Part shown: in pieces, positions 1 through 64,000 of the stretch
Layout: every line of letters begins with the position of its first letter
Position numbering within the stretch: the stretch's first letter is position 1
From: an uncultured Bacteroidota bacterium
GTDB lineage: Bacteria > Bacteroidota > Bacteroidia > Flavobacteriales > Flavobacteriaceae
Length of the DNA: 64,000 nt
Assembly (NCBI GenBank): GCA_902613595.1
Contig: CACMHY010000004.1
Coordinates: 1-64,000 of the forward strand
Direction: 5' to 3'
Translations under genes and position numbers: made by a program
Notes under the pieces: generated by a model
What the model was told of the DNA's origin: nothing
The model's input: the letters and a program-made list of their open reading frames with translations, nothing else
Database searches by the model: none

Positions 1-67
1 TTGATTCTTTCATTTTATCATTTTTGATAATCTTTAAATTAAACATTAAATTCTTATATTTAACTAT

Positions 68-412
68 ATGGAAAATATAGCAATTGCTGCACAACTAATA
101 ATCGCTGTTTCGATAGTTATAGTATGGGTCTTTCGTTTTGACAATATAGTAGTAGAGTTTAAACAATATGGCTTGTCCGATTTAGTAAGGAGCATGGTAG
201 GGGCATCCAAGATTTCTCTAGCTACTCTTCTAGTGGTTGGAATATTTTATCAAAAAGTAGTGTTTTTCTCTGCTTTACTTATGGCTTTTTTAATGGTCTG
301 CGCTCAAATAGCGCATATCAGCGTTAAAAATCCTTTTATAAAATATGTCCCCTCTTTTTGCCTTTTAGTTTTGTCGCTTTTTGTCGCTGCAGTTGATAAG
401 GGTTTACTGTAG
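68..412 (+). CDS. DoxX-like small integral membrane protein
   Basis: ORF of 114 aa with four hydrophobic segments; adjacent to a second similar-sized 4-TM ORF. Confidence 0.6.
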   Translation: MENIAIAAQLIIAVSIVIVWVFRFDNIVVEFKQYGLSDLVRSMVGASKISLATLLVVGIFYQKVVFFSALLMAFLMVCAQIAHISVKNPFIKYVPSFCLLVLSLFVAAVDKGLL

Positions 413-415
413 TTC

Positions 416-754
416 ATGACATTTTTACAAATTCTAATCCTAATTTCAGGGATTTCTTTTGTCTATTACGGCTTGTCATCTTTTTTTTCAAAAAAGATGA
501 AAGTAGAATACAACAGGTGGGGATATCCCGAACAGCGCCTTATAATTGGTTCACTTCAGCTACTTGGGGGATTGGGTCTTTTTTTAGGTTTTGTTTTTGA
601 ACCTTTAATTCCATTATCTTCTGCATCGCTAATGTTACTTATGTTAGCTGCTATAGGAGTACGAATTAAAATTGAAGATCAGCCTTTAAGAATGATCCCT
701 GCGCTTTTTTATGCAATATTAAACTTTTTGATACTGGTAAATAGTGTATTCTAA
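416..754 (+). CDS. DoxX-like small integral membrane protein
   Basis: ORF of 112 aa, multi-TM, 3 nt after the preceding ORF. Confidence 0.6.
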   Translation: MTFLQILILISGISFVYYGLSSFFSKKMKVEYNRWGYPEQRLIIGSLQLLGGLGLFLGFVFEPLIPLSSASLMLLMLAAIGVRIKIEDQPLRMIPALFYAILNFLILVNSVF

Positions 755-769
755 TTTAACAATATTTTT

Positions 770-1369
770 CTAATAGGAATGCTTGCCTACTTCCCATCCC
801 CTTGCTTTAAGTATTTTTTCTGCTGATTTTACTGCTGGATTTTCAAGTTCTGTGCCCATACTGTCATTCCAGCGATTTAAATAGCCAAATAAAGCTACCA
901 CACCCAAAATTTCAACAATTTCTCCATCACTGAAGAATTTTTTTGCTCTAGTCTTTATTTCTTCTGAAACTCCGTTTGGAACTTGAGAGGCTGCGATAGC
1001 AAGGTCAAACATTGCTCTATCCGACTCTGAAAAAGCAGCATTTGATTTATACTCCCAAATATTTTCGAGTCGTTCTGAAGCAGAACCATACCTTTCAGCT
1101 GCTCTTATTGCATGAGCTTCACAGTATCGACATCCTGTTGTCATACTTGATAAATAAGCAATCTCTCTTTTCATTGAACTTGTAATAGAACCTTTATTTT
1201 CCATTACGGCCTGATTCATTTCTAAAAATGCTTTGGCAATTCTTGGTCGATGCATCATTGTAAAAAGGCTATTGGGAGTAAACCCTAGTGTTTCATCGTA
1301 AAAAGTGGCCATTTCTTTGGCTTGTTTTGTACTGTTTCTATCCAAAGGAGATACTAAAGGTTTTTTCAT
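770..1369 (-). CDS. Carboxymuconolactone decarboxylase / AhpD-like peroxidase-related protein
   Basis: 199 aa; CRYCEAHA motif (CxxCxxH) typical of AhpD-like fold. Confidence 0.8.
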   Translation of the reverse strand: MKKPLVSPLDRNSTKQAKEMATFYDETLGFTPNSLFTMMHRPRIAKAFLEMNQAVMENKGSITSSMKREIAYLSSMTTGCRYCEAHAIRAAERYGSASERLENIWEYKSNAAFSESDRAMFDLAIAASQVPNGVSEEIKTRAKKFFSDGEIVEILGVVALFGYLNRWNDSMGTELENPAVKSAEKILKARGWEVGKHSY

Positions 1370-1377
1370 ATTAAATT

Positions 1378-2718
1378 TTATTGGTTGCTAAATTTTGTTC
1401 TTATAACAATACTATTAAATTTCGAAGAGGCTATAAATCCGACAATTGAAAAGCCAGCCAAAAAAAGAAAAACTAACTGGTGGCCAAATAGCCCCGGATT
1501 ATTGTCTAGTAAAACGCCCATTAATGGTCCCATAAAAATATCTGGCGTGTAGCCTATAACAGATATAATTCCTACAGCAGTTCCGGTGAATGCATAAGGG
1601 ATGTCTCCTTCTTTTACAGCAGAGAAATATAATGACCTTAGACCATAGGTTCCTATTCCAGTTATTATTACTGTAAAAATGAAAAACACGCTAAGAGGTG
1701 CTTTAATAAATCCTGATGCGAACAGCATTGATCCTAAAATTAACATAAGAAATCCTCGTTTTAGCCATATTGAGCTTGTGGATTTATCCGCTATATAACC
1801 AATAAGTATACATACTACTGGTCGCAAATACATCTGATATGATCCTACTTTTGCAGCATTGACCTCATCGAATAACATAATCTCAGAAGCATATAGTGAT
1901 AAAATATCTGTTGCTTTATAACCACAGTAAGCTGATAAAACGATAATAATTAAAAGTCCAACTGAGGGATAACGTGCTACTTTTATAATATTTTTAAATG
2001 AACTCTCAATAATTAAGTTTTGAGATTTTTCTTTATTCTCCATCTCACTCATAAAAATGAATGATAATACCCCCACAAGCATTACCATTAAAGAAGTAAA
2101 TAAAATTACCCAACGGAAAGCTTCTTTCTTTTGATCAAAAGAAGCTAGGTTAATATCAACTGGTATTAATTTTGCAAAAATTAAAATACCAATAGCCCCT
2201 ATAGTCGCAGCAATAATACCTCTCCCTCCTTCTAAAAATCCAAAAGCTTTACCTTGGCTTTGTTCACCTCCCCAATTTCTTGTTGCTTTTATCATTGCGG
2301 CCCAAAAAAGGAATGTGGTTGAAAATCCCCAAAAACCATACAAAATCTGTAGTGAATAATAAGAGGGAAAAGTTGACATTAAAAATCCACCCATAGAAGT
2401 CATTACAAGGGCAGTACCCATCAAAATTTTAGGCTGAAATCGATCTGCTAAAGTGCCGCCGTATAGGTACGAAATTAGTGCTACAACTCCATAAGTAGAA
2501 TATAATGTTCCTAGCTGAAGGTTATCTAATTGGAAAACATCTAAAAATGTTGGTCTGAAAATTCGAGCAAGTACAAAAGGGAGAATAAAAACTCCTTCTC
2601 CCGCTGTGACAAGAAGCAGAATCCTGAAGAATGAATTTATTCTGTATTTATTTTTATTGATAAAGCTGGATTTAGATTTTATTATACCCGTTGAATTTAA
2701 CAATATACAAATAAGCAA
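1378..2718 (-). CDS. MFS transporter
   Basis: 446 aa, ~12 hydrophobic segments, GGTLADRFQPK loop motif; true start may be downstream of the track start. Confidence 0.85.
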   Translation of the reverse strand: MLICILLNSTGIIKSKSSFINKNKYRINSFFRILLLVTAGEGVFILPFVLARIFRPTFLDVFQLDNLQLGTLYSTYGVVALISYLYGGTLADRFQPKILMGTALVMTSMGGFLMSTFPSYYSLQILYGFWGFSTTFLFWAAMIKATRNWGGEQSQGKAFGFLEGGRGIIAATIGAIGILIFAKLIPVDINLASFDQKKEAFRWVILFTSLMVMLVGVLSFIFMSEMENKEKSQNLIIESSFKNIIKVARYPSVGLLIIIVLSAYCGYKATDILSLYASEIMLFDEVNAAKVGSYQMYLRPVVCILIGYIADKSTSSIWLKRGFLMLILGSMLFASGFIKAPLSVFFIFTVIITGIGTYGLRSLYFSAVKEGDIPYAFTGTAVGIISVIGYTPDIFMGPLMGVLLDNNPGLFGHQLVFLFLAGFSIVGFIASSKFNSIVIRTKFSNQ

Positions 2719-2768
2719 AAATACTTTGGTAAAGTTCTCTTAATGTAAAAGAAGCTTCGTGTAAAACT

Positions 2769-2999
2769 TTACTCAACGCAATAGGTGTCACCTACTTCAT
2801 ATTGGTTGTAAACTTCCTCTGTTACAGAGCCAGACAAAGGTTGACTATTTCCATCTTCATCTAGTCCTAAAGCTGTAAATAGTCCCCAATAAAAATAAAA
2901 CTTCCCATTACTCTGTTCTTTAAGGGTTATTTCAACGCAGCCTGTTTCTTTTGTGCACCCCATAGTAAAAAATAAAATGTATAATACTGCTTTTCTCAA
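2769..2999 (-). CDS. Small putative lipoprotein
   Basis: 76 aa with short signal peptide and cysteine (FFTMGC). Confidence 0.45.
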   Translation of the reverse strand: MRKAVLYILFFTMGCTKETGCVEITLKEQSNGKFYFYWGLFTALGLDEDGNSQPLSGSVTEEVYNQYEVGDTYCVE

Positions 3000-3145
3000 T
3001 TTACTTGTAGAAGATTATTCTCAGGTAAGTTAATTATTACTGTGGGAAAATTCTAATCTTTAAATTGAATGATTCAAATCATGCACTTAAAAAATTACTA
3101 TTGGTATAGCATTGTTGTATTTAAAAATTTTTAGTTTCGTTATAA

Positions 3146-3583
3146 ATGAAAATCCGCAAAATATTTTTTGGGTTATTTCTGATTTCAGTTAATTCTTATT
3201 GCCAACAAATGAATAATTACCATCACGCTTTGCGCGAAAAAAAGGAATTAAGTTTTAAAAATCAATATCGCGTACTTAAAACAACTTTTAAAAGTTTAAA
3301 TGGTTTCCAAATTCTTTATCCAGGAACTAAGATCTCGCTTGAAAAGGTTTTAAGATACCACTTGCATACCTCTATTCATCTTGATCAAGAAACCAATATC
3401 CTTATTTCAATGGACCAAAGCGAATTCAAATTAAATAACACCTCCTCTGAAAAAGAAATAACAAAAGAAGTTGTCTCTTTGATCGGCAACATGTTTTTCG
3501 GCTCCAGTGAAGTCAGCAAAATTCCTTTTGAAAAAAAGAATTATAGACGTAAGGGCATGACTGCACCGAATAGAAAACACTAA
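3146..3583 (+). CDS. Hypothetical exported protein
   Basis: 145 aa with N-terminal hydrophobic signal (FFGLFLISVNSYC). Confidence 0.5.
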   Translation: MKIRKIFFGLFLISVNSYCQQMNNYHHALREKKELSFKNQYRVLKTTFKSLNGFQILYPGTKISLEKVLRYHLHTSIHLDQETNILISMDQSEFKLNNTSSEKEITKEVVSLIGNMFFGSSEVSKIPFEKKNYRRKGMTAPNRKH

Positions 3584-3633
3584 ATATTTTCTAAATTTTT
3601 TTTATAATTTGTGAATGAAAAACATTTTAGATT

Positions 3634-6600
3634 ATGAAACCTTACTTGCTATTTGTCTTATGCTATTTTTTTGCGATCACACCTGTTGATTTAACAGCCC
3701 AGCGAAAAAAGAATAAAAAACAAAATGAAACCACTTTCTCAGAATCTTTATACAATTCATTAGAATGGAGGCTTGTAGGCCCCTTTAGAGGTGGGCGCGC
3801 AGCAACTGTTGCTGGTGTGATAAATGATCCTAACACCTATTACATGGGAACTGCAGGGGGTGGTGTTTGGAAAACTAAAGATTCAGGAAATAGCTGGTAT
3901 TCAATTTCAGATGGTTATTTTGGAGGTTCTATTGGGGCAGTTGCTGTCTCTGAGTCTGATCCAAATATAATTTATGTTGGAGAAGGAGAGCAAACTCTGA
4001 GAGGAAATGTTTCATCTGGAAATGGACTATGGAAAAGTTTGGATGCAGGCAAAACCTGGAAATTTATTGGATTAGAAGGTAGCGAGCATATATCTAGAAT
4101 ACGAATTCACCCCAAAAATCCCAACTTAGTTTATGTTGCTGCAATAGGTAATTTGTGGAAACCAAACAAAACGCGTGGTGTATATAGATCTGAAGATGGA
4201 GGAAATACTTGGCAGAAGATACTTTATGAAAGTGATAAGGCCGGTGCTGGTGATTTGATATTGGATCCTAATAATGCTAGAATAATTTATGCCGCTACAT
4301 GGCAAATGAAAAGAAATGGATATCGGATGGATAGTGGGGGGCCTGACAGTAAGCTTTACAAAAGTTTTGACGGGGGTGACACATGGATCAATATAACTGA
4401 GAATAAAGGCCTACCAAGTGGGCCTTGGGGAATTGTTGGAATTACAGTATCTCCTGTAGATTCAAACCGAATTTGGACAATCATTGAAGCATCTAATGGT
4501 GGTGTTTTTCGCTCGGATGACGCTGGTAAAACATGGGAAAAAGTAAACGAAAATAGAGCTTTACGACAAAGAGCCTGGTACTACAGTAGAATATATGCAG
4601 ACACTCAAAATAAAGACAAAGTTTATGTAATGAATGTAAGTTATGGTGTGTCAACTGATGGGGGAAGTACATTTACATTGAAAGATGCACCGCATGGAGA
4701 TCATCATGACCTTTGGATAGATCCAAATAATAATAATAGAATGGCAATTGCAGATGACGGCGGAGCACAGATTTCAAATGATGGTGGAAATAATTGGACC
4801 ACATATTATAACCAACCTACAGCACAATTTTACAGAGTAACCACAGACAATCAATTCCCATATAGAATCTATGGAGCACAACAAGATAATACGACCGTTA
4901 GAATAAACCATAGAGGTTCAGGATCTGGTATTGGTGAAAGCGATTGGGAAACAACAGCGGGTGGAGAAAGTGCTCATCTTGCTCCAGACCCAAAAAATAA
5001 TGATATCGTTTATGGTGGAACATATAAAGGATATATGATGCGTAAAGATCATAGAACAGATCAAACACGTTCAGTAAATATTTGGCCTGATAATCCTGCT
5101 GGTTCAGGAGCCGAGGTAATGAAATACCGATTCAACTGGAACTTCCCTGTCAAGTTTAGTATACACGATGAAAATAAACTTTTTGCAGGGTCTAACTTTT
5201 TACATACGACAACGGATGGTGGCCAGTCTTGGAAAACAATATCACCTGATCTGACAAGAGGACTCCCAGAAACAATTAAGTCCTCTGGAGGACCCATAAC
5301 TCAAGATAATACTGGTGCAGAATTTTATTCAAACCTTTTTGCTATCAACGAATCACCAATTGAAAAAGGAGTTATTTGGGTCGGCAGTGATGATGGATTA
5401 ATTCACGTAACGACAGATAACGGTGAAACTTGGAAAAATGTGACACCTCCTCCGACATTAAGCCCTAAGTTAAATATGATCAACTGTATTGACCCCAGTC
5501 CATTTAAAAAAGGTACAGCGTATGTAGCTGCTACCTCATACAAATTTGGAGACTATAAACCCTATCTCTATAAGACAAATGATTATGGTAAAACCTGGTC
5601 TTTGATTACCAAAGGAATTCCTCAGAATTACTACAGCAGGGCTATACGATCTGATAAAGTACGAGAGGGGCTGCTGTATGCAGGGACTGAATGGGGAATG
5701 TTTATCTCGTTTGATGATGGGAAAAGTTGGAAGCCATTTCAATTAAATCTTCCCATTACATCAATTAGAGATCTTCATGTTAGAGATAATGATTTAATAG
5801 CTGCAACTCATGGAAGAAGCTTTTGGATGATTGATGATTTAACACCACTGCATCAGCTAGAAAATAATTTAAATTCTCAATCATTCTTTCTTTACAAGCC
5901 AGACAAGGCATTTAGAGTTGAACAATCAGAGGAAGATGATGAAACTAACTTAAAATTAGTCGGAAAGAATCACCCTGTTGGAGCAATTTTACATTTTTAC
6001 ATTAAAAATTTAAAAGAAGATGATCTTGTAATTATTGAAATTAAAGAAAAAGACGGCTCACTGATTAAACGTTATAACAGTAAAGCAAAACTAAATAATC
6101 TAAACCCAGAAGCTGATCTTCCGTTGGTACTAAAATCTGGTGGAAATAAATTAATCTGGGATATGCGATATCCAGGATATAAAGAATTCGAGGGAATGGT
6201 ATTTTATTCTTCTCCTAATAAAGGTCCCAAAGCAATTCCAGGTGAATATTTAATAAGTCTAAACTATAATGGCGAGGTCATTGAACAATCCTTAAAAATT
6301 GAAAAAGATCCAAGGCTTGAAAATACTGATAAAGATTATAGAGATCAGTTTGATTTTTTAATTAATGTTCGTAATCAGGTAACTAGAGCTAACTCAGCGA
6401 TAATCAAAATTAGAGAGGTTCAAAAAGATTTAAACTATCTAAAGCAAAAATCAGGTCTTACTGAAGAAATAAATAATCTTATTAATCAGTTCGAAGTAAA
6501 GTTAAGCCATATAGAAAATAATATTCATATGACAAAAAACCAAAGTCGTCAAGATCCATTGAACTATGGGATTAGAATAAATAACAGAATCGCATTTTTA

Positions 6601-6786
6601 TTAGCGGATTCACAACGAGGAGACTATCCTCCTACAAATCAAGCAAAAGCTTTTTTCAGGGAAATCACAGCTGAACTTGATCGTGAAATGGAAGCTTTAG
6701 AAAAACTTTTAAATGGATCTATTTCTAGGCTTAATGAAATTGTTTCTGATAATCAAATAGGAATTTTTTCCATAAAAAGCCCTTAA
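3634..6786 (+). CDS. Large exported BNR/sortilin (VPS10)-type beta-propeller protein, glycosyl-hydrolase-like annotation
   Basis: 1050 aa; signal peptide; many SxDxGxTW (Asp-box) repeats such as SLDAGKTW, SFDGGDTW, TNDYGKTW. Confidence 0.88.
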   Translation: MKPYLLFVLCYFFAITPVDLTAQRKKNKKQNETTFSESLYNSLEWRLVGPFRGGRAATVAGVINDPNTYYMGTAGGGVWKTKDSGNSWYSISDGYFGGSIGAVAVSESDPNIIYVGEGEQTLRGNVSSGNGLWKSLDAGKTWKFIGLEGSEHISRIRIHPKNPNLVYVAAIGNLWKPNKTRGVYRSEDGGNTWQKILYESDKAGAGDLILDPNNARIIYAATWQMKRNGYRMDSGGPDSKLYKSFDGGDTWINITENKGLPSGPWGIVGITVSPVDSNRIWTIIEASNGGVFRSDDAGKTWEKVNENRALRQRAWYYSRIYADTQNKDKVYVMNVSYGVSTDGGSTFTLKDAPHGDHHDLWIDPNNNNRMAIADDGGAQISNDGGNNWTTYYNQPTAQFYRVTTDNQFPYRIYGAQQDNTTVRINHRGSGSGIGESDWETTAGGESAHLAPDPKNNDIVYGGTYKGYMMRKDHRTDQTRSVNIWPDNPAGSGAEVMKYRFNWNFPVKFSIHDENKLFAGSNFLHTTTDGGQSWKTISPDLTRGLPETIKSSGGPITQDNTGAEFYSNLFAINESPIEKGVIWVGSDDGLIHVTTDNGETWKNVTPPPTLSPKLNMINCIDPSPFKKGTAYVAATSYKFGDYKPYLYKTNDYGKTWSLITKGIPQNYYSRAIRSDKVREGLLYAGTEWGMFISFDDGKSWKPFQLNLPITSIRDLHVRDNDLIAATHGRSFWMIDDLTPLHQLENNLNSQSFFLYKPDKAFRVEQSEEDDETNLKLVGKNHPVGAILHFYIKNLKEDDLVIIEIKEKDGSLIKRYNSKAKLNNLNPEADLPLVLKSGGNKLIWDMRYPGYKEFEGMVFYSSPNKGPKAIPGEYLISLNYNGEVIEQSLKIEKDPRLENTDKDYRDQFDFLINVRNQVTRANSAIIKIREVQKDLNYLKQKSGLTEEINNLINQFEVKLSHIENNIHMTKNQSRQDPLNYGIRINNRIAFLLADSQRGDYPPTNQAKAFFREITAELDREMEALEKLLNGSISRLNEIVSDNQIGIFSIKSP

Positions 6787-6790
6787 GTTT

Positions 6791-8290
6791 TTATAGAGGT
6801 TCGGTTAGGATAGATAAAATTGTTTTTATGCCATTGCGGTAATCCCCAAGTCTAATGTTTTCATTTGGACTGTGCTGATTATTATCTCGATTAACAGTTG
6901 GAACTGTTACTGCCGGTATATCAAGTGTGTTTACAAATGGTGATATTGGTATAGAACCCCCACTCATTCTAATCCTAATGGGGTCTGTATCAAAACCCTT
7001 TTTTATCGATTTGCGTAGCCACTTTCCTACCTTAGTGTCAAGATCTGTTCTGAAAGATTGATAAGAGATTTTGTGCGTAAATGTTGCCACTTTAGGATAA
7101 TCTGTTCGTTCCTTAGCTGTTGGCTCTCTGTCTACCACATAGTATCCTTGATTTTCAACATGTTTTTTTACAAGGCTTATCAGACGCTTAGGGTCAGACT
7201 CCAGAACCAAGCGAATGTCGATTTCAGCCCTTGCCCAAGCAGGGATTATAGTTCTTACTTTCTCATCTATCCATCCAGACTGCATACCACGAATATTTAG
7301 AGACGGAAATTGAATTGATTCTTGGTAGGTGTCACCAACTTTATCAAGCTCACCGATTTGTAAAGTCTTCATAAACTGCTCTTGGTCGTGGGGAAAGTTA
7401 TCTAGTATTTTTTTTGTCTTGGAATCAATTGAAATACCATCGTAAAACCCAGGGATCACAACTACCCCTTCATCATCTTTCATAGATGCAAGAAGCTTTG
7501 CCATTCTAAGGGCAGGGTTGGGAACATAATTCCCAAAGTGACCACTGTGCTGGGCAGTTACCGGTCCATAAATTGTTAGTTGAATGGTTGAAATCCCTCT
7601 TGCGCCAAATGTTAAAGTAGGCTTCCCTGACCTATGCTTTGGCCCATCGAATATAATAAGGTGATCCGCAGACAGTATTTCCCTATTTGCATTAACCGCT
7701 CTAGGTAAATTTGGAGATCCTAACTCTTCTTCAAAATCCATTATGACTTTTATATTAAAATTTGGGGATAATTTTTTTTCTTCAAGTACATCCATTGCAT
7801 TTAAAAACATGACTACTGGTCCTTTGGCATCACTTGTTGAACGGGCAAATATTCGCCAATCATCTTTATAGTTTTTTATTTCATCCCAATCTATAATTTC
7901 CCAAACTCCCTGACTATTTTGTCTCTTTAAGACTGGGGTGTATGGACTTTCCTGAAACCATCTTGAATTATCTACGGGCTGCCCATCTATTTGTAAATAT
8001 ATAAGCACCGTTTCTTTCGCCCTAGGGAAAGTTTTCTCCGCAAGCAAAAGCGGTGCTTTAGGGGTTGAAATCCGCTTTGTAACAAAACCTCTTTCAGCAA
8101 AATTTTTCTCACACCACTTTACATTTAACTCAATATCATCCAAATGATTTGCATCATTTGGAATACTTAAAATTTCATAAAACATATCAAAAGATTTGTT
8201 CGTTGCATTTTTTGCCCACATTTCTAAATCTTTTGAAGATTGGCTAAATCCAAGGCTTGATACTAAAAAGGATACAAGGAGTTTTTTCAT
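6791..8290 (-). CDS. M20-family metallopeptidase, exported
   Basis: 499 aa; signal peptide; STSDAKGPVV, DFEEELGS, RMSGGSIP motifs of M20 peptidases. Confidence 0.88.
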   Translation of the reverse strand: MKKLLVSFLVSSLGFSQSSKDLEMWAKNATNKSFDMFYEILSIPNDANHLDDIELNVKWCEKNFAERGFVTKRISTPKAPLLLAEKTFPRAKETVLIYLQIDGQPVDNSRWFQESPYTPVLKRQNSQGVWEIIDWDEIKNYKDDWRIFARSTSDAKGPVVMFLNAMDVLEEKKLSPNFNIKVIMDFEEELGSPNLPRAVNANREILSADHLIIFDGPKHRSGKPTLTFGARGISTIQLTIYGPVTAQHSGHFGNYVPNPALRMAKLLASMKDDEGVVVIPGFYDGISIDSKTKKILDNFPHDQEQFMKTLQIGELDKVGDTYQESIQFPSLNIRGMQSGWIDEKVRTIIPAWARAEIDIRLVLESDPKRLISLVKKHVENQGYYVVDREPTAKERTDYPKVATFTHKISYQSFRTDLDTKVGKWLRKSIKKGFDTDPIRIRMSGGSIPISPFVNTLDIPAVTVPTVNRDNNQHSPNENIRLGDYRNGIKTILSILTEPL

Positions 8291-8402
8291 TTTATTTTTT
8301 TTTATTTATGTGAAACAATATACAAAGAAGTGATTAACTCCTTAAATGTCAATATATTTTAATATTTATTAATATTTTAAATCTGATTTTGTTTGATCTC
8401 AA

Positions 8403-8410
8403 TATATTTG
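8403..8410 (+). promoter_or_regulatory. Bacteroidota -7 element (TATATTTG) upstream of YccA-like gene
   Basis: Match to TAnnTTTG; no convincing -33 TTG at correct spacing. Confidence 0.4.
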
Positions 8411-8437
8411 TGCATTAAAATTTTAAATGAAAATTAT

Positions 8438-9175
8438 ATGAGTAGTCACTTATCATTAAGATCCGGAAATCCTGTACTCTCAAAAAAAACTTTTGATAAC
8501 ACTATCTCTGTTAGTGAGAAAATGACCATAGAGGGTACCGTAAATAAAACTGGTGTCAGCCTTTTAATTCTTGTTGGAACAGGATATTTAACCTTTGACA
8601 CACTTAATCCAATATTATTAGTTGGATGTGGAATAGGCGGATTTATCTTTGCTCTTGTTACAATTTTTAAAAAAGAATGGGCTCCAATAACAGTTCCAGT
8701 CTATGCAGCTCTTCAGGGAGCTATGCTTGGAGGTATATCCTACATCTATAACTACCTATATGATGGTATAGTAACAAATGCGATCCTTTTAACGGTTGGA
8801 ATATTAGTATCATTACTAATTGCATATCGATCTGGATATATAAAGGCAACAGAAAATTTTAAACTTGGAATTTTTGCAGCAACTGGAGGCATAGCAATCG
8901 TTTATCTTGTAAATTTTATAATGGGATTCTTCGGCACAGGGATTGGTGTTCTCAATATTAACAATGCATCTCCACTAAGCATCGGCTTTAGTATTGTCGT
9001 TGTAATAATCGCTGCCCTAAATTTAGTTTTGGATTTTGATTTTATTGAAGAAGGTGCGGAAAAGGGTGCTCCAAAGTATATGGAATGGTATGGCGCATTT
9101 GGCTTACTAGTAACACTTATATGGTTATATCTCGAAATATTGAGACTCCTTGCAAAACTAAATTCACGAAAATAA
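8438..9175 (+). CDS. Bax inhibitor-1/YccA family membrane protein
   Basis: Track ORF starts at 8393, but MSSHLSLRSGNPVLS at 8438 is the likely start, since TATATTTG (8403-8410) looks like its -7 element; multi-TM YccA-like pattern. Confidence 0.85.
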   Translation: MSSHLSLRSGNPVLSKKTFDNTISVSEKMTIEGTVNKTGVSLLILVGTGYLTFDTLNPILLVGCGIGGFIFALVTIFKKEWAPITVPVYAALQGAMLGGISYIYNYLYDGIVTNAILLTVGILVSLLIAYRSGYIKATENFKLGIFAATGGIAIVYLVNFIMGFFGTGIGVLNINNASPLSIGFSIVVVIIAALNLVLDFDFIEEGAEKGAPKYMEWYGAFGLLVTLIWLYLEILRLLAKLNSRK

Positions 9176-9248
9176 TTTAAGTCAAAATCTTACAGGTTGA
9201 TCCTACTTATTATTCGGAATAATTGAAATTCGAAGAGTTAAAATTAAA

Positions 9249-9269
9249 AGCCCTCCAAATTGGAGGGCT
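9249..9269. terminator. Intrinsic (possibly bidirectional) terminator hairpin
   Basis: AGCCCTCCAA-A-TTGGAGGGCT, perfect 10-bp stem between convergent genes. Confidence 0.75.
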
Positions 9270-9275
9270 GGTTTT

Positions 9276-10061
9276 CTATCTCTCTGAAAGAACCAATCTT
9301 AATACTTGACTCCGTTTTATTTTTCTCAAACTAAGAATATTCTTATATGTTGAGAGCATAGTTTTACTCATGGGACTTGTTTGATCCATCATGTCATAAA
9401 TATCTGAAATCGAATCAAAAAACCTTGCAACAATGTAACTAGCCGCGTCTATATTATTGTTTCTAGGCGATACGATTTTGTGTAATCCCCAACCTTTAAC
9501 TTTTTTGTTTGCTTTTTGTAAAGGGAGGAATGTCTTCAATTCGGTTTGCTCATATTCATAAAAATCAAGTGGATTAACCATCATCCAATCTAGAACAACT
9601 AGTTTTGGTGGGTCTTGATTAGCCGCTGGAACAAACCCTCCTTTATATGAAGTCATAACAGATCCTGATTTTACAACTCTTTCTCCCCATCTGGCTCTAG
9701 CCATTTTTAACTCACTTTCGGAAAATATTTCTTCTCCTCCTGAATAATTATATAAATTCTCTGGATCTTCAAGGTGTGCGTATACAAATGTAGTATGCGG
9801 TTCCCCATATCTAGGATTTTCAAGTCTCCACATATCCCATCCAATTTTACTTCCATTATCTATAGCTTGCTTGTGCAATTTTGAAAAATATTTTTTTTCA
9901 CTATCAATGTGAGCTTGAGCATCTTCATTTTTGACCGTTACATAATGAAGTCCCACATACATTCTTTGTTGTGCATAAGAAAAACTCATGCAAGAAACTA
10001 AAAAGAGATTAATAAGTTTTTTCATTTTAATTGATTTATGATTAATAAAAGCAATATACAA
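9276..10061 (-). CDS. Hypothetical exported protein
   Basis: 261 aa; signal sequence KKLINLFLVSCMSFSYAQ (true start probably the internal MKKLINLF). Confidence 0.6.
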   Translation of the reverse strand: MYIAFINHKSIKMKKLINLFLVSCMSFSYAQQRMYVGLHYVTVKNEDAQAHIDSEKKYFSKLHKQAIDNGSKIGWDMWRLENPRYGEPHTTFVYAHLEDPENLYNYSGGEEIFSESELKMARARWGERVVKSGSVMTSYKGGFVPAANQDPPKLVVLDWMMVNPLDFYEYEQTELKTFLPLQKANKKVKGWGLHKIVSPRNNNIDAASYIVARFFDSISDIYDMMDQTSPMSKTMLSTYKNILSLRKIKRSQVLRLVLSER

Positions 10062-10179
10062 ATAAGTAATACAACTTTGTTTTAAATTCTATGCATAAGG
10101 GATTCTTTGAGTTCAAACTTTGCAAAAATTATCGAACTACAGATTTATAATTAATTAATGTTTTGTAACAATTTTTAAT

Positions 10180-10500
10180 TCAATATAACAAGTGCTTTTT
10201 TTGATTATTTCTCCATCCCGACTGAGATTTATACTTTACAAAAAAAATTTTCAAGTCACTTTGTGATGAATAATTCACAAAATATATCTTCTTGTTGGAT
10301 TGTGAAGGGTATTTTACAAAATACCATAAACCCTTGTTGCCTTTTGATTGAGATGGATAATCTACTTTAAAAACCTTTAAATCAGACTGAGATTCATAAT
10401 CAACAACAAACACTTTAATATCAGATTGAGATGGATAATCTACCGAAAATATCTTTTGAGAGAACCCGAAAAAAGGTAACAATAGAATAATGTATTTCAT
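10180..10500 (-). CDS. DUF6150-type exported repeat protein
   Basis: 106 aa; six ~13-aa repeats of the type VDYPSQSDIKVF and a GWRNNQKKHLLY tail. Confidence 0.8.
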   Translation of the reverse strand: MKYIILLLPFFGFSQKIFSVDYPSQSDIKVFVVDYESQSDLKVFKVDYPSQSKGNKGLWYFVKYPSQSNKKIYFVNYSSQSDLKIFFVKYKSQSGWRNNQKKHLLY

Positions 10501-10593
10501 TATTTATAAAGTTAAAAAATAAAAAATCTTTAAAATTAATACTATCAGAATTGCTTTTTAGTAACTATGCTCTTACTAATAATAATCAAAAAA

Positions 10594-12159
10594 TTATTGT
10601 TGAGATGACAGCAATCCGTTTTCAATCGAATTAATCCTAAACTCTTCAATTTCAGATTTGATGTGTTCATTATCATAAATATCTGATGCAGTATCAAGAA
10701 TGTGAGGATGATCAGTTGCAACATTATTTAATTCTTCAGGATCTACAGATAAGTTGTATAGCTCTAGGGTGTGGTTTTCCCCAGACCGTTTTAAATTTCT
10801 TCTAATAATTTTCCAATCTCCCATTCTAATAGCTACTTGACCTCCATATTCTGGGAATTCCCAATACAGAAAATTATGCACACTTTGTTCTTTTTTACCT
10901 AAAAGTGTTGGCAGAAAACTTATACCATCTGTTTCTGGGATATTTCTATAATTAATAAGTTCAAGTAATGTTGCCATGACATCATATTGAGCAGAAATAT
11001 GATTCGTTATACTTCCTGGTTTAATTTTTTTATTCCAAGTTGCAATCATTGGGACTCTTATCCCTCCTTCGTAAACAAAACCTTTCCCTCTTCCAAATGA
11101 TTCCCCAAATATTCCTGAACTATTAAAGTATTCTCCATCAGTACCACCAGAGTATGTTACACCATTGTCCGAGGAAAATAATATTATAGTATTATCATAT
11201 AAGTTTTCATCCTTTAAATACTTTATCAATTTACCTATATTCTCGTCCAAATAAGAAATCATGGCAGCATATGCTGCTCTAGGGTTTTGATGAGGAAAAT
11301 ATCCATTTTGTCCCAAGTAAGGTTCTTCTTCCTCAAACTTTTCTTTGTAAAAATCTATCCAATTTTGAGGGGCCTGAAGAGCGTTATGAGGTATAGGCGT
11401 TGCCCAATACAAAAAGAAGGGGTTTTGCTTATTTTCAGAAACAAAACTTATCATTTCTTTAAACATCAATTCTGGGGCATATTCATTTAACATAAATTTC
11501 GAATAACTTTTTGGATCATGTGGATCTGCTCCTTTAGCAAGTTTTGTATTTGGAGGTATTGTGTCATTATTTAAGTGAACTCTATTTTCGTTCTTATATA
11601 AATGTACAGGATAATAGGTATGGGCTTGACGTTGGCAATTATAACCAAAGAAAAAATCAAATCCCATTTTGGTAGGTATGGAATTAGTATGGGGCGCTCC
11701 AAGACCCCATTTCCCAATCATTCCAGTAGTGTATCCCTCTTTTTGTAATAATTGAGGAAACAAAATTGTATTCGCAGGTATAGGACGTTGCCCTTCTAAT
11801 GTAGAATCAATTATCATCTCACGATAATCCCAGACATTCCCTCTTTCTTTCCATTCATCATTGCCTCTGATATATGAATGCCCTGCATGTTTTCCTGTAA
11901 GTAGCATATATCTAGCTGGAGCACATACGGGAGCTCCAGTATAGTGTTGTGTGAAAATCATACCATTGCGCGCTAGTTCATCAAGATTTGGAGTTTCAAT
12001 TTTTTCTTGTCCATAAACGCCAATATCACCATATCCTAAATCGTCTGCAAGAATATAGATTATATTGGGTTTAGATCCTGATTTTTCTTGTTTAACATCA
12101 GCATTGCAACTCAAAAAGAGAAAAGCTAATAAATGGAAGAAAAATCTAAATTTTATCAT
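10594..12159 (-). CDS. Type I (formylglycine-dependent) sulfatase, lipoprotein
   Basis: 521 aa; lipobox FLSCN; N-terminal ILADDLGYGD; CAPARYMLLTGKHAGHS (CxPxRxxxLTG) signature; IGKWGLG motif. Confidence 0.93.
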   Translation of the reverse strand: MIKFRFFFHLLAFLFLSCNADVKQEKSGSKPNIIYILADDLGYGDIGVYGQEKIETPNLDELARNGMIFTQHYTGAPVCAPARYMLLTGKHAGHSYIRGNDEWKERGNVWDYREMIIDSTLEGQRPIPANTILFPQLLQKEGYTTGMIGKWGLGAPHTNSIPTKMGFDFFFGYNCQRQAHTYYPVHLYKNENRVHLNNDTIPPNTKLAKGADPHDPKSYSKFMLNEYAPELMFKEMISFVSENKQNPFFLYWATPIPHNALQAPQNWIDFYKEKFEEEEPYLGQNGYFPHQNPRAAYAAMISYLDENIGKLIKYLKDENLYDNTIILFSSDNGVTYSGGTDGEYFNSSGIFGESFGRGKGFVYEGGIRVPMIATWNKKIKPGSITNHISAQYDVMATLLELINYRNIPETDGISFLPTLLGKKEQSVHNFLYWEFPEYGGQVAIRMGDWKIIRRNLKRSGENHTLELYNLSVDPEELNNVATDHPHILDTASDIYDNEHIKSEIEEFRINSIENGLLSSQQ

Positions 12160-12286
12160 TATAATATCTTCAATTCAGGGGAATATAACTATAATTTAAT
12201 TATCAACTGGTATTAGCTTGTAATGATATAATTGTGTTTCTTCAAATAGAAAAATCCTACCCTAGGTAAAGCGGTTTTAGTTAAGA

Positions 12287-12799
12287 CTAGTCCATAGTTT
12301 TCTTTTCACCACATATCTCCTGGCCATAAAGTTGTTTTACGAAAAGTAAATCTGATAGATATTCAGTAATACTACTTACTTTTCCTTCATCATTTATGCT
12401 GTATAACCAAATGTAATCATTATTGTACTCACCATTGACACCCTCAGCCTCTCCAGATAACACTATCGCCGAACCATTAACGCCAGAAATTATTTTCTCC
12501 ACATTTCCTTTCCAACCATTTTTTAATAGAGATTGAAATGCTCCCGCAGTTTTGAGAAGCTCTTCATAAGTGTAAGTTCCAGATATATCCAGCTCACCTC
12601 TTAAAGTAAAGGTAAAATCATCACTAATTGTTGATTCAAACACATCAAAATCAGCAGTATTATATGCTTTAAAATTCTTTGAAACAATGGAGTTATTCCT
12701 TTCAATTAAAATCTCATTTTCGCTTTTTAATGTTTTTTGCTCGCAAGAAATAATTGAGATAATCAGAATTAGTAAAAAAAGATTTTTCATTTTAGACAA
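12287..12799 (-). CDS. NTF2-like/SnoaL-like lipoprotein
   Basis: 170 aa; lipobox IISC; NSIVSKNFKAYNTADFDVFESTISDDFTFTLRG pattern. Confidence 0.6.
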   Translation of the reverse strand: MSKMKNLFLLILIISIISCEQKTLKSENEILIERNNSIVSKNFKAYNTADFDVFESTISDDFTFTLRGELDISGTYTYEELLKTAGAFQSLLKNGWKGNVEKIISGVNGSAIVLSGEAEGVNGEYNNDYIWLYSINDEGKVSSITEYLSDLLFVKQLYGQEICGEKKTMD

Positions 12800-12866
12800 T
12801 TTAAAGTTAATAACAAATAATATACAAGTTAGTCCCTAAATTTAAAGAAAAACAATATATAGTTAT

Positions 12867-13805
12867 TTAGTTTGTTTTTAAATCATAAATAATATTCATT
12901 ATAAAATCCTCTTTTGTTATATTACCTGGACCTTTTAATTCCGATTTAATTTCATCCATTATTTGTTCCACAGATAATCCTTGAGAGAGACCTTTCTCAG
13001 TTTTTTCATAATGTTCTTGAAGAATATTTTTCAAGGTTATAACATCACCAACATTACAAACCGCTCCATGGCCAGGTATTATTTTTGTTCGTTGATTTGA
13101 GATGGCAATAATTTGGTTTAAAACATTAATGAATCCCTTAAAACTACCCCCATCATTTAAATCAACATAAGGATATCCATAGGTTACAAATGAATCACCT
13201 GCGTGAATTACATTATTCTTTTTAAAAAATACTATTGTGTCTCCGTCAGTATGGCCTGGGCCAAAATTCGAAAGCTGTATTTCTTCATCTTCAACATAAA
13301 TTTTCATAGTTGAATTGTAAACAGTTGAGGGGAGTGCAAAATCTGGGTATTTATCTTGTACCATATTATAATCGTGTTGGGGATGACCATAAAGCTTGGA
13401 TTTCCTTTTAAGCCTTTTCCTAACATTTTCGTGAGAAACAATCGGTATTCCTTTCTTGCCAAATGCTTTATTGCCGTCAACGTGATCGTAATGAAAATGT
13501 GTATTGATGATAAAGCTTATATCTTTTTTACTTATAGAATTAATCGTTTCTAAAATTAAATCCTCAATAATTTCCCATTGATCATCAACTAATACTAATC
13601 CTTTATCGTAAATAAAAACCCCGATGTTTCCAGCAACTCCACCAATAGGTTTAATCATAAAAAAAGTTTCATTAATTTTAATAATCTCTTCGCCTAGGTT
13701 ATTTTTCACCTCTTTTTCCACTTTTCTGAAAGCCTCAAGATCTTTATCTGATTTTTGGGCAAGTGAAAATGAAGAAAAGAAGATTAAAAAAATTAGATTT
13801 CTCAT
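12867..13805 (-). CDS. MBL-fold metallo-hydrolase, exported (class B beta-lactamase-like)
   Basis: 312 aa; signal peptide; NTHFHYDHVDGN (HxHxDH) motif. Confidence 0.88.
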   Translation of the reverse strand: MRNLIFLIFFSSFSLAQKSDKDLEAFRKVEKEVKNNLGEEIIKINETFFMIKPIGGVAGNIGVFIYDKGLVLVDDQWEIIEDLILETINSISKKDISFIINTHFHYDHVDGNKAFGKKGIPIVSHENVRKRLKRKSKLYGHPQHDYNMVQDKYPDFALPSTVYNSTMKIYVEDEEIQLSNFGPGHTDGDTIVFFKKNNVIHAGDSFVTYGYPYVDLNDGGSFKGFINVLNQIIAISNQRTKIIPGHGAVCNVGDVITLKNILQEHYEKTEKGLSQGLSVEQIMDEIKSELKGPGNITKEDFIMNIIYDLKTN

Positions 13806-13963
13806 TTTGTATAATTTATGGTTGCATATAAATGTACAAATTAGTGTCTGGACTTCATGAAAGCATATGCCTATGTTTTAGAAATTAAAAGATTTTTAAA
13901 AGTGTAGCTACGAGATAAATAAGTAAAGAAGATTCTCTCAACCACTAAAATCAAAAATTACAA

Positions 13964-14051
13964 TTTTTTGTCACTTTTTGGCCATTTTTGATCATTTTTC
14001 ATTCATTTTTAGTCATTTTTGGTCATTTTTGGCTATTTTTTGATACTTTTT
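13964..14051. repeat. Phased T-tract array (predicted curved DNA)
   Basis: Nine T5-T6 tracts beginning at about 13964, 13975, 13985, 13995, 14006, 14016, 14026, 14036 and 14047; mean spacing about 10.4 bp; degenerate (t/g)CATTTTTGGT unit. Confidence 0.9.
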
Positions 14052-14056
14052 GAATT

Positions 14057-14197
14057 TGGATTATATCTAAATATACACCCAATTGGCTCTAAGAAAAAAG
14101 CGTTCTACAAAACCCACCCCTCCGTCTGGTATTTAGACTGTAAGGAAAGTTTTTAAGTCTTCTCTTTAAATACAAAGTCATAGTCAACGTTCTTTCC
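14057..14197. repeat. Direct repeat copy A (left of the FG-GAP gene)
   Basis: Shares TATATCTAAATATACA(C/T)CCAATTGGCTCTAAGAA, TTCTACAAAACCCACC, GAAAGTTTTTAA and TCTTTAAATACAAAGTC(A/G)TAGTCAAC-type segments with 15763-15902. Confidence 0.85.
14153..14197 (-). pseudogene. Truncated copy of the C-terminus of the HUH Rep-like protein
   Basis: Reverse strand encodes GKNVDYDFVFKEKT*, versus GKDVDYDFVFKGKS* at the end of the 15856-16308 ORF. Confidence 0.85.
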
Positions 14198-14212
14198 TAA
14201 ACCTAGTGAGCT

Positions 14213-15721
14213 TTAATCGACTTTTATTAACTCTCCATTGATGAGTTCCCATTCGTGATAAAAAAACCTTGGGTTTTCACTGTACAATAACTCATGGTCT
14301 TCTACTTGTTTAGGAATATTATTTCGTAATTCTATAACACCATCTTTATCATAATCACTAATTTCTAAATACACATTCCAAAAGCCTGTTTCGGATTTGT
14401 TTTCTTGCATAAATTTGGTTGTATTATCGACATATTCGCCATCAATAAACTCTAATATTTGAATATACCAACCCTTTTGTGAATTCCGTATTCGGTTTGT
14501 AATAATTTCAATACTTCCATTTCCGTCAAGGTCATAGAAATCAGCATCATAAACTTGATCCCATTCTCCTGCTAATGGGATGGTATAAACTTGACCTTCA
14601 AAATTAATTCCGTTACCAATAAGAACTTGAGAAGAATAATACACATCTTGAGTTCCATTGCTCATTGATTCTTCTCCTTCTTCAGCACTCATAAAAAAGA
14701 AATCAAGGATTCCATCTTCGTTGATGTCAAACATTTCACCATTTATAAAGACTTTACCGTACTGGTTCTTATATAAACCTAAATCTTTAAATTCGGTAAA
14801 ATTGCCCAATCCATCATTTTCTAGAACCATAAAAGCATATTCGTACATACTAGCGGTAGTAAGTAAAACATCAAGGTCTCCGTCATTATCAAAATCTCCA
14901 CTTGAGCCTCCATGAAAAAAGTTACTGAATTCTGTTAACCTTTTTTCTGTAAATTCTCCAGAGGCAGAGTTTTGTAGGAGTACAGGGTATTCACCTGAAA
15001 AAGGAGGATAATCCCATCCGTGACCGATTAAAAAAATATCAGGGTATGTATCGTTATTATAGTCTCCCAACAAAATTTTTCTACCATGGATGAGTCCGTA
15101 AAATTTATTCGAATTAACATCATCTAAGATCATATTGCCTTCACAATCTCCTAAGAAAAAAGAAATTAATTGACGGTTATCATTGTTATTGTAATCGTTT
15201 TCATATGATACTAAGTCCAAAAAGCCATCTCCATTGTAATCAAGCATTATCTTTTCTGTACCGTATTTATGTAAATAATGAGTTGGGTATTGAGCTACTT
15301 GATTTAAATCCAAGGGATGAGAAATTTTAAATGTGTGGTATGATGGCAATAAATAATCTCGAGGTTCTTCACTAAGGCAGATGAATTCAAATAGAGCTTC
15401 TATTGTGCTGTTTGAATTCAAAGTAAATGAGATTGTTTGATTTAAAGAGTTGTTCCCTTCCCATCCAATAAATTTATATCCCTCAGAGGGAGTAGCTGTA
15501 ACAGTAATCTCAGTCCCCTCATCATACTTGCCTCCCTCAGTAGAAACAGAACCGCCCTCTCCAGCTGAAACTGTCAAAGTATATTGTGTTGGAGCTGGTG
15601 TTTCAGGCTCTTGGGTTTGAACAACACTAGATGCACCAGAGTCATCATCATCTGATGAACAAGAATAAATGTAAACGGATAACATGATAACTACACTTAT
15701 GGGTAATAAAGCTCTTTTCAT
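14213..15721 (-). CDS. Secreted lipoprotein with InlB-type beta-grasp repeat and FG-GAP/VCBS repeats
   Basis: Track ORF begins 15823; MKRALLPISVVIMLSVYIYSCSS at 15721 is a clear lipoprotein signal. YTLTVSAGEGGSVSTEGGKYDEGTEITVTATPSEGYKFIGWEG domain, then DYNGDGFLDLV, DFDNDGDLDVL, DINEDGILDFF repeats. Confidence 0.88.
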   Translation of the reverse strand: MKRALLPISVVIMLSVYIYSCSSDDDDSGASSVVQTQEPETPAPTQYTLTVSAGEGGSVSTEGGKYDEGTEITVTATPSEGYKFIGWEGNNSLNQTISFTLNSNSTIEALFEFICLSEEPRDYLLPSYHTFKISHPLDLNQVAQYPTHYLHKYGTEKIMLDYNGDGFLDLVSYENDYNNNDNRQLISFFLGDCEGNMILDDVNSNKFYGLIHGRKILLGDYNNDTYPDIFLIGHGWDYPPFSGEYPVLLQNSASGEFTEKRLTEFSNFFHGGSSGDFDNDGDLDVLLTTASMYEYAFMVLENDGLGNFTEFKDLGLYKNQYGKVFINGEMFDINEDGILDFFFMSAEEGEESMSNGTQDVYYSSQVLIGNGINFEGQVYTIPLAGEWDQVYDADFYDLDGNGSIEIITNRIRNSQKGWYIQILEFIDGEYVDNTTKFMQENKSETGFWNVYLEISDYDKDGVIELRNNIPKQVEDHELLYSENPRFFYHEWELINGELIKVD

Positions 15722-15762
15722 TGAATTGATTATGTATAGAAGTAAAAGATAATAAATGTTTA

Positions 15763-15902
15763 GGTTATATCTAAATATACATCCAATTGGCTCTAAGAAG
15801 AACCATTCTACAAAACCCACCACTACTAAAATAAATTTTCTACTAGAGAAAGTTTTTAACTTTTCCCTTTAAATACAAAGTCGTAGTCAACATCTTTACC
15901 AA
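15763..15902. repeat. Direct repeat copy B (right of the FG-GAP gene)
   Basis: See copy A at 14057-14197; includes the 3' end of the Rep-like ORF. Confidence 0.85.
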
Positions 15903-16308
15903 AGTGCTTCACAACATATTTGCAAACCTCATCTTTATCATAGATAGGTTGGTAATCTCCTACAGATACATTCCCTAGTCCAAATCTAATTTCTTTATAA
16001 GTCATACCTGTATTTGTATCAATTAGCATGTGTACATGTTTATTAGTGTGATCCCCTTTATCCCTCTCACTCACATAGAAAACATTTTTTACTTTGTATG
16101 TAGAGGAAATAAGTTTATTAATCCAGTTGCGAGCAGTCATAAGGTGAAATTTGTAATGGGTTCTACAAGTTATAAGGTAGTTCCAATCAAATATTCTAAG
16201 AAATTCAGCATATCCGTTCTTCATTTTCATAATGCTTGAGTTCAGGAAATAGAGGATATTAAGGCGTTCTAAAGTTTTTGTCTTAAAAAGTCTTAAAACC
16301 CTGATCAT
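15856..16308 (-). CDS. Small HUH/Y1 Rep-like endonuclease (rolling-circle-replication-initiator-like)
   Basis: <=150 aa (start uncertain, possibly internal MKMKNGYAEFLRIF); HVHMLID = HUH motif; downstream CKYVVKHFGK = YxxK catalytic-Tyr-type motif. Confidence 0.65.
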   Translation of the reverse strand: MIRVLRLFKTKTLERLNILYFLNSSIMKMKNGYAEFLRIFDWNYLITCRTHYKFHLMTARNWINKLISSTYKVKNVFYVSERDKGDHTNKHVHMLIDTNTGMTYKEIRFGLGNVSVGDYQPIYDKDEVCKYVVKHFGKDVDYDFVFKGKS

Positions 16309-16406
16309 TATTGATAATAAAGCTAGATCAAATACTTGTCCAAAATAGAGCTAATATGCAATTCAAGAAAAAAACTAGGGACAAATCTGTGGACAAATTA
16401 AAAAAG

Positions 16407-16438
16407 GCGCTATCAGTAAATTTTCTGTCAACGCCTAT
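16407..16438 (-). terminator. Intrinsic terminator-like hairpin on the minus strand, just past the tRNA-3'-end copy
   Basis: Minus strand GGCGTTGACAG-AAAATTTA-CTGATAGCGCC followed by TTTTTT. Confidence 0.55.
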
Positions 16439-16445
16439 TTTTATT

Positions 16446-16459
16446 GGTGGTCCCACCTG
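16446..16459. repeat. att-like copy of the tRNA 3' end
   Basis: GGTGGTCCCACCTG, identical to 17596-17609 covering the 3' end of the tRNA; weaker similarity (nnCTCnAA) continues. Confidence 0.6.
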
Positions 16460-16514
16460 TCCTCAAAGGGGGGTTGTATATATAATGATAATCAACAAGT
16501 TAACTGATGTAGGT

Positions 16515-16531
16515 GGTTCGGTATCCGAACC
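16515..16531. repeat. Inverted repeat GGTTCGG-TAT-CCGAACC
   Basis: Perfect 7-bp arms; further CCGAACC/AGGTTCAGGTTC motifs at 16545-16598. Confidence 0.7.
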
Positions 16532-16590
16532 ATTTTGGTTAGTGTTCCGAACCTTCTCAAAAATCAAGATTTTTTGACTACAACCCAGGT

Positions 16591-16992
16591 TCAGGTTCTT
16601 TTAGGACCATTATTTTGAATTGTCCCTTGTAGAAAACAAAAAACTATTCCACCAATAATTGTCCATAATACATCATTCCAATCAAAAACTCCTCTTCCTG
16701 GAGTGTAAATCGTTATAAACTCATTTCCAATTAGACCAATCATAGAAATGATTATTGACCACTTTAATCTATTTCTGTAAATAGATGTATTAGGTTTAAA
16801 AATCTCTGGAATGGTTACATAAAACATACTTGGAAGACCAATACCTGGAAGGAAGTTGGGAATTACTCCAAGAAAATAAATTATAACGTCATTTCCTCCT
16901 TCATAGTTTGGTCTGATGTAATCTTGAACCAATCCAAATGTTAAAAATGTAACTCCAAAAACTAGATAATAAAAATATTTTCTGTTCATCAA
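16591..16992 (-). CDS. Hypothetical membrane protein
   Basis: 133 aa, four hydrophobic segments. Confidence 0.6.
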   Translation of the reverse strand: MMNRKYFYYLVFGVTFLTFGLVQDYIRPNYEGGNDVIIYFLGVIPNFLPGIGLPSMFYVTIPEIFKPNTSIYRNRLKWSIIISMIGLIGNEFITIYTPGRGVFDWNDVLWTIIGGIVFCFLQGTIQNNGPKRT

Positions 16993-17052
16993 CTTTCAAA
17001 AATAATTTATTTGTTTTGGATTTAGGTTCGGTTCAGGTTTTAAAAGGACCAA

Positions 17053-17502
17053 TTATAAAATCCCAAATTGATTAAAGTGATATGAGGTGTGGAAATGAAC
17101 TAGTTTCTTAAATAAACTAGTTTCAATATTACCATATATGTTGTGAATAGTATAATGAGACTTTAACTCCTTAACTATTTTAATGTTTTCAGTAAGTCTG
17201 TTTTTTTTATTTAAAAATGATTCTTCTGAACTAAAAGACTTAAAATCTTTTAGGGTTTTTGAATTTTTTGGATACTTGTTTATATCAAAATCCAATGACT
17301 TTAAATATTTCAAAAATACTTTTCCAAAAAGTCTCCCAAATAATCTTGTCCGAAGACTAATTTTTTGGTTTCCTAATGAGACTTCAATAAAATTGTTACA
17401 ATGATTAATCATTTGAAATGAATTCATTTTTCCCCATTTAGGGGATGTCTCTTCATCAAGATAATTCAACTTATCAATAAGAGAATCAAAATCATAAATC
17501 AT
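17053..17502 (-). CDS. DUF1569-like protein
   Basis: 149 aa; SPKWGKMNSFQMINHCNNFIEVSLG resembles the DUF1569/DinB-like N-terminus. Confidence 0.65.
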   Translation of the reverse strand: MIYDFDSLIDKLNYLDEETSPKWGKMNSFQMINHCNNFIEVSLGNQKISLRTRLFGRLFGKVFLKYLKSLDFDINKYPKNSKTLKDFKSFSSEESFLNKKNRLTENIKIVKELKSHYTIHNIYGNIETSLFKKLVHFHTSYHFNQFGIL

Positions 17503-17561
17503 ACTACAAATTAATGATTTTGGTTCGGATTTTGGTTCGGAATAAGAAATGTAAAAAATAA

Positions 17562-17592
17562 AAACCCTCTAAATCAATGACTTAGAGGGTTT
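17562..17592 (-). terminator. Intrinsic terminator after the tRNA
   Basis: AAACCCTCTAA-atcaatgac-TTAGAGGGTTT, 11-bp stem; T-rich run on the minus strand. Confidence 0.8.
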
Positions 17593-17597
17593 AAGGG

Positions 17598-17671
17598 TGG
17601 TCCCACCTGGGCTCGAACCAGGGACCAACTGATTATGAGTCAGCTACTCTAACCAACTGAGCTATAGGACC
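17598..17671 (-). tRNA. tRNA with CAU anticodon (Met or lysidine-Ile2)
   Basis: Cloverleaf GGTCCTA...GCTGA-CTCATAA-TCAGT...GGTTCGAGCC...TGGGACCA; CCA not encoded. Confidence 0.93.
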
Positions 17672-18200
17672 TATGTCACTATTTATAGGGTTTAACAGAG
17701 GTTTTTTAAAATCTGACTACTTTGGTCTGGTAGTCATTTGCATATAAATTTGCATAAATCTTAAAAGTATGGTACTCTATCCACCTATTAAATAGGCACT
17801 CAAATATAAATAAAAAGAGATAATGGATAACCCCCTCTTATACCCTTTTATATGCACGAGGATTTTTCTCCCAGTAAGAATATATAATCTGACTAATAAT
17901 AGGTCGTTCTGGAGTTTTTTAGTGTACCAACCTTGTAAGAGAAAAATTAATTAAATTTAAAAGTAGTTTCATAACTTACTGATTATCATTAATATAAGGT
18001 TTAATTAAGTGGCTTTGTCTTGATAATCTTTTTTAATCTGCTCTTCTAATTGCTTCTTTATCTTTATTAGCTAGGTGCTTTAACAATATCTTAAAATTAA
18101 CTGATTACTTTTCAAGTTAAGTTTAGATTTTTTTAATATCAAGTTAATCTTGATTTAAGACTAGAAATTTAATTTCAATCTAAATATTTAAACATAAAAA

Positions 18201-21200
18201 ATGAAAAAACTAATATTAATTACGACACTATTGTTTAATGTCTATTTTGCAATAGCCCAAGGATCAACTTTCTCATCAATTGGGGGTCAAGTCTTAGATG
18301 ATCAAGGTTTGCCTTTAATAGGGTCAAACGTTGTTGTTGAACACATCCCTACTGGATCTGTTTATGGAGTAATTACTGACGAAGAAGGATATTTTAGAGC
18401 TTCAGGACTTCGTCCCGGGGGTCCTTATTCAATTGAAATTACTTACACTGGTTTTGAAACATTCAAGAAAGAGGGTTTTTTTCTTCAGTTAGGTCAAACC
18501 GAACGATTCAATCCCACCCTAAGTTCTTCATTAACAGAACTAGAAGAAGTTATTATTACTGGTGGTTATAATTCTAATAAAACCGGAAACGAGGTATATG
18601 TCGATAGGGAAAAAATTGATGCACTCCCTCAAGTTTCACGATCTCTGGCTGACTTTGTAAGAACAACCCCATTTGCACAAATAGGTGAAGGGAATGATGG
18701 TTATGCAATATCAATTGCAGGTCAAAACAATAGATATAATACAATATATATTGATGGAGCTGTCAATAATGATATTTTTGGACTTGCAGGTTCAGGGACT
18801 AATGGAGGTCAAACAGGTGTTAACCCTATTTCGATAGATGCAATTGAATCATTTCAAGTTCAAGTATCGCCTTTTGATGTAAAAATTGGAGGATTTGCTG
18901 GAGGTGCAGTAAATGCTGTAACAAGATCCGGTTCTAATGAACTAGAAGCTTCAGTATATTATTACTCAAAAAATGAAAATCTTTCAGGAAAGGACTCTTG
19001 GGCAAATAATGAAAAATTAGCTAATTTTTCAAATCAACTTTTAGGCGTTCGACTAGGTGGTGCAATAGTCCCTAACAAACTTTTTTATTTTGTTAACTAT
19101 GAAAGACAGGATGACGAAACACCAAACCCATGGGACGCTACAGGTTACACAGGTGATCTAGGTCCCTCGGGTATTCAAAGCTTTGGTCAACAAGTACAAG
19201 CTGCTTATGGTTTTGATCCTGGAACATTATTTCCAAATCCAACTATCCTAGAGAGTGATAAAATAAATATCAAGCTTGACTGGAATGCTGGAGAGAATGA
19301 TAAACTTTCTCTAGGGTTTAGATATTTGGATGCTTATAATATTGAAGCTAGAACTTCAAGTGATTTTGGAGCAGCGTTTTACAATGGGTCAGAAGAATTT
19401 AATTCTAAAACGACAAATGTTACATTTAACTGGGTTCATCAAACCAGTAAGCTAAATAATACAATGAATGTCTCTGTTAATACAATAAGAGACGATAGAG
19501 ACCCTTCGGGTGATATTCGTTTTCCCACAGTAAATATTGACGACGGACAAGCGAGTATAAGCCTTGGTGCTGAAGCTTTCTCTACCGCTAACCTTCTCAA
19601 TCAAGATGTTATTACAATTACTAATAACTTAGAGTTATATAGTGGAAAACACACCTTTACTATTGGAACACACAACGAATTTTATTCTTCGACAAATTTA
19701 TTTATACGTCAAAATTATGGACAGTATGAATATTTAAACCCGCAAGGTTTTCTTAATAATGATCCAAATGCACTAGACATTTATTTTAGATCGTATTCTC
19801 TTCTTACGGAGCAACTTGGAGACGATGCTTTGGAAAGTGCAGCAGTTACAGACTATGTTCAAATAGGATTTTATGTTCAGGATGATTACCAACTAAGTTC
19901 TGATTTTAAATTTTCTGCTGGATTGAGACTTGATATACCTTTTTGGAGTGATAGAAATCCAAATAGTGATTTTAATACAAGAACAATTCCACTTTTAGAG
20001 GCTGCTGGTAAAAATCTTAGAGGTGCTTCAGTAGAAGGTTCAATAGATACTAGATTATATCTCTCTCCAAGAATAGGTTTTAACTGGGACATCAATGGTG
20101 ATAAAAAAACTATACTAAGAGGAGGTATTGGTGTTTTCCTTTCAAGAATGCCTATAGTTTGGAATGCTGGTAGTTATAATAATACTGGAGTTACAGTAGG
20201 TGGAGACGTGCAATTTGGAATTCCATTTGAACCAAATATTGAAAATCAACCTCAGAATGTCCCTGCTGGAACTGGAGGTACTAGTGGTCAAATTGACTTG
20301 TTTGTTCCAGATTTCAAAATGCCGCAACGTTTAAAGTACGCCATAGGTTTTGACAAAGTTTTAGATAGTGGTTGGAAATTCACTTTTGACGGATTATTTA
20401 CCGACAATCTTCAAGGGTTTGCTTATGAAAACTTGAATATTGGTAATGCTATTGGTAGATTAAACGGAGCTGACAACAGGCCATATTATAATCGGAGAGC
20501 AACACTAGATCCAACTTATGATCGCATCCCTCTTGTATTTAATACTTCTGAAGGATACTCATATAATTTAGGTCTTCAAATAGCAAAAGATTTTAATAAT
20601 GGTCTTGATTTTTCTGCCACTTATTCATTTGGAGATTCATTTATTCTTTACGATCAAACTTCTTCTCAAAACTCATCAAATTGGAGAGGTCAGCCAACAG
20701 TTAATGGTAAAAATGCACCAAAACCTGTGGGTAGATCATTTTTTAGTCAAGGACATAGAGTAATTGGAAATCTTTCTTATGAGATTAAATGGAATAACAA
20801 TCTTAGAACTCAACTTGGTCTATTTTACACTGGTAGTGAAGGTGCCCCATTTAGTTATACCTACAGAGATGGTGCAGATCTTCTAAATGATGATTCAAGA
20901 GATAACGCATTGATTTATGTGCCTGCAAATGAAAACGAAATAACTTTAGAAGATCCTACAAATTGGTCTGCACTAAATTCTTTCATTGAAAATAATGATT
21001 ACCTTCAAAGCAGAAGAGGGGATTATGTTGAAAAAAATATGACTAGGGGTCCATGGACTGATGTAGTAGATCTTCGATTTGTTCAGGACTTGATCGTATC
21101 AAGAAATAAACTTCAGTTTACATTTGACATATTTAATTTTACAAACTTAGTCAACTCAGACTGGGGAAGAATTTACAATGTAGGACGTTTTGGTTTCGCT

Positions 21201-21341
21201 CAACCGCTAAGAACAGTTACTGCTGGACCCGACCCAGTTTTCAGATGGCAAGATGGATCAGATGAGCCAAGGGTTAGAGATTTTGGATTGTCAGGATCTC
21301 GGTGGAGAGCTCAAATTGGAATTAGATATACTTTCAAATAA
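18201..21341 (+). CDS. TonB-dependent receptor, Oar/carboxypeptidase-regulatory-domain type
   Basis: 1046 aa; signal peptide; N-terminal CarboxypepD_reg-like domain (GGQVLDDQGLPLIGSNVVVEH); plug NNRYNTIYIDGAVNND; C-terminal IGIRYTFK. Confidence 0.92.
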   Translation: MKKLILITTLLFNVYFAIAQGSTFSSIGGQVLDDQGLPLIGSNVVVEHIPTGSVYGVITDEEGYFRASGLRPGGPYSIEITYTGFETFKKEGFFLQLGQTERFNPTLSSSLTELEEVIITGGYNSNKTGNEVYVDREKIDALPQVSRSLADFVRTTPFAQIGEGNDGYAISIAGQNNRYNTIYIDGAVNNDIFGLAGSGTNGGQTGVNPISIDAIESFQVQVSPFDVKIGGFAGGAVNAVTRSGSNELEASVYYYSKNENLSGKDSWANNEKLANFSNQLLGVRLGGAIVPNKLFYFVNYERQDDETPNPWDATGYTGDLGPSGIQSFGQQVQAAYGFDPGTLFPNPTILESDKINIKLDWNAGENDKLSLGFRYLDAYNIEARTSSDFGAAFYNGSEEFNSKTTNVTFNWVHQTSKLNNTMNVSVNTIRDDRDPSGDIRFPTVNIDDGQASISLGAEAFSTANLLNQDVITITNNLELYSGKHTFTIGTHNEFYSSTNLFIRQNYGQYEYLNPQGFLNNDPNALDIYFRSYSLLTEQLGDDALESAAVTDYVQIGFYVQDDYQLSSDFKFSAGLRLDIPFWSDRNPNSDFNTRTIPLLEAAGKNLRGASVEGSIDTRLYLSPRIGFNWDINGDKKTILRGGIGVFLSRMPIVWNAGSYNNTGVTVGGDVQFGIPFEPNIENQPQNVPAGTGGTSGQIDLFVPDFKMPQRLKYAIGFDKVLDSGWKFTFDGLFTDNLQGFAYENLNIGNAIGRLNGADNRPYYNRRATLDPTYDRIPLVFNTSEGYSYNLGLQIAKDFNNGLDFSATYSFGDSFILYDQTSSQNSSNWRGQPTVNGKNAPKPVGRSFFSQGHRVIGNLSYEIKWNNNLRTQLGLFYTGSEGAPFSYTYRDGADLLNDDSRDNALIYVPANENEITLEDPTNWSALNSFIENNDYLQSRRGDYVEKNMTRGPWTDVVDLRFVQDLIVSRNKLQFTFDIFNFTNLVNSDWGRIYNVGRFGFAQPLRTVTAGPDPVFRWQDGSDEPRVRDFGLSGSRWRAQIGIRYTFK

Positions 21342-21364
21342 ATAAAGGCAAATTATTTAATGTA

Positions 21365-21392
21365 AATCCTCACCTTTGGTGGGGATTTTTTT
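21365..21392 (+). terminator. Intrinsic terminator of the TonB receptor gene
   Basis: AATCCTCACC-TTT-GGTGGGGATTTTTTTT. Confidence 0.85.
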
Positions 21393-21750
21393 TGCATGTA
21401 TTTAAGACTTTATTCTATTAATTTAATTATGACAAAAAATCACGTTTATGAGCAATGCTTTAATTTCTATACTCTTAAATATTTGGTCAAGATTTGATTT
21501 ACTCTGGACCAATTGTAATTTACTTTTAAATACAATAAGTTTTAGTTTTGATGCAAACCACTAACAAAATAAAAGTTCATTTTTAATACTTTGAGATTGA
21601 TAATCCAAAAGTCAAATTCAAAGCTTAATTATTAATTAAAGTTCTATTAATATTTAACTCCCTTTTCATTCATATTTTTATATTGATAAATATGTTATCA
21701 TTTGGTTTTTATAGTTCTTTACAAACTATAAAATTATACATAAAATCAAT

Positions 21751-21779
21751 TTGTTTTATTCTTAGTTTAATTAGTTTTG
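21751..21779 (+). promoter_or_regulatory. Bacteroidota-type promoter TTG-N18-TAGTTTTG
   Basis: TTG at 21751-21753 and TAnnTTTG match at 21772-21779. Confidence 0.55.
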
Positions 21780-21791
21780 AATTATGAACGG

Positions 21792-21818
21792 AAGTGGGTT
21801 TAATAGCCCACTTTTTTA
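21792..21818 (+). terminator. Intrinsic terminator/attenuator hairpin
   Basis: AAGTGGG-tttaatag-CCCACTTTTTT immediately after the predicted promoter. Confidence 0.7.
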
Positions 21819-21874
21819 TTTTAATCATTTAAAAGATTATTTAAATTTAGTGTTACAATGGCTATTTTTACATT

Positions 21875-22009
21875 ATGAAAAAACATATTATTCTAGCTAT
21901 TGGTTTTTCAATAGCTCTTGGCATTTTCCTATATGTATATTTCGGAATTATTTTTGTATTATTTATACCGCCACTTTTTTTATTCTTTTTAAATAAAAAA
22001 GACCAATGA
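21875..22009 (+). CDS. Small membrane protein, 44 aa
   Basis: Own translation MKKHIILAIGFSIALGIFLYVYFGIIFVLFIPPLFLFFLNKKDQ; below ORF-track length cutoff; overlaps the next start. Confidence 0.5.
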   Translation: MKKHIILAIGFSIALGIFLYVYFGIIFVLFIPPLFLFFLNKKDQ

Positions 22010-22155
22010 ACAAAAAACTTTTTAGAATAATAGGTGTTCAAATAATACTACTTGGTTTAGTACTATCTGTCTTTGAGTTTTTGATTGATAACAGCGAACT
22101 GGTTATTGGATCGGGAATAATATTAATTACTATTTCCTTTTTTATAAAAAAATAA
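22006..22155 (+). CDS. Small membrane protein, 49 aa
   Basis: Own translation MNKKLFRIIGVQIILLGLVLSVFEFLIDNSELVIGSGIILITISFFIKK; ATGA overlap with the preceding ORF. Confidence 0.5.
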   Translation: MNKKLFRIIGVQIILLGLVLSVFEFLIDNSELVIGSGIILITISFFIKK

Positions 22156-22174
22156 TACTGTTTTAATCTATCAA

Positions 22175-22369
22175 CTAAAGAGCTCTATTTTTTGGCTTTT
22201 TATCTGGAAACCTTCCCTGATTACCCATTCCGTCAAGATCATTTGAGTCATAAGAACTAATATTTTCTTTTCTTTGAATCTTGTGTTGTGTTCTTATAAT
22301 TTTCAAAAGGAAGTAAACATAAATTATGAATATTACAGATCCAATAACGAACATTATTTTATTATTCAT
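22175..22369 (-). CDS. Small membrane protein
   Basis: 64 aa, one N-terminal TM helix. Confidence 0.45.
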   Translation of the reverse strand: MNNKIMFVIGSVIFIIYVYFLLKIIRTQHKIQRKENISSYDSNDLDGMGNQGRFPDKKPKNRAL

Positions 22370-22379
22370 CGCTTATTTT

Positions 22380-22562
22380 TTAATCTTCGTTTCGTCTTTG
22401 CCTTATGGCAATTGCAAAGGCCAAAATTGTGACTGGCCATAAACCAACGTAAAGTCCTTCCAGCTGATTACCTGTAAACCAAAGGTAAATTGAATAAAGG
22501 AAACTGAAAAATGCCAGGATTATGGGGTAGTATTTTTCTAGGAATTTCATTTTTATTTCCAA
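22380..22562 (-). CDS. Small membrane protein
   Basis: 60 aa, two TM segments; true start probably the internal MKFLEKYY. Confidence 0.5.
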   Translation of the reverse strand: MEIKMKFLEKYYPIILAFFSFLYSIYLWFTGNQLEGLYVGLWPVTILAFAIAIRQRRNED

Positions 22563-22671
22563 TATACTATTTTATTTAGATATTTTGATAATATGCGTGT
22601 TATGTAATATTTGTGTTAACTTATTTAACTATGATAGATAATTAAGATTTTTTTCTAAGTATTTTTGAAAT

Positions 22672-23049
22672 ATGGAGAAATTTCAATCGCCTCGTCAAAA
22701 CAAAATTAATAGTGCTCTTCAAAAGGAGATAGCATATTTGCTACAAGGCATAATTAGAAAGGAAAACATCTCAAATCTAATGATTTCAGTTACAAAAATT
22801 AATGTGTCTCCTGATTTATCCTCAGCAAAAGTTTATTTAAGCATTTTCCCAAATGACAATATTCTAGACTATTTAAATAGTTTAAATAATAATTGTAACC
22901 GTATAAAACATGATCTTTCTCAAAAAATGAAAAACCAACTCTTCAAAATACCCAAGTTAAGTTTTTACATAGATGATTCTCTAGATTACATTGAGAAAAT
23001 AGAAAAAGAATTAAAAACTGGTAGTAACCCCTTAAGAGACTCTGATTAA
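22672..23049 (+). CDS. rbfA: Ribosome-binding factor A
   Basis: 125 aa; SVTKINVSPDLSSAKVYLSIFP and SQKMKNQLFKIPKLSFYIDDSLDYIEKIEK. Confidence 0.92.
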   Translation: MEKFQSPRQNKINSALQKEIAYLLQGIIRKENISNLMISVTKINVSPDLSSAKVYLSIFPNDNILDYLNSLNNNCNRIKHDLSQKMKNQLFKIPKLSFYIDDSLDYIEKIEKELKTGSNPLRDSD

Positions 23050-23078
23050 GTGTATTCAGATGGAAGAATAAAAATAAT

Positions 23079-24275
23079 ATGTCTTATGAGCTTAAAATAG
23101 CGTGGCGCTACTTTTTTTCAAAAAGTAAACAAACTATAGTAAATAGAATAAACTCATTTGCTTTTTTTATGGTCGTAATAACGACAGCCTCACTTTTCAT
23201 AGTATTAAGTGCGTTTTCAGGGCTTAAAGAATTTGGGCTTTCTTTTTCCAATATTTTTGATCCTGACTATAAAATAATACCCGAACAAGGTTCTTATTTT
23301 AATGTTTCTGAAAAGGTCATGGCTAAATTAGAATCAATTCCAGAAATAATCGCAGTAGCCCCTGAAATTGAGAAAAAGGTTTACCTTTCATTTAAAGATA
23401 AAAGTCAAATAGCTATTCTAAAGGCTGTATCCGAAAACTATATTGCGGTATCAAATGTAGATGATTTAGTTACTCTCGGAGATTGGTTGTCGTTTAAGGG
23501 GTCTGAAGCTGTTGTGGGATTTGGAATTGCTGGTAATCTTTCACTGGGAATTTATGATTACAATGATTTTTTAAAAATTACCGTACCGAATATAAATAGT
23601 GATGGAGCTTTGAATCAAAGCTTGTTCACTACACAGCCTGTGATGGTCTCAGGACTTTTCCAAATCAATCAAGATTTGGATAAGAAATATTTATTTTCTA
23701 ATCTAAAATTTGGTCAAAACCTTCTTTCGCTTGAATCCAACGAGTTTTCTTCTATTGTTTTAAAAGTGGTTCCGGGAGTAAAAAAAACAACTTTAACTCA
23801 ACTTATCAAAACTCATCTTCAAACTTCTTTTCGATTAGTTTCTAGAGCCGAGCAAAATGAGGCTCTTTATCGAATGCTTAATACAGAGAATCTAGGGGTA
23901 TACTTTATATTTTCGCTTGTTATGATTATCGGTCTATTTAATGTAATTGGTTCACTCACAATGATGATATTAGACAAAAAAAGACAGATTAAAATTTTAA
24001 TTTCTTTAGGTGCTACTCGTAATGGTATTTATAAAATATTTATGATAATTGGTCTTCTTATTTGCGGCATTGGGGGGGCCGCAGGGCTAATATTTGGGAC
24101 CTTCCTTATCTTGATCCAGTCTTATTATCCCTTTGTTTTTGTGCCAGGAACAAATATCGAATATCCGGTGATTTTTGAATTAAATAATTTAATAATTGTA
24201 ATTATTACGTTATTGGTTCTAGGAACAATTAGTACTGCTTGGGCCTTAAAAAGCGTATCAAGAGGTACAGATTAA
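23079..24275 (+). CDS. ABC transporter permease, LolC/LolE (FtsX-like) family
   Basis: 398 aa; four TM segments with FtsX-like C-terminal domain. Confidence 0.88.
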   Translation: MSYELKIAWRYFFSKSKQTIVNRINSFAFFMVVITTASLFIVLSAFSGLKEFGLSFSNIFDPDYKIIPEQGSYFNVSEKVMAKLESIPEIIAVAPEIEKKVYLSFKDKSQIAILKAVSENYIAVSNVDDLVTLGDWLSFKGSEAVVGFGIAGNLSLGIYDYNDFLKITVPNINSDGALNQSLFTTQPVMVSGLFQINQDLDKKYLFSNLKFGQNLLSLESNEFSSIVLKVVPGVKKTTLTQLIKTHLQTSFRLVSRAEQNEALYRMLNTENLGVYFIFSLVMIIGLFNVIGSLTMMILDKKRQIKILISLGATRNGIYKIFMIIGLLICGIGGAAGLIFGTFLILIQSYYPFVFVPGTNIEYPVIFELNNLIIVIITLLVLGTISTAWALKSVSRGTD

Positions 24276-25264
24276 ACCATCTCTTCTAATGAATATTTTT
24301 CTAAGACTTCATCAAACAAACCATATATTTCATTAGGGCAATTTAAAGTAACCATTTGTTTTCTATATTGCTTAAAATTGGGATAGCCTTTGAAATAATT
24401 TGCATAATGCCTTCTTGTTTCTAGCACACCCAAGACATTACCCTTCCATCTAATCGACATTTCCAAGTGCCTCTTGGCTGTTTTTACACGATCTGATAAT
24501 GAGGGTAAAGAAATATGTGTCCCCGTTTTCATAAAATGCTTGACTTGATTAAAGAACCACGGATTCCCTATGGATGCTCTTCCTATCATCGCTCCATCAA
24601 GCCCATATTTATCTTTCATTTCAATTGCACGTTCAGGTGTGTTTACATCACCATTTCCGAAGACTGGTATATGCATTCTTTGATTGTTTTTGACTTGTGA
24701 AATATAGCTCCAATCCGCGTCGCCTTTATACATCTGGGCTCTTGTTCTTCCATGTATTGATATTGCAGCACAACCTACGTCCTGAAGACGCTCTGCAACT
24801 TCTACAATCTTTATTGAATTATGGTCCCATCCTAACCTTGTTTTCACTGTAACTGGAATCTTAGTGTGTTTTACAATGTATTCTGTCAGTTTAACCATTT
24901 TTGGAATATCTTTTAAAATCCCGGCGCCGGCTCCTTTACAAACAACTTTTTTTACTGGACATCCAAAATTAATGTCAATAATATCCGGTTTTGTCTTTTC
25001 GACTATTTCAACTGATTCCATCATGGAGTCAACATTAGCCCCGAAAATTTGTATCCCAACTGGCCTTTCTTTTTCATAAATATCAAGTTTTTGAATACTT
25101 TTTGCCGCGTTTCTGATAAGGCCTTCACTAGATATAAATTCAGTATAAACCACGTCAGCACCATTTTCTTTGCATAGTGCTCGAAATGGTGGATCACTTA
25201 CATCCTCCATTGGAGCAAGGAGCAAGGGAAATGATCCCAAATCGATATTTCCAATTTTTACCAA
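24272..25264 (-). CDS. dusB: tRNA-dihydrouridine synthase
   Basis: 330 aa; LAPMEDVSDPPFRALC, DINFGCPVKKVV, KTRLGWD, IHGRTRAQMYKGDADW, GNGDV. Confidence 0.94.
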   Translation of the reverse strand: MVKIGNIDLGSFPLLLAPMEDVSDPPFRALCKENGADVVYTEFISSEGLIRNAAKSIQKLDIYEKERPVGIQIFGANVDSMMESVEIVEKTKPDIIDINFGCPVKKVVCKGAGAGILKDIPKMVKLTEYIVKHTKIPVTVKTRLGWDHNSIKIVEVAERLQDVGCAAISIHGRTRAQMYKGDADWSYISQVKNNQRMHIPVFGNGDVNTPERAIEMKDKYGLDGAMIGRASIGNPWFFNQVKHFMKTGTHISLPSLSDRVKTAKRHLEMSIRWKGNVLGVLETRRHYANYFKGYPNFKQYRKQMVTLNCPNEIYGLFDEVLEKYSLEEMV

Positions 25265-25396
25265 GCTTTAAATTTTCTCAAAAATAGTGAAAACAATACT
25301 CAAATGTTTTAACAAGATAAATTTAGAACTAAGTTATACCACACATATTGTGGTCTAAAAGTTTTCTAAAACAAGGGCTTACAGATTTCAAACTCG

Positions 25397-25404
25397 TATA
25401 TTTG
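25397..25404 (+). promoter_or_regulatory. -7 element TATATTTG upstream of lepA
   Basis: TAnnTTTG match 24 nt before the ATG; -33 unclear. Confidence 0.4.
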
Positions 25405-25427
25405 TTCGCTATGAATGAAGGAGTTGC

Positions 25428-27224
25428 ATGAAAAATATTAGAAATTTTTGCATTATTGCACATATTGATCATGGAAAAAGCACACTTGCTGATCGTCTAT
25501 TAGACTTTACAGGGTCTGTCACCGAGCGTGAGAAACAGGATCAGCTTCTAGATAACATGGACCTTGAACGTGAAAGAGGGATTACAATTAAATCTCATGC
25601 AATACAAATGGAATACATGTTTCTTGGAGAAAGATATACACTTAACCTGATTGACACTCCTGGCCATGTTGATTTTTCATATGAGGTTTCACGGTCAATA
25701 GCTGCATGTGAAGGTGCTTTATTGGTAGTAGATGCAGCTCAGAATATTCAAGCTCAAACAATTTCGAATCTTTACTTAGCACTAGAAAATGACTTGGAAA
25801 TTATCCCCGTGTTAAATAAAATTGATTTGCCATCTGCTAATGCTGATGAAGTTACAGATGATATTGTTAAGCTAATAGGGTGTGATGCTGCTGACGTGAT
25901 TCCTGCGTCTGCCAAGACAGGTTTTGGGATTGAAAAAATATTGTCTGCTATTATTAATAAAATTCCAAGCCCAAAAGGCAATTTGAACGAACCTCTACAG
26001 GCCCTTATTTTTGATTCAGTATATAATCCATTTAGAGGTGTGGAAACATATTTCCGAGTAATTAATGGTTCTATTGTAAAAGGGCAAAAGATCAAATTTA
26101 TGGCGACACAAAAAAGTTATTTTGCTGACGAAATAGGAACTCTCAAATTGGATAAAGAACCTAAAGGAGAAATACTGGCCGGCGATGTTGGATATTTAAT
26201 TACAGGAATTAAACAAGCAAAAGAGGTTAAGGTTGGTGATACAATTACTGACGCTACAGCATCTACAAAAACTGCAATAGATGGATTCGAAGAAGTCAAG
26301 CCAATGGTTTTCGCAGGTATCTATCCTGTTGACAATGAAGATTTTGAAGAGCTTCGGAGTTCAATGGAAAAACTCCAACTTAATGACGCCTCCCTTGTCT
26401 TTTCCCCTGAAAGCTCGGCTGCACTGGGCTTTGGTTTTCGCTGTGGTTTTCTAGGGATGTTACATCTTGAAATAATTCAAGAACGCTTAGAGCGAGAGTT
26501 TAATATGTCTGTAATAACAACTGTCCCTAATGTTTCTTACTGTGCTTTCACAAAGAAAAATCCAGATAGTATTTTATGGGTAAATAATCCATCAGATCTC
26601 CCAGATCCATCTATAATTGAGAAAGTCAAGGAGCCTTTTATAAAGGCTTCAATTATTACTAAAGCTGAATTCGTAGGTAGCGTTATGTCTTTGTGTATTG
26701 AGAAAAGAGGTCAAATTAAAAATCAAACTTATTTAACTACAGAAAGAGTTGAGCTGATATTTGATCTCCCGCTGGCTGAAATTGTTTTTGATTTTTATGA
26801 CCGGCTTAAGACAGTTTCCAAGGGTTACGCATCTTTTGATTATTCTCCAACTGAAATGAGAGAATCTAAATTAGTTAAAGTTGATATTTTATTAAATTCT
26901 AATCCTGTTGACGCTCTATCTGCGTTAGTGCATTCTGATAATGCTTTTAATATTGGAAAGAAAATGTGTGAAAAGTTGCGTGAACTTATTCCGCGTCAGC
27001 AGTTTGATATTCCAATACAAGCAGCTATTGGTGCAAAAATTATTTCCAGAGAAACAATAAAGGCTCTTAGAAAGGATGTTACAGCAAAATGTTACGGTGG
27101 TGATATCACTAGAAAGAGAAAGTTACTCGAAAAACAAAAAAAGGGGAAAAAGAAAATGCGTCAAGTTGGAAGTGTAGAAATCCCTCAGCAAGCATTTATG
27201 GCCGTTCTAAAATTAAATGACTAG
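25428..27224 (+). CDS. lepA: Elongation factor 4
   Basis: 598 aa; [40 protein letters not shown]-terminal [24 protein letters not shown]. Confidence 0.98.
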
Positions 27225-27507
27225 ATAATCTTAAAAATTAGTTTTTTCTTTCTGACAGACTTGTATTAAAATTAGATTATTGATCTAGCATAAAAACCTA
27301 ATTAATATGTAAAGGAAACCATTAATAAGATCAATTTTTATATTAATAAAGAGCTATGTTTTATTATATTGTTATCGAACTAAAATTTTTATATGTGATT
27401 AAGTTTATACTCACAGGGCACACAGGATGTAATCATTTAAACTCTTACGTGTTTAGCAAATAAATATTAATCAAAACATAATTTAAAATATAAATATTTA
27501 CTTTTTT

Positions 27508-29718
27508 ATGTTTAAGAAGGATTTGAGAGATATGGTAGATCATTGGAAAAACGACATGATTGCTGCCGTAAGTGTTTCTCTAATTGCTTTGCCGCTTTCA
27601 CTGGGTATAGCACTAGCTGCTGGTGCTCCAGCAATGTCGGGCATCCTTTCAGCTATTGTGGGTGGAGTAATAACAACTCTTTACAGGGGTGGCCACATAT
27701 CTATCAACGGGCCCGCTAAAGGTGTAATTGCAGTAATATTGCTTGGGATTACATTAATGGATGACGGATCTGGGCAAGCTTTTAATTATATATTGGCAGC
27801 AATCGTTGTTTCTGGGGCTATTCAAACTATTTTAGGGATATTAAAATTAGGAAGACTTGCTGACATCTTTCACCCTTCTGTAATAAATGGAATTTTGGCG
27901 GCAATAGGGATTATAATTTTTTCTAAACAAATTCATGTCGCACTAGACACCCAATCTGATAGTCCAAGTATTATTCAAAACCTGGTTGATGCTGTCGTTA
28001 AATTACCCCAAGCAAATCCATTTGTTGTAATTATTTCACTAACTGGTTTGATTTTATTAATTTTTCATTCCAAATTAAATTATCGTTTTTTTCAAATATT
28101 ACCTGCTCCTATGTGGGTGGTTGCGCTTTCCATTCCCTTTGTGTACGGATTTAATTTTTTTGATAATCACACACTTTCTTTTTTGGGAACCAATTATGAG
28201 TTAGGCCCTAAGCTATTGTTAGAGATCCCCGACAAAATCTCCGGATCAATTATGCATCCCAATTTTAATAAAATCAATACTATCGAATTTTGGACAACCG
28301 TACTTTCTATACTAATGATCACAAGTATTGAATCGTTAGCCATTGCAAAAGCTGTTGATAAGCTTGATCCTTACAAAAGAAAGACAGATCTAAATAAAGA
28401 ATTGACCGGTATTGGTATAAGCACTATAGCGGCAGGAATGATAGGTGGATTACCCATTATAGCTGTTATAATAAGGAGCACTGTTAACATACATAATGGA
28501 GCAAAAACTAAGTGGTCTAATTTATACCAAGGAATATTTTTGTTTTTATTTATTGTTGTTTTAAGCCCTGTTATGCGCCAAGTACCTCTTTGTGCTTTTG
28601 CAATATTACTTGTTTACACTGGTTTTAAATTGGCATCACCAACGGTATTTAAACAAGTTTATTCTAAAGGGTCTGAGCAATTGATCTTTTTTTTAGCAAC
28701 AATGATTTTGACACTTTACACAAACCTTTTAATAGGTCTACTTGGCGGTTTAGTTTTGGTTTTAATAAGCCATATGCTACTTGCGAGGGTTTCAGTGCTG
28801 CGGTTTTTTAAAATGGTTTTTAGCTCGGGCTCCAATCTGGTTTCTAACTCAGAAAATGATTATTATCTAAAAATAAAGGGGGTAGCAAATTTTTTAAGTG
28901 TTTTCAATATAAATAATCTTGTTTCTAAAATTCCTTCAGGGGCAGATGTAAAAATAGATTTGTCTCAAACAAGACTTGTAGGTATGACATACATGGATTT
29001 TTTAGTTGATTTTTTAAAAGCTCAAAAGGAAACAGGTGGTAATGTTGTGATCGCAGGTTTAGATTCTCATGTATCAACTTCCCCATATAATAGAGCATTA
29101 AAAATTTCTCTAAATAACAACATTGAGAAATTATCTCCTAGGCAAAAAAGATTACAGGATTTGGCAAACGAAAACGATTATGAATATAAAACTAAAGTAG
29201 ATTGGAACACCTCTTACTTGAAAAAGTTTCACTTTTTTGAAATAAGGCCTATTGAGCGTAAAACAAATTGTCTTCGCGGGTTTTTTAGTGAGTTTAACGT
29301 CGAATGGGAGATTTCTGATGTTACATTTAATGACGGGGCCGCTTTTTCATCTGAGACATTTAACACTACGGTAATGTTTTTGAAAATTAACAAAAACATT
29401 CCTGTTTTTGCGATGGAGAAAGAAGGGATTATTGAAAAAATCTTTGATAGAGTTATTGCTTTTACAGGTCATAAAGACATAGATTTTGAAATGTATCCTG
29501 ATTTTTCAAAAAAATTTCTTGTCACCGGTAACGATGAATCAAAAATAAGGTCGTTTTTTACTGATAGTCTAATCAGTTTTTTTGAAAACACCCAAATTTA
29601 TCATCTAGAAAGTAATGGTGAGGGGTTAATAATATTTGATAAAATTAAGTTAGCCCGAACGGATGAAACAATCGCTTTAATCAATTACAGCAAACAGCTA
29701 ATCAGATTATTAAAATGA
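27508..29718 (+). CDS. SulP-family inorganic anion transporter with C-terminal STAS region and extra C-terminal extension
   Basis: 736 aa; SulP TM core (ALPLSLGIALAAGAPAMSGILSAIVGG); STAS-like VDVKIDLSQTRLVGMTYMDFLVDF region. Confidence 0.9.
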   Translation: MFKKDLRDMVDHWKNDMIAAVSVSLIALPLSLGIALAAGAPAMSGILSAIVGGVITTLYRGGHISINGPAKGVIAVILLGITLMDDGSGQAFNYILAAIVVSGAIQTILGILKLGRLADIFHPSVINGILAAIGIIIFSKQIHVALDTQSDSPSIIQNLVDAVVKLPQANPFVVIISLTGLILLIFHSKLNYRFFQILPAPMWVVALSIPFVYGFNFFDNHTLSFLGTNYELGPKLLLEIPDKISGSIMHPNFNKINTIEFWTTVLSILMITSIESLAIAKAVDKLDPYKRKTDLNKELTGIGISTIAAGMIGGLPIIAVIIRSTVNIHNGAKTKWSNLYQGIFLFLFIVVLSPVMRQVPLCAFAILLVYTGFKLASPTVFKQVYSKGSEQLIFFLATMILTLYTNLLIGLLGGLVLVLISHMLLARVSVLRFFKMVFSSGSNLVSNSENDYYLKIKGVANFLSVFNINNLVSKIPSGADVKIDLSQTRLVGMTYMDFLVDFLKAQKETGGNVVIAGLDSHVSTSPYNRALKISLNNNIEKLSPRQKRLQDLANENDYEYKTKVDWNTSYLKKFHFFEIRPIERKTNCLRGFFSEFNVEWEISDVTFNDGAAFSSETFNTTVMFLKINKNIPVFAMEKEGIIEKIFDRVIAFTGHKDIDFEMYPDFSKKFLVTGNDESKIRSFFTDSLISFFENTQIYHLESNGEGLIIFDKIKLARTDETIALINYSKQLIRLLK

Positions 29719-29767
29719 GTGCGGTGTCCCCATGTTTTAGTTTTAAGGGAAAATTAATGTTGGTTTC

Positions 29768-30628
29768 ATGAAAATTTATACAATTGAGGCGGGAAATTTT
29801 AAGCTCGACGGAGGAGCAATGTTTGGCGTAGTGCCAAAAAAAATATGGGAAAAAACCAATCCTGCAGATGAAGACAATTTAATAGAAATGTCTTGTCGCT
29901 GCCTTTTGATTGAAAACGGAAATAGATTAATTTTAATTGATACGGGTTTTGGAAATAAACAGAGTTCCAAGTTTTTTGGGCATTATAAATTATGGGGAAA
30001 TCACTCTCTCGAAAATTCATTTGATAAAGTTGGTTTTGCCAAAGAAGAAATCACTGATGTCTTTCTAACACACCTGCACTTTGATCATTGTGGCGGTGCT
30101 GTTATTCGCGAATCTAAATCAGGTATGCTCATGCCTGCTTTTAAAAATGCCACGTACTGGGTTCATAAAGCTCAATGGAAATTGGCAACTAATCCTAATT
30201 CAAGAGAAAAAGCGTCTTTTTTAAAAGAGAATATTTTTCCGTTGACCGAAAATGGTTGCCTTAAATTAATCGAAGGGGACGGGCCTGTGTTATCCAAAAC
30301 ACCTTTTCCTTTCAAAATACTTTTGGTAAACGGGCACACTGAAAAACAAATGCTGCCCATAATAAAATATAAAGGAAAGCAGATTATTTATGTTGCTGAT
30401 TTAATACCAACGGTAGGACACCTCCCTATTCCCTATATTATGGGGTATGACACTCGGCCGCTATTAACTTTAAAAGAAAAAGAGCTTTTTTTAAATGATG
30501 CGCTTATGAATGATTCTCTATTGTTTTTTGAACATGATCCTCACAACGAGTTAATTTCACTTCAAAAAACAGAAAAAGGCATTCGTATGAGAGAACAATA
30601 TAATTTCGATTCTTATTTTAGCGATTAA
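29768..30628 (+). CDS. MBL-fold metallo-hydrolase
   Basis: 286 aa; FLTHLHFDHCGG motif. Confidence 0.92.
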   Translation: MKIYTIEAGNFKLDGGAMFGVVPKKIWEKTNPADEDNLIEMSCRCLLIENGNRLILIDTGFGNKQSSKFFGHYKLWGNHSLENSFDKVGFAKEEITDVFLTHLHFDHCGGAVIRESKSGMLMPAFKNATYWVHKAQWKLATNPNSREKASFLKENIFPLTENGCLKLIEGDGPVLSKTPFPFKILLVNGHTEKQMLPIIKYKGKQIIYVADLIPTVGHLPIPYIMGYDTRPLLTLKEKELFLNDALMNDSLLFFEHDPHNELISLQKTEKGIRMREQYNFDSYFSD

Positions 30629-30638
30629 TTTAAAAAAA

Positions 30639-32477
30639 ATGAATCGTTTTAGGTTTTATCTGTTTTCCATGTTTCTATTTATAAGTACTACTAAAGTTGG
30701 TGCTCAATACTGGCAACAGTTTGTTAACTACAAAATAGACGTTGCTCTCAACCCAGAATCGGCTATTTATTCTGGAAAACAAACGGTTAAATACAAAAAC
30801 AACTCTCCTGAAACACTTAAGAAAGTGTTTTTTCATCTCTACTTTAATGCTTTTCAGCCAGGTAGTGAGATGGCTGTACAACAGAAAAATTCTCCTGACA
30901 GAAACAGAAGGTTTAAAGTGTATGTAGACAGTCTAAGCAAAAACCAGCAAGGTTATTTAAACGTCTCTGATTTAACTCAAGATGGTGTACGTTTAGAAAC
31001 CGTGGCTTCTGAGACAATTCTTGAGGTGCCGCTAAATGTCCCAATCCCCCCCGGCGGTTCCTCTACCTTTAGTCTTTCCTTTGAAGGGCATGTTCCTGAT
31101 GTTATTCGGCGGGCTGGAAAAAACTCTTCTGAAGGAGTAGAGTTCTCTATGGCTCAATGGTACCCAAAAATGGCTGAATATGATGTAGACGGATGGAACG
31201 CTGACCCCTATATTGGTAGAGAATTTCACGGTGTGTGGGGGAATTTTGATGTTAAAATTACTCTGGGCAAGGAATATATGGTAGCCGGTAGCGGATACTT
31301 GGAAAATGCCTCTGAAATAGGTATGGGGTACCATAAAAGAAAAAAAGCTAAAACTAAAAAGGGAAAGATAACGTGGCATTTTGTTGCTCCTATGGTGCAT
31401 GATTTTACTTGGGCTGCAGATAAGGATTATATTCATGATACTTATCCTGGTCCTAACGATGTTACATTACACTTTTTTTATAAAAATGATCCCGATATAA
31501 TTTCTAATTGGAAAAAATTACAGCCTGATACTGCTAAAATGATGCAGTATTTTAATAAAAAGATTGGTCCCTATCCATATAAACAATATTCTGTTGTACA
31601 GGGTGGTGATGGGGGAATGGAATATGCGATGCTTACATTAATTACTGGAGGAAGAAAATATGGGTCCTTATTCGGTGTAACAGCACATGAGCTCGCACAT
31701 TCATGGTTTCAACATGTTCTGGCAACAAATGAAACAAAACACGAATGGATGGATGAAGGTTTCACAACCTTTATCTCCACGCTAGCTACAAACGAAATAC
31801 TAGAAGAAAACAAAGAGTTTCCCTTACAAAACTCTTATTATGGTTATTACCGACTTGCGTTGTCTGGTGGAGAAATGCCCCAAAGCACGAATGCAAACCG
31901 ATACTATCATAATTATGCCTATGAAAGCACAGCCTACAGCAAAGGGGCTGTGTTTTTGAGTCAGCTTGGCTATATTATTGGTTTTGACAATCTAATTAAA
32001 ACTCTCCAAGAATATTACAGTGAATGGAAATTTAAACATCCTCAGCCGAACGATTTTAGGAGAATTGCCGAACGTGTTTCGGGTTTACAACTTCAGTGGT
32101 ATTTAACCGACTGGACTCAGACAACTAATAAAATTGATTATGCCCTTGAGGAGGTAATTGAGAGTGGGGCCTCAACTATTATAAAAATTAAACGGAAAGA
32201 GTTGATGCCTATGCCTCTTGAAATATTGGTTTTGTCTAAAAACGGTGAAAGCAAATTACATTACATACCCATCTCTTTGTTGCGTGGTGAAAAACAAAAT
32301 CCGTATGATATTGAATGGATCGTTCACAAAGACTGGACTTGGTCTAGCCTGAATTACAATTTAAAAGTTAACATTCCTAAAGATCAAATAAAGGCAATTA
32401 TTATAGATCCTAGTAATTTTATGGCCGACATAGATAAAAACAATAATTACTATGGTCCTGCAGAGCAAAAAAATTAA
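30639..32477 (+). CDS. M1-family metallopeptidase
   Basis: 612 aa; GGMEYAM and TAHELAHSWF...DEGFTTF (HExxH..E) motifs. Confidence 0.94.
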   Translation: MNRFRFYLFSMFLFISTTKVGAQYWQQFVNYKIDVALNPESAIYSGKQTVKYKNNSPETLKKVFFHLYFNAFQPGSEMAVQQKNSPDRNRRFKVYVDSLSKNQQGYLNVSDLTQDGVRLETVASETILEVPLNVPIPPGGSSTFSLSFEGHVPDVIRRAGKNSSEGVEFSMAQWYPKMAEYDVDGWNADPYIGREFHGVWGNFDVKITLGKEYMVAGSGYLENASEIGMGYHKRKKAKTKKGKITWHFVAPMVHDFTWAADKDYIHDTYPGPNDVTLHFFYKNDPDIISNWKKLQPDTAKMMQYFNKKIGPYPYKQYSVVQGGDGGMEYAMLTLITGGRKYGSLFGVTAHELAHSWFQHVLATNETKHEWMDEGFTTFISTLATNEILEENKEFPLQNSYYGYYRLALSGGEMPQSTNANRYYHNYAYESTAYSKGAVFLSQLGYIIGFDNLIKTLQEYYSEWKFKHPQPNDFRRIAERVSGLQLQWYLTDWTQTTNKIDYALEEVIESGASTIIKIKRKELMPMPLEILVLSKNGESKLHYIPISLLRGEKQNPYDIEWIVHKDWTWSSLNYNLKVNIPKDQIKAIIIDPSNFMADIDKNNNYYGPAEQKN

Positions 32478-32790
32478 ACGGTTAAAAGGAAATAAAAAAT
32501 TGATTACACTTTTTAATGCTTCAACTGTTTTTAAAAGTGATTTTTTAATTCTTCGCCTTATTAAAAACGACAAGATTCAACATTTAGAGGTTGCCGTTAC
32601 TGTTTCTAAAAAACTTTTCAAACGGGCGGTTGATAGAAACAAAATTAAAAGGCTTTTAAGGGAGGCTATCAAGAGGAATGAAAATTATATATATTTTAGC
32701 GGACACTGTCTTTTTTTGTATAAAGGTTTAAAGCTTCCAGACCTTCCTTTGTTAACCAAGGAAGTATATTCTTTGATAAGCAAAGTTTAG
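32452..32790 (+). CDS. rnpA: Ribonuclease P protein component
   Basis: 112 aa; VAVTVSKKLFKRAVDRNKIKRLLREAIKRN signature; 26-nt overlap with the M1 gene. Confidence 0.93.
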   Translation: MVLQSKKIKRLKGNKKLITLFNASTVFKSDFLILRLIKNDKIQHLEVAVTVSKKLFKRAVDRNKIKRLLREAIKRNENYIYFSGHCLFLYKGLKLPDLPLLTKEVYSLISKV

Positions 32791-32797
32791 TGTCGCG

Positions 32798-33247
32798 CTA
32801 TTCTAATGTCATCGAAATGTGCGGTATTCCGTCTTCCATATAAGTATTACTTGTTCTTTTAAAGCCATGGTCCTTGTAAAATTTCTCTAAATGGGCTTGC
32901 GCCGATATTTTTATTGGCCTCTTTGGTTTTTCCTCTTGTACTTTTTTAAGTATAAAATCCAATAGATAGCTCCCTAAAGAGTTTCCTCTTTCTTTTTTCG
33001 ACACAACAATTCTGCCTATTGATATATTGTTGGGATCTCTGTCCTCTAGAACACGGGCGTATGCAATAATTTTATTGTTTTTTTTTACTAATACATGATC
33101 GGCTTTTTCGTCTCTTCCATCAATGTCTTGATAAACACAGTTTTGCTCAACAACAAAAACTTCTGATCTCAACAAAAAAAGGTCGTGTATCTCTTTTCGT
33201 GATAAACTATCAAATTTTTTGTAAAAGATTTTATGGTTTAAAAACAT
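32798..33247 (-). CDS. GNAT-family N-acetyltransferase (ElaA-like)
   Basis: 149 aa; LRSEVFVVEQNCVYQDIDGRDEKADHV. Confidence 0.9.
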   Translation of the reverse strand: MFLNHKIFYKKFDSLSRKEIHDLFLLRSEVFVVEQNCVYQDIDGRDEKADHVLVKKNNKIIAYARVLEDRDPNNISIGRIVVSKKERGNSLGSYLLDFILKKVQEEKPKRPIKISAQAHLEKFYKDHGFKRTSNTYMEDGIPHISMTLE

Positions 33248-33669
33248 GGAATTTTATCTACTCTTCTTTTATGCCTTCCCCCTTCGAATTTTGTTTTTAT
33301 AAACTTATCTACTATATCCTTTGTCTCCTTAATAGATATAAATCTTGCTGGTATGCTTAAAATATTTGCATTATTATGTTTTCGTGCTAATTTTGCTAAT
33401 TCTTTATTCCAGCAAAGTGCTGCTCGTATTTTTTGATGTTTATTTGCGGTCATTGCCGCACCGTTTCCACTTCCGCAAACAATAATTCCAAGATCTGAAT
33501 TTTTACTCGCAACATCTTTTGCTACGGGATGAATAAAGTCTGGATAATCTACACTTTCTATTGTATCTGTACCATGGTTTTGAACATCGTGCCCTTTTAA
33601 TATTAAAAAATCTGTAATTTGTTTTTTGTATTCTGTTCCTGCATGATCATTCCCTATACTTAACTTCAT
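33238..33669 (-). CDS. rpiB: Ribose-5-phosphate isomerase B
   Basis: 143 aa; IGNDHAGTEYK, VCGSGNGAAMTANK, RAALCWN. Confidence 0.94.
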   Translation of the reverse strand: MKLSIGNDHAGTEYKKQITDFLILKGHDVQNHGTDTIESVDYPDFIHPVAKDVASKNSDLGIIVCGSGNGAAMTANKHQKIRAALCWNKELAKLARKHNNANILSIPARFISIKETKDIVDKFIKTKFEGGRHKRRVDKIPCF

Positions 33670-34175
33670 ATTAAAATATTTTTATAAAAATAAAAAAGAA
33701 TCAACCTTCAGTGAGGCCCTTAGTTTACATCTTTATTAATTTTTTGTTGACAAAAATTTAATCTTTTTTTTGGTTTACTTTTTGTATTGTCTCGTTTAAA
33801 AAAAAAAAACATTTCGAATATTCTTTATTGTTTTTTTTCATAAAAATTGTAACTAAAAAAAGACTATTATTAACAATAAAAATTATAATCTATATTCTTT
33901 TTTATAACAATTCTGCCTTTTTAACAGTCGGTTAGTAAAACACTAAACAATTAATAATTAACTTTTAAGCCCGTTTACAATCAGTTAAAAAAAAAGTATA
34001 TTTTCTTATTTTACTAAACACATAATATTCAAGACTTTTTTTTTTATGATATTAACACTCCATATATATACACATATATATAATTTAATTTCAAATATTA
34101 TATAATAAATATTGTTAATTGTGTTAATATGATTACGACATTGATTATTTTATATTTGACGAGAAGTGAATCTAC

Positions 34176-36323
34176 ATGTCAAAATCGAAAAAAGAAAACA
34201 AAGAAATAAAAAGAAAGGTTTTAAAATTTTATAAAAAAAATCCAAACAAAACTTTCAATTATAAGCAAATTGCATCTTCTTTAGGCTTTAAAAAGGATAA
34301 AGACAGGAACAAGATCATAGGAGTCCTATTAAATTTGAGTAATCAAAAAATCTTATTTGAAGATAGAAGGGGTAAATATGTATTCAGAAGAAAAGAAGAT
34401 TCTACATATACGAGTAGATTAATTTTACTACCGTCTGGAAAAGGAAAAGTTTACTTGTCTGAAAAAAAAGAAGAAATACTTATACCAAACGTAAAACTAA
34501 ATAGAGCTCTGGATGGTGACTTAATTAATGTAAGTATTACTGATGAAAGCAAAAAAGTGCGTGACATAGTGGTGCTCGAAAGAAACAAAAAAGAATACGT
34601 AGGTGAATTAATCTTAAAATCTGATTATGGTTTCGTTTTAACCAAACGAGGTGTAATGTATACAGATATTTTTATAGAGCCAGACGAAATTAAGAACTAT
34701 AAAAATGGAGATAAAGTTGTTGTCATCATTAAGGAATGGTTTGATGGAAGAGACGCCCCTAACGGCAAGATTATAAAAAGCATAGGGCAGCCTGGTAATA
34801 CCGAGACAGAAATGCATTCAATTTTACATGAATATGGGCTTCCTTACTTGTTCCCAAAGGGAGTTGAAGAAGAAGCAAAACAAATAAAAAAAGAGATTGA
34901 CAAAAAAGAACTTAAAAGAAGAAGAGATTTCAGAAAAGAAACAACAATAACAATTGATCCGATCAACGCAAAAGACTTTGATGATGCGCTGTCACTAAAA
35001 ATAATAAACGAAGATCTGTACGAAATAGGAATTCATATAGCCGACGTTAGTCACTATCTTAAAGAGAGCAGCCTTATGGAAAAAGAAGCCTACGAAAGAG
35101 GAACATCTGTTTATTTAGTAGACAGAGTTGTACCAATGTTGCCTGAAAAACTATCAAATGAATTATGCTCTTTAATTGAAAAAGAGGAAAAATATACTTT
35201 TTCAGCGGTTTTCCAAATGAATAATAAAAGTGAAATATTAAATGAATGGTATGGTAAAACAGTAATTAAATCCGACAAAAGATTTTCTTATCAAGAGGTA
35301 AATCATATAATACAAAATCAAACAAAAACGATTAATAAGCACATTTCTCTTCAGAAAGACTCTTATATGATCTCTGAAGACCTTTATGATGCAATAGTAA
35401 TTTTTAATAACCTGGCTAAAACGCTACGCAAAGAAAGAATAAAAGAGGGAGCAATATCTTTTGAAAGAAAAGAAGTAAATTTTAATTTAAACAATCAAAA
35501 CGAACCAGAAAGCGTCTTTTACAAAGAGTACGGCGATGCAAATAAACTAGTAGAGGAATTTATGCTTTTAGCAAATAAACGGGTTGCATCCTATATAACA
35601 AGGCAAAAAAAGAAACCATTCGTTTTTAGAGTTCATGACAGCCCTGATGAAGAAAAGTTATATAATTTACAGAAGACGACATCTTCTTTTGGTTATGATT
35701 TTAACCCTAAAAGCAAAAATATAAATAGAGCATTAAATAAGTTATTAGATCAATGCAAAGGTAAAAAGGAACAAAACCTTATAGACACTTTAGCTTTAAG
35801 GTGCATGTCAAAAGCAGAATACACAACAAAAAATATTGGTCATTATGGCCTTGGGTTTGATTATTATACTCATTTTACTTCACCAATACGAAGATATCCT
35901 GATGTTCTCGTTCACAGGCTATTAAATTCATATTTAGAAGATAAGAAAAACACAAAGCAAAGTATTTTAGAAGAAGCCTGTAAACACTCATCTGTTAGAG
36001 AACAACTTGCCACAAAAGCAGAAAGAGATTCTATCAAGCATATGCAGATTGTTTTTATGCAAAACAAAATAGGAAAAGAATTTGAGGGAGTAATCTCAGG
36101 AGTTACAGAAAGAGGAATCTATGTTGAAATAATAGAAAATAAATGCGAAGGAATGATTCGGTTAAAGGACATGAAAGGGGATTTTTATATCTACAACATT
36201 GATAACCACTCAATTTATGGAAGAAACACAAAGCAAACCTATCAGCTTGGAGATATGCTGCGAATAAAAGTACACAAAGCAAACGTTGAGAAGAGGTTCT
36301 TGGATTTCTTACTAGTAGAATGA
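34176..36323 (+). CDS. rnr: Ribonuclease R
   Basis: 715 aa; TIDPINAKDFDDALS, FTSPIRRYPDVLVHR, C-terminal S1 domain. Confidence 0.97.
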   Translation: MSKSKKENKEIKRKVLKFYKKNPNKTFNYKQIASSLGFKKDKDRNKIIGVLLNLSNQKILFEDRRGKYVFRRKEDSTYTSRLILLPSGKGKVYLSEKKEEILIPNVKLNRALDGDLINVSITDESKKVRDIVVLERNKKEYVGELILKSDYGFVLTKRGVMYTDIFIEPDEIKNYKNGDKVVVIIKEWFDGRDAPNGKIIKSIGQPGNTETEMHSILHEYGLPYLFPKGVEEEAKQIKKEIDKKELKRRRDFRKETTITIDPINAKDFDDALSLKIINEDLYEIGIHIADVSHYLKESSLMEKEAYERGTSVYLVDRVVPMLPEKLSNELCSLIEKEEKYTFSAVFQMNNKSEILNEWYGKTVIKSDKRFSYQEVNHIIQNQTKTINKHISLQKDSYMISEDLYDAIVIFNNLAKTLRKERIKEGAISFERKEVNFNLNNQNEPESVFYKEYGDANKLVEEFMLLANKRVASYITRQKKKPFVFRVHDSPDEEKLYNLQKTTSSFGYDFNPKSKNINRALNKLLDQCKGKKEQNLIDTLALRCMSKAEYTTKNIGHYGLGFDYYTHFTSPIRRYPDVLVHRLLNSYLEDKKNTKQSILEEACKHSSVREQLATKAERDSIKHMQIVFMQNKIGKEFEGVISGVTERGIYVEIIENKCEGMIRLKDMKGDFYIYNIDNHSIYGRNTKQTYQLGDMLRIKVHKANVEKRFLDFLLVE

Positions 36324-36326
36324 TAC

Positions 36327-37013
36327 ATGAAAAAGAAACAACTATTATTTTATTTTTCAGTTATTGGATTAATAACGGCGGGGTTTTGTCAGGACAATAG
36401 CAGAAGAGTATTAACGACAGGATCCTTTACGGGAATTAAAACATATTCAAATATTGAAGTAAATTTAATTCAATCGGACGTTAATAAAATTATAGCTACT
36501 GGACCAAACTCAGATCTTATTGTTGTTTCAATTAAAGAAGGTAATTTAAAAATTAGAACATCAAGGGGAGATATTTTTAACCAAGAAGCAACTAAAATAG
36601 ATCTTTATTTTAATAGTACTTTAAACAGTATTTCAGCCTATCAGGGGAGCAAAATAAAATCTTCTTTAAGATTAGATCAGACTAAACTTATTTTGTTTGC
36701 CTCAACAAATTCGAAAATCGACCTCTACGTAAACCTGCAACGGCTAGACACACAGGTAGGCCTAGGTGGAAAAATATACCTTTCCGGTGAAGTTGTGAAC
36801 CATGAACTCTACTTTCATTCAGGAGGAATATGTGAGGCTGAAAGCCTTAAAACAGAACAATCCAAAATAAGAGGCGTACTAGGAGGATATGCATATATTA
36901 ACGCCAAAACCCTTTTAGATGCAAATATTGTAAGCGGAGTTTTACGAGTTTTTGGGAAACCAAATAAGACAATTATAAATAAAAAGCTTGGCGGCAAAAT
37001 TTATTCAGAATAA
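36327..37013 (+). CDS. DUF2807 (head GIN domain) exported protein
   Basis: 228 aa; signal peptide; beta-helix-like pattern with GSFTGIKTYSNIEVNLIQSD. Confidence 0.8.
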   Translation: MKKKQLLFYFSVIGLITAGFCQDNSRRVLTTGSFTGIKTYSNIEVNLIQSDVNKIIATGPNSDLIVVSIKEGNLKIRTSRGDIFNQEATKIDLYFNSTLNSISAYQGSKIKSSLRLDQTKLILFASTNSKIDLYVNLQRLDTQVGLGGKIYLSGEVVNHELYFHSGGICEAESLKTEQSKIRGVLGGYAYINAKTLLDANIVSGVLRVFGKPNKTIINKKLGGKIYSE

Positions 37014-37019
37014 AGAAAG

Positions 37020-37090
37020 AGGCATCGAGCGGATTCGAACCGCTGTACAAGCTTTTGCAGAGCTCTGCCTAGCCACTCGGCCACGATGCC
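37020..37090 (-). tRNA. tRNA-Cys (GCA)
   Basis: Cloverleaf GGCATCG...GAGCT-CTGCAAA-AGCTT...GGTTCGAATCC...CGATGCC with U73 discriminator. Confidence 0.95.
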
Positions 37091-37112
37091 GGACTCTAAA
37101 AATAACACAATA

Positions 37113-37499
37113 TTAATCTAATTTCGACTTTTCTCTCTTTTTTTCTCGTCTTATCACGACTTCATCTGTATCTCCATTGATGGGAGGATTAAGTTTTGCG
37201 ATCTTAACAACAGCCTTTCTAACAGTAGGGAATTTGGACATTATTTTGTTTACAACTCTGTCTGCAACATTTTCCAAAAGGTTGGACCTCTTTTTCATTT
37301 GGTTTTTTACTATGTCAAGCAGAGCAACGTAGTCAACAGTGTCCTTTAATTCGTCCGATTTGCAAGACATGTTCAAATCTGCGTGTACAACGAGGTTAAC
37401 TAAATAATTACTACCAATTTTTTTTTCTTCCTCCATGCAACCATGGTATGCATAAATTTTTATGTTCTTTAAGTATATTTTGTCCATAACACAGTGCAA
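37113..37499 (-). CDS. folB: Dihydroneopterin aldolase
   Basis: 128 aa; IYLKNIKIYAYHGCMEEEKKIGSNYLVNLVV; LENVADRV. Confidence 0.94.
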   Translation of the reverse strand: MHCVMDKIYLKNIKIYAYHGCMEEEKKIGSNYLVNLVVHADLNMSCKSDELKDTVDYVALLDIVKNQMKKRSNLLENVADRVVNKIMSKFPTVRKAVVKIAKLNPPINGDTDEVVIRREKKREKSKLD

Positions 37500-37562
37500 A
37501 TATAAAGACTGTTTTCTTGTTTTCTTTCAACAAATGCATTCATTATCTTTACAAAAAAATCT

Positions 37563-39230
37563 ATGGCTAGAGCTTTACACTTCATAGAGCATATTATTGA
37601 AGATGACCTTAGGGCAGACTACTCAAAAAATGAATTAAAATTTAGGTTTCCTCCAGAGCCAAACGGATTTTTACATATAGGACACGTTAAGGCAATATGT
37701 TTAAACTTCAACTTAGGGAAAAAATATAAAGCCCCTGTTAATTTAAGGTTCGATGACACGAATCCAGCTAAAGAAGAACAGAAATATGTAGACGCAATTA
37801 AAGAAAATATATTATGGTTGGGGTATAAATGGGATAATGAATGTTATGCGTCAGATTATTTTGAAGAGCTTTTTATTTGGGCCAACGACCTGATTTTGAA
37901 AGGAAAAGCATACGTTGACTCGCAGCCTTCAGAAACTATAGCTGCACAAAAAGGAACACCAACACAACCCGGCGTAAACAGTCCTTTTAGAAATAGAACC
38001 ATAAAAGAAAATCAAGACTTATTTTCAAAAATGAAATTGGGAGAATTTAAGGAAGGAGAGCATGTTTTAAGGGCAAAAATCGACATGTCTTCTTCCAATA
38101 TGCTTATGAGAGATCCAATTATGTATAGGATTCTATTTAAGAAGCACCATAGAACAGGTAAGGATTGGTGCATTTATCCAATGTATGACTGGACACACGG
38201 GCAATCAGACTATATTGAACAAATTTCACATTCGCTATGTTCCTTAGAATTTAAACCACATAGAGATCTTTATGACTGGTTTTTAGATGCATTAGGTAAA
38301 AAAAAACCATTACGCCCTAAACAAAGAGAATTTGCCAGGATGAATTTATCTTTTACTGTTACAAGTAAAAGAAAGTTGTTTGAACTTATAGAGGAAGGAC
38401 ATGTAAAAGGATGGGATGACCCTAGAATGCCAACGATATCTGGATTAAGAAGGAGGGGATATACACCAACCGCATTAAAAAACTTTGTCGAAACAGCAGG
38501 AGTAGCAAAACGGGAGAATGTAATTGATTTGTCGTTATTAGAGCATTCGATAAGAGAAGATCTAAATGAAACATCCCCAAGGGTAATGGCGGTTTTAGAC
38601 CCACTTAAATTAACTATAGTTAATTATCCTGAAGATATAACTGAGACATTAGAGGGTGAGATAAACCCACATAATCCCAATGACGGAAAAAGAAAGTTCC
38701 CTTTTTCAAAACATCTTTACATCGAAAAAGAAGATTTTAAAGAAGATGCAACCAGAAAGTTTTTTCGTCTTTCCTTAGGCAAAGAAGTTCGCTTAAAAAA
38801 TGCATACATAATTAAAGCCGAATCTATTGTTAAAGACACCGAAGGAAATATAACAGAGGTTTTGTGTACATATGACCCTGAAAGTAAAAGTGGTTCAGGA
38901 AGCGATGCAAGTAAAAGGAAAGTAAAAGGGACCTTGCATTGGGTAACCCAGCGAGACTCAATAAATGCAGAGGTTAGAATTTACGACCGTTTATTCAACA
39001 TATCTGCTCCTGATAAAGAAAAGGAAAACTTTAAATCTTTTTTAAATGAAACCTCACTAAAAGTTATAGATGCAAGGGTGGAGCCTAGTTTAATCTCATC
39101 AAAACCAGGTGACAGGTTTCAATTTCAACGTCTAGGATATTTTGTGGTCGATAAAGAAAGTGGTACAAACAATCTCGTTTTTAACAAAACAGTCGGATTA
39201 AGGGACACATGGTCCAAGACTAAATTATAA
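37563..39230 (+). CDS. glnS: Glutamine--tRNA ligase
   Basis: 555 aa; RFPPEPNGFLHIGHVKAICLNF, RFDDTNP, YDWTHGQSDYIEQISHSLCSLEF. Confidence 0.97.
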   Translation: MARALHFIEHIIEDDLRADYSKNELKFRFPPEPNGFLHIGHVKAICLNFNLGKKYKAPVNLRFDDTNPAKEEQKYVDAIKENILWLGYKWDNECYASDYFEELFIWANDLILKGKAYVDSQPSETIAAQKGTPTQPGVNSPFRNRTIKENQDLFSKMKLGEFKEGEHVLRAKIDMSSSNMLMRDPIMYRILFKKHHRTGKDWCIYPMYDWTHGQSDYIEQISHSLCSLEFKPHRDLYDWFLDALGKKKPLRPKQREFARMNLSFTVTSKRKLFELIEEGHVKGWDDPRMPTISGLRRRGYTPTALKNFVETAGVAKRENVIDLSLLEHSIREDLNETSPRVMAVLDPLKLTIVNYPEDITETLEGEINPHNPNDGKRKFPFSKHLYIEKEDFKEDATRKFFRLSLGKEVRLKNAYIIKAESIVKDTEGNITEVLCTYDPESKSGSGSDASKRKVKGTLHWVTQRDSINAEVRIYDRLFNISAPDKEKENFKSFLNETSLKVIDARVEPSLISSKPGDRFQFQRLGYFVVDKESGTNNLVFNKTVGLRDTWSKTKL

Positions 39231-39231
39231 A

Positions 39232-40170
39232 TTAATCTTTTTCCTCTGATTTTTTAGTATTCAAGCCTTGCTTTTTCATTGCCTCACCTATTTGATTACT
39301 TGCAGTAAAAGAAGCCACCATGTCATTTAACATTTCACTTCCAGCTTGAGGAGAGTTTGGCAGCAGTATCAAATTTGTATTGGTCTCTCCTCCAATTGAT
39401 TGAAGTGTATCATAATGTTGGGTAACCACAATTAGCGCTGAAGCCTCCTGAGAATTTATACCCACTTTATTTAGAACGTCAACAGACTCCTCAAGGCCTC
39501 GCGCAATTTCTCTCCTTTGATCTGCTATCCCCTGACCTTGAAGACGTTTACTTTCAGCTTCTGCCTTTGCTTTTTCTACAATAAGAATACGCTCTGCGTC
39601 TCCTTCATATTGTGCAGCAACTTTTTTGCGTTCAGCCGCATTTATTCTATTCATAGCAGCTTTTACTTCAGTATCTGGATCAATGTCTGTAACAAGGGCT
39701 TTGATAATATCGTACCCATAATTAATCATAGCATCATTCAATTCCCCTTTAACGGCATTAGCAATTTCATCTTTTTTTTCGAAAACATCATCGAGCTTCA
39801 TCTTTGGCACAACCGCCCTAACTACGTCAAAAACGTATGAGGTTATTTGATCTTGCGGATATTCAAGTTTGTAAAATGCATCATAGACTTTTTCTTTAAC
39901 AACCTTGTACTGAACAGAGACCTTAAGCTTGACGAAAACATCATCTTTTGTTTTCGTTTCTACAATAACATCCAATTGTAGAATTCTTAAACTAAGCCGC
40001 CCAGCAATTTTATCAATTAATGGAATTCTGTAGTGTAACCCTGATTGTCTAATTGATGTAAATTTACCAAAGCGCTCAATTATTCCAGCTGTTTGTTGTT
40101 TTACTACAAATACACCAGATAGGATAAGGAGCAGCAAAAAAAGAATGAATAAATAGGTAATTAAACTCAT
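39232..40170 (-). CDS. SPFH/band-7 (stomatin/paraslipin-like) protein
   Basis: 312 aa; N-terminal TM; VFVVKQQTAGIIERFGKF; AAERKKVAAQYEGDAERILIVEKAKAEAESKRLQGQG. Confidence 0.95.
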   Translation of the reverse strand: MSLITYLFILFLLLLILSGVFVVKQQTAGIIERFGKFTSIRQSGLHYRIPLIDKIAGRLSLRILQLDVIVETKTKDDVFVKLKVSVQYKVVKEKVYDAFYKLEYPQDQITSYVFDVVRAVVPKMKLDDVFEKKDEIANAVKGELNDAMINYGYDIIKALVTDIDPDTEVKAAMNRINAAERKKVAAQYEGDAERILIVEKAKAEAESKRLQGQGIADQRREIARGLEESVDVLNKVGINSQEASALIVVTQHYDTLQSIGGETNTNLILLPNSPQAGSEMLNDMVASFTASNQIGEAMKKQGLNTKKSEEKD

Positions 40171-40180
40171 TAGTCAAAAT

Positions 40181-41659
40181 TTAATTTAAACAAAAAGTTT
40201 TAAATTTTTGCACTCTTTTTAAAGATACATCTTTTCCTATAAGAGCACAAATTTTAAATAAATCAGGCCCAGACAATTGACCAATAATTGCGAGTCTAAG
40301 AGTTTGCATTATTAAACCAAAAGGAATCTTTTCGTTCTTTCCCCACTCAAACAAAGATTGTTTCATGTCCCTTATTTCAATATCAGAGTCCAATAGTTTG
40401 ATAATCTGATCCATAATTTTTAATGGGCCTTTATCCATTAATTTTTGTACACTTTTTTTATCATACCTTTGCGGATCATCTAAAAACTTGACCTCATTCT
40501 TGAGATCATTTAGAGTCTTAAGACGATTTTTAACCAGATTCAAAATATCAATACGCTTCTTTTCATTTATCTTTTCTAATATTTCTTTTACACTTTTTTG
40601 TTCCATTAAGGTATTCACATCAGATTTTGATATATGTTGTTGATTTATCCAACAAGCCTTTTCATAATCGAACCGAGCCCCTCCCTTTTGAACTCTTTTC
40701 ATGCTGAAGTTTTTTATCAGATCTTTTAGATTAAAAATCTCATTTTCTGTTCCACTATTCCATCCCAATAAAGCTAGATAATTTACCATTCCCTCTGATA
40801 AGAAACCTCTTTCTTTAAAACCTATATTTAATTCTTTAAACTTAATAGGAAAAACCGGGTACCCATCTTTTAAACCGTCCCTTTTTGATAGCTTCCCCTT
40901 CCCGTTGGGCTTCAATATTAAAGGCAAGTGCATGAATCGAGGTAAATTCCAGTTGAAAGCATCGTAAATTAATTTGTGTATCGGTAACGAAGGAAGCCAC
41001 TCTTCTCCACGTATAACATCTGTTATTTCCATTAGCTTGTCATCGACAACATTAGCAAAATGATAAGTAGGTAACCCGTCGCTTTTCAATAATATCTTAT
41101 CGTCTAGTAAATCCGAAGACACTGATATGTTGCCACGAATATCATCATTTACATTAACCTTAACCCCTCCCATTACTTTTAGTCGAACAACATATTCTCC
41201 TTCTAGGGCCTTTTTAGTTTCAGCTAAATTTAGGGTCAGACTATTTCTGAATTTCTTTCTATTTTGACTACTATACAAAAATGTTTTTCCATCCCTTTCA
41301 TCTTCTTGACGATATTTTTTGAGTTCATCTTCACTATCGAAGGCGTAATATGCAGCCCCTAACTTTACAAGTTTATCAATATGATCTTTATAAATTTTTT
41401 TTCTTTCGCTTTGGCGATAAGGGCCAAAGCTTCCTCCTTTATTTGGCCCTTCATCAGGCTTTATCCCACACCAATTTAATGCTCTGATTAAATAATTTTC
41501 GCTTCCTTCTACGTAGCGGTTTTGATCCGTATCTTCAATTCTAAGAATAAAGCTTCCTTTTTTGCCCTTCGCATACAGATAATTAAAAAGAGCCGTCCTT
41601 AAACCACCTATGTGAAGCGGACCAGTTGGGCTTGGCGCAAAACGAACTCTTATTTTCAT
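40181..41659 (-). CDS. gltX: Glutamate--tRNA ligase
   Basis: 492 aa; RFAPSPTGPLHIGGLRTALFNYL; KLSKRDG. Confidence 0.97.
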   Translation of the reverse strand: MKIRVRFAPSPTGPLHIGGLRTALFNYLYAKGKKGSFILRIEDTDQNRYVEGSENYLIRALNWCGIKPDEGPNKGGSFGPYRQSERKKIYKDHIDKLVKLGAAYYAFDSEDELKKYRQEDERDGKTFLYSSQNRKKFRNSLTLNLAETKKALEGEYVVRLKVMGGVKVNVNDDIRGNISVSSDLLDDKILLKSDGLPTYHFANVVDDKLMEITDVIRGEEWLPSLPIHKLIYDAFNWNLPRFMHLPLILKPNGKGKLSKRDGLKDGYPVFPIKFKELNIGFKERGFLSEGMVNYLALLGWNSGTENEIFNLKDLIKNFSMKRVQKGGARFDYEKACWINQQHISKSDVNTLMEQKSVKEILEKINEKKRIDILNLVKNRLKTLNDLKNEVKFLDDPQRYDKKSVQKLMDKGPLKIMDQIIKLLDSDIEIRDMKQSLFEWGKNEKIPFGLIMQTLRLAIIGQLSGPDLFKICALIGKDVSLKRVQKFKTFCLN

Positions 41660-41717
41660 AAGAACACAAATATAATAGCTATAAATCTATTCCCCTATCT
41701 TAGCCAAACAAATACAT

Positions 41718-41725
41718 TATATTTG
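41718..41725 (+). promoter_or_regulatory. -7 element TATATTTG upstream of ybeY
   Basis: TAnnTTTG match 12 nt before the candidate AUU start. Confidence 0.4.
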
Positions 41726-41736
41726 CAAAAAAAAAA

Positions 41737-42162
41737 ATTATACGGTTTCTAAACATACCAGACAACTTTGACATTAAGAAGCTTTCTGATACGCTGTCCG
41801 AATACTCAAAAATAAGGGGCTATCATATCAAAAAACTTCAATATAATTTTGTTTCAAAGGAAGATCTTTTAAAAATGAACAAAAGGTATCTTAATCATAA
41901 AACACATACCGATATAATTACTTTCAATTATTCTTATGATGATAAATTGGAAGCAGAATTTTTTGTTTCATTTTGGGCAATAAATAAATCAGCAAAAGAA
42001 CATAGACAAACTGTTGAAAACGAGACACTTAGGGTGATAATACACGGAGTGCTACACTGCATGGGTTATAATGACGGTGACAAGGAGGAAGTTAACAACA
42101 TGCGAAAAATGGAAGATACGTTTATATCAATGTTCCACATGAAACACAGACGTTATGTTTGA
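41737..42162 (+). CDS. ybeY: Endoribonuclease YbeY (rRNA maturation factor), candidate AUU start
   Basis: Track ORF begins at internal ATG 41875, but the open frame extends back to 41737 (I/M)IRFLNIPDNFDIKKLSDTLSEYSKIRGYHIKKLQYNFVSKEDLLK...; HGVLHCMGYND catalytic motif. Confidence 0.85.
   Translation: MIRFLNIPDNFDIKKLSDTLSEYSKIRGYHIKKLQYNFVSKEDLLKMNKRYLNHKTHTDIITFNYSYDDKLEAEFFVSFWAINKSAKEHRQTVENETLRVIIHGVLHCMGYNDGDKEEVNNMRKMEDTFISMFHMKHRRYV
42131..42146. promoter_or_regulatory. parS-like site (15/16)
   Basis: TGTTCCACATGAAACA, one mismatch to TGTTCCACGTGAAACA. Confidence 0.55.
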
Positions 42163-44026
42163 TTTTAAGTATGATGTTATAGTCGTAGGAGGCGGGCATG
42201 CGGGGTGTGAAGCTGCTGCAGCTTCAGCCAATCTTGGTTCTAAAACTCTTTTGGTCACAATGAATCTTCAAAATTTAGCACAGATGTCTTGTAATCCTGC
42301 TATGGGCGGGATCGCCAAAGGACAAATAGTAAGAGAAATCGATGCTTTAGGGGGTTATAGCGGTATTGTTTCGGATAGGTCCGCAATTCAGTATAAAATG
42401 TTGAACCAGTCAAAAGGGCCCGCAATGTGGAGCCCCAGAGTTCAATCCGATAGAAGTTTGTTTACTCTCGAGTGGAGACAAAAACTAGAAAACACCCCTC
42501 TTCTTGATTTTTATCAGGAAATGGTAGTTGATTTGATTGTCAAAAATGATCAAGTTAAAGGAGTGATTACATCTCTGGGAGTTAAAATATTTTCAAAGAC
42601 AGTGGTTTTAACTAATGGAACTTTTTTAAATGGTCTGATACACATAGGGGAAAAAAACTTTAGTGGGGGACGCGTAGGGGAGAAAGCATCTTCTGGACTT
42701 ACAAAGTGTTTAGAAAATTTAGGTTTTATTTCTGGAAGAATGAAAACCGGAACCCCTCCTCGTGTCGATGGGCGCTCGTTAAGCTATTCTTTTATGTTGG
42801 AACAAAAAGGGGACATCAATCCTTCGAAATTTTCTTTTTCTGAGGAAACCTCACCGTTAAAAAACCAAAGAAGTTGTTATATAACTCATACAAATCCTGA
42901 AGTTCACAAAATTTTAAAGCAAGGGTTTGACAGATCTCCTATGTTCAACGGGTCTATTAAAAGTACAGGACCTAGATATTGTCCTTCTATAGAAGACAAA
43001 ATCGATAGGTTCAGCGATAAATTACAGCATCAAGTTTTTGTAGAACCTGAGGGCTGGAACACTCATGAGGTTTATGTGAACGGATTCTCCACCTCCCTCC
43101 CACACGACATACAGTTTAAGGCTTTAAGATCTGTCCGGGGTTTTGAGTCTGTAAAAATTTTAAGACCAGGCTACGCTATTGAGTATGATTATTTTCCACC
43201 GACACAATTGTTTCATTCACTCGAAACTAAATTGATTCAAAATTTGTTTTTTGCTGGACAAATTAACGGAACAACAGGATACGAAGAAGCAGCGGCCCAA
43301 GGAATTATAGCAGGTATAAATGCGCACCAGAAAAACAATAATAAAAACCCACTTATTCTTGGAAGGCATGAGGCATATATAGGCGTACTAATTGACGATC
43401 TTATTCTTAAAGGCACTGAGGAACCATATCGTATGTTTACTTCTCGAGCCGAATACAGAACCCTTTTGAGACAAGATAATGCCGATGAAAGGCTGACACC
43501 TATATCTTTTAAGTTAGGCTTGGCATCCAAAGAAAGACTAAAAAAAGTTGAAGAAAAACTAAAAAAACGCAGTGGTCTTGTTAAATTTTTAAAAAATAAA
43601 AGTTTCACAGTAAAAGAAGCAAATGATTTATTAGCTAATAAGAATGAAAATTTAATAAAACAAACAGACAAGTACTCTAAGCTTTTGTCACGCCCAAACA
43701 TTTCTAGGTCTGATTTAAATTGTTTTAACGAACTAAATTCTTTCATTAAGAAATCGAATATAGATGATTGCGTATTTGAGCAAGCTGAGATAGAAATAAA
43801 ATATTCAGGATATATAGAAAAAGAGAAAAAAAATGCAGACAAGTTAAAACGTTTAGAGAATATAAAGATACCTTCAAGCTTCAATTTTGATAAACTCGCA
43901 TCTTTATCATTCGAGGCAAAAGAAAAATTAAACAAGCTACGGCCTAAAACACTAGCCCAGGCATCTAGAATTAGTGGAGTTAATCCAAGTGATATAAGTG
44001 TTCTTTTAGTATCCATGGGCCGATAA
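42155..44026 (+). CDS. mnmG: tRNA uridine-5-carboxymethylaminomethyl modification enzyme MnmG/GidA
   Basis: 623 aa; DVIVVGGGHAGCEAAAASA, MSCNPAMGGIAKGQIVREIDALGG, GYEEAAAQGIIAGINA. Confidence 0.98.
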   Translation: MFDFKYDVIVVGGGHAGCEAAAASANLGSKTLLVTMNLQNLAQMSCNPAMGGIAKGQIVREIDALGGYSGIVSDRSAIQYKMLNQSKGPAMWSPRVQSDRSLFTLEWRQKLENTPLLDFYQEMVVDLIVKNDQVKGVITSLGVKIFSKTVVLTNGTFLNGLIHIGEKNFSGGRVGEKASSGLTKCLENLGFISGRMKTGTPPRVDGRSLSYSFMLEQKGDINPSKFSFSEETSPLKNQRSCYITHTNPEVHKILKQGFDRSPMFNGSIKSTGPRYCPSIEDKIDRFSDKLQHQVFVEPEGWNTHEVYVNGFSTSLPHDIQFKALRSVRGFESVKILRPGYAIEYDYFPPTQLFHSLETKLIQNLFFAGQINGTTGYEEAAAQGIIAGINAHQKNNNKNPLILGRHEAYIGVLIDDLILKGTEEPYRMFTSRAEYRTLLRQDNADERLTPISFKLGLASKERLKKVEEKLKKRSGLVKFLKNKSFTVKEANDLLANKNENLIKQTDKYSKLLSRPNISRSDLNCFNELNSFIKKSNIDDCVFEQAEIEIKYSGYIEKEKKNADKLKRLENIKIPSSFNFDKLASLSFEAKEKLNKLRPKTLAQASRISGVNPSDISVLLVSMGR

Positions 44027-44035
44027 AAGTAAAAT

Positions 44036-44896
44036 TTGTTTCACGTGGAACAACACGATTCTCATAAATCAAAATTCAAAGTAAAAGATCACTTAGTTTC
44101 AGGAGAATATTTTGATGTTATTTGGAACAAATCTAGAACAATAGCTAAAACTCACATTGAAAACATAAAAGACATTTCAATATATTACAAGTCCCCAAAT
44201 TACGATTCATTTAAAAACACACCAAAAAGTAGTTTAGACATTATCTATTTTCTTGTTCAAAAGGTAATGTTTAGATATAAGCTCTTTCTAATCAGAATTT
44301 ATTTAAAAGGGAATAAAATATTAGATTACGGAGCAGGTTCAGGCAAATTTGCAGCATATCTATCAAAAAAAAACCTAAAAACTTCTGCCCTAGAGCCTTA
44401 CAATAAAGAAATTAACAGTCAACCACTTTTAAACATAAATGTTTTCAAAAATATTGATGACATCCCTAAATCTAATAGGTATGACGGAGTAACTTTATGG
44501 CATGTTCTGGAGCATCTTAAAAATCCTGAACAGGTACTATCTGAAATTCACAATCTTTTAGATAAAAAAGGAGTTTTAATTATAGCAGTACCAAATATAA
44601 ATAGTTTTGATGCAAGGCATTACAACTCCTTGTGGGCAGCATTTGATGTACCAAGGCATATATGGCATTTTACAAGCAAAGGAATAATCTCTTTAGTTGA
44701 ATCCAGAGGGTTTAAATTTGAAAAAAAATATCCTTTATTTTTGGATGCGTTTTATATTTCTTATATATCTGAAAAGCACAAAAATTCCAGCTTTGCATTT
44801 ATTCGAGCATTTTTCGTTGCTTTAATATCAAATTTTTGCGCTTTATTTAATAAAGAGTTCTCTTCCATTGTTTTTATTTTTACAAAGTCTATTTAA
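44036..44896 (+). CDS. Class I SAM-dependent methyltransferase, TTG start
   Basis: 286 aa; ILDYGAGSGKFAAYL motif I; LWHVLEHLKNPEQVLSEI; first residues MFHVEQ are encoded by the parS site. Confidence 0.88.
   Translation: MFHVEQHDSHKSKFKVKDHLVSGEYFDVIWNKSRTIAKTHIENIKDISIYYKSPNYDSFKNTPKSSLDIIYFLVQKVMFRYKLFLIRIYLKGNKILDYGAGSGKFAAYLSKKNLKTSALEPYNKEINSQPLLNINVFKNIDDIPKSNRYDGVTLWHVLEHLKNPEQVLSEIHNLLDKKGVLIIAVPNINSFDARHYNSLWAAFDVPRHIWHFTSKGIISLVESRGFKFEKKYPLFLDAFYISYISEKHKNSSFAFIRAFFVALISNFCALFNKEFSSIVFIFTKSI
44037..44052. promoter_or_regulatory. parS centromere site (perfect 16/16 to TGTTCCACGTGAAACA)
   Basis: TGTTTCACGTGGAACA on +; reverse complement TGTTCCACGTGAAACA. Confidence 0.88.
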
Positions 44897-46004
44897 CACC
44901 TAGATAAATCAATTTAGATAATCTCAAAGCAAGATTGACAAATAGCATTTTCACATTTCCATTTCTTAAAACGTTATAATGAGTTTGTTCAAAAAGAGAT
45001 ACTAATTCTTTAATATTATTGTCATTAATGTAGGGTGCAATTCTTGACAAATCAAAATTAGTTTTAGATTGAAAAGTTACAATATCGTCTAGAGAATAGT
45101 TCAATAAATATGCATCTCTGAAAAATTGAATACCGAATTTTAAAAAAGTCTTTTGTTCTTCTTTCCCGAATTTACAAAGAGAAGCAGACCAACTCATTAA
45201 TTCAATAATTAGTTTTTTGTTTTTATTGACTTTAAAAGCCGTTCGTAGGCCTTCAATCAAGAGAGTTTCGTACTCTTTGTATTCATCATTGCTAATCAAG
45301 TCAAGTAAATCATTATAGTTACCTTGAGCCTTTACAACTAAACTTTCAGAATTATCAGTTTTTTTCTTGATCACATCCATAAGGGAGGAGTTATCAATAG
45401 GCCCTAAATTAGTAATCTGACACCTGGATACTATTGTGGGTAAGACTTCTTCTTGATTCTCGGCAATTAGTAAAAAAAAGGTATTCTTAGGGGGCTCTTC
45501 TAAAATTTTAAGAAACGCATTTGAAGCCTGATTACTCATCTTTTCCGCACCCCACACAATGCAAACTCTAGCGCCTCCATTAAAAGCTTTTAAAGAGATT
45601 TTTTTACGAACGTTTTCAATATCTGCAGTACTAATTAATCCCTGACGATTGCCAACATTAATAGATTCGAACCATTCACTATAGCTACCATATGGCTTAG
45701 TATCAATAAACATTAACCAATCTTGAATGTAATGGTGACTGTAAACTACATTTTCATTATTTTTTTTTACAACTGGCAGCACAAAATGTAAATCAGGATG
45801 TTGACATCTTTCACTTAGTTTCCTTGTGACTTTACTTACACTCTTGTTTTCCAAAAGAGATAACGAAAACTCTATAACTAAAGGAAGTGAACCATATCCT
45901 GAGGCACCTGTAAATAGTTGAGAATGAGGGACTTGATTCGTATCGATGAGATATTTTAATTTATTTTTAAGAATCTTTTGTCCTATAACTTTTGTCCAGA
46001 GCAT
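44889..46004 (-). CDS. holB: DNA polymerase III delta-prime subunit-like
   Basis: 371 aa; QKILKNKLKYLIDTNQVPHSQLFTG; NAFLKILEEPPKNTFFLLIAENQEEVLPTIVSRCQ. Confidence 0.92.
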   Translation of the reverse strand: MLWTKVIGQKILKNKLKYLIDTNQVPHSQLFTGASGYGSLPLVIEFSLSLLENKSVSKVTRKLSERCQHPDLHFVLPVVKKNNENVVYSHHYIQDWLMFIDTKPYGSYSEWFESINVGNRQGLISTADIENVRKKISLKAFNGGARVCIVWGAEKMSNQASNAFLKILEEPPKNTFFLLIAENQEEVLPTIVSRCQITNLGPIDNSSLMDVIKKKTDNSESLVVKAQGNYNDLLDLISNDEYKEYETLLIEGLRTAFKVNKNKKLIIELMSWSASLCKFGKEEQKTFLKFGIQFFRDAYLLNYSLDDIVTFQSKTNFDLSRIAPYINDNNIKELVSLFEQTHYNVLRNGNVKMLFVNLALRLSKLIYLGVK

Positions 46005-46058
46005 AAGTAAATATAAAGCAACTAAATATCAAAAACATTACATCTTTTTAAAAATAAA

Positions 46059-46088
46059 TTGATAAAATATGCCTTTATTGTATTTTTG
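46059..46088 (+). promoter_or_regulatory. Promoter TTG-N19-TATTTTTG for pgk
   Basis: TTG 46059-46061, TAnnTTTG match 46081-46088, ATG at 46102. Confidence 0.6.
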
Positions 46089-46101
46089 AGAAAATCAAAA
46101 A

Positions 46102-47289
46102 ATGCGAACATTAAAGGACATAAACTTTGAAGGTCAGCGAGCAATTGTTCGTGTTGACTTTAATGTCCCCTTAGACAAAGATTTACAAATAACTGATATA
46201 ACACGAATAAAGGCAGCAAAACCCACAATAGACTATATTTTGTCAAAGGGAGGTAGCTGTGTGTTGCTTTCACATCTAGGTAGGCCAAATGGTTTTGAAC
46301 AGAGCCTTTCATTTCAAAATATAATAGATAAAGTGTCTGAAATTTTGGAGACTAAAGTTCAATTCTGTAAGACTAGTATCGGCCCTATCGCTCAAACCAA
46401 AGCAGACTCGTTGATGCCCGGAGAAGTATTGTTAATGGAAAACCTTCGATTCAACGCAGAAGAGACTGAAGGCGATGTAGTTTTTTCTGAAAGACTATCC
46501 AAACTTGGGACAATCTTTGTCAACGATGCTTTTGGAACAGCACACAGACCCCATGCATCTACCACAATTATTGCTAATTTTTTCCAAAATAATAAGTGTT
46601 TTGGCAGCCTTTTAGAAAAAGAGGTTTTGGCTATAGATAAAGTTATTAAAGATGGCACACCTCCAATTTTAGCCATACTTGGAGGTGCTAAAGTATCCAC
46701 AAAAATCACAATAATAGAAAGCCTGTTGGAAAAAGTGAACCACCTTATTATAGGTGGGGGTATGGTATATACATTTACAAAAGCGCTTGGGGGAAAAGTA
46801 GGAAATTCAATCTGCGAATTAGATTATTGCGATTATGCATTAGATTTAATTGATAAAGCAAAACAGAAGAACGTGAAATTGCATTTTCCAATTGATGTTG
46901 TCGCAGGGAATAGTTTTAGCAATGAGGCAAAGCAGAAAATTTTCGATGTTATGAAAATTGGGACTGGTTGGGAAGCCTTGGATGCTGGCCCAAAAAGCAT
47001 AAAAAGGTTTCATGATGTTATAATAAAGTGTAAAACCATTCTGTGGAATGGTCCGCTTGGAGTGTTCGAGTTTCCCAACTTTTCAGCAGGAACAATAGCT
47101 GCTGGTAAATCAATTGCTGAAGCAACTATCAATGGATCCTTTTCTCTAGTAGGAGGAGGAGACTCAGTTGCTGCTGTAAAAAAGTTTAAAATGGACAATG
47201 ACATGAGCTACATAAGTACTGGCGGTGGAGCAATGTTAGAAAGTTTAGAGGGTAAAACTCTTCCAGGAATTGCTGCTTTGAATCAATAA
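46102..47289 (+). CDS. pgk: Phosphoglycerate kinase
   Basis: 395 aa; RVDFNVPLD, LLSHLGRPNG, NDAFGTAHRPHAS, GGAKVSTKI, GGGDSVAAVKK. Confidence 0.98.
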   Translation: MRTLKDINFEGQRAIVRVDFNVPLDKDLQITDITRIKAAKPTIDYILSKGGSCVLLSHLGRPNGFEQSLSFQNIIDKVSEILETKVQFCKTSIGPIAQTKADSLMPGEVLLMENLRFNAEETEGDVVFSERLSKLGTIFVNDAFGTAHRPHASTTIIANFFQNNKCFGSLLEKEVLAIDKVIKDGTPPILAILGGAKVSTKITIIESLLEKVNHLIIGGGMVYTFTKALGGKVGNSICELDYCDYALDLIDKAKQKNVKLHFPIDVVAGNSFSNEAKQKIFDVMKIGTGWEALDAGPKSIKRFHDVIIKCKTILWNGPLGVFEFPNFSAGTIAAGKSIAEATINGSFSLVGGGDSVAAVKKFKMDNDMSYISTGGGAMLESLEGKTLPGIAALNQ

Positions 47290-47291
47290 CT

Positions 47292-48269
47292 ATGAAAAAC
47301 ATTATAGTTTTTTTATTATTCGTATTATTTTCAATAAACTCCTGCAATAGTAAGGCTGATAAGTCTAAAGCATTTATTCCTGATTCTAGTGGTAATTTAA
47401 ACCACATATCAGTTATAATGCCAACTTCAGACTGGAAAGGGCAATTAGGTAAATCGGTACGAGATAATTTAAGCAAGGCATATGAAGGTCTTCCATTTGA
47501 TGAACCTCAATTTTCACTTGATTACTTGAACCCTAAAGTATTTTCTGGATTTGCAAGACAGAGTAGAAATATAATTTGGTTCCAGACAGATTCCATTCCC
47601 AGATTTCAGCTTGCAAAGGATCAATTTTCACGTCCTCAAATAGTTGGCTTAGTAACCGGTGAAGATTCAGAAGTCCAACAATTTTTTTTTGAAGAAAATC
47701 TGGCGTTATTTACCCAAACCATAAGTGAGAACGAGCGAAAAGAAAAGTTAAGGAGAATAAACAAATCTCCAACTAAAGATAAAAACCTTAAAAGACGTTT
47801 TGGGTATAATTTAGTTTACCCTTCAGTTTATAAAGTAGTAAAAGACACTTCTAATTTTATTTGGATACAAAAGCAAATTCAAAAAGGACATCTTAATATT
47901 ATTGCATATGAAATATTTGATAGTATATCAGAAAATAATTTTAATACTAAAATTTTGAATATAAGAGATTCGATAGGTAAACTTTATATTCCAGGCCGCA
48001 TTAGCGGCAGCTATATGATCACAGAGCGAGCTTATCAACCTTATTTTTATAAAGTTGAATTGGATGGTAAAAAAGGTTATTTAACAAAAGGAACGTGGGA
48101 AGTAGCTAATGACTTTATGGCTGGACCATTTGTAAATTATATGATCAAGGATAGTTTAACTAAAAATTGGATGGTTATCGAGGGTTTCACTTTCGCCCCT
48201 TCGATGAATAAAAGGGATTACATGTTTGAATTAAATACAATAATAACCACCATTAAAAAAGTAAATTAA
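47292..48269 (+). CDS. DUF4837 family lipoprotein
   Basis: 325 aa; lipobox [42 protein letters not shown]. Confidence 0.82.
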
Positions 48270-48460
48270 GCTTTTCTATCTTTATCTAGTTTAGCTGGAT
48301 CATCCTCTTCTTTTGTAGCATTCTTAAACTCTTTGATTCCACTACCTAAACCTTTCATTAATTCTGGGATTTTGCGTCCCCCGAAGAGTAATAACACAAC
48401 TGCTATTATCAAAATTATTTGTGGTGCTCCTATCATACCTAAAAATGTTAAAATCAACAT
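48266..48460 (-). CDS. tatA: Sec-independent translocase TatA/E
   Basis: 64 aa; [32 protein letters not shown]. Confidence 0.94.
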
Positions 48461-48529
48461 GATTTAATATTATTTAACAAATGTACAGAAATATTTAATT
48501 TCAAATACAGGAAAATTCTTTCCTTCAAT

Positions 48530-48558
48530 TTGATCACCCTAAGTTATCCTTATCTTTA
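48530..48558 (+). promoter_or_regulatory. Putative promoter TTG-N18-TATCTTTA for the M23 peptidase gene
   Basis: TTG 48530-48532; TATCTTTA 48551-48558; ATG 48567. Confidence 0.4.
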
Positions 48559-48566
48559 CCATTATA

Positions 48567-49442
48567 ATGAAAGATAAAGTAAATAAAAAAAGAAAATTTT
48601 TTCAAAGGTTAAGGAATCCTTACATTATAATGATAATTGACGAGGAAACCTTTGAAGAAAAGGGTCAGATCAGGACTTCAAGATTCAAAAGTATTCTAGT
48701 TTCATTGTTATTGATATGTATTTCCTCAGTTTTGATTTTTACAATAATCTCCTACACTTCATTAAAAGAATATATTCCAGGATATGATTCATCTGAAATA
48801 CGGGCTAAAGCAATTCAGAATCTATTTCTCACAGATTCCCTTATTCAATTATATAACCAAAATTTAAAATATTTGAATTCAGTTAAAAGAGTTTTAACTG
48901 AAGATATTTCCTTAAAGGACCAAGATTCATTGCTGGTTATTCAAGAAACCCCTGTTATTAAAGATGAATTTAATCCAGAATTAATATTAGAGGATTCTTT
49001 ACTCAGAGTTTTTGTTTCTCAGCAAGACAAATATAGTCCAGTATCAAGAAATGAAATGAAATTAAATACATTTTTATTTCCTCCTGTAAATGGACAAATA
49101 TCACAGCCCTTTGATAGAGATAAATCTCACTATGCAATTGATATTGCTGTCAAAAAAAATATGCCAGTAAAGGCGATTGCTGATGGAACAGTTATATTTT
49201 CAGAATGGACCTCAGAGACAGGCTATGTCATTATTTTGGAACACAATTTAGGTCTTTTGTCAGTTTACAAGCATAATTCTTCATTAAATAAAAGGCAGGG
49301 AGAATCAGTAATATCTGGAGAAGTGATCGCCACTGCCGGAAATACGGGCGAGTATTCTACTGGTTACCACCTTCATTTTGAGCTATGGATGGATGGTTAT
49401 CCGATGGACCCTGAAAACTTTTTTAATTTTTCTGCCCAATGA
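48567..49442 (+). CDS. M23-family metallopeptidase (LytM), membrane-anchored
   Basis: 291 aa; TM near N-terminus; HYAIDIAVKKNMPVKAIADGTVIFSEW...GYHLHFELWMDG. Confidence 0.94.
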   Translation: MKDKVNKKRKFFQRLRNPYIIMIIDEETFEEKGQIRTSRFKSILVSLLLICISSVLIFTIISYTSLKEYIPGYDSSEIRAKAIQNLFLTDSLIQLYNQNLKYLNSVKRVLTEDISLKDQDSLLVIQETPVIKDEFNPELILEDSLLRVFVSQQDKYSPVSRNEMKLNTFLFPPVNGQISQPFDRDKSHYAIDIAVKKNMPVKAIADGTVIFSEWTSETGYVIILEHNLGLLSVYKHNSSLNKRQGESVISGEVIATAGNTGEYSTGYHLHFELWMDGYPMDPENFFNFSAQ

Positions 49443-50941
49443 TTAAAAAACAAGGGGCTAAAATATTTGCTGCCTGGGCTCAAAGAAAGAATGAAAAATG
49501 GATAAAAAATCCCCTAAAAACACAAGAAAAAGTATTTAGGAATCTTATAAAAAATGGGAGGTATACACTTTTTGGTAAAGATCATAAGTTCGAAAAAATC
49601 AATAACATTAAATCTTTTAAAAGTAACATCCCAATAAGAGATTATGAGGGTATTCGTAGCTACATTAATAAAATTTTTTCAGGAAGGCAAAATATTTTAT
49701 GGCCTGGAAAGCCATTTTATTTTGCAAAGTCAAGTGGTACTACTTCTGGAGTAAAATATATTCCTATTACTAAAGATGCTATTCATCAGCAAATACGCGC
49801 TGCTAGGGAGGCTCTTTTAAATTATATTTATCATACAACTAATGTAGATATAGTAAACGGGAAACACATATTTATTCAAGGCAGCCCTTTATTAGATGAC
49901 AAAAATGGATTTTCATTAGGGCGTCTTTCAGGAATTGTAGCTCACCATGTACCTAGTTATCTACAAAAAAACAGGCTCCCTACTTGGGACACAAATTGCA
50001 TTCAAGACTGGGAATCTAAAGTTAATGCTATTGTTGACGAAACCTATGATAAGGACATGACAATTATTGGAGGTATACCCTCTTGGGTTCAGATGTATTT
50101 TGAAAAGTTAGTCTCAAAGACAAGTAAAAATATTGGAGATCTTTTTCCCAATTTTTCATTATTCGTATACGGGGGGGTCAACTTTGATCCCTACAAAGGA
50201 CTATTTCGAAAATTGATTGGGCGTGAAATTGATAGTATTGAATTTTATCCTGCCTCAGAAGGTTTTTTCGCATACCAGGATAATCAAAATGACAATGGAT
50301 TGTTATTATTGCTGGATCATGGAATTTACTACGAATTTGTTGTAGCAAGCACTTTTTTTGATCAAAAACCCGTTTTACATTCATTAAATGAGGTGATTTT
50401 AGGAGTTAATTATGTTATGATTATTTCCACTTCTGCAGGTCTTTGGAGGTATAATATTGGAGATACAATTAAGTTTGTAAACAAATACCCGTTCAGATTA
50501 ATTGTAAGCGGAAGACTAAAACATTTTATTTCTGCTTTTGGTGAACATGTAATAGTCAGCGAAGTAGAACAATCATTAAAAGAGGCTATTGAAAAGACAG
50601 AAGAAATTATAAGAGTTAAAGAATTTACGGTAGCTCCACAAATCACTCCTAAAGCTGGACTGCCTTATCATGAGTGGTTTATAGAATTTGAAACATCACC
50701 AAGAGAAAAAGACATTTTTGCAGCCAATATCGATTATGCAATGAGAAATAAAAACATTTACTATAATGATTTGATTGAAGGTAAAATATTAAGACCATTG
50801 GTAATTACAGAGGTACAGATAAATGGTTTCCAAAAGTACATGAAAAGTATAGGTAAGTTGGGAGGACAAAATAAAGTTCCAAGAGTCTCTGATGATAGAT
50901 TAATTGCAGTTAGTTTAGAAAAATATATAATTAATTTATGA
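49439..50941 (+). CDS. GH3 auxin-responsive-promoter family protein (acyl-amido synthetase-like)
   Basis: 500 aa; AKSSGTTSGVKYIPIT motif; VYGGVNFDPY; FISAFGEHVIVSEVE. Confidence 0.92.
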   Translation: MIKKQGAKIFAAWAQRKNEKWIKNPLKTQEKVFRNLIKNGRYTLFGKDHKFEKINNIKSFKSNIPIRDYEGIRSYINKIFSGRQNILWPGKPFYFAKSSGTTSGVKYIPITKDAIHQQIRAAREALLNYIYHTTNVDIVNGKHIFIQGSPLLDDKNGFSLGRLSGIVAHHVPSYLQKNRLPTWDTNCIQDWESKVNAIVDETYDKDMTIIGGIPSWVQMYFEKLVSKTSKNIGDLFPNFSLFVYGGVNFDPYKGLFRKLIGREIDSIEFYPASEGFFAYQDNQNDNGLLLLLDHGIYYEFVVASTFFDQKPVLHSLNEVILGVNYVMIISTSAGLWRYNIGDTIKFVNKYPFRLIVSGRLKHFISAFGEHVIVSEVEQSLKEAIEKTEEIIRVKEFTVAPQITPKAGLPYHEWFIEFETSPREKDIFAANIDYAMRNKNIYYNDLIEGKILRPLVITEVQINGFQKYMKSIGKLGGQNKVPRVSDDRLIAVSLEKYIINL

Positions 50942-52005
50942 AGAAAGGCTTATCGAAAAAAGTAGTGTTAGTTTGTAATGTTAAAAATACTTTTGTATCC
51001 AAAGATATTACCCTTTTAAAAAAAATGGGATTAGAAGTGTTATTAATTCATTCTCCTCCATATAAAGATCCTTTTCGTTTTTTTTACAACCGGGTTAAAG
51101 AGTTAATTCTTTCCCTTTTTTATTTACCAATTTCAAAAGGTGTCTTTAGTTGGTTCAATGATTATCATACCACGATACCTGTTTTAATGGCGAAATTTTT
51201 TAAAAAACCAATAACAATTATTATTGGGGGATACGATGCAGTGGCAAATTCAAAGTTGAATTATGGGCTTTTTCTAAAAAATAACAGTAGACAAAAGATA
51301 GCGGTATGGAATTTAAAAAAATCAAATTCAATTTGGGTAGTTCATAAGACATTATCTAAAGGATGCAGTTTTGCAAAAAAGGAGACAAATACTTATTCAG
51401 GGCTCAAATATTTCATTCCTGACTTGTCAACTCCAATATTTGAAATTCCGACAGCATATGATAGTAATTTTTGGAAAAAAATGAAAAAAAAATCACCTAA
51501 AACAGTTCTGACAGTTGCAAATATTTCCGATAGAAGAACATATGAAAGAAAAGGGATTGGAATGTTTTTTACTTTGGCAGATAAGCTGCCAGATTTTAAG
51601 TTCACTTTGGCAGGCTTAAATGAGAAGTTTTTTCTGGACTCTGTTCCCAAAAATGTAAGAATTCTTGGAGAACAAAACATTGAACAATTAAAGGAACTTT
51701 ATGGAATACACACCTATTATTTCCAGGGGTCAATAATCGAAGGTTTACCAAATGTTCTATGCGAAGCTATGTTATGTGAGTGCATACCTATTGGGAATAA
51801 AGTATTTGGTATTCCCGATGTAATTGGAGATACAGGTCTTATTTTTGAAGGGAAAAAAGATATTGATAAAATTTGTTCTTTTTTAAAATTGGAAAAAAAA
51901 GAGCTTTCTCTGAAAGCTAGAAATAGAATTAAAATTTATTATCCTATAATAAGAAGAAAAAAAGAATTTAAAAAAAACTTGGACAAAATAAACTTTAATG
52001 AATAA
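50938..52005 (+). CDS. Glycosyltransferase (GT4-like)
   Basis: 355 aa; two-domain GT-B pattern; YFQGSIIEGLPNVLCEAMLCECIPIGNKVFGIPDVIGDTG. Confidence 0.88.
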   Translation: MKKGLSKKVVLVCNVKNTFVSKDITLLKKMGLEVLLIHSPPYKDPFRFFYNRVKELILSLFYLPISKGVFSWFNDYHTTIPVLMAKFFKKPITIIIGGYDAVANSKLNYGLFLKNNSRQKIAVWNLKKSNSIWVVHKTLSKGCSFAKKETNTYSGLKYFIPDLSTPIFEIPTAYDSNFWKKMKKKSPKTVLTVANISDRRTYERKGIGMFFTLADKLPDFKFTLAGLNEKFFLDSVPKNVRILGEQNIEQLKELYGIHTYYFQGSIIEGLPNVLCEAMLCECIPIGNKVFGIPDVIGDTGLIFEGKKDIDKICSFLKLEKKELSLKARNRIKIYYPIIRRKKEFKKNLDKINFNE

Positions 52006-52945
52006 AATCTTTGCTATACTATCCTATCCAAATTCAAATAATCTAGGGGATTTTATCCAAAGCGAAGCGGCAAAACAATATTTGAAAAATAAAATTGTTA
52101 AACAAATTGATCGTGAGCAGTTACATTCTTACGATGGAACGAAGGTGCAAATGTTTATGAATGGGTGGTTTATGGAAAACCCAAATAATTGGCCTCCTTC
52201 CAAGAAAATTAATCCATTGTTTTTATCGTTTCATTTGAATCCTACATCAAAAAAAAAGATGCTTTCCCAAAAAGGAGTCAATTTTTTAAAAAAGCACCAA
52301 CCTATTGGTTGCAGGGATATTTACACTCAAAAAATTTTATCTGATTGTGGAGTTGAGACCTATTTTTCTTCTTGTCTTACTCTTACATTAAGACGAAATA
52401 ACTTTGTTAAAAAGAACACTAGGCGACAAGGAATTTTAGTAGTTAGTCCCATGGAGCGTTTGATATCAGAAAATTTTTCTGCCCCAAGTTTTTCTTTAGA
52501 AAAAGTCTTAAATAAGATCAAGACTTTTAAAAAAAAGAGACAGTATTTAAAAGGTATGAAAAGATTAAATTTTTTTCTATCAAGGCAGAAAGAACCAGTA
52601 TATTTTAAGTCTCAACTCGTAGACCCTTTAGAGTTCTCAGAAAATGAAAGATCAAATAAAGCAATAAAACAATTAAGAGATATTGCTAAAGCTAAATTAC
52701 TAATAACCTCACGTATTCACTCAGCATTACCTGCAGTAGCTTTTGGGACGCCAGTTTTATTTATTTCAGACGGATTAGATCACATTAATCAAAAAAGCCG
52801 CTTACAAGGGATGGAGCCTTTTTTCCCTATTTTAAATTCAAAAGATCTAATTAAATGGACTTTTAAATGGCCAAACCCGACAAAATCTCATCTGCCGCTG
52901 GTTAAAAAATTGGAAAAAAAAATAACTTTTTTTATTAAAGATTAA
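51998..52945 (+). CDS. Polysaccharide pyruvyl transferase family protein
   Basis: 315 aa; SNNLGDFIQSEAAKQYL; KLLITSRIHSALPAVAFGTPVLFISDGLDH. Confidence 0.85.
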   Translation: MNKIFAILSYPNSNNLGDFIQSEAAKQYLKNKIVKQIDREQLHSYDGTKVQMFMNGWFMENPNNWPPSKKINPLFLSFHLNPTSKKKMLSQKGVNFLKKHQPIGCRDIYTQKILSDCGVETYFSSCLTLTLRRNNFVKKNTRRQGILVVSPMERLISENFSAPSFSLEKVLNKIKTFKKKRQYLKGMKRLNFFLSRQKEPVYFKSQLVDPLEFSENERSNKAIKQLRDIAKAKLLITSRIHSALPAVAFGTPVLFISDGLDHINQKSRLQGMEPFFPILNSKDLIKWTFKWPNPTKSHLPLVKKLEKKITFFIKD

Positions 52946-53003
52946 ATGATTGTTTAATAAATATAGAATTTTTTAGATATTATCTTTATAGAAATTTAAT
53001 TTC

Positions 53004-54269
53004 ATGAATATACTTGTTATTGGAGGAGGCGGGAGAGAACACGCTTTGTGTTGGAAATTAAATCAGAGTAAACTTTGTAAAAAGCTTTATGCAGCACCTG
53101 GCAATGGTGGAACTGCAAATTGTGCTATAAATTTAAAATTAAAAGTTTCTGATTTCTATGGAATTAAAAGAGCTGTAATAAAATACTCAATCGACTTAGT
53201 TATAGTTGGACCAGAGGATCCTCTCGTTTTAGGCATCCATGACTTTTTTATAGGGGATCCGTATTTAAAAAATGTTAGTATTGTAGGGCCCCAAAAAAAG
53301 GCTGCTCAATTAGAGGGCAGCAAGTCTTTTGCAAAGGAGTTTATGAAACGTCACCAAATTCCAACAGCAGCTTACTCAGAGTTCACTTCGGAAACCATTA
53401 GTGAAGGGGAAAAGTTTTTGGAACAAAGTAAACCCCCTTATGTCTTAAAAGCTGATGGACTTGCAGGTGGTAAAGGAGTTTTGATAATTGAAGATTTAAA
53501 ACAGGCTAAATTTGAGCTAGGCCAAATGCTTTTAAAAAGTAAATATGGTGAAGCTTCAAAAAAAGTTGTAATTGAGGAATTCTTATCTGGTATTGAACTT
53601 TCTTGTTTTGTATTATTTGATGGGCATAATTATATCAAACTCCCTATGGCAAAAGATTATAAACGAATTGGGGAGGGCGATAAAGGCTTAAATACCGGCG
53701 GAATGGGTGCAATATCCCCAGTACCATTTGTAGATAGTCTTTTTGATGAAAAAATAGATCACCAGATTATTAAGCCCACAATAGAGGGCCTTAAAAAAGA
53801 TAATATAAATTATAAAGGGTTTATTTTTATTGGACTTATAAAAGTGGGAGATAACCCATTTGTAATTGAGTACAATGTAAGATTGGGAGATCCTGAAACA
53901 GAGGTGATTATTCCAAGGATTGAAAATGATTTAGTAGAAGTATTTAAAGCAGCAACCGATGGGACCCTTGATAAAATAAAATTGCAAATAACATCCAAAA
54001 GCGCAGCAACGGTTATGCTTGTTTCTAAGGGATATCCTGTTGCTTATCAAAAAGGGAGCATTATTACTGGACTACCAAAAAATAAAATGATATTCCACGC
54101 TGGGACGAGTATTGAAAAAAGTTCTCTTCAAACTTCAGGAGGAAGAGTTATGGCCGTCACCTCAATTGGAAAAAATTTTAATAAAGCACTTAAAGAATCA
54201 TACAATCTAGTTAATAAAATTAAGTATGATGGAAAGCATTATCGAAAAGATATTGGGTTTGATTTATAA
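53004..54269 (+). CDS. purD: Phosphoribosylamine--glycine ligase
   Basis: 421 aa; GGGGREHALCWKL, LKADGLAGGKGVLI, NTGGMGAISPVPF, YNVRLGDPETEVI. Confidence 0.97.
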   Translation: MNILVIGGGGREHALCWKLNQSKLCKKLYAAPGNGGTANCAINLKLKVSDFYGIKRAVIKYSIDLVIVGPEDPLVLGIHDFFIGDPYLKNVSIVGPQKKAAQLEGSKSFAKEFMKRHQIPTAAYSEFTSETISEGEKFLEQSKPPYVLKADGLAGGKGVLIIEDLKQAKFELGQMLLKSKYGEASKKVVIEEFLSGIELSCFVLFDGHNYIKLPMAKDYKRIGEGDKGLNTGGMGAISPVPFVDSLFDEKIDHQIIKPTIEGLKKDNINYKGFIFIGLIKVGDNPFVIEYNVRLGDPETEVIIPRIENDLVEVFKAATDGTLDKIKLQITSKSAATVMLVSKGYPVAYQKGSIITGLPKNKMIFHAGTSIEKSSLQTSGGRVMAVTSIGKNFNKALKESYNLVNKIKYDGKHYRKDIGFDL

Positions 54270-54491
54270 AAATGAGTGGGCAGAAGTATCTTTTTTCTCC
54301 TCTCCTCTTTTATGGAAAACATTAAGTGCCCGAACCCAATAAAGCATTGCTGAAAAACCTATAACAAGAAACATCCAGTTAATTGAACTTGCTAAAGTCC
54401 AACTAGTATTCTCTAGCTCTCTTAAAATTGTAAAAGGTAAGAAGAAGACTTCTTCAAATAACCAAGCTATACCTTCAAAAAAATCTTTCAT
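54264..54491 (-). CDS. DUF6341-like small membrane protein
   Basis: 75 aa; FFEGIAWLFEEVFFLPFTILRELENTSWTLASSINWMF; convergent with purD. Confidence 0.7.
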   Translation of the reverse strand: MKDFFEGIAWLFEEVFFLPFTILRELENTSWTLASSINWMFLVIGFSAMLYWVRALNVFHKRGEEKKDTSAHSFL

Positions 54492-54586
54492 AATAGAATT
54501 TTAAAACGATTTACAAATTATAATAACAAAGATATTTAAACTCTTTGCAATTACACATCTATTTTCAAAAATTTGAATTAGCAAAA

Positions 54587-55627
54587 TTAGACATCATCAA
54601 AATCAATTGCTATTTTTTTTGATTTTGGAATCGCTTGACAGCTTAAAATTAGACCTTCATTGATCTCCTCATCTGTTAGAATCTGATTATTACTCATATC
54701 AACTTTTCCTTCAGTGACCCTAGCAATACAACTACTGCAAACACCTCCCTGGCATGAATAAGGAACATCAATTTTTTCGTTTAGCGCAATTTCAAGTAAT
54801 GTCTTATTTTGATCTAGAGTTAATTGATGTGTTACATCATCGCATTTAATATTAAGTAAGCCTTCTTCTATATAATTTTTTTGTTGAGGTATTTGGATAG
54901 ATGAAGTAAATAACTCGAAAAGAATATCATTCTCATTAAAACCCTTCTCTAAAAAGAATTGTTTGCTAGAATCGATCAATTTTTCAGGGCCGCACAAGTA
55001 GATTAACTTGGGGTAAGATTTAGGCTCATTTTTTAGAACATAATTTAAAAAAGCAGAATCAATTCTTCCAAATTCAGCACCATCAATTTTTTCTTCACTA
55101 AAAGACCAATGAATTTTTAATGCGTCAAATCTACTTTCGAGACTTTTCAATTCATTATAAAACATCGTTTTTTCAGGAGTTTTATTACCATATATAAGAG
55201 TGAAAGGGGTATCAGATGTGCTGTCAAGAAAAGATCTTAAAATAGACATTATTGGAGTAATTCCACTTCCAGCTGCAACAGCCATAATTGGAATTGAATT
55301 GTTCTTAGAATCAAATGTAAAACGTCCTTCTGGGATTCCCGCTTTAATTTCATCACCCTTTTTGATTTTTCGATTTACATAAGTAGAGAAAATGCCGTTT
55401 GGGACCTCTTTAATACCAACTTGTAGTAAACCACTAATTGGAGATGAACAGATTGAATAAGATCTGCGGACTTTATTACCGTTAATTTCTAATTCTAAAG
55501 AAATATATTGTCCAGCAAGGTAGGCGTAGGACGAGCTTAAATCATTATTAACGTCAAGGGAAATGACTACAGATTGGGGTGTTAACCTTTCAACAGCACC
55601 AACAATTAGTGTGTTAAGACGAGACAT
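54587..55627 (-). CDS. FAD/2Fe-2S ferredoxin reductase (PaaE-like phenylacetyl-CoA epoxidase reductase family)
   Basis: 346 aa; RRSYSICSSP, GSGITPIMSILRSFL, C-terminal CQGGVCSSCIARV...C ferredoxin cluster. Confidence 0.9.
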   Translation of the reverse strand: MSRLNTLIVGAVERLTPQSVVISLDVNNDLSSSYAYLAGQYISLELEINGNKVRRSYSICSSPISGLLQVGIKEVPNGIFSTYVNRKIKKGDEIKAGIPEGRFTFDSKNNSIPIMAVAAGSGITPIMSILRSFLDSTSDTPFTLIYGNKTPEKTMFYNELKSLESRFDALKIHWSFSEEKIDGAEFGRIDSAFLNYVLKNEPKSYPKLIYLCGPEKLIDSSKQFFLEKGFNENDILFELFTSSIQIPQQKNYIEEGLLNIKCDDVTHQLTLDQNKTLLEIALNEKIDVPYSCQGGVCSSCIARVTEGKVDMSNNQILTDEEINEGLILSCQAIPKSKKIAIDFDDV

Positions 55628-55791
55628 AGCTTTTTTTACAAATTTACAAAAATTGAAATAGTATGAATTAATAAGAATAAATAGTTTGACTTATGTAAGT
55701 AAAAAATGTATATGACTTGATTGATAAAATTTATAATTTAAATGGATAATAATTGCGAGAATTTAATGTTATAACTAAGCAAATTGTTATT

Positions 55792-58254
55792 ATGTTTTAC
55801 AGAAAAATTTTTTTTCTTTTATCCTTGTTTTCAATTGCTATAATGCATTCCTGTAGTACGACTAAAAAAGGTGTTTTAAATAGAGAGTATCATGCTCTAA
55901 CATCCAAATATAATGTAATATTTAATGGTAAGGAAGCCTTTTCTGTCGGAGAAAAAATACTATTGGAAGCTTTTGAGGAGAATTTTTTCGAATTCATCCC
56001 AGTTGAACCAATTACTTTAAGAGGAGAAGACGTTGATAAGACAACAATTGTTCCAGGTTTTGATCGAGCTGAAGAAAAAGCTGTGAAGGCAATTCAAAAA
56101 CATTCAATAAATATTAAAAATATTCAATACAATAAGGAAATTGAAAAAGCATATTTATTACTTGGCAAAGCAAGATATTTTGATCGTCGGTTTTTCCCAG
56201 CTTTAGAAGCATTTAATTTTTTATTAGAAACAGGCGCTAGTTGGTCAAATTTTCTTGATGCTAAGATTTGGCGAGAAAAAACTAATATTCGTCTAAAAAA
56301 CTATGAATTAGCAATTGAAAATCTTCGCCCGTTAGCTCGTAAACTAATTTCAAAAAACAAATATTTTACAATTGCGAATGCAACACTTGCGGATGCATTT
56401 ATGAACTTAAAAAAACAAGACTCCGCTTTATATTACATAAAAAGAGCCGCACTAAAAGAATCCAAGAGAGCTTATAAAGCAAGATATTTTTTCTTAACTG
56501 GGCAATTGTTTGAAAGCCTTGAAGAAAAAGACTCAGCCCAGTGGGCTTACAAAAAAATAATCGATTTAAACCGAAAAGCACCAAGAAAATTTTTTGTCCA
56601 AGCTATCATAAAGCAAAATTTATTGGATACAAACTTAAGCTCTGAGTATCATGTCGCGTCATTAGAAAAGATGTTAAAAAATTATGAAAACGATCCTTAC
56701 GAACATTATATATGTCGTGCTTTGGCAGAACTTTATTTCGAACAAGGGAAAGATAGTATTGGTTTAAGTTATTTAAACAGGTCACTCGAATCAGTCTCTT
56801 TAGACCCATACACTAAAATGGAAAATCTTAAATTTTTATCAGACTATCACTTCAAAAAAGGTAACTATTTAGTTAGTGGAGGCTTTCTTGACAAACTGCT
56901 ATCTCTGTACGAAAAAAACTCTACTCAATACAAAAGAACCGATAGGAAAAGAGAAAACCTTAACGAGGTTATTTTATATGAAAAAACGGCTCAAAATACT
57001 GACAGCATAATAAAGTTAGCTTTGTTAGATAAAGATGAGCAATTAATTTATTTTGAAAATTACATCAATCTAAAAAGACAAAAAGAAATTCAAAAACTTA
57101 AACAATCAGAGGAAAGTGCAAATTCTCAAAGCATTAATCGATTAAAAACATCCTTTTATTTTTATAATCCGAACCAATTATTGAAAGGGAAACAGGCTTT
57201 TCTTACTGTATGGGGAGATAGACCGAATTTGGATAATTGGAGGAATTCAGATGCAATTCTAGCACCAAAAGAATTTTCAACCCAAGATGAAAAAGAATCT
57301 GATAAGTTTTTTGTAATACAAGAGACACCTGAAAGTTATGTTTCTCTTATACCCAAAGAAGAAGAGGAAATAGATAGTCTTATTCTTCTAAATCAACAGT
57401 CTTATCTTCAATTAGGAATGATTTATAAAGAGAAGTTTAATGATTATGATCTAGCTCGAAATAGATTAAAAAAGGCCCTTGATTTGAATCCTCCCGATGG
57501 AATTGCCTCTCAGGCATTATATCATCTTTATAGAATAGCTGAAAAAGATTCTATTCAAATTGCGGAATCTTACAGAACTAATTTGATAAAAAATTATGCT
57601 GATACACCTTTTGCTTTTTTATTAAATGATCCACAAAATTATGATCTTTCTGAAATTAAAACGCCTGAATTACTTTACGAAAAAGTTTTAAAATTATTTG
57701 AAGAACAAAAGTTTTCAGAAACTTTAAAAGAAATAGAATTGTTAACAGTAATAACAAGCGGAAGTAGAATTGAACCCAAAATAAGTTTACTAAAGGCACA
57801 TACTATTGGTCGTTTGAAAGGTGTTTCATCTTGGAGAGAAGCACTTGGCGAAGTTGCATCTAAGTATAGTGCTTTTGAGGAAGGAATTAAGGCGAGAGAT
57901 TTAATTGAAAAAATTGAATCTATACAGAATCTTGATAAAGAAAATGTTATTTATAAAAATTACAAATGGATATTCCCTTTTGAAAGTTCTCAAACTAAAA
58001 TTATTGATACATTTTATTCTGAAGTCAAACGTAAAACATTAATTTACAATAACTCTTTAAGTGTAAGTAAAGACACTTATAATGAAGATTATGTTTTTGT
58101 TGTAATTCACGGGATAAGGTATCTTAATGAAATAGAGGTTCTGAAAAATAGAATTGAGTTTGATCAAGAAAAACTTGTCAACTTCGATAATTTTGTAACT
58201 TTAACGTCCCAGTACAGAGAATACATTAAAAATAAAACCTGGAAAACTAACTAA
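55792..58254 (+). CDS. Type IX secretion/gliding TPR lipoprotein, PorW/SprE-like
   Basis: Track ORF begins 55753; MFYRKIFFLLSLFSIAIMHSCSTTKKG lipoprotein signal at 55792; NREYHALTSKYNVIFNGKEAFSVGEK; TPR-rich 820 aa. Confidence 0.85.
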   Translation: MFYRKIFFLLSLFSIAIMHSCSTTKKGVLNREYHALTSKYNVIFNGKEAFSVGEKILLEAFEENFFEFIPVEPITLRGEDVDKTTIVPGFDRAEEKAVKAIQKHSINIKNIQYNKEIEKAYLLLGKARYFDRRFFPALEAFNFLLETGASWSNFLDAKIWREKTNIRLKNYELAIENLRPLARKLISKNKYFTIANATLADAFMNLKKQDSALYYIKRAALKESKRAYKARYFFLTGQLFESLEEKDSAQWAYKKIIDLNRKAPRKFFVQAIIKQNLLDTNLSSEYHVASLEKMLKNYENDPYEHYICRALAELYFEQGKDSIGLSYLNRSLESVSLDPYTKMENLKFLSDYHFKKGNYLVSGGFLDKLLSLYEKNSTQYKRTDRKRENLNEVILYEKTAQNTDSIIKLALLDKDEQLIYFENYINLKRQKEIQKLKQSEESANSQSINRLKTSFYFYNPNQLLKGKQAFLTVWGDRPNLDNWRNSDAILAPKEFSTQDEKESDKFFVIQETPESYVSLIPKEEEEIDSLILLNQQSYLQLGMIYKEKFNDYDLARNRLKKALDLNPPDGIASQALYHLYRIAEKDSIQIAESYRTNLIKNYADTPFAFLLNDPQNYDLSEIKTPELLYEKVLKLFEEQKFSETLKEIELLTVITSGSRIEPKISLLKAHTIGRLKGVSSWREALGEVASKYSAFEEGIKARDLIEKIESIQNLDKENVIYKNYKWIFPFESSQTKIIDTFYSEVKRKTLIYNNSLSVSKDTYNEDYVFVVIHGIRYLNEIEVLKNRIEFDQEKLVNFDNFVTLTSQYREYIKNKTWKTN

Positions 58255-58255
58255 A

Positions 58256-58669
58256 ATGAAAGGAATGGATAATAATGGACAGTATAGTAAAATAGAAAAG
58301 AGTACTACACTTAAGGGCAGCATTAAATCAAAAACTGACATTCGTATAGATGGAAATGTTGAGGGTGAAGTAGTAACGAAAGGTAAAGTCATTTTAGGAA
58401 AAGAATCTAATGTTATTGGAAAAATATTATGTGCTAATGCAGATATTGAAGGAAAATTTGATGGAGAATTGACAGCCTCTGGGACACTAAGTTTAAAATC
58501 GGGCTCAAATGTTAAGGGTAAAGTGAAAATTCAAAAATTGATTGTTGAATCAGGGTCAATATTCAACGCTAATTGTTCGATGCATTCTGCTGAAGATGGT
58601 GTTAAAAAGTTAAATAGTTTAAATGAACAAGGGAAGGAAGCCGAAGAATCAATGGCTAATGTTCTCTAG
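58256..58669 (+). CDS. Bactofilin (polymer-forming cytoskeletal protein)
   Basis: 137 aa; repetitive beta-helix IDGNVEGEVVTKGKVILGKESNVIGKILCANADIEGKFDGELTASGTLSLKSGSNVKGKV. Confidence 0.93.
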   Translation: MKGMDNNGQYSKIEKSTTLKGSIKSKTDIRIDGNVEGEVVTKGKVILGKESNVIGKILCANADIEGKFDGELTASGTLSLKSGSNVKGKVKIQKLIVESGSIFNANCSMHSAEDGVKKLNSLNEQGKEAEESMANVL

Positions 58670-58835
58670 TCTTGCTTTTCAAATTGCAATAATCATTTGG
58701 GGTAGTGCGAAACTGGGGAAATACTTGGATAATCTATATCCCTATTCTGAACAAAGATTTGTTCTAACTCTTACAAGTATTGGCATAATAATTACGATTG
58801 GGATTATTTACAGGCAAAGTAAAAACTTTTGGTAG
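58623..58835 (+). CDS. AtpZ/AtpI-like ATP synthase accessory membrane protein
   Basis: 70 aa; KPKNQWLMFSSLAFQIAIIIWGSAKLGKYLDNLYP; 47-nt overlap with bactofilin. Confidence 0.8.
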   Translation: MNKGRKPKNQWLMFSSLAFQIAIIIWGSAKLGKYLDNLYPYSEQRFVLTLTSIGIIITIGIIYRQSKNFW

Positions 58836-59199
58836 TAGGGATGAGAAGTTTTCGATTGTATATTATTATTTTAATTTCAGTAATGTGCTTATTATTTATA
58901 CTACATATTAAATTCTTCGAAGGGGACAAAATTTTCTTATTAAAAAGCTATGTAATAAATGCGATGTTATCAATGATATCCATATCCTCATTAAATTATG
59001 GCATAAAAAAAAAAGTAATTTAACAACTATCTATCTCTTTACGGTTGCTATTAAATTAATTATCTATTTTTTAATTTTTCAGCCACAATTCAAGATAGAT
59101 GGTTCTACATCAAAAGAGGAGTTTTTAGTGTTTTTTATTCCTTATTTATCAGGCTTGATCTTAGAAATTTTGATTTTAGTAAAAAGATTTAAAACATAG
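58829..59199 (+). pseudogene. DUF6168-like ATP-operon membrane protein, split by a -1 shift at an A10 run (possibly a real frameshifted CDS)
   Basis: 58829-59023 ORF (64 aa); the -1 frame after A10 (59005-59014) continues KKKSNLTTIYLFTVAIKLIIYFLIFQPQFKIDGSTSKEEFLVFFIPYLSGLILEILILVKRFKT*. Confidence 0.7.
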
Positions 59200-59261
59200 T
59201 TATAATTTAACCAAATCATATTTTAATTTTCTTTAAAAAACAAATCTAAAAATCTGGTTAT

Positions 59262-59295
59262 TTGTTTCTTTATTTATACTAAAGCCATACATTTG
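59262..59295 (+). promoter_or_regulatory. Putative promoter TTG-N23-TACATTTG for atpB
   Basis: TTG 59262-59264; TAnnTTTG match 59288-59295. Confidence 0.45.
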
Positions 59296-59323
59296 CATCG
59301 CTAGGAATTTTTATAATTATCTT

Positions 59324-60424
59324 ATGCTATATATGCTAAAAAAAGCCAATGCTATTGCACTTTACATGTTTGCATTTTTTTTAACTTCTATCCCATCACT
59401 AGCAAAAGAAACTCAACCAGGAAAAGATTTAAAAACAGAAATTAAAAAATACATCTCACACCATTTGGAAGATGCGCATGATTTTAGTCTTTTTTCTTTT
59501 ACAAACAATATAGGCAAGCATGTATATGTTGGGATACCTCTGCCTGTAATTCTTTGGGATGAAGGGCTAAAGGTCTTCTCTTCTTCAAAACTCAATCATG
59601 GAGAAGGTGTTGCGGAAGTAGGGTCTAGTTATTATAAGTTAGAACATGGTAAAATATACAGAACTGGTCCGGAAGGTAGAATTAATTATGACAAGAATAA
59701 TCATCCAACTAATAAACTGCCCATAGATTTATCAATTACTAAAGGAGTAGTTAGTATGCTAATAATAGCGTTTCTTATGTTTTTTCTTTTTGCTAGTTTA
59801 GCAAAATCCTACAAAGAAAATCACGGCATACCAAAAGGAATAGGACGTTTTTTTGAGCCTATAGTGCTCTATGTACGTGATGAGATTGCCAGACCTAACA
59901 TTGGAGAAAAAAAATATTCTTATTATATGAATTTCCTTTTAACGGTTTTCTTTTTTATCTGGTTTTTAAATCTTTTAGGACTTACTCCTTTAGGGGTAAA
60001 CGTGACCGGAAACATTGCAGTGACATTTGGTCTCGCACTCTTAACTTTTTTAGTTACAAATCTAACAGGAACAAAGACCTATTGGTTTCATATTTTAGAC
60101 CCTTTAGGAAATTCTATGAAATGGTATTCAAAAATACCGCTTTATATAATATTAATACCAATCGAGTTATTAGGCATTTTCATAAAACCATTTTCATTGT
60201 TGATTAGATTGTATGCGAACATGCAAGCTGGGCACATTGTATTGATGAGCCTAATAGGGTTAATGTTTATATTTAAAAGTTGGTTAGGGAGCCCTTTATC
60301 CTTTGGACTAGCTTTTGCAATTTCGATTATTGAATTATTAGTTGCCTTATTACAGGCCTACATATTTACGATGCTATCTGCTCTTTATTTTGGCTTTGCC
60401 GCCGAGGATCATGAGCATCATTGA
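59324..60424 (+). CDS. atpB: F0F1 ATP synthase subunit A
   Basis: 366 aa; ELLGIFIKPFSLLIRLYANMQAGHIVLMSLIG; long N-terminal periplasmic extension typical of Bacteroidota. Confidence 0.96.
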   Translation: MLYMLKKANAIALYMFAFFLTSIPSLAKETQPGKDLKTEIKKYISHHLEDAHDFSLFSFTNNIGKHVYVGIPLPVILWDEGLKVFSSSKLNHGEGVAEVGSSYYKLEHGKIYRTGPEGRINYDKNNHPTNKLPIDLSITKGVVSMLIIAFLMFFLFASLAKSYKENHGIPKGIGRFFEPIVLYVRDEIARPNIGEKKYSYYMNFLLTVFFFIWFLNLLGLTPLGVNVTGNIAVTFGLALLTFLVTNLTGTKTYWFHILDPLGNSMKWYSKIPLYIILIPIELLGIFIKPFSLLIRLYANMQAGHIVLMSLIGLMFIFKSWLGSPLSFGLAFAISIIELLVALLQAYIFTMLSALYFGFAAEDHEHH

Positions 60425-60475
60425 AACAAAACACTTAATTGTGAAAAAAGGAATGTTTAATTTAAAACTCATAGT

Positions 60476-60667
60476 ATGGAAATTCCAGTAATGGTAGGTG
60501 CCGGTTTAGTTGTAATCGGTGTAGGAATGGGTATTGGTAGAATTGGTGGTTCCGCAATGGAAGCTATCGGACGTCAGCCAGATGCCTATGGTAAAATTCA
60601 AACAGCAATGTTAATTGCTGCTGCCCTTGTAGAAGGGATTGGATTTGCAGCTTTATTTGCTGTTTAA
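60476..60667 (+). CDS. atpE: F0F1 ATP synthase subunit C
   Basis: 63 aa; GIGRIGGSAMEAIGRQPDAYGKIQTAMLIAAALVEGIGFAALFAV. Confidence 0.97.
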   Translation: MEIPVMVGAGLVVIGVGMGIGRIGGSAMEAIGRQPDAYGKIQTAMLIAAALVEGIGFAALFAV

Positions 60668-60699
60668 AAAAGATTTTTTGTTCAAAGCTATATTGTAAA

Positions 60700-61200
60700 A
60701 TGGAAAAATTAATTAGTGAATTTTCATTAGGACTATTTTTTTGGCAATCAGCAATCTTTATAGGATTATTATTATTACTTAGAAAGTTTGCATGGAAACC
60801 AATTTTGAATGCTGTAAACGAGCGTGAGGACTCAATAAAAAATGCCTTAGATTCCGCCGAGCAAGCTCGTATTCAGCTGGAAAATCTCCAAAGTGAAAAC
60901 CAGCGTTTACTGAAAGAAGCACGTAAAGAAAAAGAAATTCTTATAAAAGAAGCTTTAAAAACAAAAAATCAGATCATAGATGACGCAAAAAAAGAAGCTC
61001 TAAATCAGACTGAAAAAATTCTATCGCAAGCCCAAGAGACAATTCAAAGCGAAAAAAGAGCAGCTCTAAAAGAACTTAAAAATCAGGTTGGTTCAATAGC
61101 TATTGATATAGCTGAAAAAGTTATTAATAAAGAATTAGAAAATAAGGACAAACAAATGAATTTAGTAAATGATTTATTGAAAGCAACAGATTTTAAATAG
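60700..61200 (+). CDS. atpF: F0F1 ATP synthase subunit B
   Basis: 166 aa; FFWQSAIFIGLLLLLRKFAWKPILNAVNEREDSIKNALDSAE. Confidence 0.96.
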   Translation: MEKLISEFSLGLFFWQSAIFIGLLLLLRKFAWKPILNAVNEREDSIKNALDSAEQARIQLENLQSENQRLLKEARKEKEILIKEALKTKNQIIDDAKKEALNQTEKILSQAQETIQSEKRAALKELKNQVGSIAIDIAEKVINKELENKDKQMNLVNDLLKATDFK

Positions 61201-61205
61201 ACGAA

Positions 61206-61748
61206 ATGAAAGGAGCAAGAACGGCATCTCGTTATGCGAAGGCAACTTTAGCTTATGCAAATGAAAACAAATTTACAGGTGAAGTAGCTAAGGAAATGCA
61301 GGGATTAATTGAATTGTATGAAAGTAGTATACAGCTTGATAGGGTTCTTAGTAACCCATTTTTAAACGATACAAAAAAACAATCAATTCTTAGATCAATA
61401 GTTCCAAATTCTTCTGATGTTACTAAAAAATTATTAAATCTTTTAGCTTCTAATAACCGCCTTTTTTTGTTAAAAGAAGTGGCAAAGAGTTATATACATT
61501 TATTTGCAGAACAGCAAGGAGAATTGAACGCCACAGTAATTTCGGCAATTCCTCTAACTCAAAACCTTGAAAATCAAATTTACGATAAGCTAGAGGATTT
61601 CTCAGGTAAAAAAATACATATTTTAAATAAAATTGATAAAAGTTTATTAGGTGGTTTTATTTTAAAAATTGGTGATATGGAGTTTAATTCAAGTTTAGCA
61701 TATAAGCTCAAAACATTTAAGGCAAAATTGACCTCAAATAGCATATAA
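61206..61748 (+). CDS. atpH: F0F1 ATP synthase subunit delta
   Basis: 180 aa; ASRYAKATLAYANEN; C-terminal LGGFILKIGDMEFNSSLAYKLKTFKAKL. Confidence 0.95.
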   Translation: MKGARTASRYAKATLAYANENKFTGEVAKEMQGLIELYESSIQLDRVLSNPFLNDTKKQSILRSIVPNSSDVTKKLLNLLASNNRLFLLKEVAKSYIHLFAEQQGELNATVISAIPLTQNLENQIYDKLEDFSGKKIHILNKIDKSLLGGFILKIGDMEFNSSLAYKLKTFKAKLTSNSI

Positions 61749-61757
61749 TAAAGATAA

Positions 61758-63341
61758 TTGATTATGTCAGATATTAAACCAGCTGAAGTTTCAGCAATTT
61801 TAAAAAAACAGTTAGAAGGCCTAAGTTTAGATTCCAAAATGGATGAAGTTGGGACAGTTCTTAACATTGGCGATGGAATTGCTCGAGTATATGGGTTATC
61901 TAATGCCCAATATGGTGAATTAGTTTCTTTTCAAACAGGACTCGAGGGGATGGTGTTAAATCTAGAGGAAGATAATGTAGGTGTAGTTTTACTTGGGTCA
62001 TCTAAAGAGGTAAAAGAAGGTGACACAGTTAAAAGAACACAACGTATTGCTTCTATAAGTGTCGGAGAAAATGTCGTAGGAAGAGTACTTAATACTCTAG
62101 GTAAACCAATAGATGGTAAAGGACCTATACAAGGAGAATTATTTGAAATGCCACTTGAGAGAAAAGCGCCCGGAGTGGTATTTAGACAACCAGTAAATGA
62201 ACCTTTACAAACTGGAATAAAGTCAATTGACGCTATGATACCTATAGGAAGAGGCCAAAGAGAATTGGTAATAGGTGACCGACAAACAGGAAAAACGACA
62301 GTTTGTATTGATACTATTTTAAACCAAAAAGAGTTTTTTGATGCAGGTGATCCTGTATATTGTATCTATGTTGCTGTTGGTCAAAAAGCATCTACTGTTG
62401 CAGCAATTTCAAAAATTTTGGAGGATAAGGGGGCAATGGCTTATACAACTATTGTAGCTGCAAATGCCTCAGATCCCTCTCCTATGCAAGTATATGCTCC
62501 TTTCGCGGGTGCTGCAATCGGAGAATATTTTAGAGACACAGGTAGACCAGCGTTAATAATCTATGATGATCTATCAAAACAAGCAGTAGCATATAGAGAA
62601 GTATCATTACTTTTAAGAAGACCTCCTGGCCGCGAAGCTTACCCTGGTGACGTGTTTTACTTACATTCTCGATTATTGGAAAGAGCTGCAAAAATTATTT
62701 CAGATGATGGAATAGCCAAAAGCATGAATGATTTACCCTTAGCTTTAAAGAATAAAGCAAAAGGAGGAGGATCCCTTACTGCTTTACCAATTATTGAGAC
62801 CCAGGCGGGAGATGTCTCTGCTTACATTCCTACAAACGTAATATCAATTACAGACGGACAAATTTTCTTGGAATCTGATTTATTTAACTCAGGAGTACGC
62901 CCTGCTATAAACGTCGGAATCTCAGTATCAAGGGTAGGTGGGTCAGCTCAGATAAAATCAATGAAAAAAGTTGCTGGAACTCTTAAACTTGATCAAGCAC
63001 AGTTTCGTGAATTAGAAGCATTTGCAAAATTTGGATCAGATCTTGACACAGCTACCTTGAACGTTATTGAAAAGGGGAAAAGAAATGTAGAGATTTTAAA
63101 GCAAGCTCAAAACGATCCATTTACTGTCGAAGAACAAATAGCAATAATTTATGCTGGTTCAAAAAATCTTTTACGATCTGTTCCAGTTGAAAAAGTTAAA
63201 GATTTTGAAATATCATTCTTGACTAAATTAAAGGGAAAACATAAAAAATGTTTAGATGATCTTAAAGCAGGCAAACTTTCAGATCTTGCACTTGACACGC
63301 TTAATGCTGTTGCAAAAGAAACAGCTGCTGAATTTGAATAA
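61758..63341 (+). CDS. atpA: F0F1 ATP synthase subunit alpha
   Basis: 527 aa; [48 protein letters not shown]. Confidence 0.98.
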
Positions 63342-63344
63342 ATT

Positions 63345-64000
63345 ATGGCAAACCTCAAGGAAATAAGAAATAGAATTGTATCAGTTTCTTCAACGATGCA
63401 AATAACTAGTGCTATGAAAATGGTGTCAGCGGCAAAACTTAAAAAAGCACAAGATGCAATAACTTCAATGCGGCCCTATGTATCTAAATTAAATAATTTA
63501 ATTCAAAACTTAAACTCCTCGTTAGAGCCTGACATGAACAGTCCTTTTGTTTCTGTTCGTGAAAAAAATTCAATTTTATTAGTAGTTATAACTTCCAACC
63601 GCGGATTATGCGGTGCATTTAATTCTAACGTTATAAAAAAAACAAGGCAGCTTGTCGAAGAATTTTCCAATAAAAAAGTCTCATTAATTACTATTGGAAA
63701 AAAGGGATCAGAAATATTAGGAAAGAAAGATAAAATAATTTCTACTCACGATTATATTTTTGATGATTTAAATTATAAAAAGGCAGATGAAATTTCCAAA
63801 GAGATAATAGACAGTTTTAAAAAAGAATTGTATGACAAAGTTTTTTTAGTTTATAACAGATTTAAGAATGCAGCGACTCAAATTGTAGAGACAGAAACAT
63901 TTTTACCCATAGAAGAGAATTTAGATGAAAAAAGTTTGAAGAGCCCAGATTATATATTTGAACCTAACCAATCTAAAATTGTAAATGAACTCCTGCCAAA
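63345..64000 (+). CDS. atpG: F0F1 ATP synthase subunit gamma, truncated by window end
   Basis: Own translation MANLKEIRNRIVSVSSTMQITSAMKMVSAAKLKKAQDAI...; SNRGLCGAFNSNV. Confidence 0.96.
   Translation, partial: MANLKEIRNRIVSVSSTMQITSAMKMVSAAKLKKAQDAITSMRPYVSKLNNLIQNLNSSLEPDMNSPFVSVREKNSILLVVITSNRGLCGAFNSNVIKKTRQLVEEFSNKKVSLITIGKKGSEILGKKDKIISTHDYIFDDLNYKKADEISKEIIDSFKKELYDKVFLVYNRFKNAATQIVETETFLPIEENLDEKSLKSPDYIFEPNQSKIVNELLP

Follow-up and report, generated by a model that had tools for sequence, protein, structure and literature searches.

The window, by which we mean the whole 64,000-nucleotide stretch of a contig from an uncultured member of the Flavobacteriaceae, carries on its minus strand a gene for a small Rep-like protein, which is followed in order by a first repeat, a gene for an FG-GAP lipoprotein (the cargo gene) and a second repeat (Table 1). 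Using the letters of this DNA only, an earlier sequence-only reading had claimed that two diverged repeats flank the lipoprotein gene, that the gene fits tightly between them and that the second copy carries a remnant of Rep, and all of this was borne out. The two repeats share 79-80% identity across ~137-147 nt (E 2.4e-27 and 3.8e-27), which is well above chance, and the cargo gene is separated from the repeats by ~40 nt at its start and by ~15 nt at its end. Repeat 2 retains ~45 nt of Rep, and the encoded peptide, GKNVDYDFVFKEKT followed by a stop codon, is homologous to the product of the final 14 codons of the intact gene. In the cargo protein, Pfam detected a divergent InlB B-repeat (Flg_new_2, E 2.7e-19) and FG-GAP_3 (E 5e-15). 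Sequence shared with congeners restarts only at ~12165, so that Rep, the FG-GAP gene and the second tail all lie within a variable island. Upstream of Rep, in a context that the sequence-only reading had missed, there are a tRNA-Met gene and a duplication of its 3' end as an att site. Some minor features were also observed in this region. The part of the cargo gene that encodes the N-terminal signal and InlB repeat (15380-15670) shares 70-78% DNA identity with many otherwise different genes of the genus, often near tails. A low-complexity run of AAAAATGACC-like units follows tail 2 (13940-14055), and a tail of the tail 2 type with a similar run is also found near tRNA-Asn of another genome, G434 (L112, 18455-18520). 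Further away, a 106-aa ORF on the minus strand (10180-10500) is built of repeats of the form VDYxSQSDLKVF.

Table 1 Features of the tRNA-Met locus and the Rep region in the window.
Feature	Position	Strand	Basis or remark
tRNA-Met (CAT), intact; 3' end CAGGTGGGACCACC is the att core	17596-17671	(-)	ARAGORN; core recurs at element junctions of congeners
Integrative mini-element, 1.15 kb, two ORFs, no integrase	16460-17595	(-)	Lies between tRNA-Met and displaced core
DUF1569-like ORF of mini-element	17053-17502		Pfam
VanZ-like ORF of mini-element (weak)	16591-16992		Pfam
Left arm repeats of mini-element, CCGAACC twice	17522-17540	(-)	12 nt apart
Right-end arm units of mini-element, GGTTCGG/CCGAACC	16515-16553	(-)	
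Displaced tRNA-Met 3' end (att core)	16445-16459	(-)	Right end of mini-element and left end of Rep element
Left arm repeats of Rep element, TTTGTCC twice	16379-16397	(-)	12 nt apart
Minimal HUH Rep, 124 aa	15856-16230	(-)	Motifs, profile and predicted fold; longer ORF starts at 16308
Repeat 1	15759-15903	(-)	Spans Rep 3' end, stop at 15856
Tail 1, conserved module behind Rep	15757-15864	(-)	From Rep stop region to GATATAACC
Cargo gene, InlB B-repeat/FG-GAP lipoprotein, 502 aa	14213-15721	(-)	
Repeat 2	14055-14201	(-)	Last ~14 codons of an older Rep and tail 2; putative truncated Rep element
Rest of variable island	12166-14054	(-)	Metallo-beta-lactamase-fold gene 12867-13805; small secreted-protein ORF 12287-12799

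The Rep gene is present as a single copy in its own assembly (1.9 Mb, 24 contigs); up to 8 matches were found in one genome and numerous homologs are degenerate with stops. Since the homologs begin at the Met corresponding to 16230, the upstream start, which had led to a length of 150 aa in the sequence-only reading, is probably too far upstream. In an alignment of 25 homologs, some with as little as 23% identity, ten residues do not vary (W16, R23, F51, E55, D57, H65, H67, V90, Y105 and K108), and they include the HxH metal site (H65, H67) and the catalytic Tyr motif YxxK (Y105, K108), both kept in 25/25. When the profile of the 25-homolog alignment was compared with solved structures, the SIRV1 ORF119 Rep (2x3g) was the sole clear match (E 4.2e-6). 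Weak Pfam matches were obtained among the alignment members to REP_ORF2-G2P (22/25) and '117-like_vir' (17/25), and the REP_ORF2-G2P match of the window Rep is under Pfam's cut-off. The AlphaFold2 model (mean pLDDT 88.9) also had 2x3g as its top PDB match in Foldseek (E 3.5e-4, probability 1.00, TM 0.56), followed by the Reps of Vientovirus, wheat dwarf virus, circovirus and TYLCV, and in a viral structure library it matched microvirus, CRESS-virus and rod-shaped-virus proteins. By motif, profile and predicted fold, Rep is a true minimal single-Tyr HUH nuclease, in agreement with the identity and the fold that had been expected. A phage origin was considered and rejected, as one scan of viral contigs found no relative of Rep.

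For comparison of the integration site, we retrieved the tRNA-Met locus from 20 congeners via RbfA synteny. The CAGGTGGGACCACC core marks element junctions at tRNA-Met in six congeners as well as in the window, and the elements vary in size: 7.1 kb (L187), 5.7 kb (L188), 1.15 kb (L189), 1.47 kb (L202) and 8.5 kb with an integrase (L203), together with a stack of pieces of at most ~1 kb (L196). A terminator-like hairpin is found at every left end, and most left ends also show two direct repeats ~12 nt apart, the unit of which is element-specific (at least ten units); at the right ends, where visible, the unit usually recurs and is followed by an anticodon-stem-like stretch and then by the core. 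Because matching units recur at the right ends, we take these direct repeats as arm-type sites. Another candidate, that the ~12-nt repeats after the tRNAs are C-terminal codons of integrases, was rejected, as translation by hand gave no consistent frame. The mini-element of the window has a copy in L189 (94.7% identical), and the TTTGTCC arms of the Rep element are also present at tRNA-Met in L111, L188 and L205. No integrase gene is present on the window elements, which would thus need integrase help in trans, and a right end (attR) was not found for the Rep element of the window or for most other Rep loci. Judged from these junctions, tRNA-Met is a hot spot of tandem integration. In L203 (G424:C6, oriented 1649-9399), a 533-aa Tyr integrase stands beside the tRNA, with a ParB-like gene and a block of acyl/short-chain dehydrogenase-like genes, and in L196 (G140:C34, oriented 1735-3857), three mini-elements of ~1 kb, ~0.1 kb and ~1 kb, all without integrase, are stacked at tRNA-Met.

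The association with tRNA genes extends to Rep genes elsewhere. Of the 34 close Rep homologs, defined by at least 57% identity, 26 have their start a short distance past the 3' end, intact or displaced, of a tRNA or tmRNA gene: 20 start 204-300 bp past a tRNA or tmRNA, four (the window, L157, L164 and L175) start about 200-250 bp past a displaced tRNA 3' end, and in two the contig begins inside a tRNA. The others are either cut by the contig start (3/34) or without a tRNA (5/34). The genes upstream of congener Reps are tRNA-Ser(GCT), Ser(TGA), Asn, His and Met and the tmRNA gene. A Rep element that is complete and has an integrase was found only in G427, where the 3' half of tRNA-Asn is duplicated as 70 identical bp (attL 87486, attR 104402) around an element of 16.9 kb. 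Its left part contains, in order, arms TTTGCCC 12 nt apart, Rep, the tail, two secreted cargo genes and a second dispersed repeat, R2; then follow PD-(D/E)XK and HTH genes, a GmrSD-type restriction enzyme, a C5-methyltransferase and further genes; and the right end has a 513-aa Tyr integrase (Arm-DNA-bind_5, Phage_int_SAM_5), the TTTGCCC arms, again 12 nt apart, and attR. Thus, matching arm repeats stand at both ends, with Rep on the left and the Tyr integrase on the right. The order of integrase, arms and attR recurs in G407, whose integrase is 61% identical to that of G427 and where attR ends in a displaced 3' half of tRNA-His; the arms of another element follow, and the Rep of that contig lies beyond this junction. 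This att/arm architecture and the Tyr integrases of G427 and G407 point to tyrosine recombination at tRNA ends, rather than HUH chemistry, as the probable route of integration. No terminal overlap that would indicate a free circle was detected in 12 short Rep contigs, and no excised circle was seen.

Behind nearly every Rep there is a tail of ~105 nt, which runs from AAAAGCTAAAA to GATATRTAACC, and the genes beyond it vary, mostly encoding secreted proteins or lipoproteins; the expectation that homologs would be followed by a repeated tail and then by different cargo was therefore correct. These genes are often preceded by a promoter-like stretch, TTTG-N19-TATATCTTAG, and many tails end in such a stretch. 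Solo tails without Rep also exist, and many of them start at one common point in unrelated contexts; for example, the solo tail of L122 directly follows the arm repeats at tRNA-Met. R2 is ~170 nt long, consisting of a terminator and a conserved block ending in GTGTGGATACGTGATGGG, and many small genes have it at their 3' end and many cassettes are closed by it. In L095, L108 and L158 (L158, 2031-2208), R2 adjoins the next tail within 2-3 nt, giving arrays in which Rep, tail, genes and R2 are followed immediately by another tail and its genes. R2 and tails are dispersed in several genomes, with 15 R2 copies in G435 and 7 in G140, a genome that has no Rep match, yet keeps both tails and R2. As side observations, the small genes of an array in G435 are separated by R2 (L131, G435:C3, 1-8401), and a palindrome, TGTCCCATCCCTAAGGATTGGGACA, stands immediately before a solo tail in three genomes (L110, ~575-613; L113, ~165-212; L191, minus strand, tail at 5729), in two of which (L113 and L191) it lies between R2 and the tail, raising the possibility that other sequences insert there too. 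For 37 tails, RNAalifold found 0 consensus pairs, and the idea that they share a single conserved hairpin or an attC-like structure was not adopted; in a subgroup of 18 tails, 13 pairs were obtained, only 2 of them with changes on both sides (a weak hairpin).

Exchange of DNA behind Rep is visible in several comparisons. Rep modules that are 95-99% identical are joined to tails that are only ~60% identical and to unrelated DNA beyond. Such a swap is found within one genome at two tRNAs (L097 and L098) and at one chromosomal locus (L120 and L102), where the flank and the Rep remnant are 96% identical. In L163, Rep breaks exactly after AAAAGC, and in L094, a gene stands between the Rep stop and the tail. 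A single cassette (tail, 65-aa gene and the start of R2) follows two Reps in G435, the cassettes being ~94% identical and the last 120 nt of Rep 82.5%; the identity jumps ~45 nt before the Rep stop and the right breakpoint is inside R2. Cassette breakpoints thus fall on the Rep stop or no more than ~50 nt from it, and since they vary (at the stop codon, ~45 nt inside Rep, inside R2), the exchange clusters at the Rep 3' end and is not fixed to one nucleotide. From these patterns, both homologous recombination and breaks made by Rep are possible sources of the exchange. The earlier proposal that cargo is inserted or exchanged behind Rep is supported as regards replacement, for which the breakpoints fall on the Rep stop or shortly upstream of it, but is not supported as regards Rep or the tail being the inserting agent, given the Tyr-type att sites, arms and integrase.

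We propose that the feature in the window is probably part of a tandem stack of small tRNA-Met integrative elements with swappable cargo behind an HUH Rep. The stack would stand at the tRNA-Met 3' end of a marine flavobacterium of the MS024-2A type. Element circles would be inserted at the tRNA by a tyrosine integrase, in many cases probably supplied in trans. With each insertion, the tRNA would stay intact on one side and a displaced 3' end of it would come to lie on the other, so that older elements are pushed away by newer ones. One element family carries the minimal SIRV-Rep-like HUH Rep as its first gene, and the Rep stop is a modular boundary at which cassettes of tail, promoter and cargo, with or without R2, have been exchanged and sometimes stacked. 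The architecture, the stacking and the module swapping at the Rep 3' end are evident from the compared loci. In the window, the Rep element carrying the FG-GAP gene appears to abut what is left of an older Rep element, namely its truncated 3' end and its tail, which would explain the tight fit of the cargo between the two repeats; the simplest route would be deletion of the left end of the older element up to the end of the FG-GAP cargo. Repeat 2 is therefore probably the remnant of an older Rep element, rather than, as the sequence-only reading had suggested, a recombination site duplicated around the cargo. Most likely, Rep would nick a site in or beside the tail and the excised circle would be replicated by a rolling-circle-like route. 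No conserved structure shared among the tails supports an origin role for them, which counts against this step. Elements without Rep or integrase would retain cis sites only, and cassettes may be exchanged through the shared sequences of the Rep 3' end, tail and R2. Further points against the proposal are the missing right ends of most Rep loci, including that of the window, the single complete Rep element with an integrase, the five Reps without a tRNA, the lack of any observed excised circle and the lack of a Rep relative in one scan of viral contigs.

Other explanations have to be weighed against this stack of integrative elements. A decayed local tandem duplication of the Rep region, with no mobile element, would agree with two diverged same-strand repeats, one with a Rep remnant, but many genomes carry Rep and tail beside Ser, Asn, His, Met or tmRNA genes, together with att duplications and varying cargo, and by these comparative data the duplication is disfavoured and highly improbable. 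We also give very little weight to Rep as a Y1 transposase of the IS200/IS605 or RAYT kind with the tail as its right end: a small single-Tyr HUH protein with a conserved module downstream and up to 8 matches in one genome would suit it, but the motif is YxxK and not YxxxQ, Pfam gave no Y1_Tnp match for Rep, Rep nucleases are the best structural matches, and att sites account for the anchoring at tRNAs. It is a real, if doubtful, possibility that Rep is either a relic or just a gene for replication, that tails and R2 are scattered sequences with a regulatory or terminator role, and that all cargo is shuffled by ordinary homologous recombination between repeats in the tRNA islands. The terminator in R2, the promoter-like end of many tails, the many degenerate Reps with stops and the breakpoints within shared repeats are consistent with this, whereas the catalytic residues are invariant in 25 homologs and the abrupt change exactly at the Rep stop of several loci, to tails of ~60% identity, is unlike crossovers in long homology.

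The remaining alternative is an HUH-driven cassette system, in which Rep would cut at AAAAGCTAAAA behind its own gene and at the junctions of R2 and tail, joining and stacking surface-protein units of tail, gene and R2 in tRNA islands, and the array would lengthen downstream of Rep in the way that integron arrays do downstream of intI. Breakpoints at the Rep stop codon, the common start point of solo tails in unrelated contexts, the close abutment of R2 and the next tail (L095, L108 and L158) and the retention of tails and R2 by the Rep-less G140 all argue for it. However, some breakpoints are found ~45 nt within Rep and within R2, a pattern expected from homologous recombination, the integration of elements has its own Tyr-integrase machinery, and no conserved tail fold extends over all families; we therefore regard this system as unlikely. 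If true, it would be an integron-like system running on HUH chemistry. As for the small HUH-linked cassette system that the sequence-only reading had envisaged, module swapping behind Rep stands, but integration appears to follow tyrosine-recombinase and not HUH chemistry.

Compared with known systems, the stack of Rep elements is closest to the AICEs (e.g. pSAM2), which insert at tRNA 3' ends by a Tyr integrase, carry an HUH rolling-circle Rep and can be inserted in tandem at one tRNA (PMC3218068). The Rep elements resemble them in insertion site, tandem stacking and an HUH Rep, for which a rolling-circle role is predicted, and the complete element of G427 has the Tyr integrase, but the Rep elements occur in another phylum, their Rep is minimal and SIRV/CRESS-like, swappable tail/R2 cassettes lie behind it, and many small members have no integrase; moreover, no conjugation gene (FtsK-like Tra) was found among the G427 ORFs scanned, the Pfam scan covering some of the ORFs. 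The closest solved relative of Rep by sequence and fold, SIRV1 ORF119 (2x3g), is of equal size with a single Tyr, but it is a protein of an archaeal virus, whereas Rep belongs to a bacterial tRNA island. Tycheposons are marine, tRNA-integrated elements with a Tyr recombinase, variable cargo and reduced members. They are the closest marine analogue, sharing all these properties with the Rep elements, which differ in residing in Flavobacteriaceae and in having an HUH Rep and a cassette zone behind it; tycheposons are mentioned in PMC11389934. With integrons, the Rep elements share head-to-tail gene units, repeated non-coding sites and a DNA-processing gene alongside, and Rep-less genomes here keep the units; in contrast to integrons, an HUH nuclease takes the place of IntI, no attC was shown and the arrays have few units. 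There is no IntI-type integrase beside attI: the adjoining gene is the HUH Rep, and the G427 integrase, of the Arm-DNA-bind_5/Phage_int_SAM_5 type, is at the other end. Charybdis elements (PMC12324425) were rejected as a match, having an archaeal host and no detected replication gene. In Gulf of Maine relatives of MS024-2A, the same clade, a variable genomic island beside a tRNA has been reported (PMC4164334), but the tRNA is tRNA-Arg, and the passages considered describe no elements, Rep or att sites. In the limited open-access literature considered, we found no description of SIRV-Rep-like islands or of a tail/R2 cassette zone.

These elements suggest how marine flavobacteria with small genomes (~2 Mb) may swap genes for surface proteins and lipoproteins and may harbour restriction-modification genes, namely by small tRNA-anchored elements, many without their own integrase, stacked at a few tRNA and tmRNA genes. 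Through them, a minimal Rep of virus-like type would also be connected with an integrative element of bacteria, and the Rep stop codon would provide an exact, testable boundary of cargo swapping.

Two further observations concern the contigs themselves. Contigs with Rep or tails (e.g. L155, L158, the end of G434:C8 and G409:C29) frequently end at a tRNA 3' end or at a tail, as would be expected if the sequence there is repeated or varies within the population. In addition, a 347-aa integrase stands beside a tRNA-Ala-like gene with an altered 3' end in L140 (G434:C2, 20-1196), which suggests another att junction.
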